A stretch of 54,860 nt of DNA. Origin: an uncultured SAR86 cluster bacterium (GTDB lineage Bacteria > Pseudomonadota > Gammaproteobacteria > Magnimaribacterales > D2472). The notes below the pieces were generated by a model, which was not told where the DNA came from, did no database searches, and saw only the letters and a program-made list of their open reading frames with translations. The translations under genes were made by a program, and so were the position numbers. Positions 1 through 54,860 of this stretch are shown here, piece by piece (the first letter of the stretch is position 1; each line of letters starts with the position of its first letter). The stretch is from the NCBI GenBank assembly GCA_902563835.1, contig CACEZB010000008.1:1-54860 (forward strand). The letters run 5' to 3'.

Positions 1-108
1 GAGTGCTAAAGAGCCTACTCCAAACCAGACACCCAATAAAAGAAATAAGTCATATACAGTAGCTAAAATCCTTTTAAGTGGAAATACTATGTATGATTTA
101 TCATTCAT
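1..108 (-). CDS. RDD family membrane protein, N-terminal part (runs off the window)
   Basis: The minus strand from an ATG at 106-108 reads open for 36 codons to the window edge. The peptide starts MNDKSYIVFPLKRILATVYD and continues into a hydrophobic segment. The short polar start followed by R-I-L-A-x-x-Y-D and a Leu/Val/Gly-rich helix is how RDD family membrane proteins begin; their first helix carries the Arg-Asp pair. The family is poorly defined, with proposed transport roles. The gene is divergent from the peptide transporter, 39 bases away. A TACTAT box lies six bases before its ATG. Only the first helix is visible, so the family call rests on a short match. Confidence 0.6.
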   Translation of the reverse strand, partial: MNDKSYIVFPLKRILATVYDLFLLLGVWFGVGSLAL

Positions 109-111
109 TTT

Positions 112-120
112 GGTATAGTA
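112..120 (+). promoter_or_regulatory. Overlapping divergent -10 elements, POT transporter / RDD gene
   Basis: The plus strand carries TGGTATAGT, an extended -10 (TGnTATAnT) that would start the transporter mRNA about 20 bases before its ATG. The minus strand of the same bases reads TACTAT, six bases from the RDD gene's ATG. No convincing -35 was found for either. The assignment rests on motif match and position only. Confidence 0.4.
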
Positions 121-147
121 CTAAATTATTAAAAAAAATAAATTGCT

Positions 148-1623
148 ATGAATACAACTTCTGACTTTTTAGGCCACCCAAAGGGCTTATTCGTATGTTT
201 TGCCACAGAAATGTGGGAAAGATTTTCATATTATGGGATGAGAGCTCTCTTAATTCTTTACTTAACAAAACATTGGGAATTTACAGATGCAACAAGTTAC
301 TTAATTTATGGGGCATATACTTCTTTAGTTTATATCATGCCAGTTTTTGGCGGCATGTTAGCTGATCAGATTTTAGGTTCAAAAAAAGCAGTTACCTATG
401 GTGCAATACTTTTAGTTTTCGGTCACTTAGGGATGACAGTTGAAAGTAGCGAGCAAATATTTTATCTATCACTTGCTTTAATTGTTTCTGGAGTTGGATT
501 TTTAAAGCCAAATATTTCTACTATGGTTGGAGCATTATATAAGGAGGGTGATCCAAGACGAGATTCTGGTTTTACTATTTTTTATATGGGTATAAATATA
601 GGTGCATTCACAGCAACTCTTTTGTGTGGTTATTTAGGAGAACAGGTCGGATGGGCTTATGGGTTTGGTGCTGCTGGAATTGGAATGCTATTTGGTTTAA
701 TAATTTTTTTATGGGGTCAAAAATATCTTGAAGGTCTTGCAGAACCTCCATCTAACAAGTACCTAGAAAAGATGAATGGAATAAGTTATGAGTATTGGGC
801 TTATATCTCAGGCATTTTTATGGTTTTGGTAACATGGTTTCTTGTTCAAAACTCGCAACTTGTAGGACAACTTTTAGGAGGTTTTGGTGTAGTATTTATT
901 GGAGCATGGTTACTATATGCATTATTTAGATGCCCTCCTGAAGAGAGAGATCGATTAATAGTTGTAGGTATATTAATTTTATTCTCATTAATTTTTTGGG
1001 CGCTATTTGAACAGGCTGGCTCATCTTTAAATATCCTTACTGACAGAGGAGTTGATAGAGTCATTTTTGGATGGGAAGTTCCTGCATCCATGTTTCAATC
1101 TTTAAATGCAGGCTTTATTTTTACCATAGCACCTCTATTTGCTATTTTATGGATAGCCCTTGCAAAAAGAAATATGGAGCCTTCTACGCCTATTAAGTTT
1201 TCAATTGGTATTGTTTTTGTTGGGTTAGGATTTTTAGCTCTGGTCTATGGTATGAAATCTTCTGAGGGTCTTCAAACTGGAATCTTCTGGATAATATTAA
1301 TTTATTTATTGCATACTTTAGGAGAATTATGTTTATCTCCTGTTGGACTATCATCAGTAACTAAATTATCACCACAAAGAATTGTTGGATTTATGATGGG
1401 GATGTGGTTCTTTGCATCTGCAGCTGGAAATTATGTAGCTGGATTAATTGCTAGAGCTACAGCAGCAGAGTCTTCAGGAGAGTTAGGAGATGTTTTCACT
1501 CTTGCTCAAAAACAATCATTTATGGATGTCTATACTGATGTGGGGCTGATCGCAATAGGCTGTGGGATATTCTTAGCAGTTATTACTCCTATTCTAAAAA
1601 AATTAATGCATGGCGCCAACTAA
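148..1623 (+). CDS. POT/PTR2 family proton-dependent oligopeptide transporter
   Basis: An inner-membrane proton symporter that imports di- and tripeptides. The 491-residue length and about 12-14 hydrophobic segments fit bacterial POT proteins of the DtpA/DtpB type. The family signature E-x-x-E-R-F is at residues 21-26 (E21, E24, R25) followed by SYYGMR; this motif couples proton and peptide binding. The PTR2 signature region with G-G-x-x-A-D follows at about residues 70-80, and a GFLKPNIST stretch near 130 is also typical. The ATG has no clear Shine-Dalgarno sequence. The 3' end overlaps the start of a small basic ORF at 1610. The exact peptide preference cannot be read from the sequence. Confidence 0.93.
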   Translation: MNTTSDFLGHPKGLFVCFATEMWERFSYYGMRALLILYLTKHWEFTDATSYLIYGAYTSLVYIMPVFGGMLADQILGSKKAVTYGAILLVFGHLGMTVESSEQIFYLSLALIVSGVGFLKPNISTMVGALYKEGDPRRDSGFTIFYMGINIGAFTATLLCGYLGEQVGWAYGFGAAGIGMLFGLIIFLWGQKYLEGLAEPPSNKYLEKMNGISYEYWAYISGIFMVLVTWFLVQNSQLVGQLLGGFGVVFIGAWLLYALFRCPPEERDRLIVVGILILFSLIFWALFEQAGSSLNILTDRGVDRVIFGWEVPASMFQSLNAGFIFTIAPLFAILWIALAKRNMEPSTPIKFSIGIVFVGLGFLALVYGMKSSEGLQTGIFWIILIYLLHTLGELCLSPVGLSSVTKLSPQRIVGFMMGMWFFASAAGNYVAGLIARATAAESSGELGDVFTLAQKQSFMDVYTDVGLIAIGCGIFLAVITPILKKLMHGAN

Positions 1624-1738
1624 AAGGAAAAGAAACCCTGTTAAGAAAAATATGGATAAATTCCATAAACCCAAAACCCATAAAGACAAAACAAAATATG
1701 ACAGAAAGAAAAAATCTAAAGATTTTGATTCAGGTTGA
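1610..1738 (+). CDS. Small, very basic protein of 42 residues, unknown function
   Basis: An ATG at 1610, inside the last codons of the transporter, opens a 42-codon frame ending TGA at 1736-1738. The product starts MAPTKRKRNPVKKNMDKFHK and continues with K-P-x-T-H-K-D-K and a Lys/Arg-rich tail. More than a third of residues are Lys or Arg and there is no hydrophobic segment, so a nucleic-acid or ribosome-binding role is possible but unproven. The pattern N-P-V-x-K-x-M-x-K-F-x-K-P-x-T-H-K-D recalls short basic proteins annotated as unknown in other gammaproteobacteria; this is from memory and not searched. The frame overlaps the transporter by 14 bases and the convergent dapE 3' end by 23 bases. 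Confidence 0.6.
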   Translation: MAPTKRKRNPVKKNMDKFHKPKTHKDKTKYDRKKKSKDFDSG

Positions 1739-2849
1739 TTAAAATTTTTTTATAAATATCTTTAAGAGTCCATAGCTCACTTATTTTAATGTGCTCATCT
1801 ATTTGATGGATTGATTTATTGACAGGACCCAGCTCAACAATCTCAGCATTCATCTTTGCAACAAAACGCCCATCAGAGGTACCACCTTTTGCGTTTAACT
1901 CAGGCCTATATCCAGTTATTTCTTCAGCAGAATTGGAGACAATATTTTTAAAAAAATTATTTTCTGTATAGTATGGATTTCCATTTAGGTCCCAATTCAA
2001 ATCATACTTTAGCTTGAGCTCATCAAGTATTGATTCAAAATCAGATTTGAGGCTTTCCTCATTAGATTCGGGTGAAAATCTAAAATTAAATATTATTTCA
2101 AGTTCTCCTGGGACTACATTATGAGCTCCAGTACCTCCATTAATATTAGAAATTTGGAAACTAGTGGGATCAAAGTCAGCATTCCCATCATCCCAAATTT
2201 TATTATTTAATTTTGAAATCAAGTCACCTGATAAGAGAATTGGATTAATAATTTTTTCTGGATATGCGATATGTCCCTGTTTCCCAAGTATTTTTAAATG
2301 TCCACCAAGAGAACCCCTTCTTCCAATTCTTGCACAGTCAGCCACTTTTTCGGTTGAAGTTGGCTCACCTACGAGACAAAAATCTATAATTTCATTGTCT
2401 GTTATCATTTTCTCTATAAGTTCATCTATAAATCCATCATTAGCAGTGCCTTCTTCATTTGATGTTAATAAGATTGCTAATCTAAAATTCAAATCATCAT
2501 TAGAGTGAAGAAACTCTTTTGAAGATTCAATGAAAGCTGCAACTGATGCTTTCATATCTGCCGCTCCTCTTCCATACAGAAGGTCGCCATCAATAGTTGC
2601 TGAAAAGGGTGGGTATTTCCATTTATCTACAGGACCAGTTGGAACTACATCGGTATGCCCTAAAAAACAAAAAAGTTTCCCTTTGTCACCAATAGTTGCA
2701 TAAAGATTTTCTACATTAAGATAATTAATCCTTTCACATTTAAAATTTAAATCAATTAAGTGTTGCTCAATAATGTCAAAACAACCCATGTCTTTTGGTG
2801 ATAAAGATTTAATTTGAATGAGTTTTTGAAGCAGCTCAATCATTATCAT
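1716..2849 (-). CDS. dapE: Succinyl-diaminopimelate desuccinylase
   Basis: Removes succinate from N-succinyl-LL-2,6-diaminopimelate to give LL-DAP for lysine and peptidoglycan. This M20-family dinuclear zinc enzyme has 377 residues, the usual length. Visible ligands are H65 and D67 in GHTDVVPTG, D98 in GRGAADMK, and the catalytic/metal pair E132-E133 in NEEGTANDG. A late G-G-T-S-D-G-R motif matches the family. Start: ATG at 2849 preceded by an AGAG element; a second ATG two codons later (2843) is equally possible. The gene overlaps the dapD 3' end by 14 bases, so the two consecutive pathway steps are probably translationally coupled. Its own 3' end overlaps the convergent small basic ORF. Confidence 0.95.
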   Translation of the reverse strand: MIMIELLQKLIQIKSLSPKDMGCFDIIEQHLIDLNFKCERINYLNVENLYATIGDKGKLFCFLGHTDVVPTGPVDKWKYPPFSATIDGDLLYGRGAADMKASVAAFIESSKEFLHSNDDLNFRLAILLTSNEEGTANDGFIDELIEKMITDNEIIDFCLVGEPTSTEKVADCARIGRRGSLGGHLKILGKQGHIAYPEKIINPILLSGDLISKLNNKIWDDGNADFDPTSFQISNINGGTGAHNVVPGELEIIFNFRFSPESNEESLKSDFESILDELKLKYDLNWDLNGNPYYTENNFFKNIVSNSAEEITGYRPELNAKGGTSDGRFVAKMNAEIVELGPVNKSIHQIDEHIKISELWTLKDIYKKILINLNQNL

Positions 2850-3738
2850 GAAGCTCTTTATTAAGCTTTATAGATTTTTTATTTTCCTTTGCTAAGACTT
2901 TGCCAGTCAAAGAGTCTCTTAAAAATAAAAGATTTGAATGTCCGGAAAGCTCAGAAGCTTTTTTTATCTCTCCTTTCCCATCGTTTAGATGCACTTTAGT
3001 CCCAGCAGTCAGATATAATCCTGCTTCAACCGTACAGTTATCTCCTAAGGAAATGCCGAGACCAGAATTTGCTCCTAAAAGACAATTTTCTCCAATAGAT
3101 ATTTTGACGTTGTTTCCTCCTGATAATGTTCCCATTGTGCTAGAGCCGCCTCCAAGGTCAGAGTTATTTCCAATAACCACACCAGCTGATATTCTTCCTT
3201 CTATCATTGCTTTGCCTAATGTGCCAGCATTAAAATTTACAAAACCCTCATGCATAATTGTTGTTCCTTCGCTTAAATATGCTCCAAGTCTAACTCGTGA
3301 TGCGTCGGCAATTCTGACATTTTTAGGAATAATATAATCAGTTAGGCAAGGAAATTTATCTATTGATCTAATAAAAATATTATTTTTTTCATATTTTGAT
3401 TCTTGCAATTTTAGATCTATATCATCAATACCAATAGGACCTATATTTGTCCATGCGACATTAGGAAGGCAGTGAAATAATCCATTAAGATTTATTGAAT
3501 TAGGCAGCACTAGCTTATAAGAAAGAAGATGGAGTTTTAAATAGGCTTCTTGAACATCTTCTATTGGCCTACTTAAGTCTTCTTCAGTACATTCAATTAT
3601 TATTTCTCTATCATTACTGTTTATGTTATTGATCTCATTGCTTATTTTTTTATTACCAAATTCTATGTTTGGATAAAATACATCCAAAATATCACCATTG
3701 GATGATTTGTTTGCTATTCCTACTGCTTTAATGTTCAT
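2836..3738 (-). CDS. dapD: Tetrahydrodipicolinate N-succinyltransferase
   Basis: Transfers succinyl from succinyl-CoA to tetrahydrodipicolinate, committing the intermediate to DAP/lysine. The C-terminal half (about residues 150-260) has the hexapeptide-repeat pattern of a left-handed beta helix, including GVVIGNNSDLGGGSS and LLGANSGLGISLGDN. At 300 residues with a divergent N-terminal domain it looks like the longer Pseudomonas-type DapD rather than the 274-residue E. coli form. It lies 29 bases after glnD and overlaps dapE. The map-glnD-dapD order is the same as in E. coli. ATG start at 3738. Confidence 0.93.
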   Translation of the reverse strand: MNIKAVGIANKSSNGDILDVFYPNIEFGNKKISNEINNINSNDREIIIECTEEDLSRPIEDVQEAYLKLHLLSYKLVLPNSINLNGLFHCLPNVAWTNIGPIGIDDIDLKLQESKYEKNNIFIRSIDKFPCLTDYIIPKNVRIADASRVRLGAYLSEGTTIMHEGFVNFNAGTLGKAMIEGRISAGVVIGNNSDLGGGSSTMGTLSGGNNVKISIGENCLLGANSGLGISLGDNCTVEAGLYLTAGTKVHLNDGKGEIKKASELSGHSNLLFLRDSLTGKVLAKENKKSIKLNKELHDND

Positions 3739-3767
3739 TCTTTAATTATAAAATTAATTTATTTTAT

Positions 3768-6269
3768 TTATACAACTTCTTTTAAAGCTTTAATAATTCC
3801 ATTTATCTTGGTAGTAGATATTTTTGCTTTATTTTTACCCTCTATTTCAAATGTATCCTCTACTTTATCCCCTAATGTATTAATTCTTGAAGAGAAGATA
3901 GACATATCTTTTTTAAAAAATACTTTGGCAATATCAACAAGAAGTCCGGGCCTGTCAGCTGTTTCTATAGTAATCATATCTCTATTCTTTTCTTTATTGA
4001 TAGAATGCGAGATATTAATAATTTTTTCAAAACTTACTTTTTTTATTGGCTTTTTTGGAATTTGAAGTATTTTTGAGAAATCTTTAAAGTTTCTTTTAAT
4101 TCTTTGTACTAATTCTTTTAATTCATCTTTAGTAAAGGACCTATCATGATGGCTGTATTTTGTTATAAATGTATTTGCAGCAAAAGCATTATCTTTTGAA
4201 GTAAAGATATTTGCATCAATCACCTCAAGTCCAGAATGCTCTAAAATTCTAGCCATTTTCAAAAAAAGGCCCTCTGCATTTTTCACTTTAATAAAAACTT
4301 CTATCAAATTCTCAAATCTTTTCCTACATCCAATAATCATGTCTGTATTATTGTTATCTATTATTAGTCTTGCTTGCCATCTTAATGCTTCTGTTGAAAT
4401 CTTATTGAAATAATTATTGTTAAGTAGATCAAAGTAATTATCTAAAATCTTATGATCTTTTTTCTCGATACTTTTGATTACATTTGTCTTTCGATCTAAA
4501 GCAATCTCTGAAGATGCCTGCATAGGCTCTTTATTTATTCTGAGTCTAGTGAGCTTATATAGATCTTTAAGCAATTGATGTTTCCACCCATTCCATAATG
4601 CAGGGTTAGTTGCCCTAATATCATTTATAGTTAATAAATATAAATAATCTAATTTTTCGATTTGTTGTATATTTTCAGCAAACTCTTTAATAGTTTCGTT
4701 GTCTGATATATCTTTCTTCTGTGATATAGATGACATAATTAAATGTTCTTTTACAAGCCAGGAAATTAAATTAGCATCAGTGTCAGACATTCCAATCCTT
4801 TTGGCAAAATTAAAGCTTGTTTTAGCCCCTATTTTTGAATGATCTCCCCCTTTACCTTTACCTAGGTCATGGAATAGACCAGCAATATATAAAATTTCAA
4901 TTTTGGGAATCTTATTCATTAACTCGTGTTCAATTTCAAAACCTTTTTGTTCATGAAGTTTCATTTGCCTCATATTCCTTAAAAGTTTAAAAGTATGCTC
5001 ATCTACGGTATAAACATGGAATAGATCAAATTGCATTTGGCCTACCACTTCTCCAAACTCAGGAATATATTGCTGCAAAATGCCAAGATCTTTCATTGTT
5101 TTAAGAATTGATGACAAATTGTGCTTGGATCTTAATATTTTTAAAAATTGATTAGCAAAAGTTTTATTTTTTCTAAATTGGCTATCAATTAAATTCGCAT
5201 TTCTTTTTAGCAATGATTTTGTTTCTGTGTCTATTAAATTAATTGTTTTATTTTTACCAATTTCAATAAATATTTTAAATATTAATTCCTTACTCTTGCT
5301 AAGGTCAGTTGCATTAATTCCAATTTTATTTTTATGTTTGTATATACCTTTACATTTTTTAAAATGAGATGAATTTATTTCATCAAATTTTTCAAAGACA
5401 ATACTATTAAAATGAGATAACACTGATGCCATTTCATAATACTTTTTCATCATTTCTTCAACTGTCTTATTGGTTTTATTTTTTCTTAATTTAGCTAAAG
5501 AAGAAATTTCTAACTGTGTTTCAAAATTTAATCTGTTTTCTTTTGATGCTATATTTGTTACGAATCTTAATGACTTAATAAAATTATATGCATCAATAGC
5601 ATCTTTTATTTCATCTTTAAAAATATCTGATTCAGATATCTCATTTATTGAATTCAAATCAAAGCAATGTTGCAGTATCCATAAAGCAGTCTGAAAATCC
5701 CTCAATGTCCCAGGTGATTCCTTTAAATTAGGCTCTAGGTTATATGCAGTTGAATGAAATTGGCTATGTCTTTCTTTTTGTTCTTGAAGTTTCGTATTAA
5801 AAAATTTCTTTTTATCCCATAAATTTAAAAGAGTATTTGATATTTTCTTATCTATAACATTATTTGTAATAAGAGGTCTTCTAGTTAGATATGATGTGTA
5901 TTCTTTGACATCTTCCTTAGAAATTTTCTTGATATCTTTTATTGTTCTAACTGAATGCCCAATCTTATATCCTTGATCCCATAAATATGAGATAAATTTT
6001 TCTAGATCTTCATAATTTTTGGTTTTCTTAATTTCTATAATAGATATGTCTACATCTGAACTTGGAAACATTTCTTTTCTTCCAAAGCCTCCATTAGCAT
6101 AAATTACAAAGTTTTTATTGAGATTTAGTTCAATGAAGTTATCTTTGATATCTTTTTCAATAATTGTTGAATAATTATTGAGATATTTATTTACTTTAGA
6201 TGGATCAAGGTAAATATTTGAGAAATCATTAATGAAGTCATTATTTATTGTTGCAATTTGTTCTTTCAT
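3768..6269 (-). CDS. glnD: Bifunctional PII uridylyltransferase / uridylyl-removing enzyme
   Basis: Sensor of glutamine that uridylylates and deuridylylates PII proteins to control nitrogen assimilation. At 833 residues it is near full length (E. coli 890). Domains in order: nucleotidyltransferase with GGFGRKE at 60-66 and metal-binding D72 and D74 (S-S-D-V-D); linker; HD hydrolase domain around 430-560 with GLFHDLGKGKGGDHS; and two C-terminal ACT domains at about 680-750 and 775-833, the second containing E-T-A-D-R-P-G-L-L. The start ATG overlaps the map stop (ATGA). Together with rpoN later in the window it shows that the nitrogen regulatory cascade is kept. The PII partner gene is not in this window. 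Confidence 0.95.
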   Translation of the reverse strand: MKEQIATINNDFINDFSNIYLDPSKVNKYLNNYSTIIEKDIKDNFIELNLNKNFVIYANGGFGRKEMFPSSDVDISIIEIKKTKNYEDLEKFISYLWDQGYKIGHSVRTIKDIKKISKEDVKEYTSYLTRRPLITNNVIDKKISNTLLNLWDKKKFFNTKLQEQKERHSQFHSTAYNLEPNLKESPGTLRDFQTALWILQHCFDLNSINEISESDIFKDEIKDAIDAYNFIKSLRFVTNIASKENRLNFETQLEISSLAKLRKNKTNKTVEEMMKKYYEMASVLSHFNSIVFEKFDEINSSHFKKCKGIYKHKNKIGINATDLSKSKELIFKIFIEIGKNKTINLIDTETKSLLKRNANLIDSQFRKNKTFANQFLKILRSKHNLSSILKTMKDLGILQQYIPEFGEVVGQMQFDLFHVYTVDEHTFKLLRNMRQMKLHEQKGFEIEHELMNKIPKIEILYIAGLFHDLGKGKGGDHSKIGAKTSFNFAKRIGMSDTDANLISWLVKEHLIMSSISQKKDISDNETIKEFAENIQQIEKLDYLYLLTINDIRATNPALWNGWKHQLLKDLYKLTRLRINKEPMQASSEIALDRKTNVIKSIEKKDHKILDNYFDLLNNNYFNKISTEALRWQARLIIDNNNTDMIIGCRKRFENLIEVFIKVKNAEGLFLKMARILEHSGLEVIDANIFTSKDNAFAANTFITKYSHHDRSFTKDELKELVQRIKRNFKDFSKILQIPKKPIKKVSFEKIINISHSINKEKNRDMITIETADRPGLLVDIAKVFFKKDMSIFSSRINTLGDKVEDTFEIEGKNKAKISTTKINGIIKALKEVV

Positions 6270-7036
6270 ACAAATTCTTCATTTCTTTTGGTAAGAATTT
6301 CCACTCCATTTTTCAAAACTGCTATTGTGTGCTCCCACTGAGCAGAGTTTCTCCCATCTTTAGTTACAACAGTCCAACCATCATTTAGAGTTTTACAATA
6401 CTTTGTTCCTTGATTAATCATAGGCTCAATCGTAAAACACATTCCTTCCTTAATTTCTATTCCGGTTCCTGGCTTTCCGTAATGAAGTACTTGAGGTTCC
6501 TCATGATAGACCTTTCCTATTCCATGACCACAATAATCTTCTACTACACTATAGAAATTTTCTTCGGCGTGTTTTTGAATGGCGTGACCAATATCCCCTA
6601 AATATGCACCAGGCTTAACAACTTCTATTCCTTTATAAAGACATTCTTGAGTAACCTTTACTAATCTTTCATTATGAGGAGCACATTTACCTACTAAAAA
6701 CATTTTAGAGGTATCGCCGTGCCACCCATCTTTAATTACAGTAACATCAATATTTAAGATATCACCATCTTTAAGGATCTTATTATTGTCTGGAATCCCA
6801 TGACATATGACTTGATTGATGCTTGAGCATATTGTCTTTTCATAACCTTTGTATCCTATATTTGCGGGTATTGCATTCTGAATATTGACTATATGTTCAT
6901 GACATAACTTATCTAATTCACCTGTTGATATACCTGGAACAATATATGGAGTAATCATATCTAGTACTTCAGCAGCTAATTTCCCAGCTACTTTCATTTT
7001 TTCAATATCATTTAAAGATTTTATTGATATTTTCAT
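6266..7036 (-). CDS. map: Methionine aminopeptidase, type I
   Basis: Removes the initiator methionine from nascent proteins when the second residue is small. At 256 residues it aligns with E. coli MetAP without net gaps: the five metal ligands fall at D97, D108, H171, E204 and E235, the E. coli numbers, and H79 in CHGIPD is the conserved active-site histidine. First gene of the map-glnD-dapD-dapE block; its stop overlaps the glnD start by four bases. ATG start, 156 bases from divergent carA. Confidence 0.96.
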   Translation of the reverse strand: MKISIKSLNDIEKMKVAGKLAAEVLDMITPYIVPGISTGELDKLCHEHIVNIQNAIPANIGYKGYEKTICSSINQVICHGIPDNNKILKDGDILNIDVTVIKDGWHGDTSKMFLVGKCAPHNERLVKVTQECLYKGIEVVKPGAYLGDIGHAIQKHAEENFYSVVEDYCGHGIGKVYHEEPQVLHYGKPGTGIEIKEGMCFTIEPMINQGTKYCKTLNDGWTVVTKDGRNSAQWEHTIAVLKNGVEILTKRNEEFV

Positions 7037-7192
7037 AGTTTTTTATCATTTACGTATAGACATTAGACAACTTAATCTATAAAGTACAATTTTAATGTCA
7101 GCATGTTATTTTAGCTCATTAAAATTAAAAAATTCTTTAAATAGTCAACCAAAAATTTTCTCAAAATTCTCTATTAAAATGAGGTTATTTTA
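7037..7192. promoter_or_regulatory. Divergent control region between map and carA
   Basis: 156 bases with no ORF. On the minus strand CTGACA (7096-7101) and TAGATT (7074-7079) are 16 bases apart and could drive the map operon. On the plus side a GAGG Shine-Dalgarno element lies 7-10 bases before the carA ATG; no clear carA -35/-10 was found. No PyrR, PepA or ArgR site could be recognised by eye. Confidence 0.35.
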
Positions 7193-8314
7193 ATGTCTTT
7201 CAAAGCCATATTAGCATTTGAAGATGGTAGTGTATTCTATGGAAAGGGTTTTGGAAAAGAAAAATTCGATGTAGGCGAGCTTGTTTTTAATACTTCCATG
7301 ACAGGATATCAAGAGATTATTACTGACCCATCATATAAAAAGCAAATTATTACTTTTACACATCCACATATTGGGAATACAGGAATAAATCAAGAGGATA
7401 ATGAATCTAAAGCAATTCATGCCTCTGGAATAGTTGTTAAAAACTTTTGTGAAAAACCAAGTAATTGGAGATCAGACACTTCACTTGAAAATTTCTTAGT
7501 TAAAAATGATGTTATGGCTATTTCAGAAGTTGATACTCGCCAAATTACATCTATGCTTAGAGAAAACGGTGCAATGAATTGTTGTATAGGTTCCTTATCT
7601 GTTATTTCTGAGGAGGATGCAATCAAGGAAGCTAAATTATTCAAGGGGCTGAAAGGGATGGATTTAGCTCAAGTTGTTTCTTCGGCTACTGAATACGAAT
7701 GGAATGAAGGAATTTGGCCTGAAAATAAAAAATCTAATGAATCTTTGCCAGTTGTTGCATATGACTATGGTATAAAAGAAAACATTCTGAGACTCTTAGC
7801 TGAACATGTTGGCGAAGTAAGGGTTGTAAATGCTCAAACTCCATATGAAGAAATTATTAAATTAAAACCTAAAGGGTTATTTTTATCAAATGGGCCTGGT
7901 GATCCTGAGCCTTGTGATTATGCAATTAGAAATATTAAGAAATTTTTAGAAGAAAAAATACCTATTTTTGGTATTTGCCTAGGCCATCAGTTGCTCGCTC
8001 TTGCTGGAGGAGCAAATACTTACAAAATGAAATTTGGGCATCATGGAGCCAATCATCCTGTTCAAGATATTTCCTCAAAAGAAGTTTTTATTACTAGTCA
8101 AAATCATGGATTCGCAGTCGATATAGATTCTCTACCTGCAAATATAGAAGTAACACATATATCATTATTTGATAAGTCCCTTCAAGGAATACAATTCAAG
8201 GATTCACCTGCTTTTAGCTTCCAAGGACATCCTGAGGCAAGTCCGGGCCCTCAAGAAATACAAACACTTTTTAATAAATTTAGTTTAATGATTAAAGAAT
8301 ATGCCAAGACGTAA
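7193..8314 (+). CDS. carA: Carbamoyl-phosphate synthase small (glutaminase) subunit
   Basis: Class I glutamine amidotransferase subunit that hydrolyses glutamine and channels ammonia to CarB for carbamoyl phosphate, the precursor of pyrimidines and arginine. 373 residues, close to E. coli (382). The N-terminal CPSase domain is followed by the amidotransferase domain with nucleophile C262 in GICLGHQ and partners H346 and E348 in [16 protein letters not shown] Shine-Dalgarno element precedes the ATG. The 3' end overlaps carB by 14 bases, giving tight 1:1 coupling. Confidence 0.97.
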
Positions 8315-11300
8315 AGATATCTCATCGATACTTATAATTGGTGCCGGCCCAATTATAATTGGACAAGCTTGCGAGTTTGATTATTCTGGGGCGCAGGCAT
8401 GCAAGGCCCTAAAAGAAGAAGGATTTAGAGTAATTTTAGTTAACTCAAATCCAGCCACCATAATGACAGATCCTTTATTGGCTGATGCAACCTACATCGA
8501 GCCAATTCACTGGCAATCAGTTGAAAAAATCATAGAAAAAGAGAATCCAGATGCAATTTTACCAACCATGGGAGGCCAAACGGCTTTAAATACAGCATTA
8601 ACTTTAGATAAAAAAGGCATATTAAAGAAACATGATGTAATTCTTATAGGAGCAAATCGAACAGCAATTGACAAGGCAGAAGATAGGCAGCTATTTGATG
8701 AAACAATGAAAGCAATTGATTTAGAAACACCAGCATCAGGGATAGCTCATTCAATGGCTGACGCATTAGAAGTTCAAAAAAGAATCGGATTTCCATGCAT
8801 CATAAGACCATCTTTTACTATGGGAGGAACTGGTGGAGGTATTGCATATAACATTAGTGAATTTAAAGCAATTTGTGAAAAAGGATTAGAACTATCACCC
8901 ACGAATGAATTATTGATTGATGAATCTCTTATAGGTTGGAAAGAGTACGAGATGGAGGTTGTAAGAGATTGTGAAGATAATTGCATAATTGTTTGCTCTA
9001 TTGAAAATTTAGATCCTATGGGTATTCATACGGGCGATTCAATTACCATAGCTCCAGCTCAAACACTTACAGATAAAGAATTTCAAATAATGCGAAATGC
9101 ATCTTTTAAAATTTTAAGAGAAATAGGTGTTGATACAGGAGGATCAAATGTTCAATTTGCTATAAACCCTGAAAATGGAAAAATGGTTGTTATTGAGATG
9201 AACCCAAGAGTAAGCAGATCTTCTGCTTTAGCATCAAAAGCTACCGGATTTCCAATAGCAAAAGTAGCTGCTCTTTTATCAGTTGGTTTTACCCTCGATG
9301 AATTGAAAAATGATATAACAGGTGGCTTGACCCCAGCATCATTTGAGCCAAGCATAGATTATATTGTTACAAAAATACCAAAATTTGCATTTGAAAAATT
9401 TCCTCAAGCAAGCCCAAAACTAACAACCCAAATGAAATCAGTTGGAGAGGTTATGTCTATTGGTTCAAACTTTCAAGAATCATTACAAAAAGCCTTGTGT
9501 AGTATGGAAGAGGGGTTAAATGGACTTAATTCAATAAAAACACAAGTATCAGACCTCACAAAAGAAGAGATTCAGAGTGAGTTAACTATTCCAGGCCCTA
9601 AAAGGCTTTTCTATGTGGCAGACGCAATTAGAAATAATTGGTCATTAGAGAAAATCTTTTCTTTAACAAAAATTGATTATTGGTTTTTAGATCAAATAAA
9701 AGAGTTAATAGATATTGAAACTAATTTAGTTACTATGAAGCTTAAGCAATTAGATAAGAAATATCTTAAGAAAATTAAAGAAAAGGGTTTCTCTGACAAT
9801 AGAATAGCAGAGTTAGTTGGTTCAAATGAGGATGATATTAGAAAACTTAGAAAAGAATTAGAAATAATACCAATTTTTAGACGGGTAGATACATGTGCAG
9901 CAGAATTCGCAACTTCGACTTGTTATATGTATTCTTCTTATGGAGATAAATGTGAAAGTAATCCAACTGCAAAAAAGAAAATTATGGTTTTAGGTAGTGG
10001 TCCAAATAGAATTGGACAAGGAATAGAATTTGATTATTGTTGCGTACATGCTTCTTTAGCCATGCAAGAAGAAGGATATGAATCAATAATGGTTAATTGC
10101 AATCCAGAAACTGTCTCAACTGACTACGATGTATCTAATAGACTTTATTTTGAACCTATAACAGCAGAAAAAATCTTCGATATTATTGATATTGAGAAAC
10201 CAGAAGGGGTTATCATTCAATTTGGCGGTCAAACTCCTTTAAAATTAGCCGATATTCTGTCAGAAAAGGGAGTAAATATTTTAGGTACTAATGTAGATGC
10301 TATTGATAGGTCTGAAGACAGAGAAAGATTCCAAGAATTAGTTAAAAAATTGTCCTTAAAACAACCTTCAAACGACACTGCAAAAAATCCAAGCGACGCT
10401 ATCAAGAAAGCTATAAAAATCGGATTTCCAATTGTTGTAAGACCTTCATATGTTTTAGGCGGAAGAGCAATGCAATTAGTAAATAATACTAAAGAACTTG
10501 AAAAATATTTGAATGAAGCAGTTGAGGTTTCAAATAGCAAACCAATTCTATTAGATAGTTATTTGACAGATGCAATTGAGGTTGATGTTGATGTAGTGTC
10601 TGATGGAGAAAATATAGAGATTGGTGGAATTTTGCAACATATTGAACAAGCAGGTATTCATTCAGGAGATTCAGCATGCTCTCTTCCTCCTTACAGTTTA
10701 TCAAATGAAATTCAGGAAAAGATGGCACATCAAGCTAAGAATATCGCCAAAGAGCTAGATATCATAGGATTAATGAATATTCAATTTGCTGTTAAAGATA
10801 AGGAAATATATATTATTGAGGTTAATCCTAGAGCCTCTAGAACAGTTCCATTTATCTCAAAAGCAATTGGCATCTCCCTTGCAAAGGTTGCTTCTAAAGC
10901 AATGATAGGAAAAAGCTTAAAAGACCAGCAGTTTTCTTCAAAACTACCTGATGGGCTTTCATTTGTGAAAGAGGCAGTCATGCCTTTTGATAAATTTCCT
11001 CATGTAGATCCAATTTTAGGACCTGAAATGAAATCTACTGGTGAAGTAATGGGTATCGGTCCAAATTTTGGAGAAGCATATGCCAAAGCCCAAAAAGGGG
11101 CTAATAAGGTTTTAAGAAGAAAAGGCGTTGTTTTTATAAGTGTTAAAGCTTCAGATAAAAAATATTTAGATAAATTTGTTCCAGCTATAATCGACCTTGG
11201 ATTTAAGATTATAGCGACATCTGGAACAGCTGAATATATAGATAATCTTGGATATAAAGTAACAAAAGTTAACAAAGTTATGGAAGGAAGACCTCATGTT

Positions 11301-11513
11301 GTAGATAGTATTCTAAACAATGAAATAGATCTTGTTATTAATACAACAGAAGGATCACAATCAATCAAAGACTCTTCATCAATAAGGCAAAGCGCACTAA
11401 GAAATAAAATTTTTTGCACCACAACAATGTTTGGAGCTTTTGCTATCATTGATGCATTAGAGAACAACGAAGATGATTGGACTTACAGCACTCTTCAAGA
11501 AATAAATAATTAA
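8301..11513 (+). CDS. carB: Carbamoyl-phosphate synthase large subunit
   Basis: Uses two ATP, bicarbonate and ammonia from CarA to make carbamoyl phosphate. At 1070 residues it has the full duplicated architecture: first ATP-grasp half (about 1-400, [15 protein letters not shown] near the start), oligomerisation region (about 400-550), second ATP-grasp half (about 555-935, [25 protein letters not shown]) and a C-terminal MGS-like allosteric domain (about 940-1070). Starts with ATG inside the carA 3' end. No truncation or frameshift. Confidence 0.97.
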
Positions 11514-11523
11514 TAACCTATAT

Positions 11524-11532
11524 TGTTATAAT
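11524..11532 (+). promoter_or_regulatory. Extended -10 promoter of greA, six bases from the start codon
   Basis: TGTTATAAT is a perfect extended -10 (TG-n-TATAAT). Only six bases (TCTTCT) separate it from the greA ATG, so a transcript starting at the usual distance would begin at or next to the A of the ATG, that is, a leaderless mRNA. There is no Shine-Dalgarno sequence before greA. No -35 is evident. Confidence 0.55.
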
Positions 11533-11538
11533 TCTTCT

Positions 11539-12015
11539 ATGAGCAGAGTGCCACTTACAAAAGAAGGTGAAATTTCGATAAAAGAAAAACTTTCTAATTT
11601 AAAATTTGTTGAAAGACCACAAATCTCTAATGCTATTGCTGAAGCTAGGGCTCATGGAGACCTTAAAGAAAATGCTGAATATCATGCAGCAAAAGAATTA
11701 CAAGGATTAATTGAGGCTAAGATTAGTGAAATGGAAAATGCTTTAGCAAATGCTCAAGTTATTGATGTAAAAGAAATACCTGAAACGGGTAGAGTTATAT
11801 TTGGATCTACCGTTAAGGTTTATGACATTGAAAATGATAAAGAAATTAAATATAAAATTGTTGGTAATTTAGAATCCGACCCTGAGAAAGGCCAAATTTC
11901 TATTGATACACCTATTGCAAAAGGTTTGGTAGGAAAGTTTGTTGATGATGAAATTAATATACAAACACCATCAGGAAATTTAAAGTATGAAATTTTAGAA
12001 GTTAAACATCTTTAA
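11539..12015 (+). CDS. greA: Transcription elongation factor GreA
   Basis: Rescues backtracked RNA polymerase by stimulating cleavage of the RNA 3' end through the secondary channel. 158 residues as in E. coli. The N-terminal coiled coil (about 1-75) carries the acidic tip D41 and E44 in GDLKENAEYHAA, the same numbering as E. coli; the C-terminal FKBP-like domain follows. 25 bases after carB but with a likely promoter of its own (11524-11532). greA next to carAB and before rlmE-ftsH is a common gammaproteobacterial order. Confidence 0.96.
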   Translation: MSRVPLTKEGEISIKEKLSNLKFVERPQISNAIAEARAHGDLKENAEYHAAKELQGLIEAKISEMENALANAQVIDVKEIPETGRVIFGSTVKVYDIENDKEIKYKIVGNLESDPEKGQISIDTPIAKGLVGKFVDDEINIQTPSGNLKYEILEVKHL

Positions 12016-12019
12016 ATAA

Positions 12020-12583
12020 ATGCATTCAGATAATTGGGCTAATAAAGCCAAGCAAATGGGATATCGCTCAAGAGCAGTTTTTAAATTAGAAGAAATTTTA
12101 AAGAAGATTAAATTTAAAAAAAGTTTCAATAATGTTTTAGATATTGGTAGCGCCCCAGGCGGTTGGTCCCAATATATTATTAAGAATTTTCCAAAATCTA
12201 AAGTCTATGCTGTAGACATCCTTGACATGGAACCAATCGAGGGGGTTTTCTTTTTTAAAGAGAGTATTGAAGAAATTGATTCTATAGAACCAATAAATAA
12301 TTTAAAAAGAAAATTCAATCTTGTAATTTCTGATATAGCCCCCAACTTAAGTGGTATTGATGCAGTTGATAGCGAGAATATTTATATGCTAAATAAACTT
12401 TCTTTAAAGATTGCAAATGATTATTTAGATTTAGGTGGCTTAATGGTAATGAAGACTTTCCAAAACAACATGTTAAGAAGTTTAAGAAAAGATATGGAAT
12501 TATCTTTTAATATAGTTCAAACTTATAAGCCTGCTGCATCAAAAAAGCAATCAGGAGAAATATATTTATTTGGAGCAAAGTAA
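12020..12583 (+). CDS. rlmE: 23S rRNA (uridine-2'-O-)-methyltransferase RlmE (FtsJ/RrmJ)
   Basis: Methylates the 2'-O of U2552 in the 23S rRNA A-loop, a late step of 50S assembly. 187 residues, slightly shorter than E. coli (209) because of a shorter N-terminus. SAM motif I is DIGSAPGGWSQYI; the K-D-K-E tetrad can be traced in RAVFKLEEI (K), VISDIAPNLSG (D), MVMKTFQ (K) and SGEIYLFG (E). Four bases after greA and three bases before ftsH; rlmE-ftsH is a conserved pair. Confidence 0.93.
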   Translation: MHSDNWANKAKQMGYRSRAVFKLEEILKKIKFKKSFNNVLDIGSAPGGWSQYIIKNFPKSKVYAVDILDMEPIEGVFFFKESIEEIDSIEPINNLKRKFNLVISDIAPNLSGIDAVDSENIYMLNKLSLKIANDYLDLGGLMVMKTFQNNMLRSLRKDMELSFNIVQTYKPAASKKQSGEIYLFGAK

Positions 12584-12586
12584 TTC

Positions 12587-14494
12587 ATGAGTAGTTTTAT
12601 AAGAAATTTAGTTGTTTGGGTTATCCTAGGATCGCTCATGTTTTATGTATTTAATAATATAGAAAATTCATCTGTAAGAGAGCAAATAAGTTATAGTCAA
12701 TTTAAACAGGAACTTATATCAGATAAGATTATTAAGGTTGTATATAAAGGCGATCAAATGACGATAATTGGAGATCGACTTGATGGGTCTAAATTTGAAA
12801 CTACACACCCTATCTTTAAAAAAGATGAGGCTGTCGATAATGCAATTGAAGAGCATGGAGTTATAGCTGTATATGAAAAGATAGAACAACCGTCTATTTT
12901 TTCTCAATTGCTTGTAGGCGCATTTCCTATAATCTTACTTTTAGCAATATTCTTCTTTTTTATGAGGCAAATGCAAGGCGGAATTTCTGGTAAAGGTGGT
13001 CCAATGTCATTTGGTCGAAGTAAAGCTAAATTAATGGAAGGCGGAAAAGTAAAAACTACTTTTAAAGATGTCGCAGGTTGCGAAGAGGCTAAACAAGATG
13101 TTTCAGAATTAATTGATTTCTTAAAAGACCCCACAAAATTTCAAAAGCTTGGTGGAAAGATACCAAGAGGCGTTTTAATGGTTGGTCCGCCAGGTACAGG
13201 TAAAACATTAATTGCAAGGGCAGTCGCTGGAGAAGCAAGAGTTCCTTTCTTTTCAATCTCAGGATCAGATTTTGTTGAAATGTTTGTAGGAGTTGGCGCT
13301 TCAAGAGTTAGAGATATGTTTGATCAGGCTAAAAAACAATCTCCATGTATTGTATTTATAGATGAAATTGATGCTGTTGGAAGACATAGAGGTGCAGGCC
13401 TTGGCGGAGGTCATGACGAAAGAGAGCAAACTCTTAATCAGCTATTAGTTGAAATGGATGGGTTTGAAGGAAATGATGGAGTTATAGTTATTGCAGCAAC
13501 TAATAGACCAGATGTTCTAGACCCTGCTTTATTAAGACCAGGAAGATTTGATAGACAGGTAGTTGTTGACCTTCCTGATATAAGAGGAAGGGAAGCAATA
13601 TTAAAGGTTCATATGAGAAAAGTCCCTTTAGATGCTGATGTTGACCCATTAGTAATTGCTAGAGGAACTCCAGGTTTTTCTGGAGCAGATTTAGCTAACT
13701 TAATAAATGAAGCAGCATTATTTGCCGCAAGATACTCTGATAAAAAAATTGATCAGTCTCATTTAGACTTAGCAAAAGATAAAATTATGATGGGTGCTGA
13801 GAGAAAATCAATGATACTTAGCGAAGAACAAAAAAGAATTACTGCTTATCATGAAGCAGGTCATGCCATTGTTGGAAGATTGTGCCCAACACATGATCCT
13901 GTATATAAAGTAACCATAATTCCAAGAGGAAGGGCATTAGGGGTAACCATGTTTTTGCCTGAAGAAGATACTTATATGCAAAGTAAAGAATATCTGCTTG
14001 GAAGAATTACTACTTTATTTGGAGGAAGAATCGCAGAGAGTATTATTAATGGAGAACAAGGTATTACAACTGGTGCATCTAATGATATTGAAGTAGCTAC
14101 TGGTATTGCAACAAATATGGTAACTAAGTGGGGTTTTTCAGATGAATTAGGAACAATTAAGTATGGAGAAGATGAAGGAAGTCCATTTTTGGGAAGATCT
14201 GCTTCAAACCCAGCTCAAATTAGAAGTGATCAAACATCAAAATTAATTGATTCAGAGGTTAAAGCTATAATTGATTCATGTTACAAAAGAGCTGAGAAAA
14301 TATTAAAAGAGAACTTAGATAAATTAAATGTTATGGCTGATGCGCTTTTGAAATATGAAACAATTGATGCTCCTCAAATAGATGATATTATGGCCGGAGC
14401 AACCCCCAGAGAGCCAGAAGGATGGTCTGATAATCCACCTTCAGATAAATCAAATAAAAAATCTTCAATAAAAGGCACTGCTGAAGAGTTATAA
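12587..14494 (+). CDS. ftsH: ATP-dependent zinc metalloprotease FtsH
   Basis: Membrane-anchored AAA+ protease that degrades misfolded membrane proteins and regulators such as LpxC. 635 residues. Two N-terminal membrane helices (about 5-22 and 103-125) flank a periplasmic domain; the AAA domain has Walker A GPPGTGKT at 200-207 and Walker [10 protein letters not shown]; the zinc site HEAGH starts at H422 (H422, E423, H426). Nine bases before glmM. folP, which usually separates ftsH and glmM, is absent. Confidence 0.97.
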
Positions 14495-14495
14495 T
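14490..14495 (+). promoter_or_regulatory. Possible -10 element of glmM overlapping the ftsH stop
   Basis: TATAAT spans the ftsH stop codon and ends eight bases before the glmM ATG. No Shine-Dalgarno sequence is seen before glmM, so a near-leaderless transcript is possible. A TATAAT can occur by chance in DNA this AT-rich, and no -35 or TGn extension supports it. Confidence 0.3.
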
Positions 14496-14503
14496 TCTTT
14501 CCC

Positions 14504-15826
14504 ATGAATTTAAAATTTGGAACCGACGGCATTAGGGGGCCAGTCGAAAACAAAATAACTCCTGAAGCCTGTTTAAAGATTGGTCATGCAACTGGGCTCG
14601 TAATGAAAGAACTTGGTTGGGATACGGTTGTTATAGGAAAGGATACTAGAATATCAGGATATATGCTTGAATCTGCACTTCAAGCAGGTTTTATTGCTTC
14701 AGGCGTAAATGTTAATCTATTAGGACCTCTTCCTACCCCAGGCGTAGCATATCTTACAAAAACATTAAGAAATAAATTTGGTGTAGTTATAAGCGCCTCT
14801 CATAATGATTTCTTAGATAATGGTATAAAAATCTTTAATGAAGATGGTGAAAAAATATCAAGAGATATAGAAAAAAAGATTGAAAAGAATATTGCTAAAA
14901 ACCTTACTCCAGTTGAAACCTCTAAAATAGGTAAAGCATATAGATTTGATGAGTCAGGACCAAGGTATATTGAATTTTGTAAATCTACAGTACCTCCAGA
15001 TATTTCATTTTCTTCTCTTAGAATTGTTATTGATTGCGCTAATGGCGCTTGTTACAAGGTAAGCCCAGAAATATTTCAGGAATTAGGCGCAGAAGTAATA
15101 AAAATTGGTACCGAACCAGATGGTTACAATATTAATCAAGATTGTGGATCTACTAATCCTGGAGTTGTTCAAGATGCTGTAATTAAACATAGAGCAGATT
15201 ATGGTATTTCTCTTGATGGAGATGGAGATAGGGTAATTTTAGTAGATAAAGAAGGGAATATATTAGATGGAGATGATCTTTTATATATTCTTGCTTTTGC
15301 AAATCCTAATAGAACAGGTGCCTGGTCAGGAGTTGTAGGAACCCTTATGAGCAATCTTGGGTTAGAAGATGGAATTCAGAAGCTTGGTTATAAATTTATA
15401 AGAGCTGATGTTGGAGATAAGTACGTTACCGAAATGCTTACAAAGAAGGGCTGGATGTTAGGAGGAGAGGCTTCTGGACATATTATTTGTAAAGATCTTG
15501 TTAGTACAGGTGATGGAACAATTGCAGCTTTAAAAGTTATATCCTCTTTATTGATGTTAGAAAAGAGTCCTCAAGAAGTTCTTTCTAATTATAAAAAGGT
15601 ACCTCAGATTAATAAGGCAGTTCCAGTAAATAATAAGGACATTGTTAATGATAAAGACCTTAAGGTATTAATTAAAGAGATTGAATCAGATATGACTGTT
15701 GGAAGGGTTCTCGTTAGACCATCCGGAACAGAATCTAAGATAAGAATTATGGTTGAATCCCCAGAAAAGAATGTAGCTGAGAAATATGCAAAAGATATAG
15801 AAAAAATCATTAGGTCAAAATTATGA
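14504..15826 (+). CDS. glmM: Phosphoglucosamine mutase
   Basis: Interconverts glucosamine-6-phosphate and glucosamine-1-phosphate for UDP-GlcNAc, feeding peptidoglycan and LPS. 440 residues in the usual four-domain fold. Phosphoserine S99 is in ISASHND; the metal loop is DGDGDR (near residue 240); the sugar-binding GGEASGH and the phosphate-binding RPSGTESKIR near the C-terminus are intact. The 3' end overlaps tpiA by four bases (ATGA). Confidence 0.96.
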   Translation: MNLKFGTDGIRGPVENKITPEACLKIGHATGLVMKELGWDTVVIGKDTRISGYMLESALQAGFIASGVNVNLLGPLPTPGVAYLTKTLRNKFGVVISASHNDFLDNGIKIFNEDGEKISRDIEKKIEKNIAKNLTPVETSKIGKAYRFDESGPRYIEFCKSTVPPDISFSSLRIVIDCANGACYKVSPEIFQELGAEVIKIGTEPDGYNINQDCGSTNPGVVQDAVIKHRADYGISLDGDGDRVILVDKEGNILDGDDLLYILAFANPNRTGAWSGVVGTLMSNLGLEDGIQKLGYKFIRADVGDKYVTEMLTKKGWMLGGEASGHIICKDLVSTGDGTIAALKVISSLLMLEKSPQEVLSNYKKVPQINKAVPVNNKDIVNDKDLKVLIKEIESDMTVGRVLVRPSGTESKIRIMVESPEKNVAEKYAKDIEKIIRSKL

Positions 15827-16587
15827 TTATTGCTAATTGGAAATCAAATATTGTTGACATGAACCAATGGACTCATGATTTTGATGATGAGTATATAGTT
15901 AATGAAAGATTGCAATCTACTATTTTTGGAGTTGCTCCACCATCATTATATATTGAAACTATGCACTTAATGAGAGCTTTAAATATTCCTGGTCATTCAG
16001 CTTTACAAGAAGTATTGACTGGTGTGCAAGATGTAGACCATTCATATGGATCAAGGACAGGAGCTATATCAGTGGATATGGTTATTGACACAGGATGTAA
16101 TTTTGCAATCATTGGTCATTCAGAAAGAAGAGATTTATTCAATGAAGATAATGATCTCATAAAGGAAAAACTTAAGAGTCTTAAAAATAAAGTCATGGCT
16201 GTTTTATGTATTGGAGAAACCAAAGAAGAAAATGATAAAGGTATAACGAAAGATGTGCTTAAACAGCAACTTGATATAGTCAAGGGACTTGAGTTAGATC
16301 AATCATTTACAGTTGCATATGAACCCGTTTGGGCGATCGGAAGTGGATTAACACCAGAGTCAAAAGATATAAACGAAATTCATAAATATATAAAAGATGT
16401 TGTACAATCCAATTCTGCAAATAGTCTTATACCAAAAGTTTTATATGGTGGAAGCGTTACAGATAAAAATGCTGAAAGCTTTTTTAAAGAAGAGTTTGTA
16501 GATGGTGCATTGGTTGGAGGCGCTTCATTAGATGGTTCAACTTTTGCAAAAATAGTTAACATTTTTAATAGTACTAAAAAAATATGA
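15823..16587 (+). CDS. tpiA: Triosephosphate isomerase
   Basis: Interconverts dihydroxyacetone phosphate and glyceraldehyde-3-phosphate in central carbon metabolism. 254-residue TIM barrel. Substrate residues N5 and K7 are in ANWKSN, the electrophile H99 in GHSERR, the catalytic base E167 in AYEPVWAIGSG, and the phosphate loop in LYGGSV. The tpiA-secG junction is typical of Pseudomonas-like genomes. Overlaps glmM upstream and secG downstream by four bases each. Confidence 0.96.
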   Translation: MIIANWKSNIVDMNQWTHDFDDEYIVNERLQSTIFGVAPPSLYIETMHLMRALNIPGHSALQEVLTGVQDVDHSYGSRTGAISVDMVIDTGCNFAIIGHSERRDLFNEDNDLIKEKLKSLKNKVMAVLCIGETKEENDKGITKDVLKQQLDIVKGLELDQSFTVAYEPVWAIGSGLTPESKDINEIHKYIKDVVQSNSANSLIPKVLYGGSVTDKNAESFFKEEFVDGALVGGASLDGSTFAKIVNIFNSTKKI

Positions 16588-16895
16588 TAATTTTTATTAA
16601 ATCAATATGTATCATTTTAGCAATTGTTATAGTTGTCTTAGTCTTGTTGCAACAAGGAAAAGGCTCTGATTTAGGTTCTGCTTTTGGTGGAGGATCTTCA
16701 AATTCCATGTTTGGAGCATTAGGTCCATCTGATTTTCTTGGAAGGCTGACATATATATTAGTAGCTGTATGGTTAGCACTTTCTTTATTATTAGCTTATC
16801 TATATAAAAGCGAAAATTCAGAAGTAATCTTTGAAACCCCTTTAATCGAAGAGGCTCTTGAAGAAGGATTATCCGAAGAAATTCCTATTGAATAA
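16584..16895 (+). CDS. secG: Preprotein translocase subunit SecG
   Basis: Small accessory subunit of the SecYEG protein-export channel in the inner membrane. 103 residues with two membrane helices (about 3-22 and 52-72) joined by the Gly/Ser-rich loop GSAFGGGSSNSMFG, and an acidic C-terminal tail. ATG overlaps the tpiA stop. Its 3' end faces the inverted tRNA-Leu eight bases away. Confidence 0.93.
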   Translation: MIIFIKSICIILAIVIVVLVLLQQGKGSDLGSAFGGGSSNSMFGALGPSDFLGRLTYILVAVWLALSLLLAYLYKSENSEVIFETPLIEEALEEGLSEEIPIE

Positions 16896-16903
16896 GGCTT
16901 AAA

Positions 16904-16990
16904 TGGTGCCGAAAGCGGGACTTGAACCCGCACGAGCTTGCGCTCACTAGCCCCTCAAGCTAGCGTGTCTACCAATTCCACCACTTCGGC
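16904..16990 (-). tRNA. leuU: tRNA-Leu (anticodon GAG)
   Basis: 87 bases on the minus strand. The acceptor stem GCCGAAG pairs with TTTCGGC, followed by discriminator A and an encoded CCA. The anticodon stem CTAGC/GCTAG closes the loop TTGAGGG, giving anticodon GAG for CUC/CUU. A long class II variable arm is present. In E. coli leuU also follows secG but on the same strand; here it is inverted and has its own promoter. Confidence 0.95.
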
Positions 16991-17001
16991 AAAAGAACGT
17001 G

Positions 17002-17010
17002 ATTATAACA
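17002..17010 (-). promoter_or_regulatory. Extended -10 promoter of tRNA-Leu
   Basis: The minus strand reads TGTTATAAT, a perfect extended -10, ending 11 bases before the tRNA 5' end. This supports independent transcription of the inverted tRNA. No clear -35. Confidence 0.65.
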
Positions 17011-17038
17011 ATATTATATTTCTTCTAATATAAAAAAC

Positions 17039-17067
17039 TTGACCTATCTTAGTTACTTTCATAAACT
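17039..17067 (+). promoter_or_regulatory. Sigma-70 promoter of tRNA-fMet and the rimP-nusA-infB operon
   Basis: TTGACC (17039-17044), a 17-base spacer, then TAAACT (17062-17067). Transcription would start about nine bases before the tRNA. In E. coli the same metY promoter feeds rimP-nusA-infB. Confidence 0.7.
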
Positions 17068-17082
17068 TCATGTTCGCTGCGT

Positions 17083-17159
<77 letters not shown>

Positions 17160-17180
17160 CAGTTAAATAAAATTTTTGTG

Positions 17181-17199
17181 GGGCAAATGCCCTTTTTTT
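17181..17199 (+). terminator. Short hairpin plus T-run between tRNA-fMet and rimP
   Basis: GGGC-AAAT-GCCC followed by seven T residues. The stem is only four base pairs, so it would be a weak, leaky terminator, suited to letting part of the transcription into rimP-nusA while most stops after the tRNA. It ends eight bases before the rimP ATG. Confidence 0.5.
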
Positions 17200-17207
17200 G
17201 TATAAAA

Positions 17208-17696
17208 ATGAACATAGAAGAGTATAGAAATATTATCGAACCTGTTGTAAACAGGAATAATTGTATTTTATGGGGTATTGAAATATTAAGAGGAAAAAAA
17301 AGAACAACTTTAAGAGTTTTTATTGATTCAAAAGAAGGTGTTGATATCAATGATTGTGAAAATGTTTCAAAAGATCTTAATTACGAACCTATGTTGGATA
17401 CTACTTTGGGTGAAAATTATATATTAGAAGTTTCAACACCCGGAGTTGATAGAAAATTCTTTAATATTAACCAATTAAATGATTACATAGGAATGGAATT
17501 AGAATTCAAAACTAGAGAATTAATAGAAGGGAAAAGAAAGTTCTCTGGAATATTATCAGAATGTGATGATTCGTGTTTCTCAATTCAAAATATAAACAAG
17601 ACAAATGAAATGAAATTTAAATTTACAGATATAGATTTATGCAAACTTAAACCAAACTATAATGACTTAATAAAGGAATATAATCATGCAAAGTAA
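17208..17696 (+). CDS. rimP: Ribosome maturation factor RimP
   Basis: Needed for 30S subunit maturation. With the ATG at 17208 the protein is 162 residues, starting MNIEEYRNIIEPVV, which fits the family. The frame is open upstream into the tRNA, but that extension cannot be real coding. The DINDCENVSKDL segment and the LEVSTPGVDR motif (near residue 75) are typical RimP landmarks. No Shine-Dalgarno sequence is visible. The 3' end overlaps nusA by 11 bases. Confidence 0.93.
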   Translation: MNIEEYRNIIEPVVNRNNCILWGIEILRGKKRTTLRVFIDSKEGVDINDCENVSKDLNYEPMLDTTLGENYILEVSTPGVDRKFFNINQLNDYIGMELEFKTRELIEGKRKFSGILSECDDSCFSIQNINKTNEMKFKFTDIDLCKLKPNYNDLIKEYNHAK

Positions 17697-19146
17697 TGAA
17701 ATTTTAGCTGTTGTTGATTCAGTCTCTACAGAGAAAGGGTTAGAAAAGAATGTTATTTTTAAAGCAATTGAGGTTGCTATAGCTTCTGCATCTCAAAGGC
17801 ATTTCCATGAAGATGCTGATTTATTTGTAGAAATTAATAGAGAAACAGGCGAATATACAACCCATAGAAACTGGATTGTTTTTGATAAAGAAGATAATGA
17901 ATTCCATCATGAAACTCACATATCAAAAGAGGACTCTAATCTTGAAATTGGTGAAACCTATACAAAAGTTCAAGAAAATATAATCTTTGGAAGGATAGAG
18001 ACTCAAGCTGCTAGACAGGTTATGCTTCAAAAAGTAAGAGAAGCTGAAAGAGAAAAGATTGTTGAGCAGTTTAGACCACAAAATAATAAGCTTGTATCCG
18101 GTTCTGTTAAAAGAGTCACTAGAGATAATATTATTGTAGATATAACTCATGAGGCAGAGGCCTTATTACCTAGAGATAGACTAATGCCTGGAGAAATATA
18201 TAAAATTAATGACAGGATAAGAGCAGTTCTTCAGATTGTTGAAGTTGAAGGCAGAGGCCCTCAATTAATGCTTAATCGATCATGCCCTGAAATGGTAACA
18301 GAGTTATTTAGCATAGAGGTTCCAGAAATAAATGAAGATGTAATTGAGATAAGAGGTGTTGCTAGAGATGCAGGATCAAGGTCAAAAATCGCAGTTAAGA
18401 CAAATGATGGAAGGATAGATCCTGTAGGAGCATGTGTAGGCATGAGAGGCTCAAGAGTGCAAGCGGTTTCTTCTGAACTTGGCAATGAGAGAATAGATAT
18501 AATCATTTATGATGATAATCCTGCCCAGTTAGTTATAAATGCTTTATCACCAGCCAAAGTTGAATCAATTGTAATGGATGAGGACTCTAGATCTATGGAT
18601 ATAGCTGTAAATGAAGATAATCTAGCATTAGCAATAGGTTCAAGGGGTCAAAATATCCGTTTGGCATCAAAATTAGTTGGATGGGATTTAAATATTATTA
18701 GTAATGAAGAAGCTGAAGCAAAAGTTAAGGTTGATGAAACAGAGTTTCTTGCAAAGGTTATTGATAGTTTAGGCGTTAAAGATGATATTGCAGAAAAAAT
18801 AATTAGTGTCGGGTTAAAATCTTTTGATGAGATTGCTTATGCTGACGATGCGTTATTTATCGATTTTATCGAATCAAGCGATGAGATAAATAGAATTAAA
18901 TCAGCTGCTGAAGATGTAGCACTTCTAGATGCAATGGGAGCAGTTACCGAAGAAGAAGATAACATCGAATCATTAACAGATTTAAATTTAGAAGAAGAAA
19001 ATATTCAAAAGCTTTCTAAAAAAGGTATAAAAAACAAGGATGATTTAGCAGAGCTTTCTATAGATGAGCTTCAAGATATCATTGATATTAATGAAGATGA
19101 TGCGTCTAAAATGATAATGAAAGCTAGAGAACATTGGTTTAATTAA
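17686..19146 (+). CDS. nusA: Transcription termination/antitermination factor NusA
   Basis: Binds RNA polymerase and modulates pausing, termination and antitermination. 486 residues: N-terminal RNAP-binding domain (about 1-125), S1 domain (about 135-200), two KH domains (about 200-345, including GACVGMRGSRVQ and AIGSRGQNIRLA), and two C-terminal acidic helical repeats, the last ending KAREHWF. The presence of both AR repeats matches the gammaproteobacterial form. AAAGGA lies before the ATG. The gene overlaps rimP by 11 bases and is 13 bases from infB. Confidence 0.97.
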   Translation: MQSNEILAVVDSVSTEKGLEKNVIFKAIEVAIASASQRHFHEDADLFVEINRETGEYTTHRNWIVFDKEDNEFHHETHISKEDSNLEIGETYTKVQENIIFGRIETQAARQVMLQKVREAEREKIVEQFRPQNNKLVSGSVKRVTRDNIIVDITHEAEALLPRDRLMPGEIYKINDRIRAVLQIVEVEGRGPQLMLNRSCPEMVTELFSIEVPEINEDVIEIRGVARDAGSRSKIAVKTNDGRIDPVGACVGMRGSRVQAVSSELGNERIDIIIYDDNPAQLVINALSPAKVESIVMDEDSRSMDIAVNEDNLALAIGSRGQNIRLASKLVGWDLNIISNEEAEAKVKVDETEFLAKVIDSLGVKDDIAEKIISVGLKSFDEIAYADDALFIDFIESSDEINRIKSAAEDVALLDAMGAVTEEEDNIESLTDLNLEEENIQKLSKKGIKNKDDLAELSIDELQDIIDINEDDASKMIMKAREHWFN

Positions 19147-19159
19147 TAAGGAAATTATT

Positions 19160-21427
19160 TTGGCAATAACAGTAAAAGATTTCGCAAAAACATTAAAGAT
19201 TTCTGATAAAGCTCTTCTAGAGCGAATGCAAAAAGCTGGCTTGAACCATAAAAAGAATTCTGATGAAGTAACTGCGTCTGACAAGCAGGCCCTATTAAAA
19301 TTTTTAAAAGGTTCCAAATCTTCAACTTCTAAATCTGTTACTTCAGAATCAGGTGTCAAAGTTACCTCTAAAGGAAAATCATCACCTGTTAACACATCAA
19401 CTAGGAGTTATTCAGATAATATTGAAGCAAAAAGAGCAGCAGCATCTGAACAATTAAAGGAACAGCAAACAAAGAGGGAAGAACAATTAAAAGCAGCAGT
19501 AAAACAAAAACAAGAACAAAGGAAAAAACAGTTTGCAAAACTAAAGGACGAATCAACCAAAGATCCTGTTGATGTTAAAGATCAATTATCAAGCGCTGTA
19601 AAAGCTTATAAGAAAAAAGAAGGTGTTATTTTTGAGGATTCAAAGCATCAGTTTGAAGCCCCTAAAGATTTTATAAAAAAAGATATTGAAGTCCCAGATA
19701 ACATTCAAGTAGGTGAGCTAGCAAAATTAATGGCAGTAAAAGGTGGCGAGGTTGTTAGAAATTTAATGAGCTTAGGTGTTGTTGCTACTATTAATGATTT
19801 TATTGATCAAGAAACTGCAATATTGGTTGTAGAAGAAATTGGACATAACGGTATTGCAATTAAAGAAGAAAATATTGAAGATGATTTAGCAAATTTAATT
19901 AAATATAAAGATGAGCCAAAAACAAGACCAGCAGTGATAACTGTCATGGGACATGTTGATCATGGAAAAACTACTTTATTGGATTTCATAAGAAATACTA
20001 AAGTTGTAGATGGAGAAGCGGGAGGAATAACTCAACATATAGGAGCTTATGAAGTTGATACCCCAAAAGGAAGATTAACTTTTATTGATACACCAGGTCA
20101 TGCTGCTTTTTCCTCAATGCGTGCTAGGGGAGCTAATACAACTGATATTGTTGTATTAGTAGTTGCTGCTAATGATGGAATAAAACCACAGACAGAAGAG
20201 GCAATTAATCATGCAAAAGCTGCAAATGTATCTATTGTTGTAGCAATTAATAAAATAGATATAGAAGGAGCGGATATTGATAAAGTCAAAGGTGATCTTG
20301 CTGCAAATGATTTAACACCTGAAGATTGGGGTGGAAATATTCAAATGGTACCAATTTCAGCACTTAAAGGTGATGGTGTTGAAGATCTTCTTGAAAGAAT
20401 TGCACTTGAAGCTGAAATTTTAGAATTAAAAGCCCATTATGATGGAGCGGCGCAAGGGGTTGTTATAGAATCTGAATTAGATAAATTCAAAGGATCGGTA
20501 GCAACTTTCTTAATTCAAAATGGAACACTTAAAGTAGGTGATTTAGTAGTTTCAGGAAATGTAATGGGAAAAATTAAAAGCATAGTCGATAGCGATGGAA
20601 AGAAAATTAAACAAGCTATTCCATCTGCTGCAGTTGAAGTCCTTGGTTTGAATGCAGTTCCAAATGCAGGAGATCAATTTCAAGTAGTGAAAAATGATAA
20701 ACAAGCAAGAGAAATAGCTGACTATAGAGTTTCTAAGGAAAAAGAAAAGAAATTACTTAAACAAAAAGATGAATCAGTAGGAGATTTATTTGAAACCTTG
20801 GGTCAGGATGGTAAAAAAGTTCTAAATGTAATTATAAAGACTGATGTTGCGGGAACATGTGAAGCAATCAATAGCGCATTAAATAATTTAGACAGTGAAA
20901 AAGCCAAAGTTAAGATTGTTTCAAGTGGAGTTGGTGGTATAACTGAGTCTGATGTAAATTTGGCAGTAGCAGTTGATTCAATTATTCTAGGTTTTAATGT
21001 TAGAGCAGATAATACTGCAAAAAAAATAATTGAAAAAGAATCTATACCCCTAAGCTATCACAGTATTATTTATGAATTACTTGATGATGTTAAAGCTAGG
21101 ATGAGTGGCTTACTCGACCCAATTATTAGAGAAGAGATTGTAGGAACCGCAGAGGTTCTAGAGGTTTTCAACTCTCCAAAATTTGGTCAAGTTGCAGGTT
21201 GTTCAGTTCTAGAAGGAAATGTATCAAGAAATAAACCTGTGAGAGTGCTTAGAGATGATATTGTAATTTTTGAAGGTGAGTTAGATTCACTAAGACGTTT
21301 TAAAGAAGATGTAAACGAAGTTAAAAATGGAAATGAGTGCGGCATGGGTATAAAGAACTATAAAGATATTAAGCCTGGAGATAAAATAGAGGTATTTGAT
21401 AGAAAAGAAGAATCCCAAGAGATATAA
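19160..21427 (+). CDS. infB: Translation initiation factor IF-2
   Basis: GTPase that places fMet-tRNA on the 30S subunit and promotes subunit joining. 755 residues, shorter than E. coli (890) through a reduced N-terminal region. Order: IF2_N domain, a charged Lys/Gln/Glu-rich linker (about 95-150), a second IF2_N-like region, the G domain with G1 GHVDHGKTT at 264-272, DTPGH and NKID, then domains II-IV. The start codon is TTG (19160) preceded by AAGGA at good spacing; the MAITVKDFAK start fits IF2_N, so TTG is well supported. Confidence 0.97.
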   Translation: MAITVKDFAKTLKISDKALLERMQKAGLNHKKNSDEVTASDKQALLKFLKGSKSSTSKSVTSESGVKVTSKGKSSPVNTSTRSYSDNIEAKRAAASEQLKEQQTKREEQLKAAVKQKQEQRKKQFAKLKDESTKDPVDVKDQLSSAVKAYKKKEGVIFEDSKHQFEAPKDFIKKDIEVPDNIQVGELAKLMAVKGGEVVRNLMSLGVVATINDFIDQETAILVVEEIGHNGIAIKEENIEDDLANLIKYKDEPKTRPAVITVMGHVDHGKTTLLDFIRNTKVVDGEAGGITQHIGAYEVDTPKGRLTFIDTPGHAAFSSMRARGANTTDIVVLVVAANDGIKPQTEEAINHAKAANVSIVVAINKIDIEGADIDKVKGDLAANDLTPEDWGGNIQMVPISALKGDGVEDLLERIALEAEILELKAHYDGAAQGVVIESELDKFKGSVATFLIQNGTLKVGDLVVSGNVMGKIKSIVDSDGKKIKQAIPSAAVEVLGLNAVPNAGDQFQVVKNDKQAREIADYRVSKEKEKKLLKQKDESVGDLFETLGQDGKKVLNVIIKTDVAGTCEAINSALNNLDSEKAKVKIVSSGVGGITESDVNLAVAVDSIILGFNVRADNTAKKIIEKESIPLSYHSIIYELLDDVKARMSGLLDPIIREEIVGTAEVLEVFNSPKFGQVAGCSVLEGNVSRNKPVRVLRDDIVIFEGELDSLRRFKEDVNEVKNGNECGMGIKNYKDIKPGDKIEVFDRKEESQEI

Positions 21428-21432
21428 AATTT

Positions 21433-21780
21433 ATGACATCAAATAGATCTGATAAGGTTGCTGATTTATTAAAAAAAGAAATTTCATTAATCATTACAAA
21501 TGAAATTAAAGATATTAGATTACAAAACATTAATATTACTGCAGTAAAAGTATCAGATGATATTGGCATTGCAACTGTTTTTTACACGGTAATAGGTGAA
21601 TCAATACATAAAAAAGAAAGCAAAATAGATGAAAAAATTCTGAAGAAATTTTCAGGAATGGTTAGATCAAATTTATCAAAAAAGATTAAGATTAGAAGAG
21701 TTCCAAAAATTAAATTTAGATTTGATGAGAGTATTGAATATTCTGAAAATATTGAAAAGCTATTAAAAAATTTAAAATAA
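21433..21780 (+). CDS. rbfA: Ribosome-binding factor A
   Basis: Cold-shock and 16S rRNA maturation factor bound to 30S precursors. 115 residues with the single KH-like RbfA fold; the N-terminal RSDKVADLLKKEIS and the late RRVPKIKFRFDESIEYSENI are characteristic. Five bases after infB. Its stop shares one base with the truB ATG (TAATG). Confidence 0.92.
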   Translation: MTSNRSDKVADLLKKEISLIITNEIKDIRLQNINITAVKVSDDIGIATVFYTVIGESIHKKESKIDEKILKKFSGMVRSNLSKKIKIRRVPKIKFRFDESIEYSENIEKLLKNLK

Positions 21781-22619
21781 TGGATGGATTTATCCTAATT
21801 AATAAAGAAATAGGCGAGACTTCAAATAATGTTGTCCAAAAGGTAAAAAAAGCACTTAAAGCTAAAAAAGTTGGGCATTTAGGTACACTGGATCCAATCG
21901 CAGAAGGGTTATTAATTTTAGCCATAAACAAAGCAACAAAATTTTCAAGCTATTTTCTTGAATCTGATAAATCTTATGAAGTTAAAGTTGAATTAGGTAA
22001 ATCTACTGATACCGATGATTCATCTGGAAAAATTATTTTTGAATCAAATATTGAGCTTTCTGAAAACATAATACGTGAAAGTTTATTTTCATTTATTGGT
22101 GAATCTGAACAGATCCCACCATTCTTTTCTGCATTAAAATATCAAGGAAAACCTTTATATAAATATGCTAGAGAAGGTCAGCTCATAATGAAGCCAGCAA
22201 GAAAGATACTTATTAAAGAAATAAATGATTACAAATATAGTAATAAGGTATGTTCATTTAAAGTTTGTTGCACAAAAGGAACTTATATTAGATCGCTTGC
22301 TAGAGATTTGGGAGAGAAACTTAAGTGTGGAGCCCATATGATAGCCCTTAAAAGGATTAGACAACATAATTTTAAATTATCTGATGCAGTAAATATTTTA
22401 GAAATATCTAAAGAAAAAATAGTACCCATTGAAACAGCCTTTAATAATTTTGAGAAAATTATTATTAATTCTGAAGACTCTAAAAAATTTATCAATGGAG
22501 TTAAAAATATTTATAACGATAATCCTGATAATTTATATAAAATTTCTAACAATGAGGGTATTTTTTTAGGAATCGGCCAAATTAAGAATAAGAACTTAAG
22601 GCACAAACAACTTGTTTAA
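21780..22619 (+). CDS. truB: tRNA pseudouridine-55 synthase
   Basis: Makes pseudouridine-55 in the T loop of all elongator tRNAs. 279 residues; catalytic D38 sits in HLGTLDPIAEGLL. The KCGAHMIALKRIR segment is the RNA-binding region seen in TruB. The C-terminal PUA-like part is shortened relative to E. coli (314). Begins on the last base of the rbfA stop, indicating coupled translation. Confidence 0.94.
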   Translation: MDGFILINKEIGETSNNVVQKVKKALKAKKVGHLGTLDPIAEGLLILAINKATKFSSYFLESDKSYEVKVELGKSTDTDDSSGKIIFESNIELSENIIRESLFSFIGESEQIPPFFSALKYQGKPLYKYAREGQLIMKPARKILIKEINDYKYSNKVCSFKVCCTKGTYIRSLARDLGEKLKCGAHMIALKRIRQHNFKLSDAVNILEISKEKIVPIETAFNNFEKIIINSEDSKKFINGVKNIYNDNPDNLYKISNNEGIFLGIGQIKNKNLRHKQLV

Positions 22620-22632
22620 TATTCCAATAAGT

Positions 22633-22638
22633 TATAAT
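22633..22638 (+). promoter_or_regulatory. -10 element of rpsO
   Basis: TATAAT 14 bases after the truB stop. The best -35 candidate, TTGTTT (22612-22617), is only 15 bases away. An rpsO promoter between truB and rpsO is known in E. coli, which supports the placement. Confidence 0.5.
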
Positions 22639-22641
22639 ATG

Positions 22642-22667
22642 CCTCGGCTTACTTTAGTAATGCGAGG
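22642..22667 (+). promoter_or_regulatory. Hairpin in the rpsO leader
   Basis: CCTCG-GC-TTAC-TTTA-GTAA-TG-CGAGG forms an outer 5-bp and an inner 4-bp stem around a 2x2 internal loop. No T-run follows, so it is not an intrinsic terminator. The position in the leader suggests S15 autoregulation or an RNase processing site; which of these cannot be told by eye. Confidence 0.45.
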
Positions 22668-22704
22668 TTAGTAAATTCATTTAATGCATTACAAGGATAT
22701 AAAA

Positions 22705-22974
22705 ATGGCATTATTAACTGAAGAAAAGGCAAATATAGTTAGTCAATATAAGAGAAATGAAGGTGATACTGGATCACCTGAGGTGCAAATAGCGCTTTTA
22801 ACAGAAAATATTAATAAACTTCAAAATCATTTTAAAAATCATAACAAAGATCATCATTCCAGAACTGGTCTAATAAGAATGGTTAATCTTAGAAGAAAAC
22901 TTTTAGCATATCTAAAAAGGAAAAACTCAGAAAGTTATAACGAGCTAGTTAAAAAGCTTAATCTAAGAGGATAA
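22705..22974 (+). CDS. rpsO: 30S ribosomal protein S15
   Basis: Primary 16S rRNA-binding protein of the 30S platform. The ATG at 22705 gives 89 residues starting [12 protein letters not shown], the standard S15 start, with AAGGAT at the right distance; an in-frame ATG 21 bases upstream would add seven residues and is rejected. The [14 protein letters not shown] and [12 protein letters not shown] motifs are conserved rRNA-contact segments. Followed by pnp as in E. coli. Confidence 0.97.
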
Positions 22975-23001
22975 AAATTATCAAATATAAAAAGGAAAAT
23001 C

Positions 23002-25098
23002 GTGGAAAATAATAAATTAGAATCTACATGTGTAGAGTTTGGGTATGGAAATCAACAAGTAAAGATCGAAACAAATAAAATTGCAAGACAAGCAACAGCT
23101 GCGGTGGTAGTAACAATAGGTGACTTAGTGGTATTAACTACCGTTGTTGCAAAAAAAGAAGCAGATCCAGGAAAAGATTTTTTTCCATTAGCAGTCTTCT
23201 ATCAAGAAAAATTTTATTCTACTGGTAGGATTCCAGGCGGCTTTTTTAAAAGAGAAGCTAGGCCAACAGAAAGAGAAACATTAACTTCAAGGTTGATAGA
23301 TAGACCAATTAGACCGATGTTTCCAGAAACTTTTAAAAATGAGGTTCAAATATTTAGCACTGTCATGTCTTCTGACAAGACGCAAAATCCAGATATCGCT
23401 GCAATGATAGGAGCATCTGCTGCATTAACTATTTCAGGAGTGCCTTTTGATGGCCCGATGGGGGCAGCTAGAGTTGGATTTATTGATGGAGAATATGTTT
23501 TAAATCCATCCTTTGAAGAATTGGATAATTCCTATTTAGATATGGTCGTAGCTGGAACTGATGAAGCTGTTCTTATGGTTGAGTCTGAAGCAAAAGAATT
23601 AAATGAAGACCTTATGCTAGGTGCAGTTCTTTTTGGTCACCAAGAAATGAAAGCTGTTATTAACGCGTGTAATGAATTAAAAAATAAGGCTGGAAAAGAA
23701 GAGTGGATTATTGAAGAAGATGAAAATGTTACTAACTATTATTCTGATGTTGAAAGCAAATATAAAGATGAAATAACTGAAGCTTTTAAAATATCTAATA
23801 AGTCAGATCGCAATGAAGCTCTAGCTATTATTAAAGCTAAAATAATTGAAGATTATTCAGATCTAGATGAATTTGAACTTGGCAGAGTTTTAAGTTCCTT
23901 TAAAGAATTAGAAAAAAATATTGTTAGAGGCAATATATTAAATAATATGCCTAGAATAGATGGAAGAGATTTGGATACTGTAAGACCTATTTTTGTTGAA
24001 ACAGACGTTCTTCCAAGTGCACATGGATCAGCATTATTTACAAGAGGAGAGACTCAAGCTGTTGTTGTTGCAACTCTAGGCTCTTCTAGAGATGCACAAA
24101 GAATTGAAGCAATCGAAGGCGAGGGCTCAGATAATTTTATGCTTCATTATAATTTCCCAGCATATAGTGTTGGCGAGATTGGTATGCCAATGGGTCCCAA
24201 AAGACGTGAGATCGGACATGGTAATTTAGCAAAAAGAGCAATTAAAGCTGTACTACCAGATATCGATGAATTTGGTTATACCATGAGAGTTGTTTCAGAA
24301 ATCACAGAGTCTAATGGTTCAAGCTCAATGGCTTCAGTCTGCGGTACATCTTTATCATTAATGGATGCTGGAGTTCCCCTTTCAAGTCCAGTTGCTGGTA
24401 TAGCTATGGGGCTCATTAAAGAAGGCGATGACTTTGCAGTCCTAACTGATATCTTAGGAGATGAAGATCATTTAGGGGATATGGACTTCAAGGTTGCTGG
24501 AACTGAATCTGGTATAACTGCTCTCCAAATGGATATTAAAATTAAAGGTATAAATGAATCAATTATGGAAACTGCATTAGCAAAAGCTAAAAATGCAAGA
24601 AATCATATATTAGGCATAATGAATGAAGTAATTTCATCAGCTAAAGATTTATCTGAAAATGCTCCAGCTATGAAAACATTTATGGTTGATAAAGATAAAA
24701 TTAAAGAGATTATTGGTAAAGGCGGAGCTGTAATAAAAGGAATGCAAGAAAAAACTGGAGCAACCGTTGATGTAAATGATGATGGTCTTGTTTCTGTATT
24801 TGGTCAAAATCAGGCATCAATGAAAGAATGCTTGGCTATTATTGAAGAAATTTTAGAAGAACCTGAATTAAACAAGGTATATAAAGGCAAAGTTGTTAAA
24901 ATTGTAGAATTTGGTGCTTTTGTAAATATACTTCCAGGAAAAGATGGTCTTTTACACATTTCAGAGATCTCTGATGAAAGAACTGAGAACGTTAGTGATG
25001 TCTTACAAGAAGATCAAGAGATTGATGTTAAATTAATTGGGTTTGATAGAGGCAAAATGAAACTTTCTATGAAAGCATTGTCTGATAAAAACGATTAA
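23002..25098 (+). CDS. pnp: Polyribonucleotide nucleotidyltransferase (PNPase)
   Basis: Phosphorolytic 3'-5' exoribonuclease and degradosome partner. 698 residues: two RNase PH-like domains separated by a helical domain, then KH (about 550-610, IGKGGAVIKGMQEKTG) and S1 (about 620-690, YKGKVVKIVEFGAFVN). The start codon is GTG with AAAAGGA upstream. The usual long acidic or basic tail beyond S1 is lacking; it ends KALSDKND. Last gene of the translation/RNA cluster. Confidence 0.97.
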   Translation: MENNKLESTCVEFGYGNQQVKIETNKIARQATAAVVVTIGDLVVLTTVVAKKEADPGKDFFPLAVFYQEKFYSTGRIPGGFFKREARPTERETLTSRLIDRPIRPMFPETFKNEVQIFSTVMSSDKTQNPDIAAMIGASAALTISGVPFDGPMGAARVGFIDGEYVLNPSFEELDNSYLDMVVAGTDEAVLMVESEAKELNEDLMLGAVLFGHQEMKAVINACNELKNKAGKEEWIIEEDENVTNYYSDVESKYKDEITEAFKISNKSDRNEALAIIKAKIIEDYSDLDEFELGRVLSSFKELEKNIVRGNILNNMPRIDGRDLDTVRPIFVETDVLPSAHGSALFTRGETQAVVVATLGSSRDAQRIEAIEGEGSDNFMLHYNFPAYSVGEIGMPMGPKRREIGHGNLAKRAIKAVLPDIDEFGYTMRVVSEITESNGSSSMASVCGTSLSLMDAGVPLSSPVAGIAMGLIKEGDDFAVLTDILGDEDHLGDMDFKVAGTESGITALQMDIKIKGINESIMETALAKAKNARNHILGIMNEVISSAKDLSENAPAMKTFMVDKDKIKEIIGKGGAVIKGMQEKTGATVDVNDDGLVSVFGQNQASMKECLAIIEEILEEPELNKVYKGKVVKIVEFGAFVNILPGKDGLLHISEISDERTENVSDVLQEDQEIDVKLIGFDRGKMKLSMKALSDKND

Positions 25099-25243
25099 TT
25101 TGTATAAAAAATACATATAAATCACTTAATATTCTATAAAATTGTAAATGTCAAATATTGTGTCATAGGGATTTGATTCTTTTTGCAATTTATGTTCTCA
25201 TGTGCCTGCAAAACATAAAAAAAACCTATAGGGGGAAATAATT
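25099..25243 (+). promoter_or_regulatory. Leader region of the small membrane protein locus
   Basis: 145 bases between pnp and the first small membrane protein gene, unusually long for this window. It ends in a strong AGGGGG Shine-Dalgarno element (25230-25235) eight bases before the ATG. No confident -35/-10 pair or stable hairpin was recognised after pnp, so separate transcription is likely but not shown. Confidence 0.35.
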
Positions 25244-25459
25244 ATGGATAATGCATGGAAGATGATAAATGACTTAGTTAGCAATCTAACTAGTGTTATT
25301 GTTGGGATTCTAGGCCTTGGAATTGTTGGAGCTTTAGCTTTCGGCGATGTTCTAGGTCTTGACGTGATTGGTAATATAACAGCATTGGTTGAGGAATTAG
25401 CTACTGGTGGTGTTGTAGGACTACTCGTGTTAGCAGTCTTAATGAGTCTTGTTAAGTAA
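25244..25459 (+). CDS. Small two-helix membrane protein A, unknown function
   Basis: 71 residues, not recognised as any named family. An amphipathic start (MDNAWKMINDLVSNLT) is followed by a Gly/Val/Ile-rich membrane segment (about 17-33), a short loop with F33-G34 and D40-V-x-x-N44, and a second Gly/Val/Leu segment (about 54-70) ending in Lys. There is no cleavable signal or catalytic motif. The strong Shine-Dalgarno sequence suggests high expression. The neighbour at 25520 has the same layout and the shared FG...DVxxN pattern, so the two look like diverged tandem paralogues. Size and Gly-rich helices would suit a homo-oligomeric membrane ring, a pilin-like subunit or a holin/toxin-type peptide; none of these can be chosen from sequence. 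Confidence 0.75.
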   Translation: MDNAWKMINDLVSNLTSVIVGILGLGIVGALAFGDVLGLDVIGNITALVEELATGGVVGLLVLAVLMSLVK

Positions 25460-25479
25460 TTTAACTTAATAGCATGATC

Positions 25480-25511
25480 AGGAAGGGGTAAAACCCTTCC
25501 TAATCTTTTTT
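25480..25511 (+). terminator. Intrinsic terminator or attenuator between the two small membrane protein genes
   Basis: AGGAAGGG-GTAAAA-CCCTTCCT is a perfect 8-bp stem with a 6-base loop, followed by AATC and a run of T. It is the strongest hairpin/T-run seen in the window. It starts 20 bases after the first gene and ends about eight bases before the second ATG, so most transcripts should stop before gene B. Confidence 0.8.
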
Positions 25512-25519
25512 AATTACAT

Positions 25520-25756
25520 ATGAATTTTAAAGTCACACTTACATCAATAACTAACTTTTTAAACAAAGTAACTCAATTATTAATTCCTTTAGTTGTAGTA
25601 TCTTTATTGCTTGGAATCATTTTTGGACCTGAAACAGCTTTCGTTGGTGATGTATACAAAAATGTTTCAGATATTTTAGCAATGCTTGGAGAGGATGCTC
25701 TTCTAGTTTTAATTTCAGTTTTAATAATTCTTACATATATTAGAAAGAGTGATTAA
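25520..25756 (+). CDS. Small two-helix membrane protein B, unknown function
   Basis: 78 residues, not recognised. An amphipathic start (MNFKVTLTSITNFLNKVTQL) leads into a Leu/Val/Ile membrane segment (about 18-36), then F35-G36, a loop with D44-V-Y-K-N48 and acidic residues, and a second hydrophobic segment (about 60-74) ending Y-I-R-K-S-D. The layout and F-G-x(5-7)-D-V-x-x-N pattern match protein A, indicating a paralogue. No Shine-Dalgarno sequence precedes the ATG, an in-frame TAA lies nine bases upstream, and the terminator ends just before it, so expression should be much lower than for A or conditional. Confidence 0.65.
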   Translation: MNFKVTLTSITNFLNKVTQLLIPLVVVSLLLGIIFGPETAFVGDVYKNVSDILAMLGEDALLVLISVLIILTYIRKSD

Positions 25757-25813
25757 GTCTAGTAATAAGTTTTAATCCTATCAACCACCTTCAATAATTT
25801 ATTAATTATATTT

Positions 25814-25834
25814 AACAAATGTTATTTGTTTTTT
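25814..25834 (+). terminator. Terminator after small membrane protein B
   Basis: AACAAAT-GTT-ATTTGTT followed by TTTT. AT-rich 7-bp stem; plausible end of the plus-strand unit before the convergent tRNA-Met. Weak stem, so moderate confidence. Confidence 0.45.
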
Positions 25835-25857
25835 AAATTTTATATTTAAGAAAATAA

Positions 25858-25934
25858 TGGTGGCTATGGGTGGAATTGAACCACCGACCCCAGCGTTATG
25901 AGTGCTGTGCTCTAACCATCTGAGCTACATAGCC
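25858..25934 (-). tRNA. metT: Elongator tRNA-Met (anticodon CAT)
   Basis: 77 bases on the minus strand with encoded CCA. The acceptor GGCTATG/CATAGCC closely resembles E. coli metT (GGCTACG). The anticodon loop CTCATAA is flanked by CAGCA and CGCTG, which leaves an A31-C39 mismatch next to the loop. A CAT anticodon could also mean tRNA-Ile2 (lysidine-modified), but the acceptor and body look like elongator Met. It follows ychF by 51 bases, as in Pseudomonas-type genomes. Confidence 0.88.
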
Positions 25935-25985
25935 AATCGTTGAATGATAATCTTAAAATTAGAAGAGTCAATAATTTTTAATTTT

Positions 25986-27074
25986 TCATACATTGAATTT
26001 GAAATGAATTATATCTCCATCTTTTACTAGATAATCTTTACCTTCAAGCCTTAACTTTCCTTTTTCTCTTGCTCCAAGCTCACCGTTAAACTCAATAAAG
26101 TCTTCAAAATCTATAACCTCTGCTTTTATGAAACCTTTTTCAAAATCAGTATGAATAACTCCTGCTGCATTTGGGGCAGAGTAATTTTTTTTAATCGTCC
26201 ATGCTCTAATCTCATTGGGTCCTACAGTAAAGAAAGTTTTTAGACCAAGTAACTCATAACCTTTAAATATAATTTTATTTAGAACAGGCTCATCCATATT
26301 CATTAATTCTAAATATTCTTTTCTTTCTTCATTGTTAAGGGTTGATATTTCTTGCTCAATTTTTATTGATGTTGGAATAACAAATGAACCTAAGTCATTT
26401 GCAATTTCTTCTAATTCCTTAAGTTTTTGATTTGATTTTTTTGTATCACTTATATTGCCAATATAAAAAGTTGGTTTAGTAGACAACAACTGAAATTGAT
26501 GAATAATTTTTTGCTCTTCATCTTTGAACTTTCCAATGTCGATTAAATTCCCTTGTTCAAGCTCAATTTTTATTTCTTTTAAAATTTCATAATGAATCAT
26601 ATTTTGCTTATCATTTGTTTTTAATAATTTTTCACATCTAGATATTCTTTTAGAAACAGACTCAAGATCAGCAAGAATTAATTCTAAATTAATCACTTCC
26701 ACATCCCTTTTTGGATTAACTGATCCATCTACATGCGTTATATTTTTATCATCAAAACATCTAACCACATGTGCAATTGCAGACATTTCTCTTATATTAG
26801 ATAAAAATGAATTACCTAAACCTTCGCCACCGGATGCACCCTTAACAAGACCAGCAATATCAACCAGATCAAGTGTTGTAGGAATGATCTTTTTAGAATC
26901 CACTATCTTATTTAATTGCTCTAGTCTTTTATCTGGAAGTGGAACTTTTCCTATATTTGGATCAATGGTACAGAATGGGAAGTTTTCAGCTGGAATGTTT
27001 GATTTTGTTAGCGCATTAAAAAGAGTAGATTTACCTACATTAGGAAGCCCAACTATTCCACATTTAAATCCCAT
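25986..27074 (-). CDS. ychF: Redox-responsive ATPase YchF (OLA1 family)
   Basis: Obg-family P-loop protein that hydrolyses ATP and associates with ribosomes. 362 residues: Walker A GLPNVGKST at 9-17, the switch region DLVDIAGLVKGASGGEGLG, a coiled-coil insertion in the middle, and a C-terminal TGS domain with FFTVGPNEIRAW. The start ATG is two bases after the pth stop; the pth-ychF pair is widely conserved. Confidence 0.96.
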   Translation of the reverse strand: MGFKCGIVGLPNVGKSTLFNALTKSNIPAENFPFCTIDPNIGKVPLPDKRLEQLNKIVDSKKIIPTTLDLVDIAGLVKGASGGEGLGNSFLSNIREMSAIAHVVRCFDDKNITHVDGSVNPKRDVEVINLELILADLESVSKRISRCEKLLKTNDKQNMIHYEILKEIKIELEQGNLIDIGKFKDEEQKIIHQFQLLSTKPTFYIGNISDTKKSNQKLKELEEIANDLGSFVIPTSIKIEQEISTLNNEERKEYLELMNMDEPVLNKIIFKGYELLGLKTFFTVGPNEIRAWTIKKNYSAPNAAGVIHTDFEKGFIKAEVIDFEDFIEFNGELGAREKGKLRLEGKDYLVKDGDIIHFKFNV

Positions 27075-27076
27075 TT

Positions 27077-27643
27077 TTATTTTGTATGTAAAATTTTTTG
27101 AACTTTTTGTAATTGATTATTGATAATTAGCTCAAATACATCTACAAATTTAGAATAAGCATTATCTATAGATTTTTTTTCATTTGGAGAGAATTTATTT
27201 AAAACCCAATTAGTCACTTCATTTTTCATTCCAGGGCGACCGATACCCACCCTCAATCTCATAAAATCACTTTTACCAGTTCTTTTTATTATATCTCTTA
27301 GGCCATTGTGCCCTCCATGACCTCCACCTTCTTTGATTTTCAATTCTCCAGGCTCTAAATCTAAATCATCGTGGATAATTAAAAACGTATTCGTATCTAA
27401 ATTATGAGATCTTAAAATTTTAGAGATTGTTCTTCCTGATTCATTTACAAAATTTGATGGGGTTATCCATAATGTTTCTGCATTATGTGATTCACCAAAT
27501 TCAGCTTCATATTTTGGTTTATTTTGAAATTCTTTAAAGTATTGCTGAGATATATCTATTAGCCAATCTTTTCCAACATTATGACGCGTACCATTATATT
27601 TACTGCCTGGATTTCCTAGCCCAACAATACATAATTTATACAC
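27077..27643 (-). CDS. pth: Peptidyl-tRNA hydrolase
   Basis: Cleaves peptidyl-tRNAs dropped from ribosomes. 188 residues. N11 in LGNPGSKY, catalytic H21 in GTRHNVG, and the later IHDDLDLEPG and GGGHGGHNGLRDI motifs are intact. The start codon is GTG (27643), four bases after the rplY stop. Confidence 0.95.
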   Translation of the reverse strand: MYKLCIVGLGNPGSKYNGTRHNVGKDWLIDISQQYFKEFQNKPKYEAEFGESHNAETLWITPSNFVNESGRTISKILRSHNLDTNTFLIIHDDLDLEPGELKIKEGGGHGGHNGLRDIIKRTGKSDFMRLRVGIGRPGMKNEVTNWVLNKFSPNEKKSIDNAYSKFVDVFELIINNQLQKVQKILHTK

Positions 27644-27647
27644 TTTA

Positions 27648-28379
27648 TTAACTTTCTTCTGAGTTATCTTCTTTAGCTTCTTCTTCAGTAGGTTTTACAT
27701 CTTCTCCTTCGCTTTCGCTTGAATCTGGAGCAGTTTCTTCACCTTCAGCGATTTCACTATCTTCTAGATCTGTTTCTTCAATAACTGGATCTTCCTCAAT
27801 TGCTCTTGGCTCATTTATGGATACAACCATTTGGTCTGTTTCTTCAGTTAATCCTGGAATCTCAGAACCTTCTGGTAAAGAAATTTCAGTTAATCTTATA
27901 GAATCTCCAAGATGAAGAGCCTCAATATCAATATCAATTGATTCTGGAATATTTCCTGCCAGACACATAATTTCTATCTCTCTAATAGCTTTAGCTACAA
28001 CACCGCCATCTTCTTTTATGCCAATGCAATCTTCTTCATTTATAAAGTTAATAGGTATGACAACTTTAAGTTTTGTTTTACTTGAAACTCTTTGAAAATC
28101 AGCATGTAGAAATTTTCCTTTTGCTGGATCTTTTTGCAATTCTTTTAATACAACCTTTTCTTCATTATCACCAGTTTTGATCAAAAGAACTTGAGTATAA
28201 AAAAGCTCATTTTGTGATGCTTTGGTTAGCTCATTTAATTTTAGTTTAATATTAAGAGTTTCTTTTTCATCGCCATAGACTATTGCTGGAACCATACCAT
28301 CAATATTTCTTATTACACGTGCTTTATTTGACCCAGTTCTTTCTCTTAAGTCTGCATTTAGTATTATTTGATCTGTCAT
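27648..28379 (-). CDS. rplY: 50S ribosomal protein L25, long (Ctc/TL5) form
   Basis: Binds 5S rRNA. 243 residues: L25 N-terminal beta barrel (about 1-95), the TL5 C-terminal domain (about 100-190), then a low-complexity tail of some 50 residues made almost only of Glu, Asp, Ser, Thr and Pro. The tail is long compared with the roughly 200-residue Pseudomonas form. Located between prs and pth as in many gammaproteobacteria; eight bases after prs. Confidence 0.93.
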   Translation of the reverse strand: MTDQIILNADLRERTGSNKARVIRNIDGMVPAIVYGDEKETLNIKLKLNELTKASQNELFYTQVLLIKTGDNEEKVVLKELQKDPAKGKFLHADFQRVSSKTKLKVVIPINFINEEDCIGIKEDGGVVAKAIREIEIMCLAGNIPESIDIDIEALHLGDSIRLTEISLPEGSEIPGLTEETDQMVVSINEPRAIEEDPVIEETDLEDSEIAEGEETAPDSSESEGEDVKPTEEEAKEDNSEES

Positions 28380-28387
28380 AATTTTCT

Positions 28388-29341
28388 CTATAAAAACATT
28401 TCACTTAGTGATTCTTCATTACTTAATCGTTTTATACACTCAGCAATTGTTGGTGCCAGTGAAATGACGCGTATTTTACTGCATTTTTGAGCTTCTTTGT
28501 TCAAAGGAATCGAATTAGTTACCACTAATTCATCAATTGATGAATTGTTTAGTCTTTCAATAGCAGGACCTGATAGTACTGGATGGGTTATATATGCCTT
28601 AACAGCTTTAGCTCCTTTTTCTTTTAATGCATCTGCTGCATTACATAATGTTCCAGCAGTATCAATAAGATCATCGGGGACAATACAAACTTTTCCATCA
28701 ATATCACCAATAATATTCATAACCTCTGATTGATTAGCAACAGCTCTTCTTTTATCAATAATCGCTAAATCTGTATCATCTAATAGCTTTGCCAAAGCTC
28801 TTGATCTTACTACACCGCCAACATCTGGGGAAACAACGATAACTTCTTTTCTTTCATTATTATCCTTAATATGATCAACCATCAATTTTGTTGCATATAC
28901 ATTATCAGCAGGCATATCAAAGAAACCTTGAATAGTTTCTGAATGAAGGTCAATTGTTAGAACTCTATCAATACCGACTGAAGCAAACATATCGGCAACT
29001 ACTTTAGCGCTTATAGGAACCCTTGCTGATCTTACTCTTCTATCTTGTCTTGCATAGCCATAGTAGGGGACGATTGCAGTTACTTTAGATGCTGATGATC
29101 TTTTTAGAGCGTCAGCAATTAACATAATTTCCATTACATTTTTATTTGTAGGTGCGCAAGTTGATTGAATTATAAATGTGTCATGACCTCTTACGTTATC
29201 TTCAATTTGAACTTTTATTTCACCGTCAGAAAATTGCCCAACATCAGCATGAGAAATATCCATACCAAGAATTTTTGAAACGTCAGAGGCTAAATCTGGA
29301 TTAGCTGATCCTGTAAAGATGTCAAAGTTTTTAGCGCCCAT
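28388..29341 (-). CDS. prs: Ribose-phosphate pyrophosphokinase
   Basis: Makes PRPP from ribose-5-phosphate and ATP for nucleotides, histidine and tryptophan. 317 residues, near the E. coli length (315). ATP loop D-x-R-R-x-R-S-A-R-V-P, catalytic histidine in [13 protein letters not shown] and the PRPP-binding [15 protein letters not shown] are intact. GGAG lies before the ATG. The gene begins 27 bases downstream of tRNA-Gln, so its mRNA 5' end may come from tRNA processing. Confidence 0.96.
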
Positions 29342-29368
29342 ATTTACTCCATAATATATTATAAATCA

Positions 29369-29443
29369 TGGCTGGGGTGGTAGGATTCGAACCTACGCAT
29401 GACGGGATCAAAACCCGTTGCCTTACCGCTTGGCCACACCCCA
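29369..29443 (-). tRNA. tRNA-Gln (anticodon TTG)
   Basis: 75 bases on the minus strand. Acceptor TGGGGTG/CACCCCA, discriminator G, encoded CCA. The anticodon stem ACGGG/CCCGT closes the loop TTTTGAT, giving TTG. It sits three bases after the ispE stop and before prs, the arrangement seen in Pseudomonas. Confidence 0.96.
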
Positions 29444-29446
29444 AAG

Positions 29447-30262
29447 TTATTTGATATAACATATCGGCGAATATTGTAATGGTTTACAGAAAAAGAATCT
29501 CCAATTACTTGGTATTTTTTTTAATATTTCATTAATTTCTTGCCTTTCTTTATATTCTACATACATACAAGATCCGCTTCCGCTAAGCTTTAAATCATAA
29601 TTATTAATATTTTCATTATAAAATTTTTGAATTATATGATTCTCTTTAATAAAGATACCCCAAAAAGAATTTTGTAAATATTTATTTATATCTTCATTAT
29701 TTTTTACCCAAGAATCATATAAAGAAAACATTTTCTTTGAAGAATTATGAATTTGCGGATCGATTATCAATATATTATTTTTTATTGTTTCTGTATTTTC
29801 CAATATTTCTCCAATTCCTTTAGCTAATGCATTCTTACCAAATATAAAGAAAGGAACATCCGCACCAATTTCTTTGCCAATGTTAAGCAGTCTCTCATCG
29901 CTCAGCCCAAGACCCCATAATTTATTTAAAGCCAAAATTGTTGATGCAGCATTTGAGCTTGCTCCACCTAAACCTGATCCCATAGGTATATTTTTTTCTA
30001 TTTTTATATTTACTCCCGAAGAATTATTTGAATATTCTTTCATTTTGATTGCAGCTTTAAAGACCGTATTATTAGTATTTTTAAAGACAGGGTTATCTGA
30101 TTCTATGGATATATCATGTTTTGATTCTTTAAAATTTAAAAAATCATACAAATCAATATATTGAAAAGATGTTTCAATATTATGATATCCATCGGTTCTT
30201 TTGTTTAATATTCTTAAATAAAGATTTATTTTAGCTGGAGATTTAGTATCTATTTCTATCAT
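29447..30262 (-). CDS. ispE: 4-diphosphocytidyl-2-C-methyl-D-erythritol kinase
   Basis: ATP-dependent GHMP kinase of the MEP isoprenoid pathway. 271 residues; K11 in SPAKINLYL, the GHMP phosphate loop PMGSGLGGASSNAAS (near 95-110), GADVPFF and the C-terminal LSGSGSCMY are all present. Start ATG overlaps the lolB stop by four bases; tRNA-Gln follows three bases after the stop. Confidence 0.95.
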   Translation of the reverse strand: MIEIDTKSPAKINLYLRILNKRTDGYHNIETSFQYIDLYDFLNFKESKHDISIESDNPVFKNTNNTVFKAAIKMKEYSNNSSGVNIKIEKNIPMGSGLGGASSNAASTILALNKLWGLGLSDERLLNIGKEIGADVPFFIFGKNALAKGIGEILENTETIKNNILIIDPQIHNSSKKMFSLYDSWVKNNEDINKYLQNSFWGIFIKENHIIQKFYNENINNYDLKLSGSGSCMYVEYKERQEINEILKKIPSNWRFFFCKPLQYSPICYIK

Positions 30263-30741
30263 TTTTTAATAACGTATCCTTCTAGATTATATTCTTGATA
30301 TTTAATGCTATAAAATGTCTTATCCTTTTTTTTATTGCAAATAAATTGATAATTAATATCTTCTTCGGTATTAAAAATATTTAAATTTTGCGATAGAAGA
30401 CATTGCGTTAACCAAAAATGGAAATTAGTATTTACTAAATTAGGTACCTTAAACTGTTTCATATTCTTTGATGGGGAAAAAAGTATGTCTTTTGAGCGAA
30501 AAGTTCTAATATTTAGAACATTTCCATAAAACGGTTTCTTAATCTGTATAATAGATTCATCTTTAGATAGACTAATATTAATATTAAAAGTAGCAGAATT
30601 ATTACCTTTATAGATTAATAGTTTGCCTAGATAGTTAAATGAATTTTGATCAACTGGATTTAAACTTGCACACGAAATTAAGAGACTTAGAATAAAGACA
30701 TAAAAAATATTTTTTATAATGAAATTACAGTTATTTGGCAT
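30259..30741 (-). CDS. lolB: Outer-membrane lipoprotein receptor LolB (probable)
   Basis: Accepts lipoproteins from LolA and inserts them in the outer membrane. 160 residues, shorter than E. coli (207). A lipoprotein signal is clear: basic/polar start, hydrophobic core, and lipobox L21-I-S-C24. The rest is beta-rich and diverged, so the call depends mainly on position: lolB-ispE-prs divergent from hemA is the standard gammaproteobacterial order. The ATG at 30741 lies inside hemA, so the first codons of the two genes overlap by 23 bases on opposite strands. Confidence 0.75.
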   Translation of the reverse strand: MPNNCNFIIKNIFYVFILSLLISCASLNPVDQNSFNYLGKLLIYKGNNSATFNINISLSKDESIIQIKKPFYGNVLNIRTFRSKDILFSPSKNMKQFKVPNLVNTNFHFWLTQCLLSQNLNIFNTEEDINYQFICNKKKDKTFYSIKYQEYNLEGYVIKK

Positions 30742-31951
30742 AAATCATAAAACATCCAATGTCTCTGAAAGAGAGAAATTTATTATAAATCAGTCTAATC
30801 TAGTTTTATTAGATAATCATTTAAAAAAAAATTATAGGAATGACTTCGAATCATTTTTTGGAATATCCACTTGCAATAGAACAGAGCTTTATATTTTAGG
30901 AAAAGCTGGAGTTTCTAGGAAAATCTTCAATGAAGTTTCAAAAATTTTAAAATTAAACGATATACCAAAAGATAGTTTTTATTTTCTGGATGGTCATGAC
31001 GCATTGGTGCATATGTGCAAAGTAGCATCTGGTATTGACTCTCAAGTTCTTGGAGAGCAAGAAATTTTTGGACAATTTAAAAAAGCAGTCAAGAATGCAG
31101 AGGGGTTAGAAATTATTAGCACTAAGTTATTAAATCTTAGTAACAAAGTTATTGAGATTGCAAAGAAAGCTAGGACAGAAACAAATATTGGACTTAATTC
31201 TTTATCTGTTAGTGGATTAGCATTAAAGCTAGTAAGGAATATTTTTGAAAAACCGCAAAATCAAAATATTTTAGTTATTGGAGCAGGCTCTTTGGCTGCT
31301 AGCCTTGTTAATAATTTATATAAGAATGGAATAAATAAAATTAATTTAGTAAATAGAAGTATTAAGAAAATAAAACTATTAGATGATTATGAAATTATTT
31401 CTTCTTCATTTGATAGTCTGCATGATATTTTAGAAATTTCAGATATTGTAATTGCTTCAGCAGACACCGACATGCCCCTTATAGGGAAAGGAGCGATTGA
31501 AAATGCTCTTAAAAAAAGACAAAACAAGCCAATTCTTTTAATAGACTTAGGTGTTCCTAGAAATATTGAGGAAGAGATAAGAAATATTGAACAAGCATAC
31601 TTATTTTCTATAGATGATATTGAAAAAATAACTCAAGAAAATTATGGACAGCGCTCTATAGAAGCTGAAAAAGCAATGAATTTAATTGTCCTAGAATCCC
31701 AAAGAGTATTAGATTCACTCTCTCTTAAAACTTTTAAAGATAAGATTAATATTCAGCTAGAAGAATTCTTAAAAGGCTTATCTTTAAAAGAAATAGAGCA
31801 ATTTAAGTTTTCAAAAGATTATTCTCAATTGGCAAAATCAATTAAAGAAATGAATATAGAAAATCCAGAATTTAATAATTTTAAAGAAATAAAGAATATT
31901 GATAATCATGTAATTGAATCAATGATAAAAAGGTTTTTTGATAATGCATGA
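30719..31951 (+). CDS. hemA: Glutamyl-tRNA reductase
   Basis: First committed step of C5 heme synthesis: reduces glutamyl-tRNA to glutamate-1-semialdehyde with NADPH. 410 residues. The start MKLQLFGINHKTSNVSERE matches the family, nucleophile C52 is in STCNRTELY, the GEQEIFGQFKKA motif and the nucleotide loop VIGAGSLAASLV are present. No Shine-Dalgarno sequence; TATTTT lies five bases before the ATG. The 5' end overlaps divergent lolB and the 3' end overlaps prfA by eight bases. Confidence 0.96.
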   Translation: MKLQLFGINHKTSNVSEREKFIINQSNLVLLDNHLKKNYRNDFESFFGISTCNRTELYILGKAGVSRKIFNEVSKILKLNDIPKDSFYFLDGHDALVHMCKVASGIDSQVLGEQEIFGQFKKAVKNAEGLEIISTKLLNLSNKVIEIAKKARTETNIGLNSLSVSGLALKLVRNIFEKPQNQNILVIGAGSLAASLVNNLYKNGINKINLVNRSIKKIKLLDDYEIISSSFDSLHDILEISDIVIASADTDMPLIGKGAIENALKKRQNKPILLIDLGVPRNIEEEIRNIEQAYLFSIDDIEKITQENYGQRSIEAEKAMNLIVLESQRVLDSLSLKTFKDKINIQLEEFLKGLSLKEIEQFKFSKDYSQLAKSIKEMNIENPEFNNFKEIKNIDNHVIESMIKRFFDNA

Positions 31952-33029
31952 TTCAATGCTAAAAAAACTCGATCAACTCCAAAAAAGGATTAAAGAAATT
32001 GAAACACTTCTGCTTGATTCTGAAACAATAAAGAATATTGATAAATATACTTTACTAAATAAAGAATTTGCAGATCTTAAGCCAATTGTTGAAAAATTTG
32101 AGGAATACAATCGGACAATAATAAGCATCAATGATGCTAATGAAATAATTAATTCTGATGAGCAGGATTTAAGACAATTAGCAGAAGAAGAATTAAAGAA
32201 ATCTTTGGGGAAACCTGAATTATTAGAACAAGAGCTTAAATTAATGCTATTGCCTAAAGATTCAGCTGACGATGGCTCAGCTTATTTAGAAATAAGAGCT
32301 GGGGCTGGTGGTGATGAGGCTGGAATCTTTGCAGGAGATCTTTTTAGAATGTATTCAAGGCTTTCTGAAAGAGAAGGATGGAATTTAGAGGTCATAGATA
32401 TAAAACAGTCTGAACAGGGTGGCTTGAAAGAGGTAGTAGCAAAGCTTGTTGGTAAGAGTGTTTTTAAAGTTTTAAAGTTTGAGTCAGGTGTTCATAGAGT
32501 GCAAAGAGTGCCCGAGACTGAATCGCAAGGAAGAATTCATACATCAACATGTACTGTTGCCGTATTGCCTGAAGTTCAAGAAGTACAAGATATCAATATA
32601 GACAAGAATGATCTTAGAATAGATACATTTAGAGCCTCTGGAGCTGGCGGGCAACATGTAAATAAGACAGATTCTGCAGTACGTTTAACCCATATCCCAT
32701 CTGGTCTTGTAGTTGAATGTCAAGATGGAAGATCTCAGCACAAAAATAAAGAAAAAGCATTGTCGCTGTTAGCAGCCAAGCTCAAACAGCAAGAAATTGA
32801 TAATCAACAAGAAAGTATTGCAAGTGAAAGAAAGATTATGGTTGGAACTGGAGATAGAAGTGAGAAAATCAGGACCTATAATTTTCCTCAAGGCAGAATG
32901 ACTGATCATAGAATCAAACTTACACAACATAATTTAGACCAAATTATGGATGGTGATATAAAAACTATATGCGATGCATTATTAGCAGAGAATCAGCTAG
33001 CCATGCTTTCACAGCTTGAATCAGAATAA
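31944..33029 (+). CDS. prfA: Peptide chain release factor 1
   Basis: Terminates translation at UAA/UAG. The ATG at 31944 gives 361 residues and aligns position by position with E. coli RF1 (360); a TTG two codons upstream is in frame but not needed. The stop-recognition PxT motif is P-E-T in RVPETESQGR, and the catalytic GGQ is in SGAGGQHVNKT. prmC, which methylates that glutamine, starts directly after the stop codon. Confidence 0.96.
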   Translation: MHDSMLKKLDQLQKRIKEIETLLLDSETIKNIDKYTLLNKEFADLKPIVEKFEEYNRTIISINDANEIINSDEQDLRQLAEEELKKSLGKPELLEQELKLMLLPKDSADDGSAYLEIRAGAGGDEAGIFAGDLFRMYSRLSEREGWNLEVIDIKQSEQGGLKEVVAKLVGKSVFKVLKFESGVHRVQRVPETESQGRIHTSTCTVAVLPEVQEVQDINIDKNDLRIDTFRASGAGGQHVNKTDSAVRLTHIPSGLVVECQDGRSQHKNKEKALSLLAAKLKQQEIDNQQESIASERKIMVGTGDRSEKIRTYNFPQGRMTDHRIKLTQHNLDQIMDGDIKTICDALLAENQLAMLSQLESE

Positions 33030-33845
33030 TTGAGTAATAAGTTAAGTTATTATCAGGAAAGGCTTAATAGCGATGCTATTAAAGATGAATTTATTTTTTA
33101 TCTAAAAGAAAAATTACTTTTTAGTGATAAAGATATTTATCTTGATAAAGACAAAGAGCTTAATAAAAAAGAACAAAGCCTAATTAAAGAATTTATCGAC
33201 AAGAAGAAAGAGGGAGTACCTTTAGACTATATTCTAAATTCAACCAAATTTTATGAAAACGATTTCTATGTAGATTCAAGGGTTTTGATTCCAAGACCCG
33301 AAACAGAAATTTTAGTAGATTATATTAATAATAATTTCTCATCATCGTTAAAAGTTTTAGATGCCGGCACAGGCTCCGGATGTATTGGCATCTCAATAGC
33401 TCTAATGAATCCAAGCTTCCAAGTTTATGGCTCAGATTATTCAGAGGATGCATTAAATGTTGCTTTGATTAACAAGAATAATCTTAATGTAGATAATTTT
33501 TTTCTTGTTCATGCAGATTGGCTAACATCCTTTAAAAGAGAATCTTTTGATTTAATAGTAACCAATCCTCCTTATATCGCAGATCAAGATCCTCACTTAG
33601 AAAATTTAAAACATGAACCCAATAAGGCATTAGTAGCAAAAGATAATGGACTCGGAGATATAAGATTAATTGTTGAACAGTCAACTGAAGTTCTAAAGAG
33701 GGGAGGTATGCTGATGTTGGAACATGGATATCAGCAACAAGAAGAGGTTGAGAATATTTTTAAAAGAAATCATTTTTTAGATATTTTAAATTTAAAAGAC
33801 TTTCAGGAGCTTCCTAGAATTACTTTAGGAACTTTAGAAAGATAA
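33030..33845 (+). CDS. prmC: Release factor glutamine methyltransferase PrmC
   Basis: SAM-dependent enzyme that N5-methylates the GGQ glutamine of RF1 and RF2. 271 residues; SAM motif LDAGTGSGCIGIS and catalytic N179-P-P-Y182 in VTNPPYIA. The only reasonable start is TTG at 33030, which abuts the prfA stop (TAATTG), suggesting termination-reinitiation. The gene ends one base from the convergent nitroreductase. Confidence 0.94.
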   Translation: MSNKLSYYQERLNSDAIKDEFIFYLKEKLLFSDKDIYLDKDKELNKKEQSLIKEFIDKKKEGVPLDYILNSTKFYENDFYVDSRVLIPRPETEILVDYINNNFSSSLKVLDAGTGSGCIGISIALMNPSFQVYGSDYSEDALNVALINKNNLNVDNFFLVHADWLTSFKRESFDLIVTNPPYIADQDPHLENLKHEPNKALVAKDNGLGDIRLIVEQSTEVLKRGGMLMLEHGYQQQEEVENIFKRNHFLDILNLKDFQELPRITLGTLER

Positions 33846-33846
33846 T

Positions 33847-34512
33847 TTATTTTACAAATTTTACAAATGAATCCAGCTCTTCTCTTCTAGTTCTATAATT
33901 ATTGATTGGGTCATCATAATCTGCATAACCTATTGCTACGCCACACCAAACAATCTCATTATCTGGATGCTTGGTAATTTCTTTAACAGTTTTAGGATAA
34001 ATTGACCATGATTCTTGTAAGCAAAGTCCCAAACCTTTATCTATAGCGCTTAACCACAGATTCTCTAAAAACATACCTACATGACCCCAACCATTTTTTC
34101 CAAAAGATCTATCAATGGTTATTATCATGCCAAGCGGAGCGCCAAAGAAATTATAGTTTTCTCTGATTTGTTTAAAACGGGAATCTAAATCATCTTTTTC
34201 AATAGATAATGCCTTGTACATATCCGCTCCGCATTCGTACCTTCTTTTTTTATATTCATCTGCTAATGGTTTGGGATAAATATCGTATTCAATTTCTTCT
34301 TGAACACCATTATCAAAGTTATGCAATGTTTTTTCTGCTAGAGCTTGTTTAGTTTCTTCATTCAAGACATATACCTTCCATGGCTGAATATTACCTCCTG
34401 AGGGCGCAGAATTTGCTGTAATAAGAATTTCTTTAATAGTATCCATGCTTGGAACTTCATCGGTAAATGCTCTTACCGAAAATCTTTTTTCAATACCTTC
34501 TTTAATATTCAT
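33847..34512 (-). CDS. Nitroreductase family FMN oxidoreductase
   Basis: With the ATG at 34512 the protein is 221 residues, starting MNIKEGIEKRFSVRAFTDE; the frame also opens at a TTG five codons upstream, which looks less likely. R-x-S-V-R-x-F and SAPSGGNIQPW (about 40) bind FMN, and the C-terminal WCGVAIGYAD is typical. Such enzymes reduce quinones, nitro compounds or flavin-like substrates with NAD(P)H; the true substrate cannot be deduced. Divergent from the acyl-CoA ligase, whose promoter overlaps its 5' region. Confidence 0.87.
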   Translation of the reverse strand: MNIKEGIEKRFSVRAFTDEVPSMDTIKEILITANSAPSGGNIQPWKVYVLNEETKQALAEKTLHNFDNGVQEEIEYDIYPKPLADEYKKRRYECGADMYKALSIEKDDLDSRFKQIRENYNFFGAPLGMIITIDRSFGKNGWGHVGMFLENLWLSAIDKGLGLCLQESWSIYPKTVKEITKHPDNEIVWCGVAIGYADYDDPINNYRTRREELDSFVKFVK

Positions 34513-34520
34513 ATTTTTAG

Positions 34521-34549
34521 TTATCAAATAATGTAGCTTCTTATATAAT
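34521..34549 (+). promoter_or_regulatory. Promoter of the acyl-CoA ligase / MaoC operon
   Basis: TTATCA (34521-34526), 17-base spacer, TATAAT (34544-34549). A strong AGAGGAG Shine-Dalgarno element (34566-34572) precedes the ligase ATG at 34581. Best classical leadered promoter in the accessory part of the window. Confidence 0.65.
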
Positions 34550-34580
34550 TTATACCATACAACCTAGAGGAGCAATTCAA

Positions 34581-36197
34581 ATGATTGGAGACATGCAAAA
34601 ATGGACGCCTAATGTTGCTGGAATTATTGAGCACGCTAGAGAAATTCATCCAAAAACAGAAGTTATTAGTAGATTAGTATCAGGTGAAATCCATAGAACA
34701 AATTATGAAGAAGTTTGTATTAGATCTAGAAAGTTAGGATCAGCCCTTGAAAAAGATGGTGTAAAGAAGGGGGACGTAGTTGCAACATTGGCCCTCAATA
34801 CATATAGACATCTTGAAATGTATTATGGTATTTCTGGAATGGGAGCAATAACCCATACTCTTAATTTTAGATTACATCCAGAACAGGCAATATACATAAT
34901 CAATCATGCCGAAGATAAAATTATTTTTGTAGAACTTCCATTTGTTCCTATATTAGAAGGGCTTCAAGATAAATTAGCCACAGTAGAAAAATATATTGTT
35001 TTATGTGAAGAGGGCGAGATGCCAGAAACTTCATTAAAAAATGTTATCTCTTATGAAGAGTATATTAAGGATGGAGATGAGAATTATGATTGGCCAGAAT
35101 TAGATGATGATGCAGCATGTGCACTTTGCTATACGTCTGGGACCACAGGAAATCCAAAAGGGGTGCTTTATAGCCATAAATCAAATGTAATTCATGCTCA
35201 GGCAGCATTAACAGCAATGACTATCAAACCAGATGATTCAATTCTTATGGTTGTACCCTTATTTCATGTTCTAGCATGGGGAATTCCTTATTTTGGACCA
35301 ATGAATGGCCTTAAATTGGTTATGCCAGGAATGCAAATGGAAGGAGAGCCTTTGTATGAATTAATAGATAAAGAAGATATAACATTAGCATTTGGTGTCC
35401 CAACAATATGGATGGGCTTATTAGCATATTGTAGAGATAACAATAAAATTTTATCCTCAGTTAAGAATACTATTATTGGAGGTTCTGCTTTGTCATTAGC
35501 AACTCTCCAAGAATTTGATGAAGTGCATGATGTGAATGTAATACATGCATGGGGCATGACTGAAATGAGTCCATTAGGCACAACAAATGTTCCAACTCCT
35601 GAAATGGAAGATATGAGCAAAGAAGAAAAATATGCAATTCAGTTAAAACAAGGTAGACCAATTTACGGAGTAGAATTGAAAGTTGTTGACGATCAAGGAA
35701 ATGAACTTCCGAAAGATGGAGAATCACAAGGCCATTTAATGGTTAGAGGGCCATGGATTCTTCAAAAATATTTTAAAGCTGATAAAGATGCTGTCGATGC
35801 AGAAGGGTGGTTTGATACCGGAGATATATCTGTTTTAGATGAAGACGGATACATGACTATTAAAGATAGAGCCAAGGATGTAATTAAATCAGGAGGTGAA
35901 TGGATTAGCTCAATCGATCTTGAAAATGCAGCTTTTGGACATCCTGAGGTTGCTGAGGCATGTGTTGTTGGAATTCCTCATCCAAAATGGGATGAAAGGC
36001 CAATGTTGTTTATAGTGACTAATTCTGGAGAACCAATTGAAAAAGATAGCATTATAGAATTTTTAAGCGATAAGGTTGCCAAATGGTGGTTGCCTGATGA
36101 GATTATTTTCTTAAAAGAGCTTCCACATGGTGCAACAGGCAAGCTTCAGAAATTTGAACTAAGAGAAGAATATAGCAACCATTATATGGAGAAATAA
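34581..36197 (+). CDS. Fatty acyl-CoA ligase (AMP-binding, AlkK-like)
   Basis: Activates a fatty or other carboxylic acid to its CoA thioester via an acyl-adenylate. 538 residues. The ATP loop Y184[10 protein letters not shown], [10 protein letters not shown] (A5-type motif), GWFDTGDI and the C-terminal lysine motif [12 protein letters not shown] are intact. The overall pattern ([12 protein letters not shown] near residue 95, [14 protein letters not shown]) is that of medium/long-chain ligases of the AlkK group. Followed one base later by a MaoC hydratase, so the two probably act in the same acyl-CoA degradation or conversion route. Confidence 0.9.
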
Positions 36198-36198
36198 T

Positions 36199-36660
36199 AT
36201 GCTAAAAGTTGTAAAACCATCAGAAATTGATTCAGTAATTGGGACTGAAATAGGTGTATCAGACTGGGTTACTATTGATCAAGAAAGAATAAATAAATTT
36301 GCAGATGCAACAATGGATCATCAGTTTATTCATGTTGACCCTGAACAAGCAACGCCAGTATTTGGGTCAACCATTGCGCACGGATTTCTTTCATTATCTT
36401 TGGTTGCTGGAATACCATTCACTCAAGAGATAGGGATGGTGCTTGAAGGAACTAAGATGGGACTTAATTATGGCTTAGATAAAGTGAGGTTTTTAAGTCC
36501 GGTACCTGTAGATTCAAAAGTAAGAATCCACATGAAGTGTATTGATATTACTGAAAAGAACCCAGGTCAATATCTTGCAAAGACAGAAGTAACTATGGAA
36601 ATTGAAGGTGTTGAGAAGCCAGCATTCGTTGCTGAAACTCTCAGTATGTTTATAACGTAA
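36199..36660 (+). CDS. MaoC-like (R)-specific enoyl-CoA hydratase
   Basis: 153-residue single hot-dog domain protein. The hydratase-2 motif has D40 and H45 in FADATMDHQFIHVDPE, and F-G-S-T-I-A-H-G-F follows. The domain hydrates enoyl-CoA, probably of the acid activated by the upstream ligase. Translated from an ATG one base after the ligase stop; ends four bases from the convergent gatB 3' end. Confidence 0.9.
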   Translation: MLKVVKPSEIDSVIGTEIGVSDWVTIDQERINKFADATMDHQFIHVDPEQATPVFGSTIAHGFLSLSLVAGIPFTQEIGMVLEGTKMGLNYGLDKVRFLSPVPVDSKVRIHMKCIDITEKNPGQYLAKTEVTMEIEGVEKPAFVAETLSMFIT

Positions 36661-36664
36661 ATTA

Positions 36665-38092
36665 TTAATTTAAAAGGTTTTTTAGTATTTCGTTTATACT
36701 TTTCGGGTTTGCTTTACCTTGAGTTTCTTTCATTACTTGTCCAACAAAGAATCCAAATAATTTATCTTTTCCAGCTTTATATGAAGCAACCTGGTCTGGA
36801 TTTGAATCTACCACCTTTTTAGCTATTTCTTCAAGTAATGATTCATCTTGAATTTGTACAAGACCCTTTGATTCAATTATTTCATCAACATCAGAACCAC
36901 TTTCCCAAACTTCTTCAAGAACTGATTTAGCAATTTTTCCAGAAATAGTATTATCAGAAATTCTTTCGATTAATTTCCCAAAGTTTTCTGGAGTTAAATT
37001 AGATTCATCAATATCTATATTATCTTTATTTAAAAGCGCACTAATATCTCCAACCAACCATTTAGCAACTAATTTAGCATCATCAGTTTTTGAAGATGCT
37101 TCTTCAAACATATTAGCCATTGTTTTGGATGAAGATATAATTTTTGCCTCGGATTCTTCAAGACCAATTTCTGTAATATATCTTTTTTCTTTCTCTTCTG
37201 GGAGTTCTGGTAGATTATCTTTAATATCCTTTAGTTCTTTATCTGATATTACTACTGGAAGAAGATCTGGACATGGAAAATACCTATAATCATTAGCTTC
37301 TTCTTTTGAACGCATCGACCTAGTTTCATTTTTTTCACTATCATAAAGTCTTGTTTCTTGAACTACAGATTCACCACTTTCAATAACTCTTATTTGTCTA
37401 TCAATTTCATAATTAATTGCTTTTTCAATAAACTTAAAAGAATTTATGTTCTTTAACTCAGCCCTTGTGCCAAGTTCTTTGTCTCCACTTTTTCTCACAG
37501 AAACATTTACATCACATCTCATCGATCCCTGTGCCATATTTCCATCACAGATATCTAAGAATGTTACAAGCTGTCTAATAGCTTTAAAATAAGACACAGC
37601 TTCTTTTGCATTTGATATTTCAGGTTCTGAGACGATCTCTAATAGGGGAGTGCCAGCCCTATTTAAATCAACACCAGTTTTACCTTCAAATAAATCATGA
37701 ATTGATTTTCCTGCATCTTCCTCTAAATGAGCTCTTGTAATATTAATAACCCTTTCATATTCATCTGTTGCAATTTTAATTGAGCCTTTTTCAACAATAG
37801 GCTTGGTCATTTGGGTAATTTGATATCCTTTTGGAAGATCTGGATAGAAGTAATTTTTTCTATCAAATGACGATTCTTGATTTATTTCGGCTCCGGTTGC
37901 AAGCCCAAATCTAATCGCTTTATAAAATGCTTCTTTATTTGCTACAGGCAGGACTCCTGGTAATCCCATATCAACTAAATCAACATGTGTATTTGATTCA
38001 GCTCCAAATTCTGTAGACCCTCCAGAAAATAATTTAGACTTTGTTGAAAGCTGAACATGAATTTCTAAACCTATAACAGTTTCCCAGCTCAT
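36665..38092 (-). CDS. gatB: Aspartyl/glutamyl-tRNA amidotransferase subunit B
   Basis: Phosphorylates mischarged Glu-tRNA(Gln) or Asp-tRNA(Asn) and transfers ammonia from GatA. 475 residues: GatB/E catalytic domain from the start (VIGLEIHVQLSTKSKLFSG), the RADLEDA-like region replaced by ITRAHLEEDAGKS, MRCDVNVSVR, and helical plus YqeY-like tail (about 330-475) for tRNA binding. Overlaps gatA by four bases (ATGA). Confidence 0.96.
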   Translation of the reverse strand: MSWETVIGLEIHVQLSTKSKLFSGGSTEFGAESNTHVDLVDMGLPGVLPVANKEAFYKAIRFGLATGAEINQESSFDRKNYFYPDLPKGYQITQMTKPIVEKGSIKIATDEYERVINITRAHLEEDAGKSIHDLFEGKTGVDLNRAGTPLLEIVSEPEISNAKEAVSYFKAIRQLVTFLDICDGNMAQGSMRCDVNVSVRKSGDKELGTRAELKNINSFKFIEKAINYEIDRQIRVIESGESVVQETRLYDSEKNETRSMRSKEEANDYRYFPCPDLLPVVISDKELKDIKDNLPELPEEKEKRYITEIGLEESEAKIISSSKTMANMFEEASSKTDDAKLVAKWLVGDISALLNKDNIDIDESNLTPENFGKLIERISDNTISGKIAKSVLEEVWESGSDVDEIIESKGLVQIQDESLLEEIAKKVVDSNPDQVASYKAGKDKLFGFFVGQVMKETQGKANPKSINEILKNLLN

Positions 38093-39540
38093 TCTTTCAC
38101 TCCTTCAGGTGTATACATGTGCCAGTTTGTTGAAGTTTGAAACATATGTGCAAAGTTTAAGATTGAACTTTCATCAAGAAAATTACCAATGATCTGAATA
38201 CCAGTAGGTTTATTATCAACATTTCCATTTGGTATAGATATAGCTGGCAAACCAGCAAGGTTTGCCGAAATTGTAAATAGATCCTCTAAATACATTTGGA
38301 TCGGGTCACTACCTTTAGAACCCATTTCAAATGCAGGACCCCTTGTAGTTGGAGTCATAATCACATCTATATTAGAAAAGGCTTTATCAAAGTCATTTTT
38401 TATAAGTCTTCGAACTTGTTGTGCTTTTTTATAATAAGCATCGTAGTAACCAGCCGAAAGAACATATGAACCGATTAAGATTCTTCGTTTAACCTCATCA
38501 CCAAATCCTTCTGACCTAGATTTAATATAAAGCTCTTCTAAGTCCTTAGGATCCTCAGATCTTCTTCCAAATTTAACTCCATCAAATCTCGATAAATTTG
38601 ATGAGCATTCTGCTGGAGCAACGACATAATATGTAGGAACTGAAAGAGAAAGATTTGGTAAAGATATATCTATTAAATTTGCGCCTAGCGCCTCAAACTC
38701 TTTTAAAGAATCTTGATACACTTTTACCACTTCATTGTCTAAACTTGATAAATCTAAATCTTTTACGATTCCAATTTTTTTATTTTTTAAAGGTTGATTT
38801 AAATTTTCTTCAAAATTTGGAATATCATCATTTAAAGATGTTGTATCTTTTTCATCATGAGAGCACATTTGATTTAAAAGCAGGGCACAATCTTCTGCTG
38901 TTCTTGCCATTGGGCCTGCTTGATCTAGACTTGAAGCAAAAGCAATCATTCCCCACCTAGAGATTCTTCCATACGTCGGCTTAAGGCCTGTTATTCCACA
39001 AAGTGAAGCTGGTTGCCTGATTGAGCCTCCAGTATCAGTGGCAGATGCTGCTGGGACTATACCGGCAGACACTGCAGCCGCTGAACCTCCAGAGCTCCCC
39101 CCTGGAACTAAATTTTCCCCCCATGGGTTTTCAACATTACCAAAGAAACTAGTTTCATTCGAGGAACCCATAGCAAATTCATCCATATTAGTTTTACCTA
39201 TAGAGATGCAGCCTGCATTTTCAAGATTTTCAATTACGGTTGCTGAATAGGGCGGGATAAAATTATTTAATATTCTTGAACCACAGGTTGTTCTAAGGTC
39301 TTTTGTACAAAAAAGATCTTTTTGAGCAATTGGAATTCCTGCAAGAGGTAGATCTGAAGGATTGTTATCTAATTCTTCAGATTTTTTAAGAGAAGGTTCT
39401 TTATTAAGTGTTATAAAAGCATTTAAATGTTTATTTTCTTCTATATGGCTGTATACCTCTTCAATTACTTCTTTATTTGATATCTCTTTTTGAGAAATCA
39501 TTTTTTTAATCTCTTTTATTGTTTTATATTTTATCGTCAC
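38089..39540 (-). CDS. gatA: Aspartyl/glutamyl-tRNA amidotransferase subunit A
   Basis: Amidase subunit that releases ammonia from glutamine or asparagine. 483 residues. The Ser-cisSer-Lys triad is visible: K74 in IAQKDLF, S149 in GGSSGGSAAAV and S173 in DTGGSIRQPAS, a constant five-residue offset from the Staphylococcus numbering. The start codon is GTG and overlaps the gatC stop (GTGA). Confidence 0.96.
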   Translation of the reverse strand: MTIKYKTIKEIKKMISQKEISNKEVIEEVYSHIEENKHLNAFITLNKEPSLKKSEELDNNPSDLPLAGIPIAQKDLFCTKDLRTTCGSRILNNFIPPYSATVIENLENAGCISIGKTNMDEFAMGSSNETSFFGNVENPWGENLVPGGSSGGSAAAVSAGIVPAASATDTGGSIRQPASLCGITGLKPTYGRISRWGMIAFASSLDQAGPMARTAEDCALLLNQMCSHDEKDTTSLNDDIPNFEENLNQPLKNKKIGIVKDLDLSSLDNEVVKVYQDSLKEFEALGANLIDISLPNLSLSVPTYYVVAPAECSSNLSRFDGVKFGRRSEDPKDLEELYIKSRSEGFGDEVKRRILIGSYVLSAGYYDAYYKKAQQVRRLIKNDFDKAFSNIDVIMTPTTRGPAFEMGSKGSDPIQMYLEDLFTISANLAGLPAISIPNGNVDNKPTGIQIIGNFLDESSILNFAHMFQTSTNWHMYTPEGVKE

Positions 39541-39818
39541 TCAACTACCCTAGGCACAAGAAAATAATCATCATTAGATGAAGGAGCTATTTCTAATAAC
39601 TCTTTCTTAAGATTTTTAGCAGTTACTTGGTCGGTCCTTGTTTTTGCTGTTTTTTCTAGAGGATTTGTTAAAGGCTCTACATTGGAGGTATCAGCATCGT
39701 TTAATTGATCAACAAATTCAATAATATTGTCTAAATCTTGTACGATTTTTTTTTCTTTTTCATTATCAATACTTAGCCTTGATAAGTAAGATATAGTTGT
39801 TACTGTTTTCTTGTCCAT
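39537..39818 (-). CDS. gatC: Aspartyl/glutamyl-tRNA amidotransferase subunit C
   Basis: Small belt protein that stabilises the GatA-GatB interface. 93 residues; the LSRLSIDNEKEKKIVQDLDN helix and the ...EPLTNP...R.D.V pattern are typical. First gene of the gatCAB operon, divergent from mreB. ATG at 39818. Confidence 0.93.
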   Translation of the reverse strand: MDKKTVTTISYLSRLSIDNEKEKKIVQDLDNIIEFVDQLNDADTSNVEPLTNPLEKTAKTRTDQVTAKNLKKELLEIAPSSNDDYFLVPRVVE

Positions 39819-39826
39819 ATATAGGA

Positions 39827-39836
39827 TATTATTATA
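39827..39836. promoter_or_regulatory. Overlapping divergent -10 elements between gatC and mreB
   Basis: The minus strand reads TATAAT (39831-39836), 12 bases from the gatC ATG; the plus strand reads TATTAT (39827-39832) toward mreB. -35 elements are unclear. AGGAAAT precedes the mreB GTG. Confidence 0.4.
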
Positions 39837-39900
39837 GTTTAGTGGGAAGATATTAACCTAACTAACATATTAATTAAATTATTTTATTTTAGGAAATTAC

Positions 39901-40950
39901 GTGAAATTTAACTTATTAAAGATGGTTGGAGGAGCTTTCTCTAATGATTTATCTATAGATCTAGGAACAGCAAATACTTTAATCTATACCAGAGATGTTG
40001 GAATAGTATTAAATGAACCCTCTGTGGTTGCAATAAGAGAGTCTAGAGGACAAAAAACTGTAGTAGCTGTAGGTACTGAAGCAAAAAAAATGTTAGGAAG
40101 GACTCCAGGCAATATTAAAGCGATAAGACCTCTCTCAGAAGGCGTTATAGCAGATTTCCAAGTAACGGAAAAAATGTTACAACATTTCATTGCAAAAGTT
40201 CATGAAAAGTTATTTATAAAACCAAGTCCAAGAGTATTAGTTTGTGTTCCATGTCGATCTACACAAGTAGAGAGAAGAGCGATAAGGGAGTCAGTCCTAG
40301 GCGCAGGGGCAAGAGATGTTAAATTGATTGAAGAACCAATGGCTGCAGCAATTGGTGCTGGCTTACCTGTTGAAGAGGCAAGCGGCAATATGGTTGTTGA
40401 TATTGGAGGCGGGACATCTGAAATAGCAATTTTATCTCTTAATGGAGTTGTTTTTTCTGAATCAGTAAAAATAGGTGGAGATAAAATGGATGAATCTATT
40501 ACCTCATGGATTAGAAGAAATTATGGATGTGTAATAGGAGACTCAACTGCTGAAAAAATAAAATATACTATTGGATGCGCTACTGCAGAATCAGATAAAA
40601 CTGAAATGTCTATAACTGGAAGAAACTTAGCAGAAGGCATACCAGAAACATTCACAATAAATAGTGAACAGATTTTTGAGGCCATGAAAGATCCTTTATA
40701 TGGAATTGTTAGAGCAATAAGAAATGCTTTAGAGCTTTCTCCTCCAGAATTAGCTGCGGATATTGCAGAAAGAGGTATTGTATTAACAGGCGGTGGAGCA
40801 TTGTTAAGAGACCTAGATAAATTAATATCAAATTCTACTGGCATACCAGTAATAATTGCCGAAGATCCATTAACATGTGTTGCTAGAGGGGGCGGACAAG
40901 CTCTTGAAATAATGAGTAAATACAATATAGATCTCTTATCCACAGAGTAA
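39901..40950 (+). CDS. mreB: Rod shape-determining actin homologue MreB
   Basis: Forms membrane-bound filaments that direct lateral peptidoglycan synthesis. 349 residues (E. coli 347). Actin-type phosphate loops [12 protein letters not shown] and [12 protein letters not shown], and the adenosine motif [12 protein letters not shown], are present; the amphipathic N-terminus [13 protein letters not shown] supports membrane binding. Start codon GTG with AGGAAAT upstream. First gene of mreBCD; six bases before mreC. Confidence 0.97.
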
Positions 40951-40955
40951 TTTAA

Positions 40956-41792
40956 ATGACTAGGATTTCACCATCCCCTGGTCAAAAAATAATCTATTTA
41001 TTATTAATCTTTTTAGGTAGCTTTATCCTATATGTTGATATAAATACTAATAATTTTCAAAAGATAAAGAATGGCTTTAATTCATTTAAAATTTCATCAT
41101 TCTTTTTCATTAAAAGTTTTTCTATAAATCCAATTATAGATTTTAAAAACCATTTTCAATTCAAAGATAAATTAATAAAAGAAAATAAAAAACTTCACAC
41201 AGCCCTAGAAAAAAGTTATTTAGAAAAATATTTAATATCACAGGATAGCAAATTCTTTAAAGATCCTAAGTTTTTAGAAGAAAAATTAGATCAAAACAAT
41301 CTTAATAAGCCGTTTTATATTGCCCAATTAAAAAACTTAGACCCAAATATTTTTAATTGTTGCGATAAACATAGAATGCATATTCAATTATTAACAGCAT
41401 CCAACGAAAGTCTTATTGAGGGTGTTGTTTTTAATACTTCAGGAGTTATTGGCCATATAATTCATGAAACGAATTACAAAGAAGTAATGTTACTTACAGA
41501 TGTTTCTCATTCATTGCCGATCAAAAACATTTCTGAAGATTTTTATTGCAACGCAAGAGGAAGTGGAATTTCAGATTATGTAATTTGTAACTATAACCCA
41601 TTGGTTTTAAACAAAAAAATGGAAATAGGTCAAAATTTTTTAACTTCTGGTTTTGGAGGAATCTATCCAAAAGATATAAAAATTGGGATTTTAGAAGATA
41701 TTAAGGTTATTGACTCAAATAATATAGAACTGAATATTAAACTATCTTCAAACCCTTTGAATAGTAATTTATTTGGAGTTATAAATTTTTAA
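40956..41792 (+). CDS. mreC: Rod shape-determining protein MreC
   Basis: Periplasmic bitopic protein bridging MreB and the elongasome synthases. 278 residues: one N-terminal membrane helix (about 10-30), a coiled-coil segment (about 65-90) and a C-terminal beta domain with VIGHIIHETNYKEVMLLTD and GQNFLTSGFGGIYPKDI, which are MreC landmarks. Diverged in sequence but position confirms it. Its stop overlaps the mreD ATG by one base (TAATG). Confidence 0.92.
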   Translation: MTRISPSPGQKIIYLLLIFLGSFILYVDINTNNFQKIKNGFNSFKISSFFFIKSFSINPIIDFKNHFQFKDKLIKENKKLHTALEKSYLEKYLISQDSKFFKDPKFLEEKLDQNNLNKPFYIAQLKNLDPNIFNCCDKHRMHIQLLTASNESLIEGVVFNTSGVIGHIIHETNYKEVMLLTDVSHSLPIKNISEDFYCNARGSGISDYVICNYNPLVLNKKMEIGQNFLTSGFGGIYPKDIKIGILEDIKVIDSNNIELNIKLSSNPLNSNLFGVINF

Positions 41793-42265
41793 TGAAAAAT
41801 TATATAAAAATTATTTTTATTATTGCGATTATTAATTTTATTGAATTAAGTATTTCTAATACATTATCAAGAGCCTACATAATTTTTCCTTTAACTTTTT
41901 TGTCTTATTCATATTACGTTTATAAATCTCATCAAAACATCAATCCAATAGAAGCTTTTTTATTTGGCCTGTTTGTAGATTTGATATCAAATTCTTATTT
42001 TGGACTAAATACAATATTATTTTGTTTAATAACATATTTAATAAATATATATTCAAATTCTTTTAAATTATTCTCTAATTTACAAATTTGTATTTTTTTT
42101 GGTCTTTCTGCTGCATCTTATGTAGGTTTTACTCAATTAATAATAAATTTATATAATTTTTCATATTTGACTTTATTCGTTAGCGCAGTATTTAATATTT
42201 TCTTTAGTATCCTTATTGCAGTTATCTCAATGTATTCGGGGAATCTTATAAATATTAGAAAATAA
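41792..42265 (+). CDS. mreD: Rod shape-determining protein MreD
   Basis: Integral membrane partner of MreC. 157 residues, about five hydrophobic helices; FLFGLFVDLISNSYFGLNT (near 52-71) is the recognisable MreD core. Little else is conserved, as is usual for this family, and synteny settles the call. Confidence 0.88.
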   Translation: MKNYIKIIFIIAIINFIELSISNTLSRAYIIFPLTFLSYSYYVYKSHQNINPIEAFLFGLFVDLISNSYFGLNTILFCLITYLINIYSNSFKLFSNLQICIFFGLSAASYVGFTQLIINLYNFSYLTLFVSAVFNIFFSILIAVISMYSGNLINIRK

Positions 42266-42267
42266 AA

Positions 42268-44616
42268 ATGATAATAAAGAAACTATTAATTAGTTTGGTC
42301 TCAATATTTATAATTTTCATATCATTTGTATTAATAATTTATACATTATTTATATATAAGCCAGAAAATTTAGTTCAATTTATAGATAGATTTCTATTGA
42401 AGGAATACAAAATACAATACCAAGATATATCTTCAGAAAGTCAACTACTGGAACTTAAGTTAGGCTTTAATGATTTACTTTTAGCAAATAATAAAAATAA
42501 AGTAATTATAAAAGTAGAAAGAATATACCTTAGTATTGATTTTTTAAGAACATTGGCTAACAGGTATTTATATTTAAACGCTTTAGATATAGAAGGTATC
42601 TCTTCCAACAATCAAACAAATTCAAAATCAAAGGATAGTTTTAAAATAAGAATAGGCAACTTAAGCATTCAAACAGAGGATTTTATCTTTCAAAGCAATG
42701 AAAGTTATATTAATAACATTAATGGCAACACCTCAATTACAAATTTTAATGGAAAATTAAATAATATTTTTTTTAAGAATCTCAAGATTTTTAATAAACC
42801 TAATTCAACCAAGTTTTTTTATTCAGGAGTTTTTAATTTCAATGAGAAAGTAATTCAAGAAGAGAATCTAATCGATTTAAAAAATTTTTCTGATTATATA
42901 ATTAATCTTAGTCTTGAAAGCGTAGGTTTTTTTGAAAGAGAATCAGGAAATCTTAAAAGTTTAAATAAATATAAATTTATTGATTCCAAGTTAATTACTA
43001 TAGATGATTATCTCATTGATGATATTAATTTAATTTTATTTACAAATATAGATGATAAGTTGACAGGTTTATTTACATCATCTTTACCAGATCAAGATTT
43101 AAAGGGCTCAATATTAATAGAAAATGAAAGAATTGAGCTTCGTTCAATTTTAAGATATGAAATGTCTGAATTATTAGACTATTCAAAATATTTTGCATTA
43201 GATGGATATGAAGAATTCAGATCAAAGATAGAAATCAAGGATGGAAAAGTTTCATTAGACCTAAAAACCAATTCTTTAAATACAAAGATATCGTCAATCT
43301 TAAAAGATCTAGAGAAACCTAAGAATAAGAGATTAGATATTTCTATTAAAATTGATGATCTTTCAAGACCAACTTATTTTATAAAGAGTGATTTTTATAA
43401 CTCATTTTTAGGAGAAAAAAATAATGGTTACTTCGTATTTGGTAATAATGATGAAAATGTAATTAAAAACAATAACTTTGCTGACGGATTCCATATTTTT
43501 TTAAACCTTACTAAATTAGATGTTAATGATTTATTAATCGATGGAATCGATAACGATCCTAATAATTTAAGATCGATTAATTTAAGAATAAAAGATTTTG
43601 ATTTCTTTAAAAATATATATTCAAATCAGAATATAAAAATAGATTTATTAGACAATGGATTTAATATAATTTTTTCAGGGAAGGGCCTTAATGGTTCAAT
43701 AAGAGAAGACAGTACTGGATTTATAAGAGTTGATGTTTATGATACAAAATTTGAGTTCAAAGGTATTGATATTATTGAATCTCAAAGTAACTTTAATGTT
43801 GAAAATGTTAACCTTAGATTCGTTGGCAAAAATATCCAAACATATGATGATACCTTTCAGGATATTGATTTTTATTTATTAAGGAATGAGAAGATAACAA
43901 CTATAGATAATATAAAAATTTCAAGTAGAAATTTGAACATAGGGCCATATAACAATACTGAGAAAGCTTATATTAGCTATAACAATATAACTGATATGTA
44001 TAAGGTAAGAGGGTCTTATGAGTTAAATAACTCAGATTATCCATTTAAGGATTTAATTAATTATGATTTTGAATTTTTATCAACTGATCTAAATATTCAA
44101 TGGGTAAGCTTAGAAAAGTTAAAAAATATAGAAGGAAATATTAAATTCCTTATTAAGGACTTTGAATCTAAGGCAACTCTGCCAGATTCTACTTTTCTAA
44201 AGGCATTAAAGATTTTTAATTTAAATGCAATTATTGAGAATATAAATAATGAAACAAGTATTACCTCACCAAATTTATATATAAATAGAGCAGAAGGTAA
44301 TTTTTATATTGGTAAAAATAGAGCATTGATTAGTGATCCAATTAAGGTTGAAACTTCTGAAGCTAAAATGAGATGGCTTGGGGAAGTGATTAAAGATACA
44401 GATGGGTTATTAAACGAATTAAGTTTAGATCTTGAGATGAGATTAAAAGTTTCTGAAAATATTCCTTGGTATGCTGCAATTTTTGGAGGAATTCCTGCTT
44501 TAGCAGGAGGCTTATTTTTTGAGAATATATTCGACGAAAGACTTGATGATGTTTCAACATTCAAATTTAAATTAAGTGGCTCTATAGAAGAGCCAATAAT
44601 AGAAAGATTAGATTAA
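42268..44616 (+). CDS. yhdP: AsmA-like YhdP family protein, short form
   Basis: One N-terminal membrane helix (about 5-30) anchors a large periplasmic beta-rich domain, followed by a C-terminal AsmA-like region ending near AAIFGGIPALAGGLFFEN and FKFKLSGSIEEPIIE. YhdP helps move phospholipids from inner to outer membrane as a bridge-like protein. In E. coli yhdP lies a few genes after mreBCD; here it follows mreD by two bases. At 782 residues it is much shorter than E. coli YhdP (about 1266), so the bridge would have fewer repeats. The middle is highly diverged. It overlaps the convergent mgtE by nine bases. Confidence 0.75.
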   Translation: MIIKKLLISLVSIFIIFISFVLIIYTLFIYKPENLVQFIDRFLLKEYKIQYQDISSESQLLELKLGFNDLLLANNKNKVIIKVERIYLSIDFLRTLANRYLYLNALDIEGISSNNQTNSKSKDSFKIRIGNLSIQTEDFIFQSNESYINNINGNTSITNFNGKLNNIFFKNLKIFNKPNSTKFFYSGVFNFNEKVIQEENLIDLKNFSDYIINLSLESVGFFERESGNLKSLNKYKFIDSKLITIDDYLIDDINLILFTNIDDKLTGLFTSSLPDQDLKGSILIENERIELRSILRYEMSELLDYSKYFALDGYEEFRSKIEIKDGKVSLDLKTNSLNTKISSILKDLEKPKNKRLDISIKIDDLSRPTYFIKSDFYNSFLGEKNNGYFVFGNNDENVIKNNNFADGFHIFLNLTKLDVNDLLIDGIDNDPNNLRSINLRIKDFDFFKNIYSNQNIKIDLLDNGFNIIFSGKGLNGSIREDSTGFIRVDVYDTKFEFKGIDIIESQSNFNVENVNLRFVGKNIQTYDDTFQDIDFYLLRNEKITTIDNIKISSRNLNIGPYNNTEKAYISYNNITDMYKVRGSYELNNSDYPFKDLINYDFEFLSTDLNIQWVSLEKLKNIEGNIKFLIKDFESKATLPDSTFLKALKIFNLNAIIENINNETSITSPNLYINRAEGNFYIGKNRALISDPIKVETSEAKMRWLGEVIKDTDGLLNELSLDLEMRLKVSENIPWYAAIFGGIPALAGGLFFENIFDERLDDVSTFKFKLSGSIEEPIIERLD

Positions 44617-45948
44617 ATAGATAGTTGCCAGACCTAGGAATGACAGAAATCCAATTACATCTGTAACTGTTGTTACAACCACACTTCCTCCAATTGCAGG
44701 ATCTTGATTAAACCTTCTAAGGATTAAAGGAACTAGAATGCCAGCTATCACCGAACTGATTAGATTAATTATTAGTGCGCAAGATATAAGAATAGATAAT
44801 ATGGTCTCTTGAAACCATGCATAAGTTATAAAACCAACTAGTAAAGATAAAACAATGCCATTTAATATTGATACAGCTAATTCTCTCTTAAACAACCATC
44901 GAATATTCGAAGTGTTTATTTGCTCAAGTGTAAGCCCTCTTAAAACTATAGTTAAAGTTTGTGTGGCTGCAACACCACCCATACTAGCTACAATAGGCAT
45001 TAAGACTGCTAGGTAGACTATTTTATCTAGAACGTCTTGGAATAAATTAATAGTACTTGATGCAATAAAAGCCGTTATAAGATTCATTGTTAACCAAAAA
45101 ACTCTGCTTCGCGCTGCTCTCCCAGGTGGAGCAAATGTATCTTCTGCAACACCCGCCATACCTAAAAGATTTTGATCGGCATCTTCTCTAATGACATCAA
45201 CTACATCGTCAATTGTTATTCTTCCAATTAACCTATTATTTTCGTCTAAGACAGGAGCTGAGATTAAATCATTTCTTTCAAAAAGAATTGCAACTTCTTT
45301 ATCATCTTGATCAGTTTTTAAGGGAGATATATCTGACACCATTATATCTTTGACAATCTTTAAGGGGTTTGAAGTTAAAATTGAGCTTATTGATAATTCA
45401 CCTAAATATTCATTATCATCGTTAACAACAAATATCTTATCTGTATTTTCTGGAAGCTCTCCTTGATCTCTAAGATAGCTAATTACTACCTCAATAGAAT
45501 TATTTGGCCTAACGCTTATTACATCAGTATTTAATAATCCTCCTGCGGTGTTATCAGGATAGGTCAAACCCATTTCTATCCTCTTTCTATCTACCAATGA
45601 CATTTTAGAAAGAATTTTTTTCATTCTTTCTTCAGGTAAATTCTGAAGAATGTCAACTATTTCATCTAATTCTAATTCTTTTACCGCTTCAGTTAGTTCC
45701 TCGTTAGAAAGTTTTGAGACTAAGTCTTGCTGAATTTCCTCACCTAACTCAGATAAAACATCTCCTTCTTCTTCAGTTTTAAGAAGTGAAAATAAAAGAG
45801 TTCTTTGAGTGGGTGGTGATGATTCAAGAGCATGAGCGATTTCTGATGCAGACATTCTGTTTAAAAGTATTCTTATTTGATTAAGCGATAAGTTAGATGA
45901 ATCATCTAATATGATTTTTAGATTATCTTTATTTTCAGAATTTTCCAT
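44608..45948 (-). CDS. mgtE: Magnesium transporter MgtE
   Basis: Gated Mg2+ channel. 446 residues: N-terminal helical MgtE_N domain (about 25-130), a pair of CBS domains (about 135-255), and five C-terminal membrane helices (about 285-446) with the pore motif region PIVASMGGVAATQ. The YPDNTAGGLLNTD and PPGRAARSRVFWL segments are family signatures. Last gene of the kdsD-lptA-lptB-rpoN block, 24 bases after rpoN. Confidence 0.94.
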   Translation of the reverse strand: MENSENKDNLKIILDDSSNLSLNQIRILLNRMSASEIAHALESSPPTQRTLLFSLLKTEEEGDVLSELGEEIQQDLVSKLSNEELTEAVKELELDEIVDILQNLPEERMKKILSKMSLVDRKRIEMGLTYPDNTAGGLLNTDVISVRPNNSIEVVISYLRDQGELPENTDKIFVVNDDNEYLGELSISSILTSNPLKIVKDIMVSDISPLKTDQDDKEVAILFERNDLISAPVLDENNRLIGRITIDDVVDVIREDADQNLLGMAGVAEDTFAPPGRAARSRVFWLTMNLITAFIASSTINLFQDVLDKIVYLAVLMPIVASMGGVAATQTLTIVLRGLTLEQINTSNIRWLFKRELAVSILNGIVLSLLVGFITYAWFQETILSILISCALIINLISSVIAGILVPLILRRFNQDPAIGGSVVVTTVTDVIGFLSFLGLATIYLI

Positions 45949-45972
45949 TGATTAATTTTAACCCGAAAAGAA

Positions 45973-47241
45973 TTACCTAAATCGAGAAGAGGGTATATTA
46001 TTTTTTTTTCTATACTTGGAAATAGTCCTTCGTGCTAAATTTAAACCTTTTTTATTAAGTTCAATCGCTATCTTTCTATCACTTTTAGGCTTTTTTTCAG
46101 AAGCAACAATATCTTTGATTAATTTCATTAATTGTAATGATGAAACATTTTTAGTTTTAGATACCGATGTAATTAAAAGTTCTTTTAAAGGCATTATCCC
46201 TTTCGGGGTATCTATATATTTATGCCTTAGTATTCTTGAGATTGTTGAAGGATGTAATCCTATGGCCTTTGCAATTTCTTTATTGCTCAATGTATTTATT
46301 TTTAAGGGGTTATCTCCAAAAAAATCAATTTGTTTTAAACAGATATATTCTCCCACTTTTTGAACAGTGTCGTTTCTTTTTTTTACAGATGATAGTAGCC
46401 ATTTCGCTTCATTAATTTTTTCTAATAAATCTTTATTCTTTTCTGATTTCAATTCCTTCTTAATATTATTAACAAGCTCATTGTCTATTTTAATTATCGG
46501 AAAGCTTTCATCTATAAAATCCACTTGCATATCTTTATCTTTAATAAGAATTTTTAAATCTGCGGCTATAAATTCAGTTCTTTCAAAATTTAGCCCAGGA
46601 CTTAAATCACAACTCTTTATTTCATCTAGAACATTATTGAAGATTTTTTCTGAATAACCCTCATTTAAGAATGAATCTTTTATTTGTTGTATGTCATCCA
46701 TTTTTTTGTTTGAAAGGATGCTATTTATTAAAAACTTTTTTTTCTTTGATAAATCTCTGTTATTAATTTGTATTTTTATACATTCTTTATAGTCTCTATA
46801 GCCGACTCCGTAGGGCTTAAGTTTATGGATTATATTAATTAGACAATCAGCAATCTCATTTTCTTTAAATAAGAAATTAGAAATCTCTTCAATTTCACTT
46901 ATCTCATAAACTAACTTCCCTGATTCATCAATACAATCTATTATTAATTTTGAAATCTTGATTTCATTTTTGGTAATTTTAAAATCATCTAATTGTTTGA
47001 TGAGATTTTCTCTTAAAGTTGCTTTAGACTCAATGTCAAAATTAAAATCTTGGTCGTAAGATTCCTTATTATCTAAGGCTGTATCTTCTTTTTCTATAAA
47101 TGGATTCTCAATAACATGCTTTTCAATTTTCTTTATGAGCTCAAACCTTGATAGCTGAAGTAAATCAATAGATTTTTTCAAAGAAGGGGTTAATTTTATG
47201 TTTTGTTTTTGTTTGAGTTTTTTAGAAAGAGCTATTGCCAT
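45973..47241 (-). CDS. rpoN: RNA polymerase sigma-54 factor
   Basis: Alternative sigma factor for -24/-12 promoters that needs AAA+ activators. 422 residues, shorter than E. coli (477), through the region II linker. The activator-interacting N-terminus is Leu-rich with a shortened Gln content; the core-binding domain follows; the HTH KEIAKAIGLHPSTISRILR and the C-terminal RpoN box ARRTISKYRKKNNIPSSR are intact, so it should be functional. The activator genes are not in the window. Five bases after lptB, as in most Proteobacteria. Confidence 0.95.
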   Translation of the reverse strand: MAIALSKKLKQKQNIKLTPSLKKSIDLLQLSRFELIKKIEKHVIENPFIEKEDTALDNKESYDQDFNFDIESKATLRENLIKQLDDFKITKNEIKISKLIIDCIDESGKLVYEISEIEEISNFLFKENEIADCLINIIHKLKPYGVGYRDYKECIKIQINNRDLSKKKKFLINSILSNKKMDDIQQIKDSFLNEGYSEKIFNNVLDEIKSCDLSPGLNFERTEFIAADLKILIKDKDMQVDFIDESFPIIKIDNELVNNIKKELKSEKNKDLLEKINEAKWLLSSVKKRNDTVQKVGEYICLKQIDFFGDNPLKINTLSNKEIAKAIGLHPSTISRILRHKYIDTPKGIMPLKELLITSVSKTKNVSSLQLMKLIKDIVASEKKPKSDRKIAIELNKKGLNLARRTISKYRKKNNIPSSRFR

Positions 47242-47246
47242 ATGTT

Positions 47247-47960
47247 TTAGCTATACATTTCGCCAAGATAAACTTTTTTAACCAGCTCATTATTAATTAA
47301 TTCTTCTTTAACTCCTTGGGCTATTATTTGACCATTATTAATTATTGCTGCTTGGTCACATATTTCTAAGGTTTCTCTTACATTATGATCTGTAATTAGT
47401 ATTCCAATATTATTATTAGATAATTTTTTGAGAACATTTTTAATATCTTCAATAGCAATAGGATCAATTCCTGCAAAAGGCTCATCCAAAAGAATTATTT
47501 TAGGTTCAGCTGCTAAAGTTCTTGCAATTTCTACTTTTCTTCTTTGGCCTCCTGACAACTGTCTTCCTTTTAGATCACATATCTCAGATAAATTAAACTC
47601 ATTTATTGATTTATCAATAAAATTTTTAATATCTAGCTCATTGTCGAAAGATATCTCAGCCAGCCCTAAAAGATTTTCATATACAGAAAGGTTTTGAAAA
47701 ATAGATGGTTCTTGAGGGAGATATTTAATTCCTAATTTAGACCTTTTATGCATGGGTAGCTTTGAAATATCTTGGTTTAAGAAATTAATCTCACCACTTT
47801 CACAGCCTATCAAACCAGCAATTATATAAAAAGTTGTTGTTTTCCCCGCACCATTAGGTCCAAGCAGTCCATATATATGTCCAGAATCAACTCTAATATC
47901 AATTTCGTTAAGGATGGTTTTATCCTTTATTGATTTCGACATTTTTTTTATTTCTAGCAC
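47247..47960 (-). CDS. lptB: LPS export ABC transporter ATP-binding protein LptB
   Basis: Powers extraction of LPS from the inner membrane with LptFG. 237 residues; Walker A GPNGAGKTTTF, signature LSGGQRRKVEIA, Walker B ILLDEPFAGIDP and the H-loop TDHNVRE are intact. Start codon GTG at 47960 (a later ATG at codon 7 is possible). Six bases after lptA. Confidence 0.95.
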   Translation of the reverse strand: MLEIKKMSKSIKDKTILNEIDIRVDSGHIYGLLGPNGAGKTTTFYIIAGLIGCESGEINFLNQDISKLPMHKRSKLGIKYLPQEPSIFQNLSVYENLLGLAEISFDNELDIKNFIDKSINEFNLSEICDLKGRQLSGGQRRKVEIARTLAAEPKIILLDEPFAGIDPIAIEDIKNVLKKLSNNNIGILITDHNVRETLEICDQAAIINNGQIIAQGVKEELINNELVKKVYLGEMYS

Positions 47961-47966
47961 AGCAAA

Positions 47967-48377
47967 TTACTCAGAAGAAATTTTTCCAGTCCTTGGATTA
48001 AAAATTATTATATTCGAAGAAATAGAAATATTTTCGTATTTTATAGAAGCATCGCCTATAAGATGAATTTTTTCATCATTAAAAAACATTATTTTTTCAG
48101 CTTTTCCATTAAAAGAAGTATTTTTTTTACTTGATTTAATTGTTGATGGTTTTCCCAAAATAGATATCATATCTTTAATATCATCATAAACAGCTGATTC
48201 GGCCCTAATATTTACAAAATCCGAATTAATTTCTACATTATCAAGAAAATTGATTTGATTGTTTTTTTCTAAAAATTCTATTGTGTCTGACTTTATTCTA
48301 ATGTCATTATCAAAACCCGATGATAGTTCTGTTGAAGTACAAGATAGTATAAATAGTAAGAAATATAAATTTTTCAA
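47967..48377 (-). CDS. lptA: LptA-like LPS transport periplasmic protein
   Basis: OstA/LptA domain protein of the LPS bridge. 136 residues, shorter than E. coli (185). After a hydrophobic signal the repeating beta pattern IRIKSDTIEFLEKNNQINF, SAVYDDIKDM, AEKIMFFNDEKIHLIGDA and ITxNPRTGK-like end is typical. The signal ends ILSC (C13), which resembles a lipobox although Leu at -2 is not usual; classical LptA is soluble. The start is TTG, directly after the kdsD stop (TAATTG). lptC, which normally precedes lptA, is missing. Confidence 0.83.
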   Translation of the reverse strand: MKNLYFLLFILSCTSTELSSGFDNDIRIKSDTIEFLEKNNQINFLDNVEINSDFVNIRAESAVYDDIKDMISILGKPSTIKSSKKNTSFNGKAEKIMFFNDEKIHLIGDASIKYENISISSNIIIFNPRTGKISSE

Positions 48378-49343
48378 TTAAAGTATCCTTGCTTCAATTA
48401 AATCATGCATTGAAATTACTCCAACGTATTTATTTTTGTTCATTACTACAAGAGTAAATATTTTATTATTCTCCATTATTTCTGCTGCATCTACTGCTAA
48501 AGCATCTGATTCAATTGTTTTAAAAGTTTTAGTCATCACTTTTTTAATCTGAGTATTTTGAATGTTGACCTTTTTATTAATACATCTTCTTAAGTCGCCA
48601 TCCGTAAATATCCCTACAACTTTAGATTTATCTATTACGAGAGTTATCCCAAGGTTTTTTTTAGTTATCTCTAATAATGCTTTATCAAGTAAGGTGCTTG
48701 GAGTTACTTTTGGAATTGAATTTCCTTTATGCATTAAATCTTCCACCCTAGTAATTAATTTTTTTCCTAATTTTCCAGCTGGATGTGAATGAGCAAAATC
48801 ATTTTTTGTAAAACCTTTTGCCTCTAGAAGTGAGATTGCAAGAGCATCTCCAAAGGCTAATGCATTAGTTGTTGATGATGTTGGGGCTAAATCTAATGGA
48901 CACGCTTCTTTCTTAGAAATAAGTTGAATTTTTATATCAGCAGACTTTGCAATTTTTGATTTATTATTACCTGAAATTGAAACAATTTTCTTTGCATGTC
49001 TCTTGAGTGAAGTAAGAATATTTATTATCTCATCTGTTTCACCTGAATTTGAGATTAATAAAACTATATCCTTTTTATTAATTAAACCCATATCGCCATG
49101 AGCTGCCTCAGTAGGGTGTATAAAAATAGATGGGGTTCCTGTGCTTGAAAGTGTTGCTGAAATTTTTTGTGCGATATGACCAGATTTTCCAACACCCATT
49201 ATTACTAATTTGCCTTTACAAGCTATAACGGCATTGCATAAATCATTAAAAGATTTATCAAGCTGACTCATTAGGCTTTTGATTGAGTCTGACTCAATCT
49301 TAAGAGTCCTTTTTGCAGATGCTATGTAATTAAATTTTTTCAT
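48378..49343 (-). CDS. kdsD: Arabinose-5-phosphate isomerase
   Basis: Converts ribulose-5-phosphate to arabinose-5-phosphate for KDO synthesis. A SIS domain (about 25-170; VGKSGHIAQKISATLSSTGT, HPTEAAHGDMG) is followed by two CBS domains. The ATG at 49343 gives 321 residues and fits the family start; the frame extends ten codons further to a TTG at 49373, which would overlap the promoter box and is less likely. kdsC does not follow. Confidence 0.93.
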   Translation of the reverse strand: MKKFNYIASAKRTLKIESDSIKSLMSQLDKSFNDLCNAVIACKGKLVIMGVGKSGHIAQKISATLSSTGTPSIFIHPTEAAHGDMGLINKKDIVLLISNSGETDEIINILTSLKRHAKKIVSISGNNKSKIAKSADIKIQLISKKEACPLDLAPTSSTTNALAFGDALAISLLEAKGFTKNDFAHSHPAGKLGKKLITRVEDLMHKGNSIPKVTPSTLLDKALLEITKKNLGITLVIDKSKVVGIFTDGDLRRCINKKVNIQNTQIKKVMTKTFKTIESDALAVDAAEIMENNKIFTLVVMNKNKYVGVISMHDLIEARIL

Positions 49344-49374
49344 AAAATTTTTAGAAAATTTATGTTTACTCAAA

Positions 49375-49384
49375 TGCTATAATA
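49375..49384. promoter_or_regulatory. Overlapping divergent -10 elements between kdsD and mlaC
   Basis: The plus strand reads TGCTATAAT (49375-49383), a perfect extended -10 six bases from the mlaC ATG, predicting a leaderless mlaC mRNA. The minus strand reads TATTAT over the same bases (49379-49384), pointing to kdsD with a leader of about 30 bases. Confidence 0.55.
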
Positions 49385-49389
49385 GACCA

Positions 49390-50016
49390 ATGTTGCATTT
49401 ACATAAAAACTATTTCTTTATTTTTTCATTTATATTTTTCTCGATTTTTATAAAATCTGCAGAAGATCCTTATTTATTTATAGATAAAAATGCTCAAAAA
49501 ATGGTTCAAGTACTTACAAATGATTCCGATCTTTTTGAATTAAATAGGACTGTATACGAAGATAAGATAAAAGAAATATTTGAGCCAATGATAGATTTTC
49601 GAAGAGTTGCAGCAAGTGTTATGGGTAAAAAATATTACCTATTGGCTAGCAAAGATCAGAGATCAGAGTTTGTATTAATTTTTAGAGATTCATTATTAGA
49701 TACTTATGCTGAGACTTTGGCACAATGGGGTGATTCAACAATAACAACTATATATCCTAAATCTGAATTAAATTTAGATATTAAAAATCTAGAAGTAAAA
49801 CAAACACTTAATACTGGCAATAGCCAATATCCAATTTCATATAAATTAAGGAAGGGTGATGAAGGTTGGAAAATTGTTAATATTATTATTAATGGAGTCA
49901 ATCTAGGGCTAACTTTTAGAAATCAATTTCAAGCATTAGCAATTTCTTATGATGAGAATATTGAATTAACTCTTAAAAACTGGGTTTCTGATGCAGGAGA
50001 TGCAGGTATTTCCTAA
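49390..50016 (+). CDS. mlaC: Phospholipid transport periplasmic protein MlaC
   Basis: Carries phospholipids across the periplasm in retrograde/anterograde lipid transport. 208 residues with a signal peptide (about 1-23, cleavage near KSA/ED). The MlaC/Ttg2D core shows FEPMIDFRRVAASVMGKKY, FRDSLLDTYAETLAQW and EGWKIVNIIINGVNLG. mlaFED, mlaB and yrbG, which surround mlaC in E. coli, are absent here. No Shine-Dalgarno sequence. Followed directly by ibaG. Confidence 0.92.
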   Translation: MLHLHKNYFFIFSFIFFSIFIKSAEDPYLFIDKNAQKMVQVLTNDSDLFELNRTVYEDKIKEIFEPMIDFRRVAASVMGKKYYLLASKDQRSEFVLIFRDSLLDTYAETLAQWGDSTITTIYPKSELNLDIKNLEVKQTLNTGNSQYPISYKLRKGDEGWKIVNIIINGVNLGLTFRNQFQALAISYDENIELTLKNWVSDAGDAGIS

Positions 50017-50232
50017 ATGGAAGACATAATAAAAAAAATTATAGTAGAGAATATACCTGATGCTATTTGTTTATTTGAAGGTGATTCATGTAATCTAAGG
50101 TTAATTGTAATTTCTAGTATTTTTAACGATATGTCTTTAATTAATCAGCACAAGAAAATAATGAAACTTCTTGAAGGTAAATTCCAGTCTGGTGATTTGC
50201 ATGCACTTAGTTTGGAAACAAGAACAAGTTAA
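50017..50232 (+). CDS. ibaG: BolA-family protein IbaG
   Basis: 71-residue BolA-like domain protein; family members work with monothiol glutaredoxins on Fe-S cluster handling. The final HALSLETRT matches the conserved BolA end H-A-L-x-L. The ATG follows the mlaC stop with no spacing. Position between mlaC and murA is the E. coli arrangement, which distinguishes IbaG (YrbA) from BolA proper. Confidence 0.88.
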   Translation: MEDIIKKIIVENIPDAICLFEGDSCNLRLIVISSIFNDMSLINQHKKIMKLLEGKFQSGDLHALSLETRTS

Positions 50233-50234
50233 AT

Positions 50235-51494
50235 ATGGAAAAATTATTAATCAAAGGTGGCAACTCTCTAAAAGGAAAAATTACTTGTTCTGGAGCAAAA
50301 AATGCTGCATTACCTATGATTGCTTCAACTATATTATGCGACGAGAAAGTTACTCTTAGAAATTTGCCTTACCTTCAAGATATTACAACAATGTTCGAAT
50401 TATTAGGCTCAATGGGAGCTGAAATTTTACTTGATGAAAATATGGATTTTACAATTTCATCATCTAATCTAAAGGATATAGAAGCCAGATACGAATTAGT
50501 AAAAACAATGAGAGCATCCATATTAGTTCTTGGCCCATTGATAGCAAAATATGGTAAAGCAAAGATCGCTTTACCTGGTGGTTGTGCTATAGGGTCTAGG
50601 CCAGTTAATTTTCATCTTGATGCATTAAAAAAAATGGGAGCAAAAATAAAACTAAAAAATGGTTACATCGAAGCAGAGTCTAAAAATTTATATGGAGCTG
50701 ACATACGATTTGATGGGGTTACTGTAACTGGAACTGAGAATTTAATGATGGCTGCTACACTTGCTGATGGTACAACAAAGCTTACAAATGTTGCCAAAGA
50801 ACCAGAAATTATTGATCTGGCTGATATGCTTAATTCAATGGGCGCAAAAATTAAAGGAGCTGGATCAGATGAAATAATTATAGAAGGAGTAACTAACTTA
50901 AAGGGTACTATATTTGATATACCTGCGGACAGAATAGAGGCAGGAACATATTTGGTAGCCGCAACAGTTACTAACGGAGAAATCACTGTCGATGGTATAA
51001 ATCCAGAAAGATTGATGAAAGTTATTAATAAATTAGAAAATACAGGAGCTAAGTTGAGTTATGATAAAACATCTATCTCAATTTCAATGAAAAAAAGCAT
51101 TCCTGAACCTGTTGATATTACTACAGCTCCCTTTCCAGAATTTCCTACAGACATGCAAGCGCAATTCTCTGTTATTAATGCAATTTCTAATGGAACTTCA
51201 AATATTTATGAGACTGTTTTTGAAAATAGATTTATGCATATTCTAGAGTTAAATCGAATGGGTTGTGATATTGAGGTCAAAGGGAATCATGCAAAAATAA
51301 ATGGTGTTAAAAATATTTATGGGGCAGAGGTTATGGCTACAGATTTAAGGGCGTCAGCTAGTCTTATTCTTGCAGGCTTATGCGCAAAAGGAGAAACAGT
51401 TGTGGATAGGATTTATCATATTGATAGAGGGTATGAGCGCATAGAAGAAAAATTAAATTATTTAGGCGCAAATATTGTTAGATTACCAAGTTAA
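50235..51494 (+). CDS. murA: UDP-N-acetylglucosamine 1-carboxyvinyltransferase
   Basis: First committed step of peptidoglycan synthesis: transfers enolpyruvate from PEP to UDP-GlcNAc. 419 residues, as in E. coli. The start GGNSLKGKITCSGAKNAALP is typical; the fosfomycin-sensitive cysteine is C117 in PGGCAIGSRPV. A late RFMHILELNRMG and the end D-R-G-Y-E-R-I-E are family features. Two bases after ibaG. Confidence 0.97.
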   Translation: MEKLLIKGGNSLKGKITCSGAKNAALPMIASTILCDEKVTLRNLPYLQDITTMFELLGSMGAEILLDENMDFTISSSNLKDIEARYELVKTMRASILVLGPLIAKYGKAKIALPGGCAIGSRPVNFHLDALKKMGAKIKLKNGYIEAESKNLYGADIRFDGVTVTGTENLMMAATLADGTTKLTNVAKEPEIIDLADMLNSMGAKIKGAGSDEIIIEGVTNLKGTIFDIPADRIEAGTYLVAATVTNGEITVDGINPERLMKVINKLENTGAKLSYDKTSISISMKKSIPEPVDITTAPFPEFPTDMQAQFSVINAISNGTSNIYETVFENRFMHILELNRMGCDIEVKGNHAKINGVKNIYGAEVMATDLRASASLILAGLCAKGETVVDRIYHIDRGYERIEEKLNYLGANIVRLPS

Positions 51495-51495
51495 G

Positions 51496-52497
51496 TTAAT
51501 CTTCTTCGTAAGTAAATTCAAAAGTTAACAATTCATTTGATGTAGTAAAAAATTCTAATTTAAGATCTTCGCCTAAAGTGGCGAATCTTAAAGATTGAAT
51601 TAAATTCTGCCAATCTCCATATCCATCATTCACACCAATTATAATGTCATTTACTCTTATACCTTTTTCATATAATGGTCCTAGACTTTCCATTTCTATT
51701 ATTTTTAACCCATCAATAATTTTGTTATCGCTATTTAGTTTTACTTTCGCAACTCTAAAATTACCTATCCAAAGATTTTTTACTTTACCAAATCTAATTA
51801 ACTGAGTTGCGATCTGAACAACTAGATTAGAAGGAATCGCGAAACCAATTCCTTGGTAAGCACCAGTCCTAGAAAAAATTTTTGAATTAATGCCAATCAA
51901 ATTACCATTTTCATTTATCAAAGCGCCGCCAGAATTACCTGGATTTATTGCTGCATCTGTTTGAATCAATTGCAAGTATGGATTTCCATAATCCCTTCCA
52001 GTTGCACTAATAATTCCATTAGATACTGATATACCTATTCCATAAGGATTACCTATTGCTAAAACTTTATCACCAATTCTAAGGTTGTTTGAATCTGCGA
52101 CATTAATAGGCCTAAGCTTTTCATTTATATTAATTTTTAATACAGCAATATCAGCATTTTTATCTATACCTATAATTGCAGCAGGATAATTATTTCCATT
52201 ATTTAGTTTTACATTTATATTTTTCCCGGAAAGAATATGAAAATTGGTAACAATATAACCATCATCAGAAAAAATTACACCTGAACCAATGCCTCCCTGA
52301 TTGACTGAAGAGGGCATATTATTGAATGATGAAATCGTTACAACAGAAGTTATTGATTTTTCAGATGCTGACACCAATTTGTTTTTATCATTGGATATAA
52401 AGTACCATGTTCCTGCAAAAGTTAATAATATTACTAATATATAACTAAGTCCGTATGTTTGAAAAAATTTCATAATGTTAAGTATCCAAAATATCAT
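51496..52497 (-). CDS. degS: DegS-like membrane-anchored serine protease
   Basis: Trypsin-like HtrA protease with an N-terminal anchor (about 15-33), protease domain and one PDZ domain (about 245-330). Catalytic triad H87 (NFHILSG), D116 (KNADIAVLKI) and S189 (NPGNSGGAL). Length 333 and a single PDZ match DegS (E. coli 355), which starts the sigma-E envelope-stress cascade by cutting RseA; RseA is not in the window, so the exact substrate is inferred. A second ATG at 52473 (eight codons in) is also a possible start and would put it one base from the divergent zapE ATG. Confidence 0.9.
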   Translation of the reverse strand: MIFWILNIMKFFQTYGLSYILVILLTFAGTWYFISNDKNKLVSASEKSITSVVTISSFNNMPSSVNQGGIGSGVIFSDDGYIVTNFHILSGKNINVKLNNGNNYPAAIIGIDKNADIAVLKININEKLRPINVADSNNLRIGDKVLAIGNPYGIGISVSNGIISATGRDYGNPYLQLIQTDAAINPGNSGGALINENGNLIGINSKIFSRTGAYQGIGFAIPSNLVVQIATQLIRFGKVKNLWIGNFRVAKVKLNSDNKIIDGLKIIEMESLGPLYEKGIRVNDIIIGVNDGYGDWQNLIQSLRFATLGEDLKLEFFTTSNELLTFEFTYEED

Positions 52498-53515
52498 TGA
52501 TATGCTAAAAAACCAAGGAGCAAATCTAGATTTGTATCAAATCGATTTATTGGAAAAATTAAATGCTATAACCCATAAAAAGAAAAGTTTATTTAATGCT
52601 AAAAATGATAAACAGGGATTGTATATATGGGGAGATGTAGGAAGAGGTAAAACACTAATTACTCAATCATTTCTTTATAGCATTGAAAGAGAAGATATCG
52701 TCAGCTTTCACTATATAGATTTTATAAATTTTATTCATAATGAATTAAATAAATACTCTGGTCTAAAGAACCCACTTAAAAAAGTTTCTAAGAATATTAG
52801 TAAAAAAAATAATCTAATATTTATTGATGAATTTCAAGTAGAAGATGTTGCTGATGCGATGATAATAGGAGATCTCTTAATAAGTCTTGTAGATTCAGGA
52901 ACTAAAATTATTCTTACTTCAAATGTGCATCCAGATGATCTTTACAAAGATGGCTTGCAAAGACAAAAATTTTTAAAATCAATAAATGTATTAAAAGAAA
53001 GAATAGACATCTATAAATTAGACGGAGATATTGATTATAGGACAAAGAATATTATTGAGTTAGATAAAGAAGATAGCAAAGGTCTGTTTTCAGAAGAAAA
53101 AATAATTGCGCTAATTAAAGAAAATTTTGGTATTGATGAAGGGCCAAACGATATATTAACAATCAATAGCAGAAAATTTAGATGTAAGATCGTACTGAAT
53201 AATCTTTTATGGATTGAGTTTAATAGTTTTTTTAAAGAAGCGACTGGAGCAAAAGACTACAAATTTATTTGTGATAAGTTCGATTGGATCTTTATTAATA
53301 GTTTTGAGTCTTTTGATGATGATTCAATTGATATCATTAGAAGGTTTATATCGTTTATCGATATTGCATATAAAGAAAAAACTAAAGTTAAGTTTTTCTT
53401 TAATGATACAGATATCTCAAGTATATATTCTGGGACAAAATTAGATATTTTATGGAAGAGATGTGCTAGCAGACTATCTGAAATGAAAAATTATGATTAT
53501 TTAGAAGAAGATTAA
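52475..53515 (+). CDS. zapE: Cell division ATPase ZapE (AFG1 family)
   Basis: P-loop ATPase associated with the Z-ring. 346 residues: Walker A GDVGRGKT at 53-60, Walker B FIDEFQVEDVADAMI, the sensor region ILTSNVHPDDLYKDGLQR typical of the AFG1/LACE1 family, and a C-terminal SRLSEM segment. The ATG at 52475 overlaps the longer DegS frame; a second ATG at 52502 would avoid that. Start not decided; neither has a Shine-Dalgarno sequence. Confidence 0.92.
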   Translation: MLSIQNIIDMLKNQGANLDLYQIDLLEKLNAITHKKKSLFNAKNDKQGLYIWGDVGRGKTLITQSFLYSIEREDIVSFHYIDFINFIHNELNKYSGLKNPLKKVSKNISKKNNLIFIDEFQVEDVADAMIIGDLLISLVDSGTKIILTSNVHPDDLYKDGLQRQKFLKSINVLKERIDIYKLDGDIDYRTKNIIELDKEDSKGLFSEEKIIALIKENFGIDEGPNDILTINSRKFRCKIVLNNLLWIEFNSFFKEATGAKDYKFICDKFDWIFINSFESFDDDSIDIIRRFISFIDIAYKEKTKVKFFFNDTDISSIYSGTKLDILWKRCASRLSEMKNYDYLEED

Positions 53516-53538
53516 GATTAAATTTATATACATAAATA

Positions 53539-53567
53539 TTGCTATATTTCCAAGTAAACATTAATAT
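53539..53567 (+). promoter_or_regulatory. Promoter of rplM-rpsI
   Basis: TTGCTA (53539-53544), 17-base spacer, TAATAT (53562-53567), 22 bases before the rplM ATG. No Shine-Dalgarno sequence is visible in the short leader. Confidence 0.5.
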
Positions 53568-53589
53568 TCTCTTCTCAAATTAAATGATT

Positions 53590-54024
53590 ATGAAAACTTA
53601 CTCATTAAAAAAAGAAGAAGTGGAAAGAAACTGGTTCTTACTTGATGCTACGGATAAGGTTCTTGGCAGAATTGCTACCAAAATTGCTGATAGGATAAGG
53701 GGAAAAGATAAAGCCACTTTTACACCTCATACTGATGGAGGTGATTATGTAATTGTCATAAATGCAGAGAAGATAAAAGTAACCGGTTCTAAATTTACAG
53801 ACAAAAAATATTATCGCCATTCTTTATATCCTGGCGGCTTAAAAACAAAAACATTTAAAGATTTAAATAAAGATAATCCAGAGAGGATTATAGAAGAAGC
53901 TGTCAAAGGTATGCTGCCAAAAAATAAATTAGGTAGATCGATGATTAAGAAGTTGAAAGTTTACAAAGGTTCAGAACATAATCATGAATCTCAAAAGCCA
54001 ATAGAATGGAATCCTAGTTTATGA
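53590..54024 (+). CDS. rplM: 50S ribosomal protein L13
   Basis: Early-assembling 23S rRNA-binding protein. The ATG at 53590 gives 144 residues starting [15 protein letters not shown], which aligns with E. coli L13; an ATG two codons upstream is in frame but not conserved. [32 protein letters not shown] and the [20 protein letters not shown] end are family signatures. Overlaps rpsI by four bases. Confidence 0.97.
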
Positions 54025-54413
54025 GTAAAGAAGTCTATTATGCGACAGGGAGAAGAAAAACTTCATCAGCTAGAATCTATCTAAAAAAAGGTAAGGGTAA
54101 TATTGTTATAAATGATATTAAGCTTGATGAATATTTTGGTAGAAAGGTTGCTCAAATGTTAGTGGTACAGCCTTTAGAGCTTGTAGATTTAGTTGAAAAA
54201 TTTGATATTAATATTAAAGTTAAAGGTGGCGGTAATTTTGGTCAGGCTGGCGCAATTAGGCACGGCATTTCAAGAGCATTAACAAAATATGACGAAGAAT
54301 TAAGGCCTCAGCTTAAGAAGGCTGGTCTTTTAACACGAGATTCTAGGAAGGTTGAAAGAAAGAAGCCTGGCTTGGTTAAAGCAAGAAAAAGTAAACAATT
54401 TTCTAAAAGATAA
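54021..54413 (+). CDS. rpsI: 30S ribosomal protein S9
   Basis: 130 residues, as in E. coli. [16 protein letters not shown] at the start, [19 protein letters not shown] in the middle, and the positively charged tail ending QFSKR that reaches the P-site tRNA. ATG overlaps the rplM stop (ATGA). Confidence 0.97.
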
Positions 54414-54471
54414 ATCTTTACTTTATACAAAGTTATTTCTAATTATAAGCAGATTTTATAGTACTGAATTA

Positions 54472-54480
54472 TGATATAAT
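54472..54480 (+). promoter_or_regulatory. Extended -10 promoter of petA
   Basis: TGATATAAT (TG-n-TATAAT), 32 bases before the petA ATG. No strong -35. It lies in the 99-base rpsI-petA spacer, so petA appears to be a separate transcription unit. Confidence 0.55.
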
Positions 54481-54512
54481 TTCGCTGTTATTTTTAGTAG
54501 CACACATCCTAA

Positions 54513-54860
54513 ATGCAAGAAAAAGAAAAGACAAGAAGAAAAGTTTTGATTGGCTTAACAAGTGCTGTAGGTTTATCAGGCTTGCCTTTTGCTGCAACAC
54601 CTTTTATAGCTGCATGGAACCCAAGTGCAAAAGCTAAAGCCGCTGGAGCCCCTGTTAAATTAGATGTATCAAAGATGCAATATGGACAACAAATTCAAGT
54701 TGCATGGAGAAAACAGCCTGTTTTTATTGTTAGGCATACCAAAGAAAGTTTAGCTAGTTTAGATTTAGGTATATCGAAGTTAGCTGATCCAAATTCAGAT
54801 CAAATTGAAGAGCCCTACAAAGGTCTAAATGCTTCACGATCTCAAAGTCCTGAATATTCT
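54513..54860 (+). CDS. petA: Ubiquinol-cytochrome c reductase iron-sulfur subunit (Rieske), N-terminal part
   Basis: 116 codons from ATG to the window edge, starting MQEKEKTRRKVLIGLTSAVG. The T-R-R-K-V-L followed by a hydrophobic helix is a twin-arginine signal/anchor, as expected for a Rieske protein; PFIAAWNPSAKAKAAGAPV and FIVRHTKES match proteobacterial PetA. The [2Fe-2S]-binding C-H-x-G and C-P-C-H motifs lie beyond the window. rplM-rpsI-petA is a conserved gammaproteobacterial order. The subunit passes electrons from ubiquinol to cytochrome c1 in the bc1 complex. Confidence 0.92.
   Translation, partial: MQEKEKTRRKVLIGLTSAVGLSGLPFAATPFIAAWNPSAKAKAAGAPVKLDVSKMQYGQQIQVAWRKQPVFIVRHTKESLASLDLGISKLADPNSDQIEEPYKGLNASRSQSPEYS

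Follow-up and report, generated by a model that had tools for sequence, protein, structure and literature searches.

A lone lptA gene at the kds-lpt locus of SAR86 bacteria points to a possible lipopolysaccharide bridge without LptC

LptC is regarded as an essential and conserved part of the lipopolysaccharide (LPS) bridge. Escherichia coli nevertheless survives without LptC when residue R212 of LptF is changed to Gly, Ser or Cys and LptA is overexpressed (PMC4986956, PMC9972910). Where LptF meets LptC, residues R223 and Y230 of LptF, together with T42 and T47 of LptC, make up the intermediate LPS site, to which R212 is proximal; in the R212G mutant, the bridge consists of six proteins and LptA is cross-linked to LptF at Y230 (PMC9972910). 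An engineered LptA comprising residues 28-159, from which residues 160-185 have been deleted, is monomeric and partly functional in E. coli (PMC5575297). In the open-access literature, which leaves out most subscription journals, we found no published case of a bridge that lacks LptC in nature.

SAR86 bacteria are among the most abundant bacteria of the surface ocean. The window, by which we mean the whole stretch of DNA analysed, comprises 54,860 nucleotides from an uncultured member of this cluster (contig CACEZB010000008.1, assembly GCA_902563835.1), and its kds-lpt block contains the following features:

48378..49343 (49373 if an upstream TTG is used as start), minus strand: kdsD, arabinose-5-phosphate isomerase with a SIS domain and two CBS domains (Pfam SIS/CBS, TIGR00393)
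47967..48377, minus strand: lptA, 136 aa, the sole gene between kdsD and lptB, predicted short beta-jellyroll with a signal-peptide-like N-terminus (PF03968, structure model)
48315..48377, minus strand: N-terminal stretch of LptA (residues 1-21) with Cys13 and an uncharged run of 13 residues (hydropathy, lipobox survey)
47247..47960, minus strand: lptB, ATPase of the LPS exporter (TIGR04406, 309.6 bits, above the cut-off of 240)
45973..47241, minus strand: rpoN, sigma-54 (Sigma54 AID, CBD and DBD domains), adjoining lptB as in E. coli

The genes kdsD, lptA and lptB are contiguous with nearly no spacing, the TTG start codon of lptA following immediately after the kdsD stop, and rpoN comes next. 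The E. coli K-12 record, read directly, has the order kdsD-kdsC-lptC-lptA-lptB-rpoN. An earlier note on this DNA had given that order as the usual one and had stated that kdsC and lptC are gone from the block, so that kdsD directly adjoins lptA; both statements hold when the open reading frames (ORFs) of the window are set against the K-12 record. The isomerase exceeds the TIGR00393 cut-off of 203.7 with 345 bits and scores 384.3 bits against the KdsD equivalog PRK10892, below the cut-off of 505; it is a KpsF/GutQ-type isomerase for which KdsD is the best name. Divergent from kdsD, at 49390-51494 on the plus strand, lie mlaC (PF05494), a small ORF and a murA-type gene of the EPSP synthase family.

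The product of the gene next upstream of lptB, the position expected for LptA, matches PF03968 with 34 bits, above the cut-off of 20.4. TIGR03002 (LptA) is its best NCBIfam match (E 1.8e-12), although the 47.3 bits obtained lie below the cut-off of 71.7. Of the two LptC models, PF06835 gives 13.8 bits, below its cut-off of 21, and TIGR04409 is unlisted at E values up to 1. An AlphaFold2 model of the protein, made from 42 sequences (mean pLDDT 86.8, pTM 0.73), has the LptA beta-jellyroll fold, which is predicted to begin at about residue 22. Its closest solved structure is E. coli LptA (2r1a_C; Z 18.1, rmsd 1.8, 115 aligned residues), with residues 22-136 of the model superposing on residues 32-153; the next matches, at lower Z, are Pseudomonas LptH, LptC and the N-domain of LptD, which share a common fold. 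The last residue of the window's LptA aligns to residue 153 of the E. coli protein, which runs 32 residues further, and in this structure alignment the C-terminal strand used for head-to-tail LptA oligomers (within E. coli residues 160-185) is absent. Because the protein ends before this stacking strand, and because deletion of residues 160-185 gives a monomer in E. coli, the modelled SAR86 LptA is likely monomeric. It resembles the engineered variant, as described in PMC5575297, in having a jellyroll that stops before the last strand; unlike that variant it is natural, ends already at the equivalent of residue 153 and would have no LptC to bind.

The earlier note had allowed that lptC might lie elsewhere in the genome. 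Run against the assembly from which the window comes (991 kb, 73% complete), the Pfam LptC model PF06835 had no match, and it exceeded its cut-off in none of the 36 genomes of the window's SAR86 family, f1 (G000-G035, the window's included), where the lone match below cut-off, in G006, lies inside that genome's LptA frame. In these same 36 genomes, LptB was found in 34, LptFG in 32, LptA (PF03968) in 33, LptD in 29 and KdsA in 34 (once below cut-off); with the other Lpt genes present in most of them, an assembly gap was rejected as the cause of the missing LptC. The search for LptFG, which the earlier note had proposed for the complete genome, was positive in most relatives and gave no match in the window's own assembly, which is 73% complete. 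In the close relative G032, LptFG lies about 54 kb from lptB, a distance that for the window falls past the contig end, and we accept an assembly gap as the explanation for LptFG in this case.

Among 184 evenly drawn gammaproteobacterial genomes, an LptC match was obtained in 171 (170 of the 181 outside SAR86). Some of these 171 have no more than 1.0-1.2 Mb, so that the loss is not accounted for by a small genome alone. Of the 13 genomes lacking a match, two belong to SAR86 (G000 and G038) and two measure 0.3-0.4 Mb; the remaining nine are other genomes. The control genomes of Thermus composti and Deinobacterium chartae have LptFG and LptA/LptD_N-type matches and no LptC match, and lack of a recognisable LptC is therefore not unique to SAR86. 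At the reach of profile searches, the absence of LptC from family f1 is real.

SAR86 consists of four families, namely Suzuki, CHAB-I-7, Magnimaribacteraceae and RedeBAC7D11, of which Suzuki and CHAB-I-7 are described as sisters (PMC11582366). Family f1 is most likely Suzuki, and from genome sizes and the count of families we infer that f4, f2 and f3 are the remaining three. The kdsD-lptB locus was read in 51 of 60 SAR86 genomes (30 loci in f1, 7 in f2, 8 in f3 and 6 in f4), and in all 51 a single gene lies between kdsD and lptB. The f2 genome G042 is counted here with a bridge gene (L136:863-1577) that is split over two overlapping frames, either a frameshift or an assembly error, the gene being expected to be essential; its ORF was kept in the hydropathy set as the first part. 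The bridge gene is LptA-like in f1 (135-139 aa, 30 loci) and in f4 (123-128 aa, 6 loci). The f2 and f3 bridge proteins resemble that of the window in being encoded by a single gene at the same place, and differ from it in composition. In f3 the protein has 183-238 aa, and its N-terminus bears, in all eight cases, a transmembrane-like run 20-24 residues long; the LptC models PF06835 and TIGR04409 match over cut-off in three and two, respectively, of the three proteins scanned. In f2, PF06835 and PF03968 are both over cut-off in the three proteins scanned (L001, L005 and L009, of 232-243 aa), the two matches overlapping and that to LptC coming first. The L001 protein is matched by TIGR04409 at residues 8-165 and, below cut-off, by TIGR03002 at the overlapping residues 117-237. 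These three f2 proteins are natural LptC/LptA mosaics in a single ORF.

A second set, of 47 loci, was made from the closest named kdsD records (36 named SAR86, nine only proteobacterial or gammaproteobacterial, one WOR-3 bin and one Geobacteraceae bin). Here an LptA-size ORF follows directly after kdsD in 43 of the 45 SAR86-type loci; the remaining two are cut off there by the end of their contigs. From this set, which overlaps the 30 f1 loci, 41 LptAs were aligned with that of the window (alignment A2); left out were two with ambiguous letters (L093, L095), the two at contig ends (L103, L111) and the two that are not SAR86 (L114, L115). In L115, the ORF after kdsD resembles kdsC by eye. Given a single bridge gene at all 51 loci and the LptC-like proteins of f2 and f3, it seems that the two bridge genes became one in the SAR86 order, with f1 and f4 keeping only the LptA kind.

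LptF forms the other side of the LptC junction. We aligned 38 SAR86 LptFs (30 and 8 from two sets of loci), 21 of them from f1, the window's own lptF being absent from its assembly, with 71 other gammaproteobacterial LptFs; this outgroup consists of E. coli K-12 and 70 of 174 matching non-SAR86 genomes, namely the 30 best and 40 of middle or low rank among the matches listed, with the LptC-negative genomes that were listed. Position 212 is Arg in 61 of the 71 outgroup proteins (the others being Glu, Gln and Leu twice each and Phe, Ser, Ile and Ala once each) and in none of the 38 SAR86 proteins, which have Leu in 18, Ser in 6, Ile in 5, Val in 4, Met in 2, Phe in 2 and Ala in 1. By family, the residues are 12 Leu, 3 Val, 3 Ile, 2 Met and 1 Ala in f1, 6 Ser and 1 Val in f2, 2 Ile, 2 Phe and 1 Leu in f3, and 5 Leu in f4. 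The register of this column is secure because G210 is invariant in all 109 sequences. In 43 LptF columns the outgroup is conserved to 80% or more; of these, 212 and 311 keep the consensus in 0% of the SAR86 proteins and 218, 264 and 330 in 3%; position 212 is thus among the most altered conserved columns and is not alone.

Across the 137 periplasmic LptF columns, the largest rises in hydropathy are at R223 (+7.03), R212 (+6.84) and Y230 (+5.07), and the same three lead with a 31-protein subset of the outgroup (+7.40, +7.14 and +5.25); over the whole of LptF, S298 in the membrane part (+5.64) comes third, between R212 and Y230. R212 had been picked beforehand, and only the ranks of R223 and Y230 are independent of that choice; the chance that two named residues would join R212 at the top is 1 in 9180 if columns are exchangeable, which they are not quite, and other LptF residues named in the same paper were looked at as well (203 ranks sixth, 213 44th and 214 60th). 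Throughout the SAR86 order, R212, R223 and Y230 have thus shifted from basic or aromatic residues to small or hydrophobic ones. The 38 LptFs presumably share one ancestor, so that the substitution may be a single event and not repeated independent evidence. The LptF change fits a merged single-protein bridge throughout the order; it does not by itself prove an LptC-free state.

Starting from what was read directly, that is the gene content, the locus structure, the LptF substitutions of relatives and the predicted LptA fold, we take the absence of LptC from f1, the one-gene loci and the altered LptF junction to be best read as a natural six-protein bridge, LptB2-F-G-A-D-E, in which LptF would hand LPS directly to a short soluble LptA. 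We consider this reading probable, with LptE assumed. In such a machine, LptA would be exported by an ordinary and presumably cleaved signal peptide and would probably act as a short monomer. The cargo, presumably LPS, would pass from the periplasmic jellyroll of LptF straight to LptA through a putative contact between the two, and LptA would deliver it to LptD at the N-terminal jellyroll of the latter. For this the exit of LptF would have been rebuilt at R212, R223 and Y230, the region in which, according to the cited E. coli work, R212G, R212S or R212C frees the cell from LptC. The bridge would still share with the canonical seven-protein gammaproteobacterial system the order kdsD-lptA-lptB-rpoN, LptB, LptFG (in relatives), the LptA jellyroll and LptD; f1 differs from that system in having neither lptC nor kdsC at the locus or in the family genome searches. 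A tandem jellyroll in LptD that would make up the bridge length was also considered and dropped: the LptDs of G000, G016 and G034 show one jellyroll-sized region before the barrel (by eye, one of them Pfam-scanned).

The closest parallel is the E. coli ΔlptC strains carrying lptF R212G, R212S or R212C. As those strains are described, the two cases are alike in lacking LptC, in an altered LptF residue 212 and in LptA as the sole soluble bridge protein, and the residue of the R212S suppressor is the one found in six of the seven f2 LptFs. Unlike the suppressors, the SAR86 state is natural and order-wide, R223 and Y230 are also changed, LptA is shorter, and residue 212 in f1 is Leu, Val, Ile, Met or Ala and not one of Gly, Ser or Cys. 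The parallel is limited on two counts, as Leu, Ile and Val lie outside this published suppressor set and the E. coli bypass needed LptA overexpression, which is not known for SAR86. It is conceivable, and in our judgement just short of an even chance, that lptC and lptA were reduced to a single bridge gene in the order as a whole, that the exit of LptF was rebuilt at R212, R223 and Y230, and that the f1/f4 branch then dropped the membrane-anchored part, thereby repeating the laboratory bypass with a bridge one jellyroll shorter.

The LptF substitutions could instead reflect a different LPS, for example one with fewer phosphates, in which case the loss of LptC would not be their cause. Both R212 and R223 are basic, with R223 in the LPS site and R212 proximal to it in the cited description (PMC9972910), and the two sister families whose bridge protein is still LptC-like have lost Arg212 just as fully. 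In the outgroup, LptC status cannot be told from residue 212: LptC is matched in the genomes of all ten outgroup LptFs lacking Arg212, and the five LptC-negative outgroup genomes whose LptF was read (G094, G108, G134, G137 and G176, some of them fragmented) all have Arg212. On the other side, part of the Kdo pathway is kept, with KdsD in the window and KdsA over cut-off in 57 of 60 SAR86 genomes, and LptG has no shift of that size in its periplasmic domain (maximum +4.62 over 130 columns, against 30 outgroup proteins; +4.94 over the whole protein). We regard this explanation as unlikely, though still to be reckoned with, and it is compatible with the six-protein bridge.

The earlier note had suggested that LptA, anchored in the membrane, covers the roles of both LptA and LptC. 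The wider part of this suggestion is supported by the lack of an LptC elsewhere, the one bridge gene per locus and the matching change in LptF; the means of anchoring is where it falters. One means would be a signal that is not cleaved, its helix staying in the inner membrane so that LptA becomes an anchored substitute for LptC. The f3 gene at the same place, with its transmembrane-like run in eight of eight proteins, lends this some weight, as do two f1 exceptions, L018 and L020, whose best 19-residue hydropathies (2.56 and 2.40) are like that of E. coli LptC, and L038 and L039, with uncharged N-terminal runs of 17. The length of the uncharged run was dropped as an anchoring test in its own right, since E. 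coli LptA (19) and LptC (16) are not separated by it. The hydropathy of the window's LptA (1.29), and the median of the 30 f1 loci (1.74), lie nearer to E. coli LptA (1.91) than to E. coli LptC or the median of the f3 bridge proteins (2.53 each); the median f1 run is 12, and with a jellyroll starting at about residue 22 a membrane helix could be followed by hardly any linker. The N-terminus looks like a cleaved signal peptide, and we find an uncleaved helix improbable.

LptC might also be present and too diverged to be recognised, leaving a normal seven-protein bridge. SAR86 bridge proteins diverge fast, the LptD N-domain of the window's own genome falls below the Pfam cut-off (14 against 20.4 bits), and 11 genomes in 10 families outside SAR86 likewise have no PF06835 match. 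Yet a profile built from the eight LptC-like f3 bridge proteins, when run across the 36 f1 genomes, found the LptA frame of G035 alone, so that neither this profile nor the Pfam LptC model gives a second bridge gene; none of the 30 f1 loci has a gene where lptC usually lies, and LptF is altered on its side of the junction with LptC. A hidden LptC is therefore, in our estimate, rather improbable.

The weakest reading is the lipid anchor proposed in the earlier note. Residue 13 of LptA is indeed a Cys preceded by I-L-S, as that note had read it, and this ILSC fits a relaxed lipobox. Cys13 is present in only 3 of the 30 loci of the genus (L011, which is the window, and L012 and L013, whose lptB genes are 92% and 91% identical to the window's), the other 27 having no Cys at that place. 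Among 42 aligned LptAs, a set that partly overlaps these 30 loci, 21 contain at least one Cys among their first 35 residues, seven have a relaxed lipobox, at positions 12 to 14, and one, which is not the window's protein, has a strict one. As most relatives have no lipobox, a lipid anchor cannot be the general solution, and a lipoprotein held by Cys13 was rejected as most improbable. Of the two findings that the earlier note had named as refuting its idea, a Cys13 that is not conserved in relatives was thus obtained, and an lptC at another place in the genome was not. The lipoprotein, the uncleaved helix and the hidden LptC are each less likely than the six-protein bridge.

If the six-protein bridge exists, the bypass of LptC would be evolutionarily stable and would extend across a whole marine order that has no separate LptC. 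Natural pairs of LptF and LptA would then bear on why LptC exists, on how LptF controls ATP use without it and on the minimal length of a bridge.

As for the other missing gene, kdsC is dispensable in E. coli. The KdsC model TIGR01670 is over its cut-off in one of the 60 genomes of the SAR86 order and below it in four. The hits of G045 (L210, the one over cut-off) and G055 (L211) adjoin genes of NeuB-family synthases, that of G004 (L212) adjoins an ORF that by eye resembles a sugar isomerase, and the other two, in G006 and G017, are the weakest. With KdsA retained as described above, Kdo is presumably still made in SAR86, another phosphatase presumably performing the KdsC step. The KdsC-like phosphatases beside NeuB in G045 and G055 suggest clusters for a nonulosonic-acid surface sugar in some SAR86.

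Some further observations concern other envelope proteins. The LptD of the window's genome (L227:88-2484, G000:C14) has 14 Met within 40 residues (587-626), and the corresponding 40 residues in the LptD of G016 (L228) include 12. PF04453 (LptD) has no match in any of the eight f4 genomes (G038, G041, G044, G047, G050, G053, G056 and G059), all of which have LptFG and LptA-type matches; this reflects either extreme divergence of LptD or a different outer-membrane end. Finally, an ORF of 782 aa at 42268-44616 on the plus strand of the window has no Pfam match at E values up to 10; in NCBIfam, a resemblance to YhdP covers the final 65 residues (E 0.28) and an LrpA model falls on its middle part (E 0.0017), both far below cut-off, and it may encode a shortened envelope protein of the AsmA/YhdP type.
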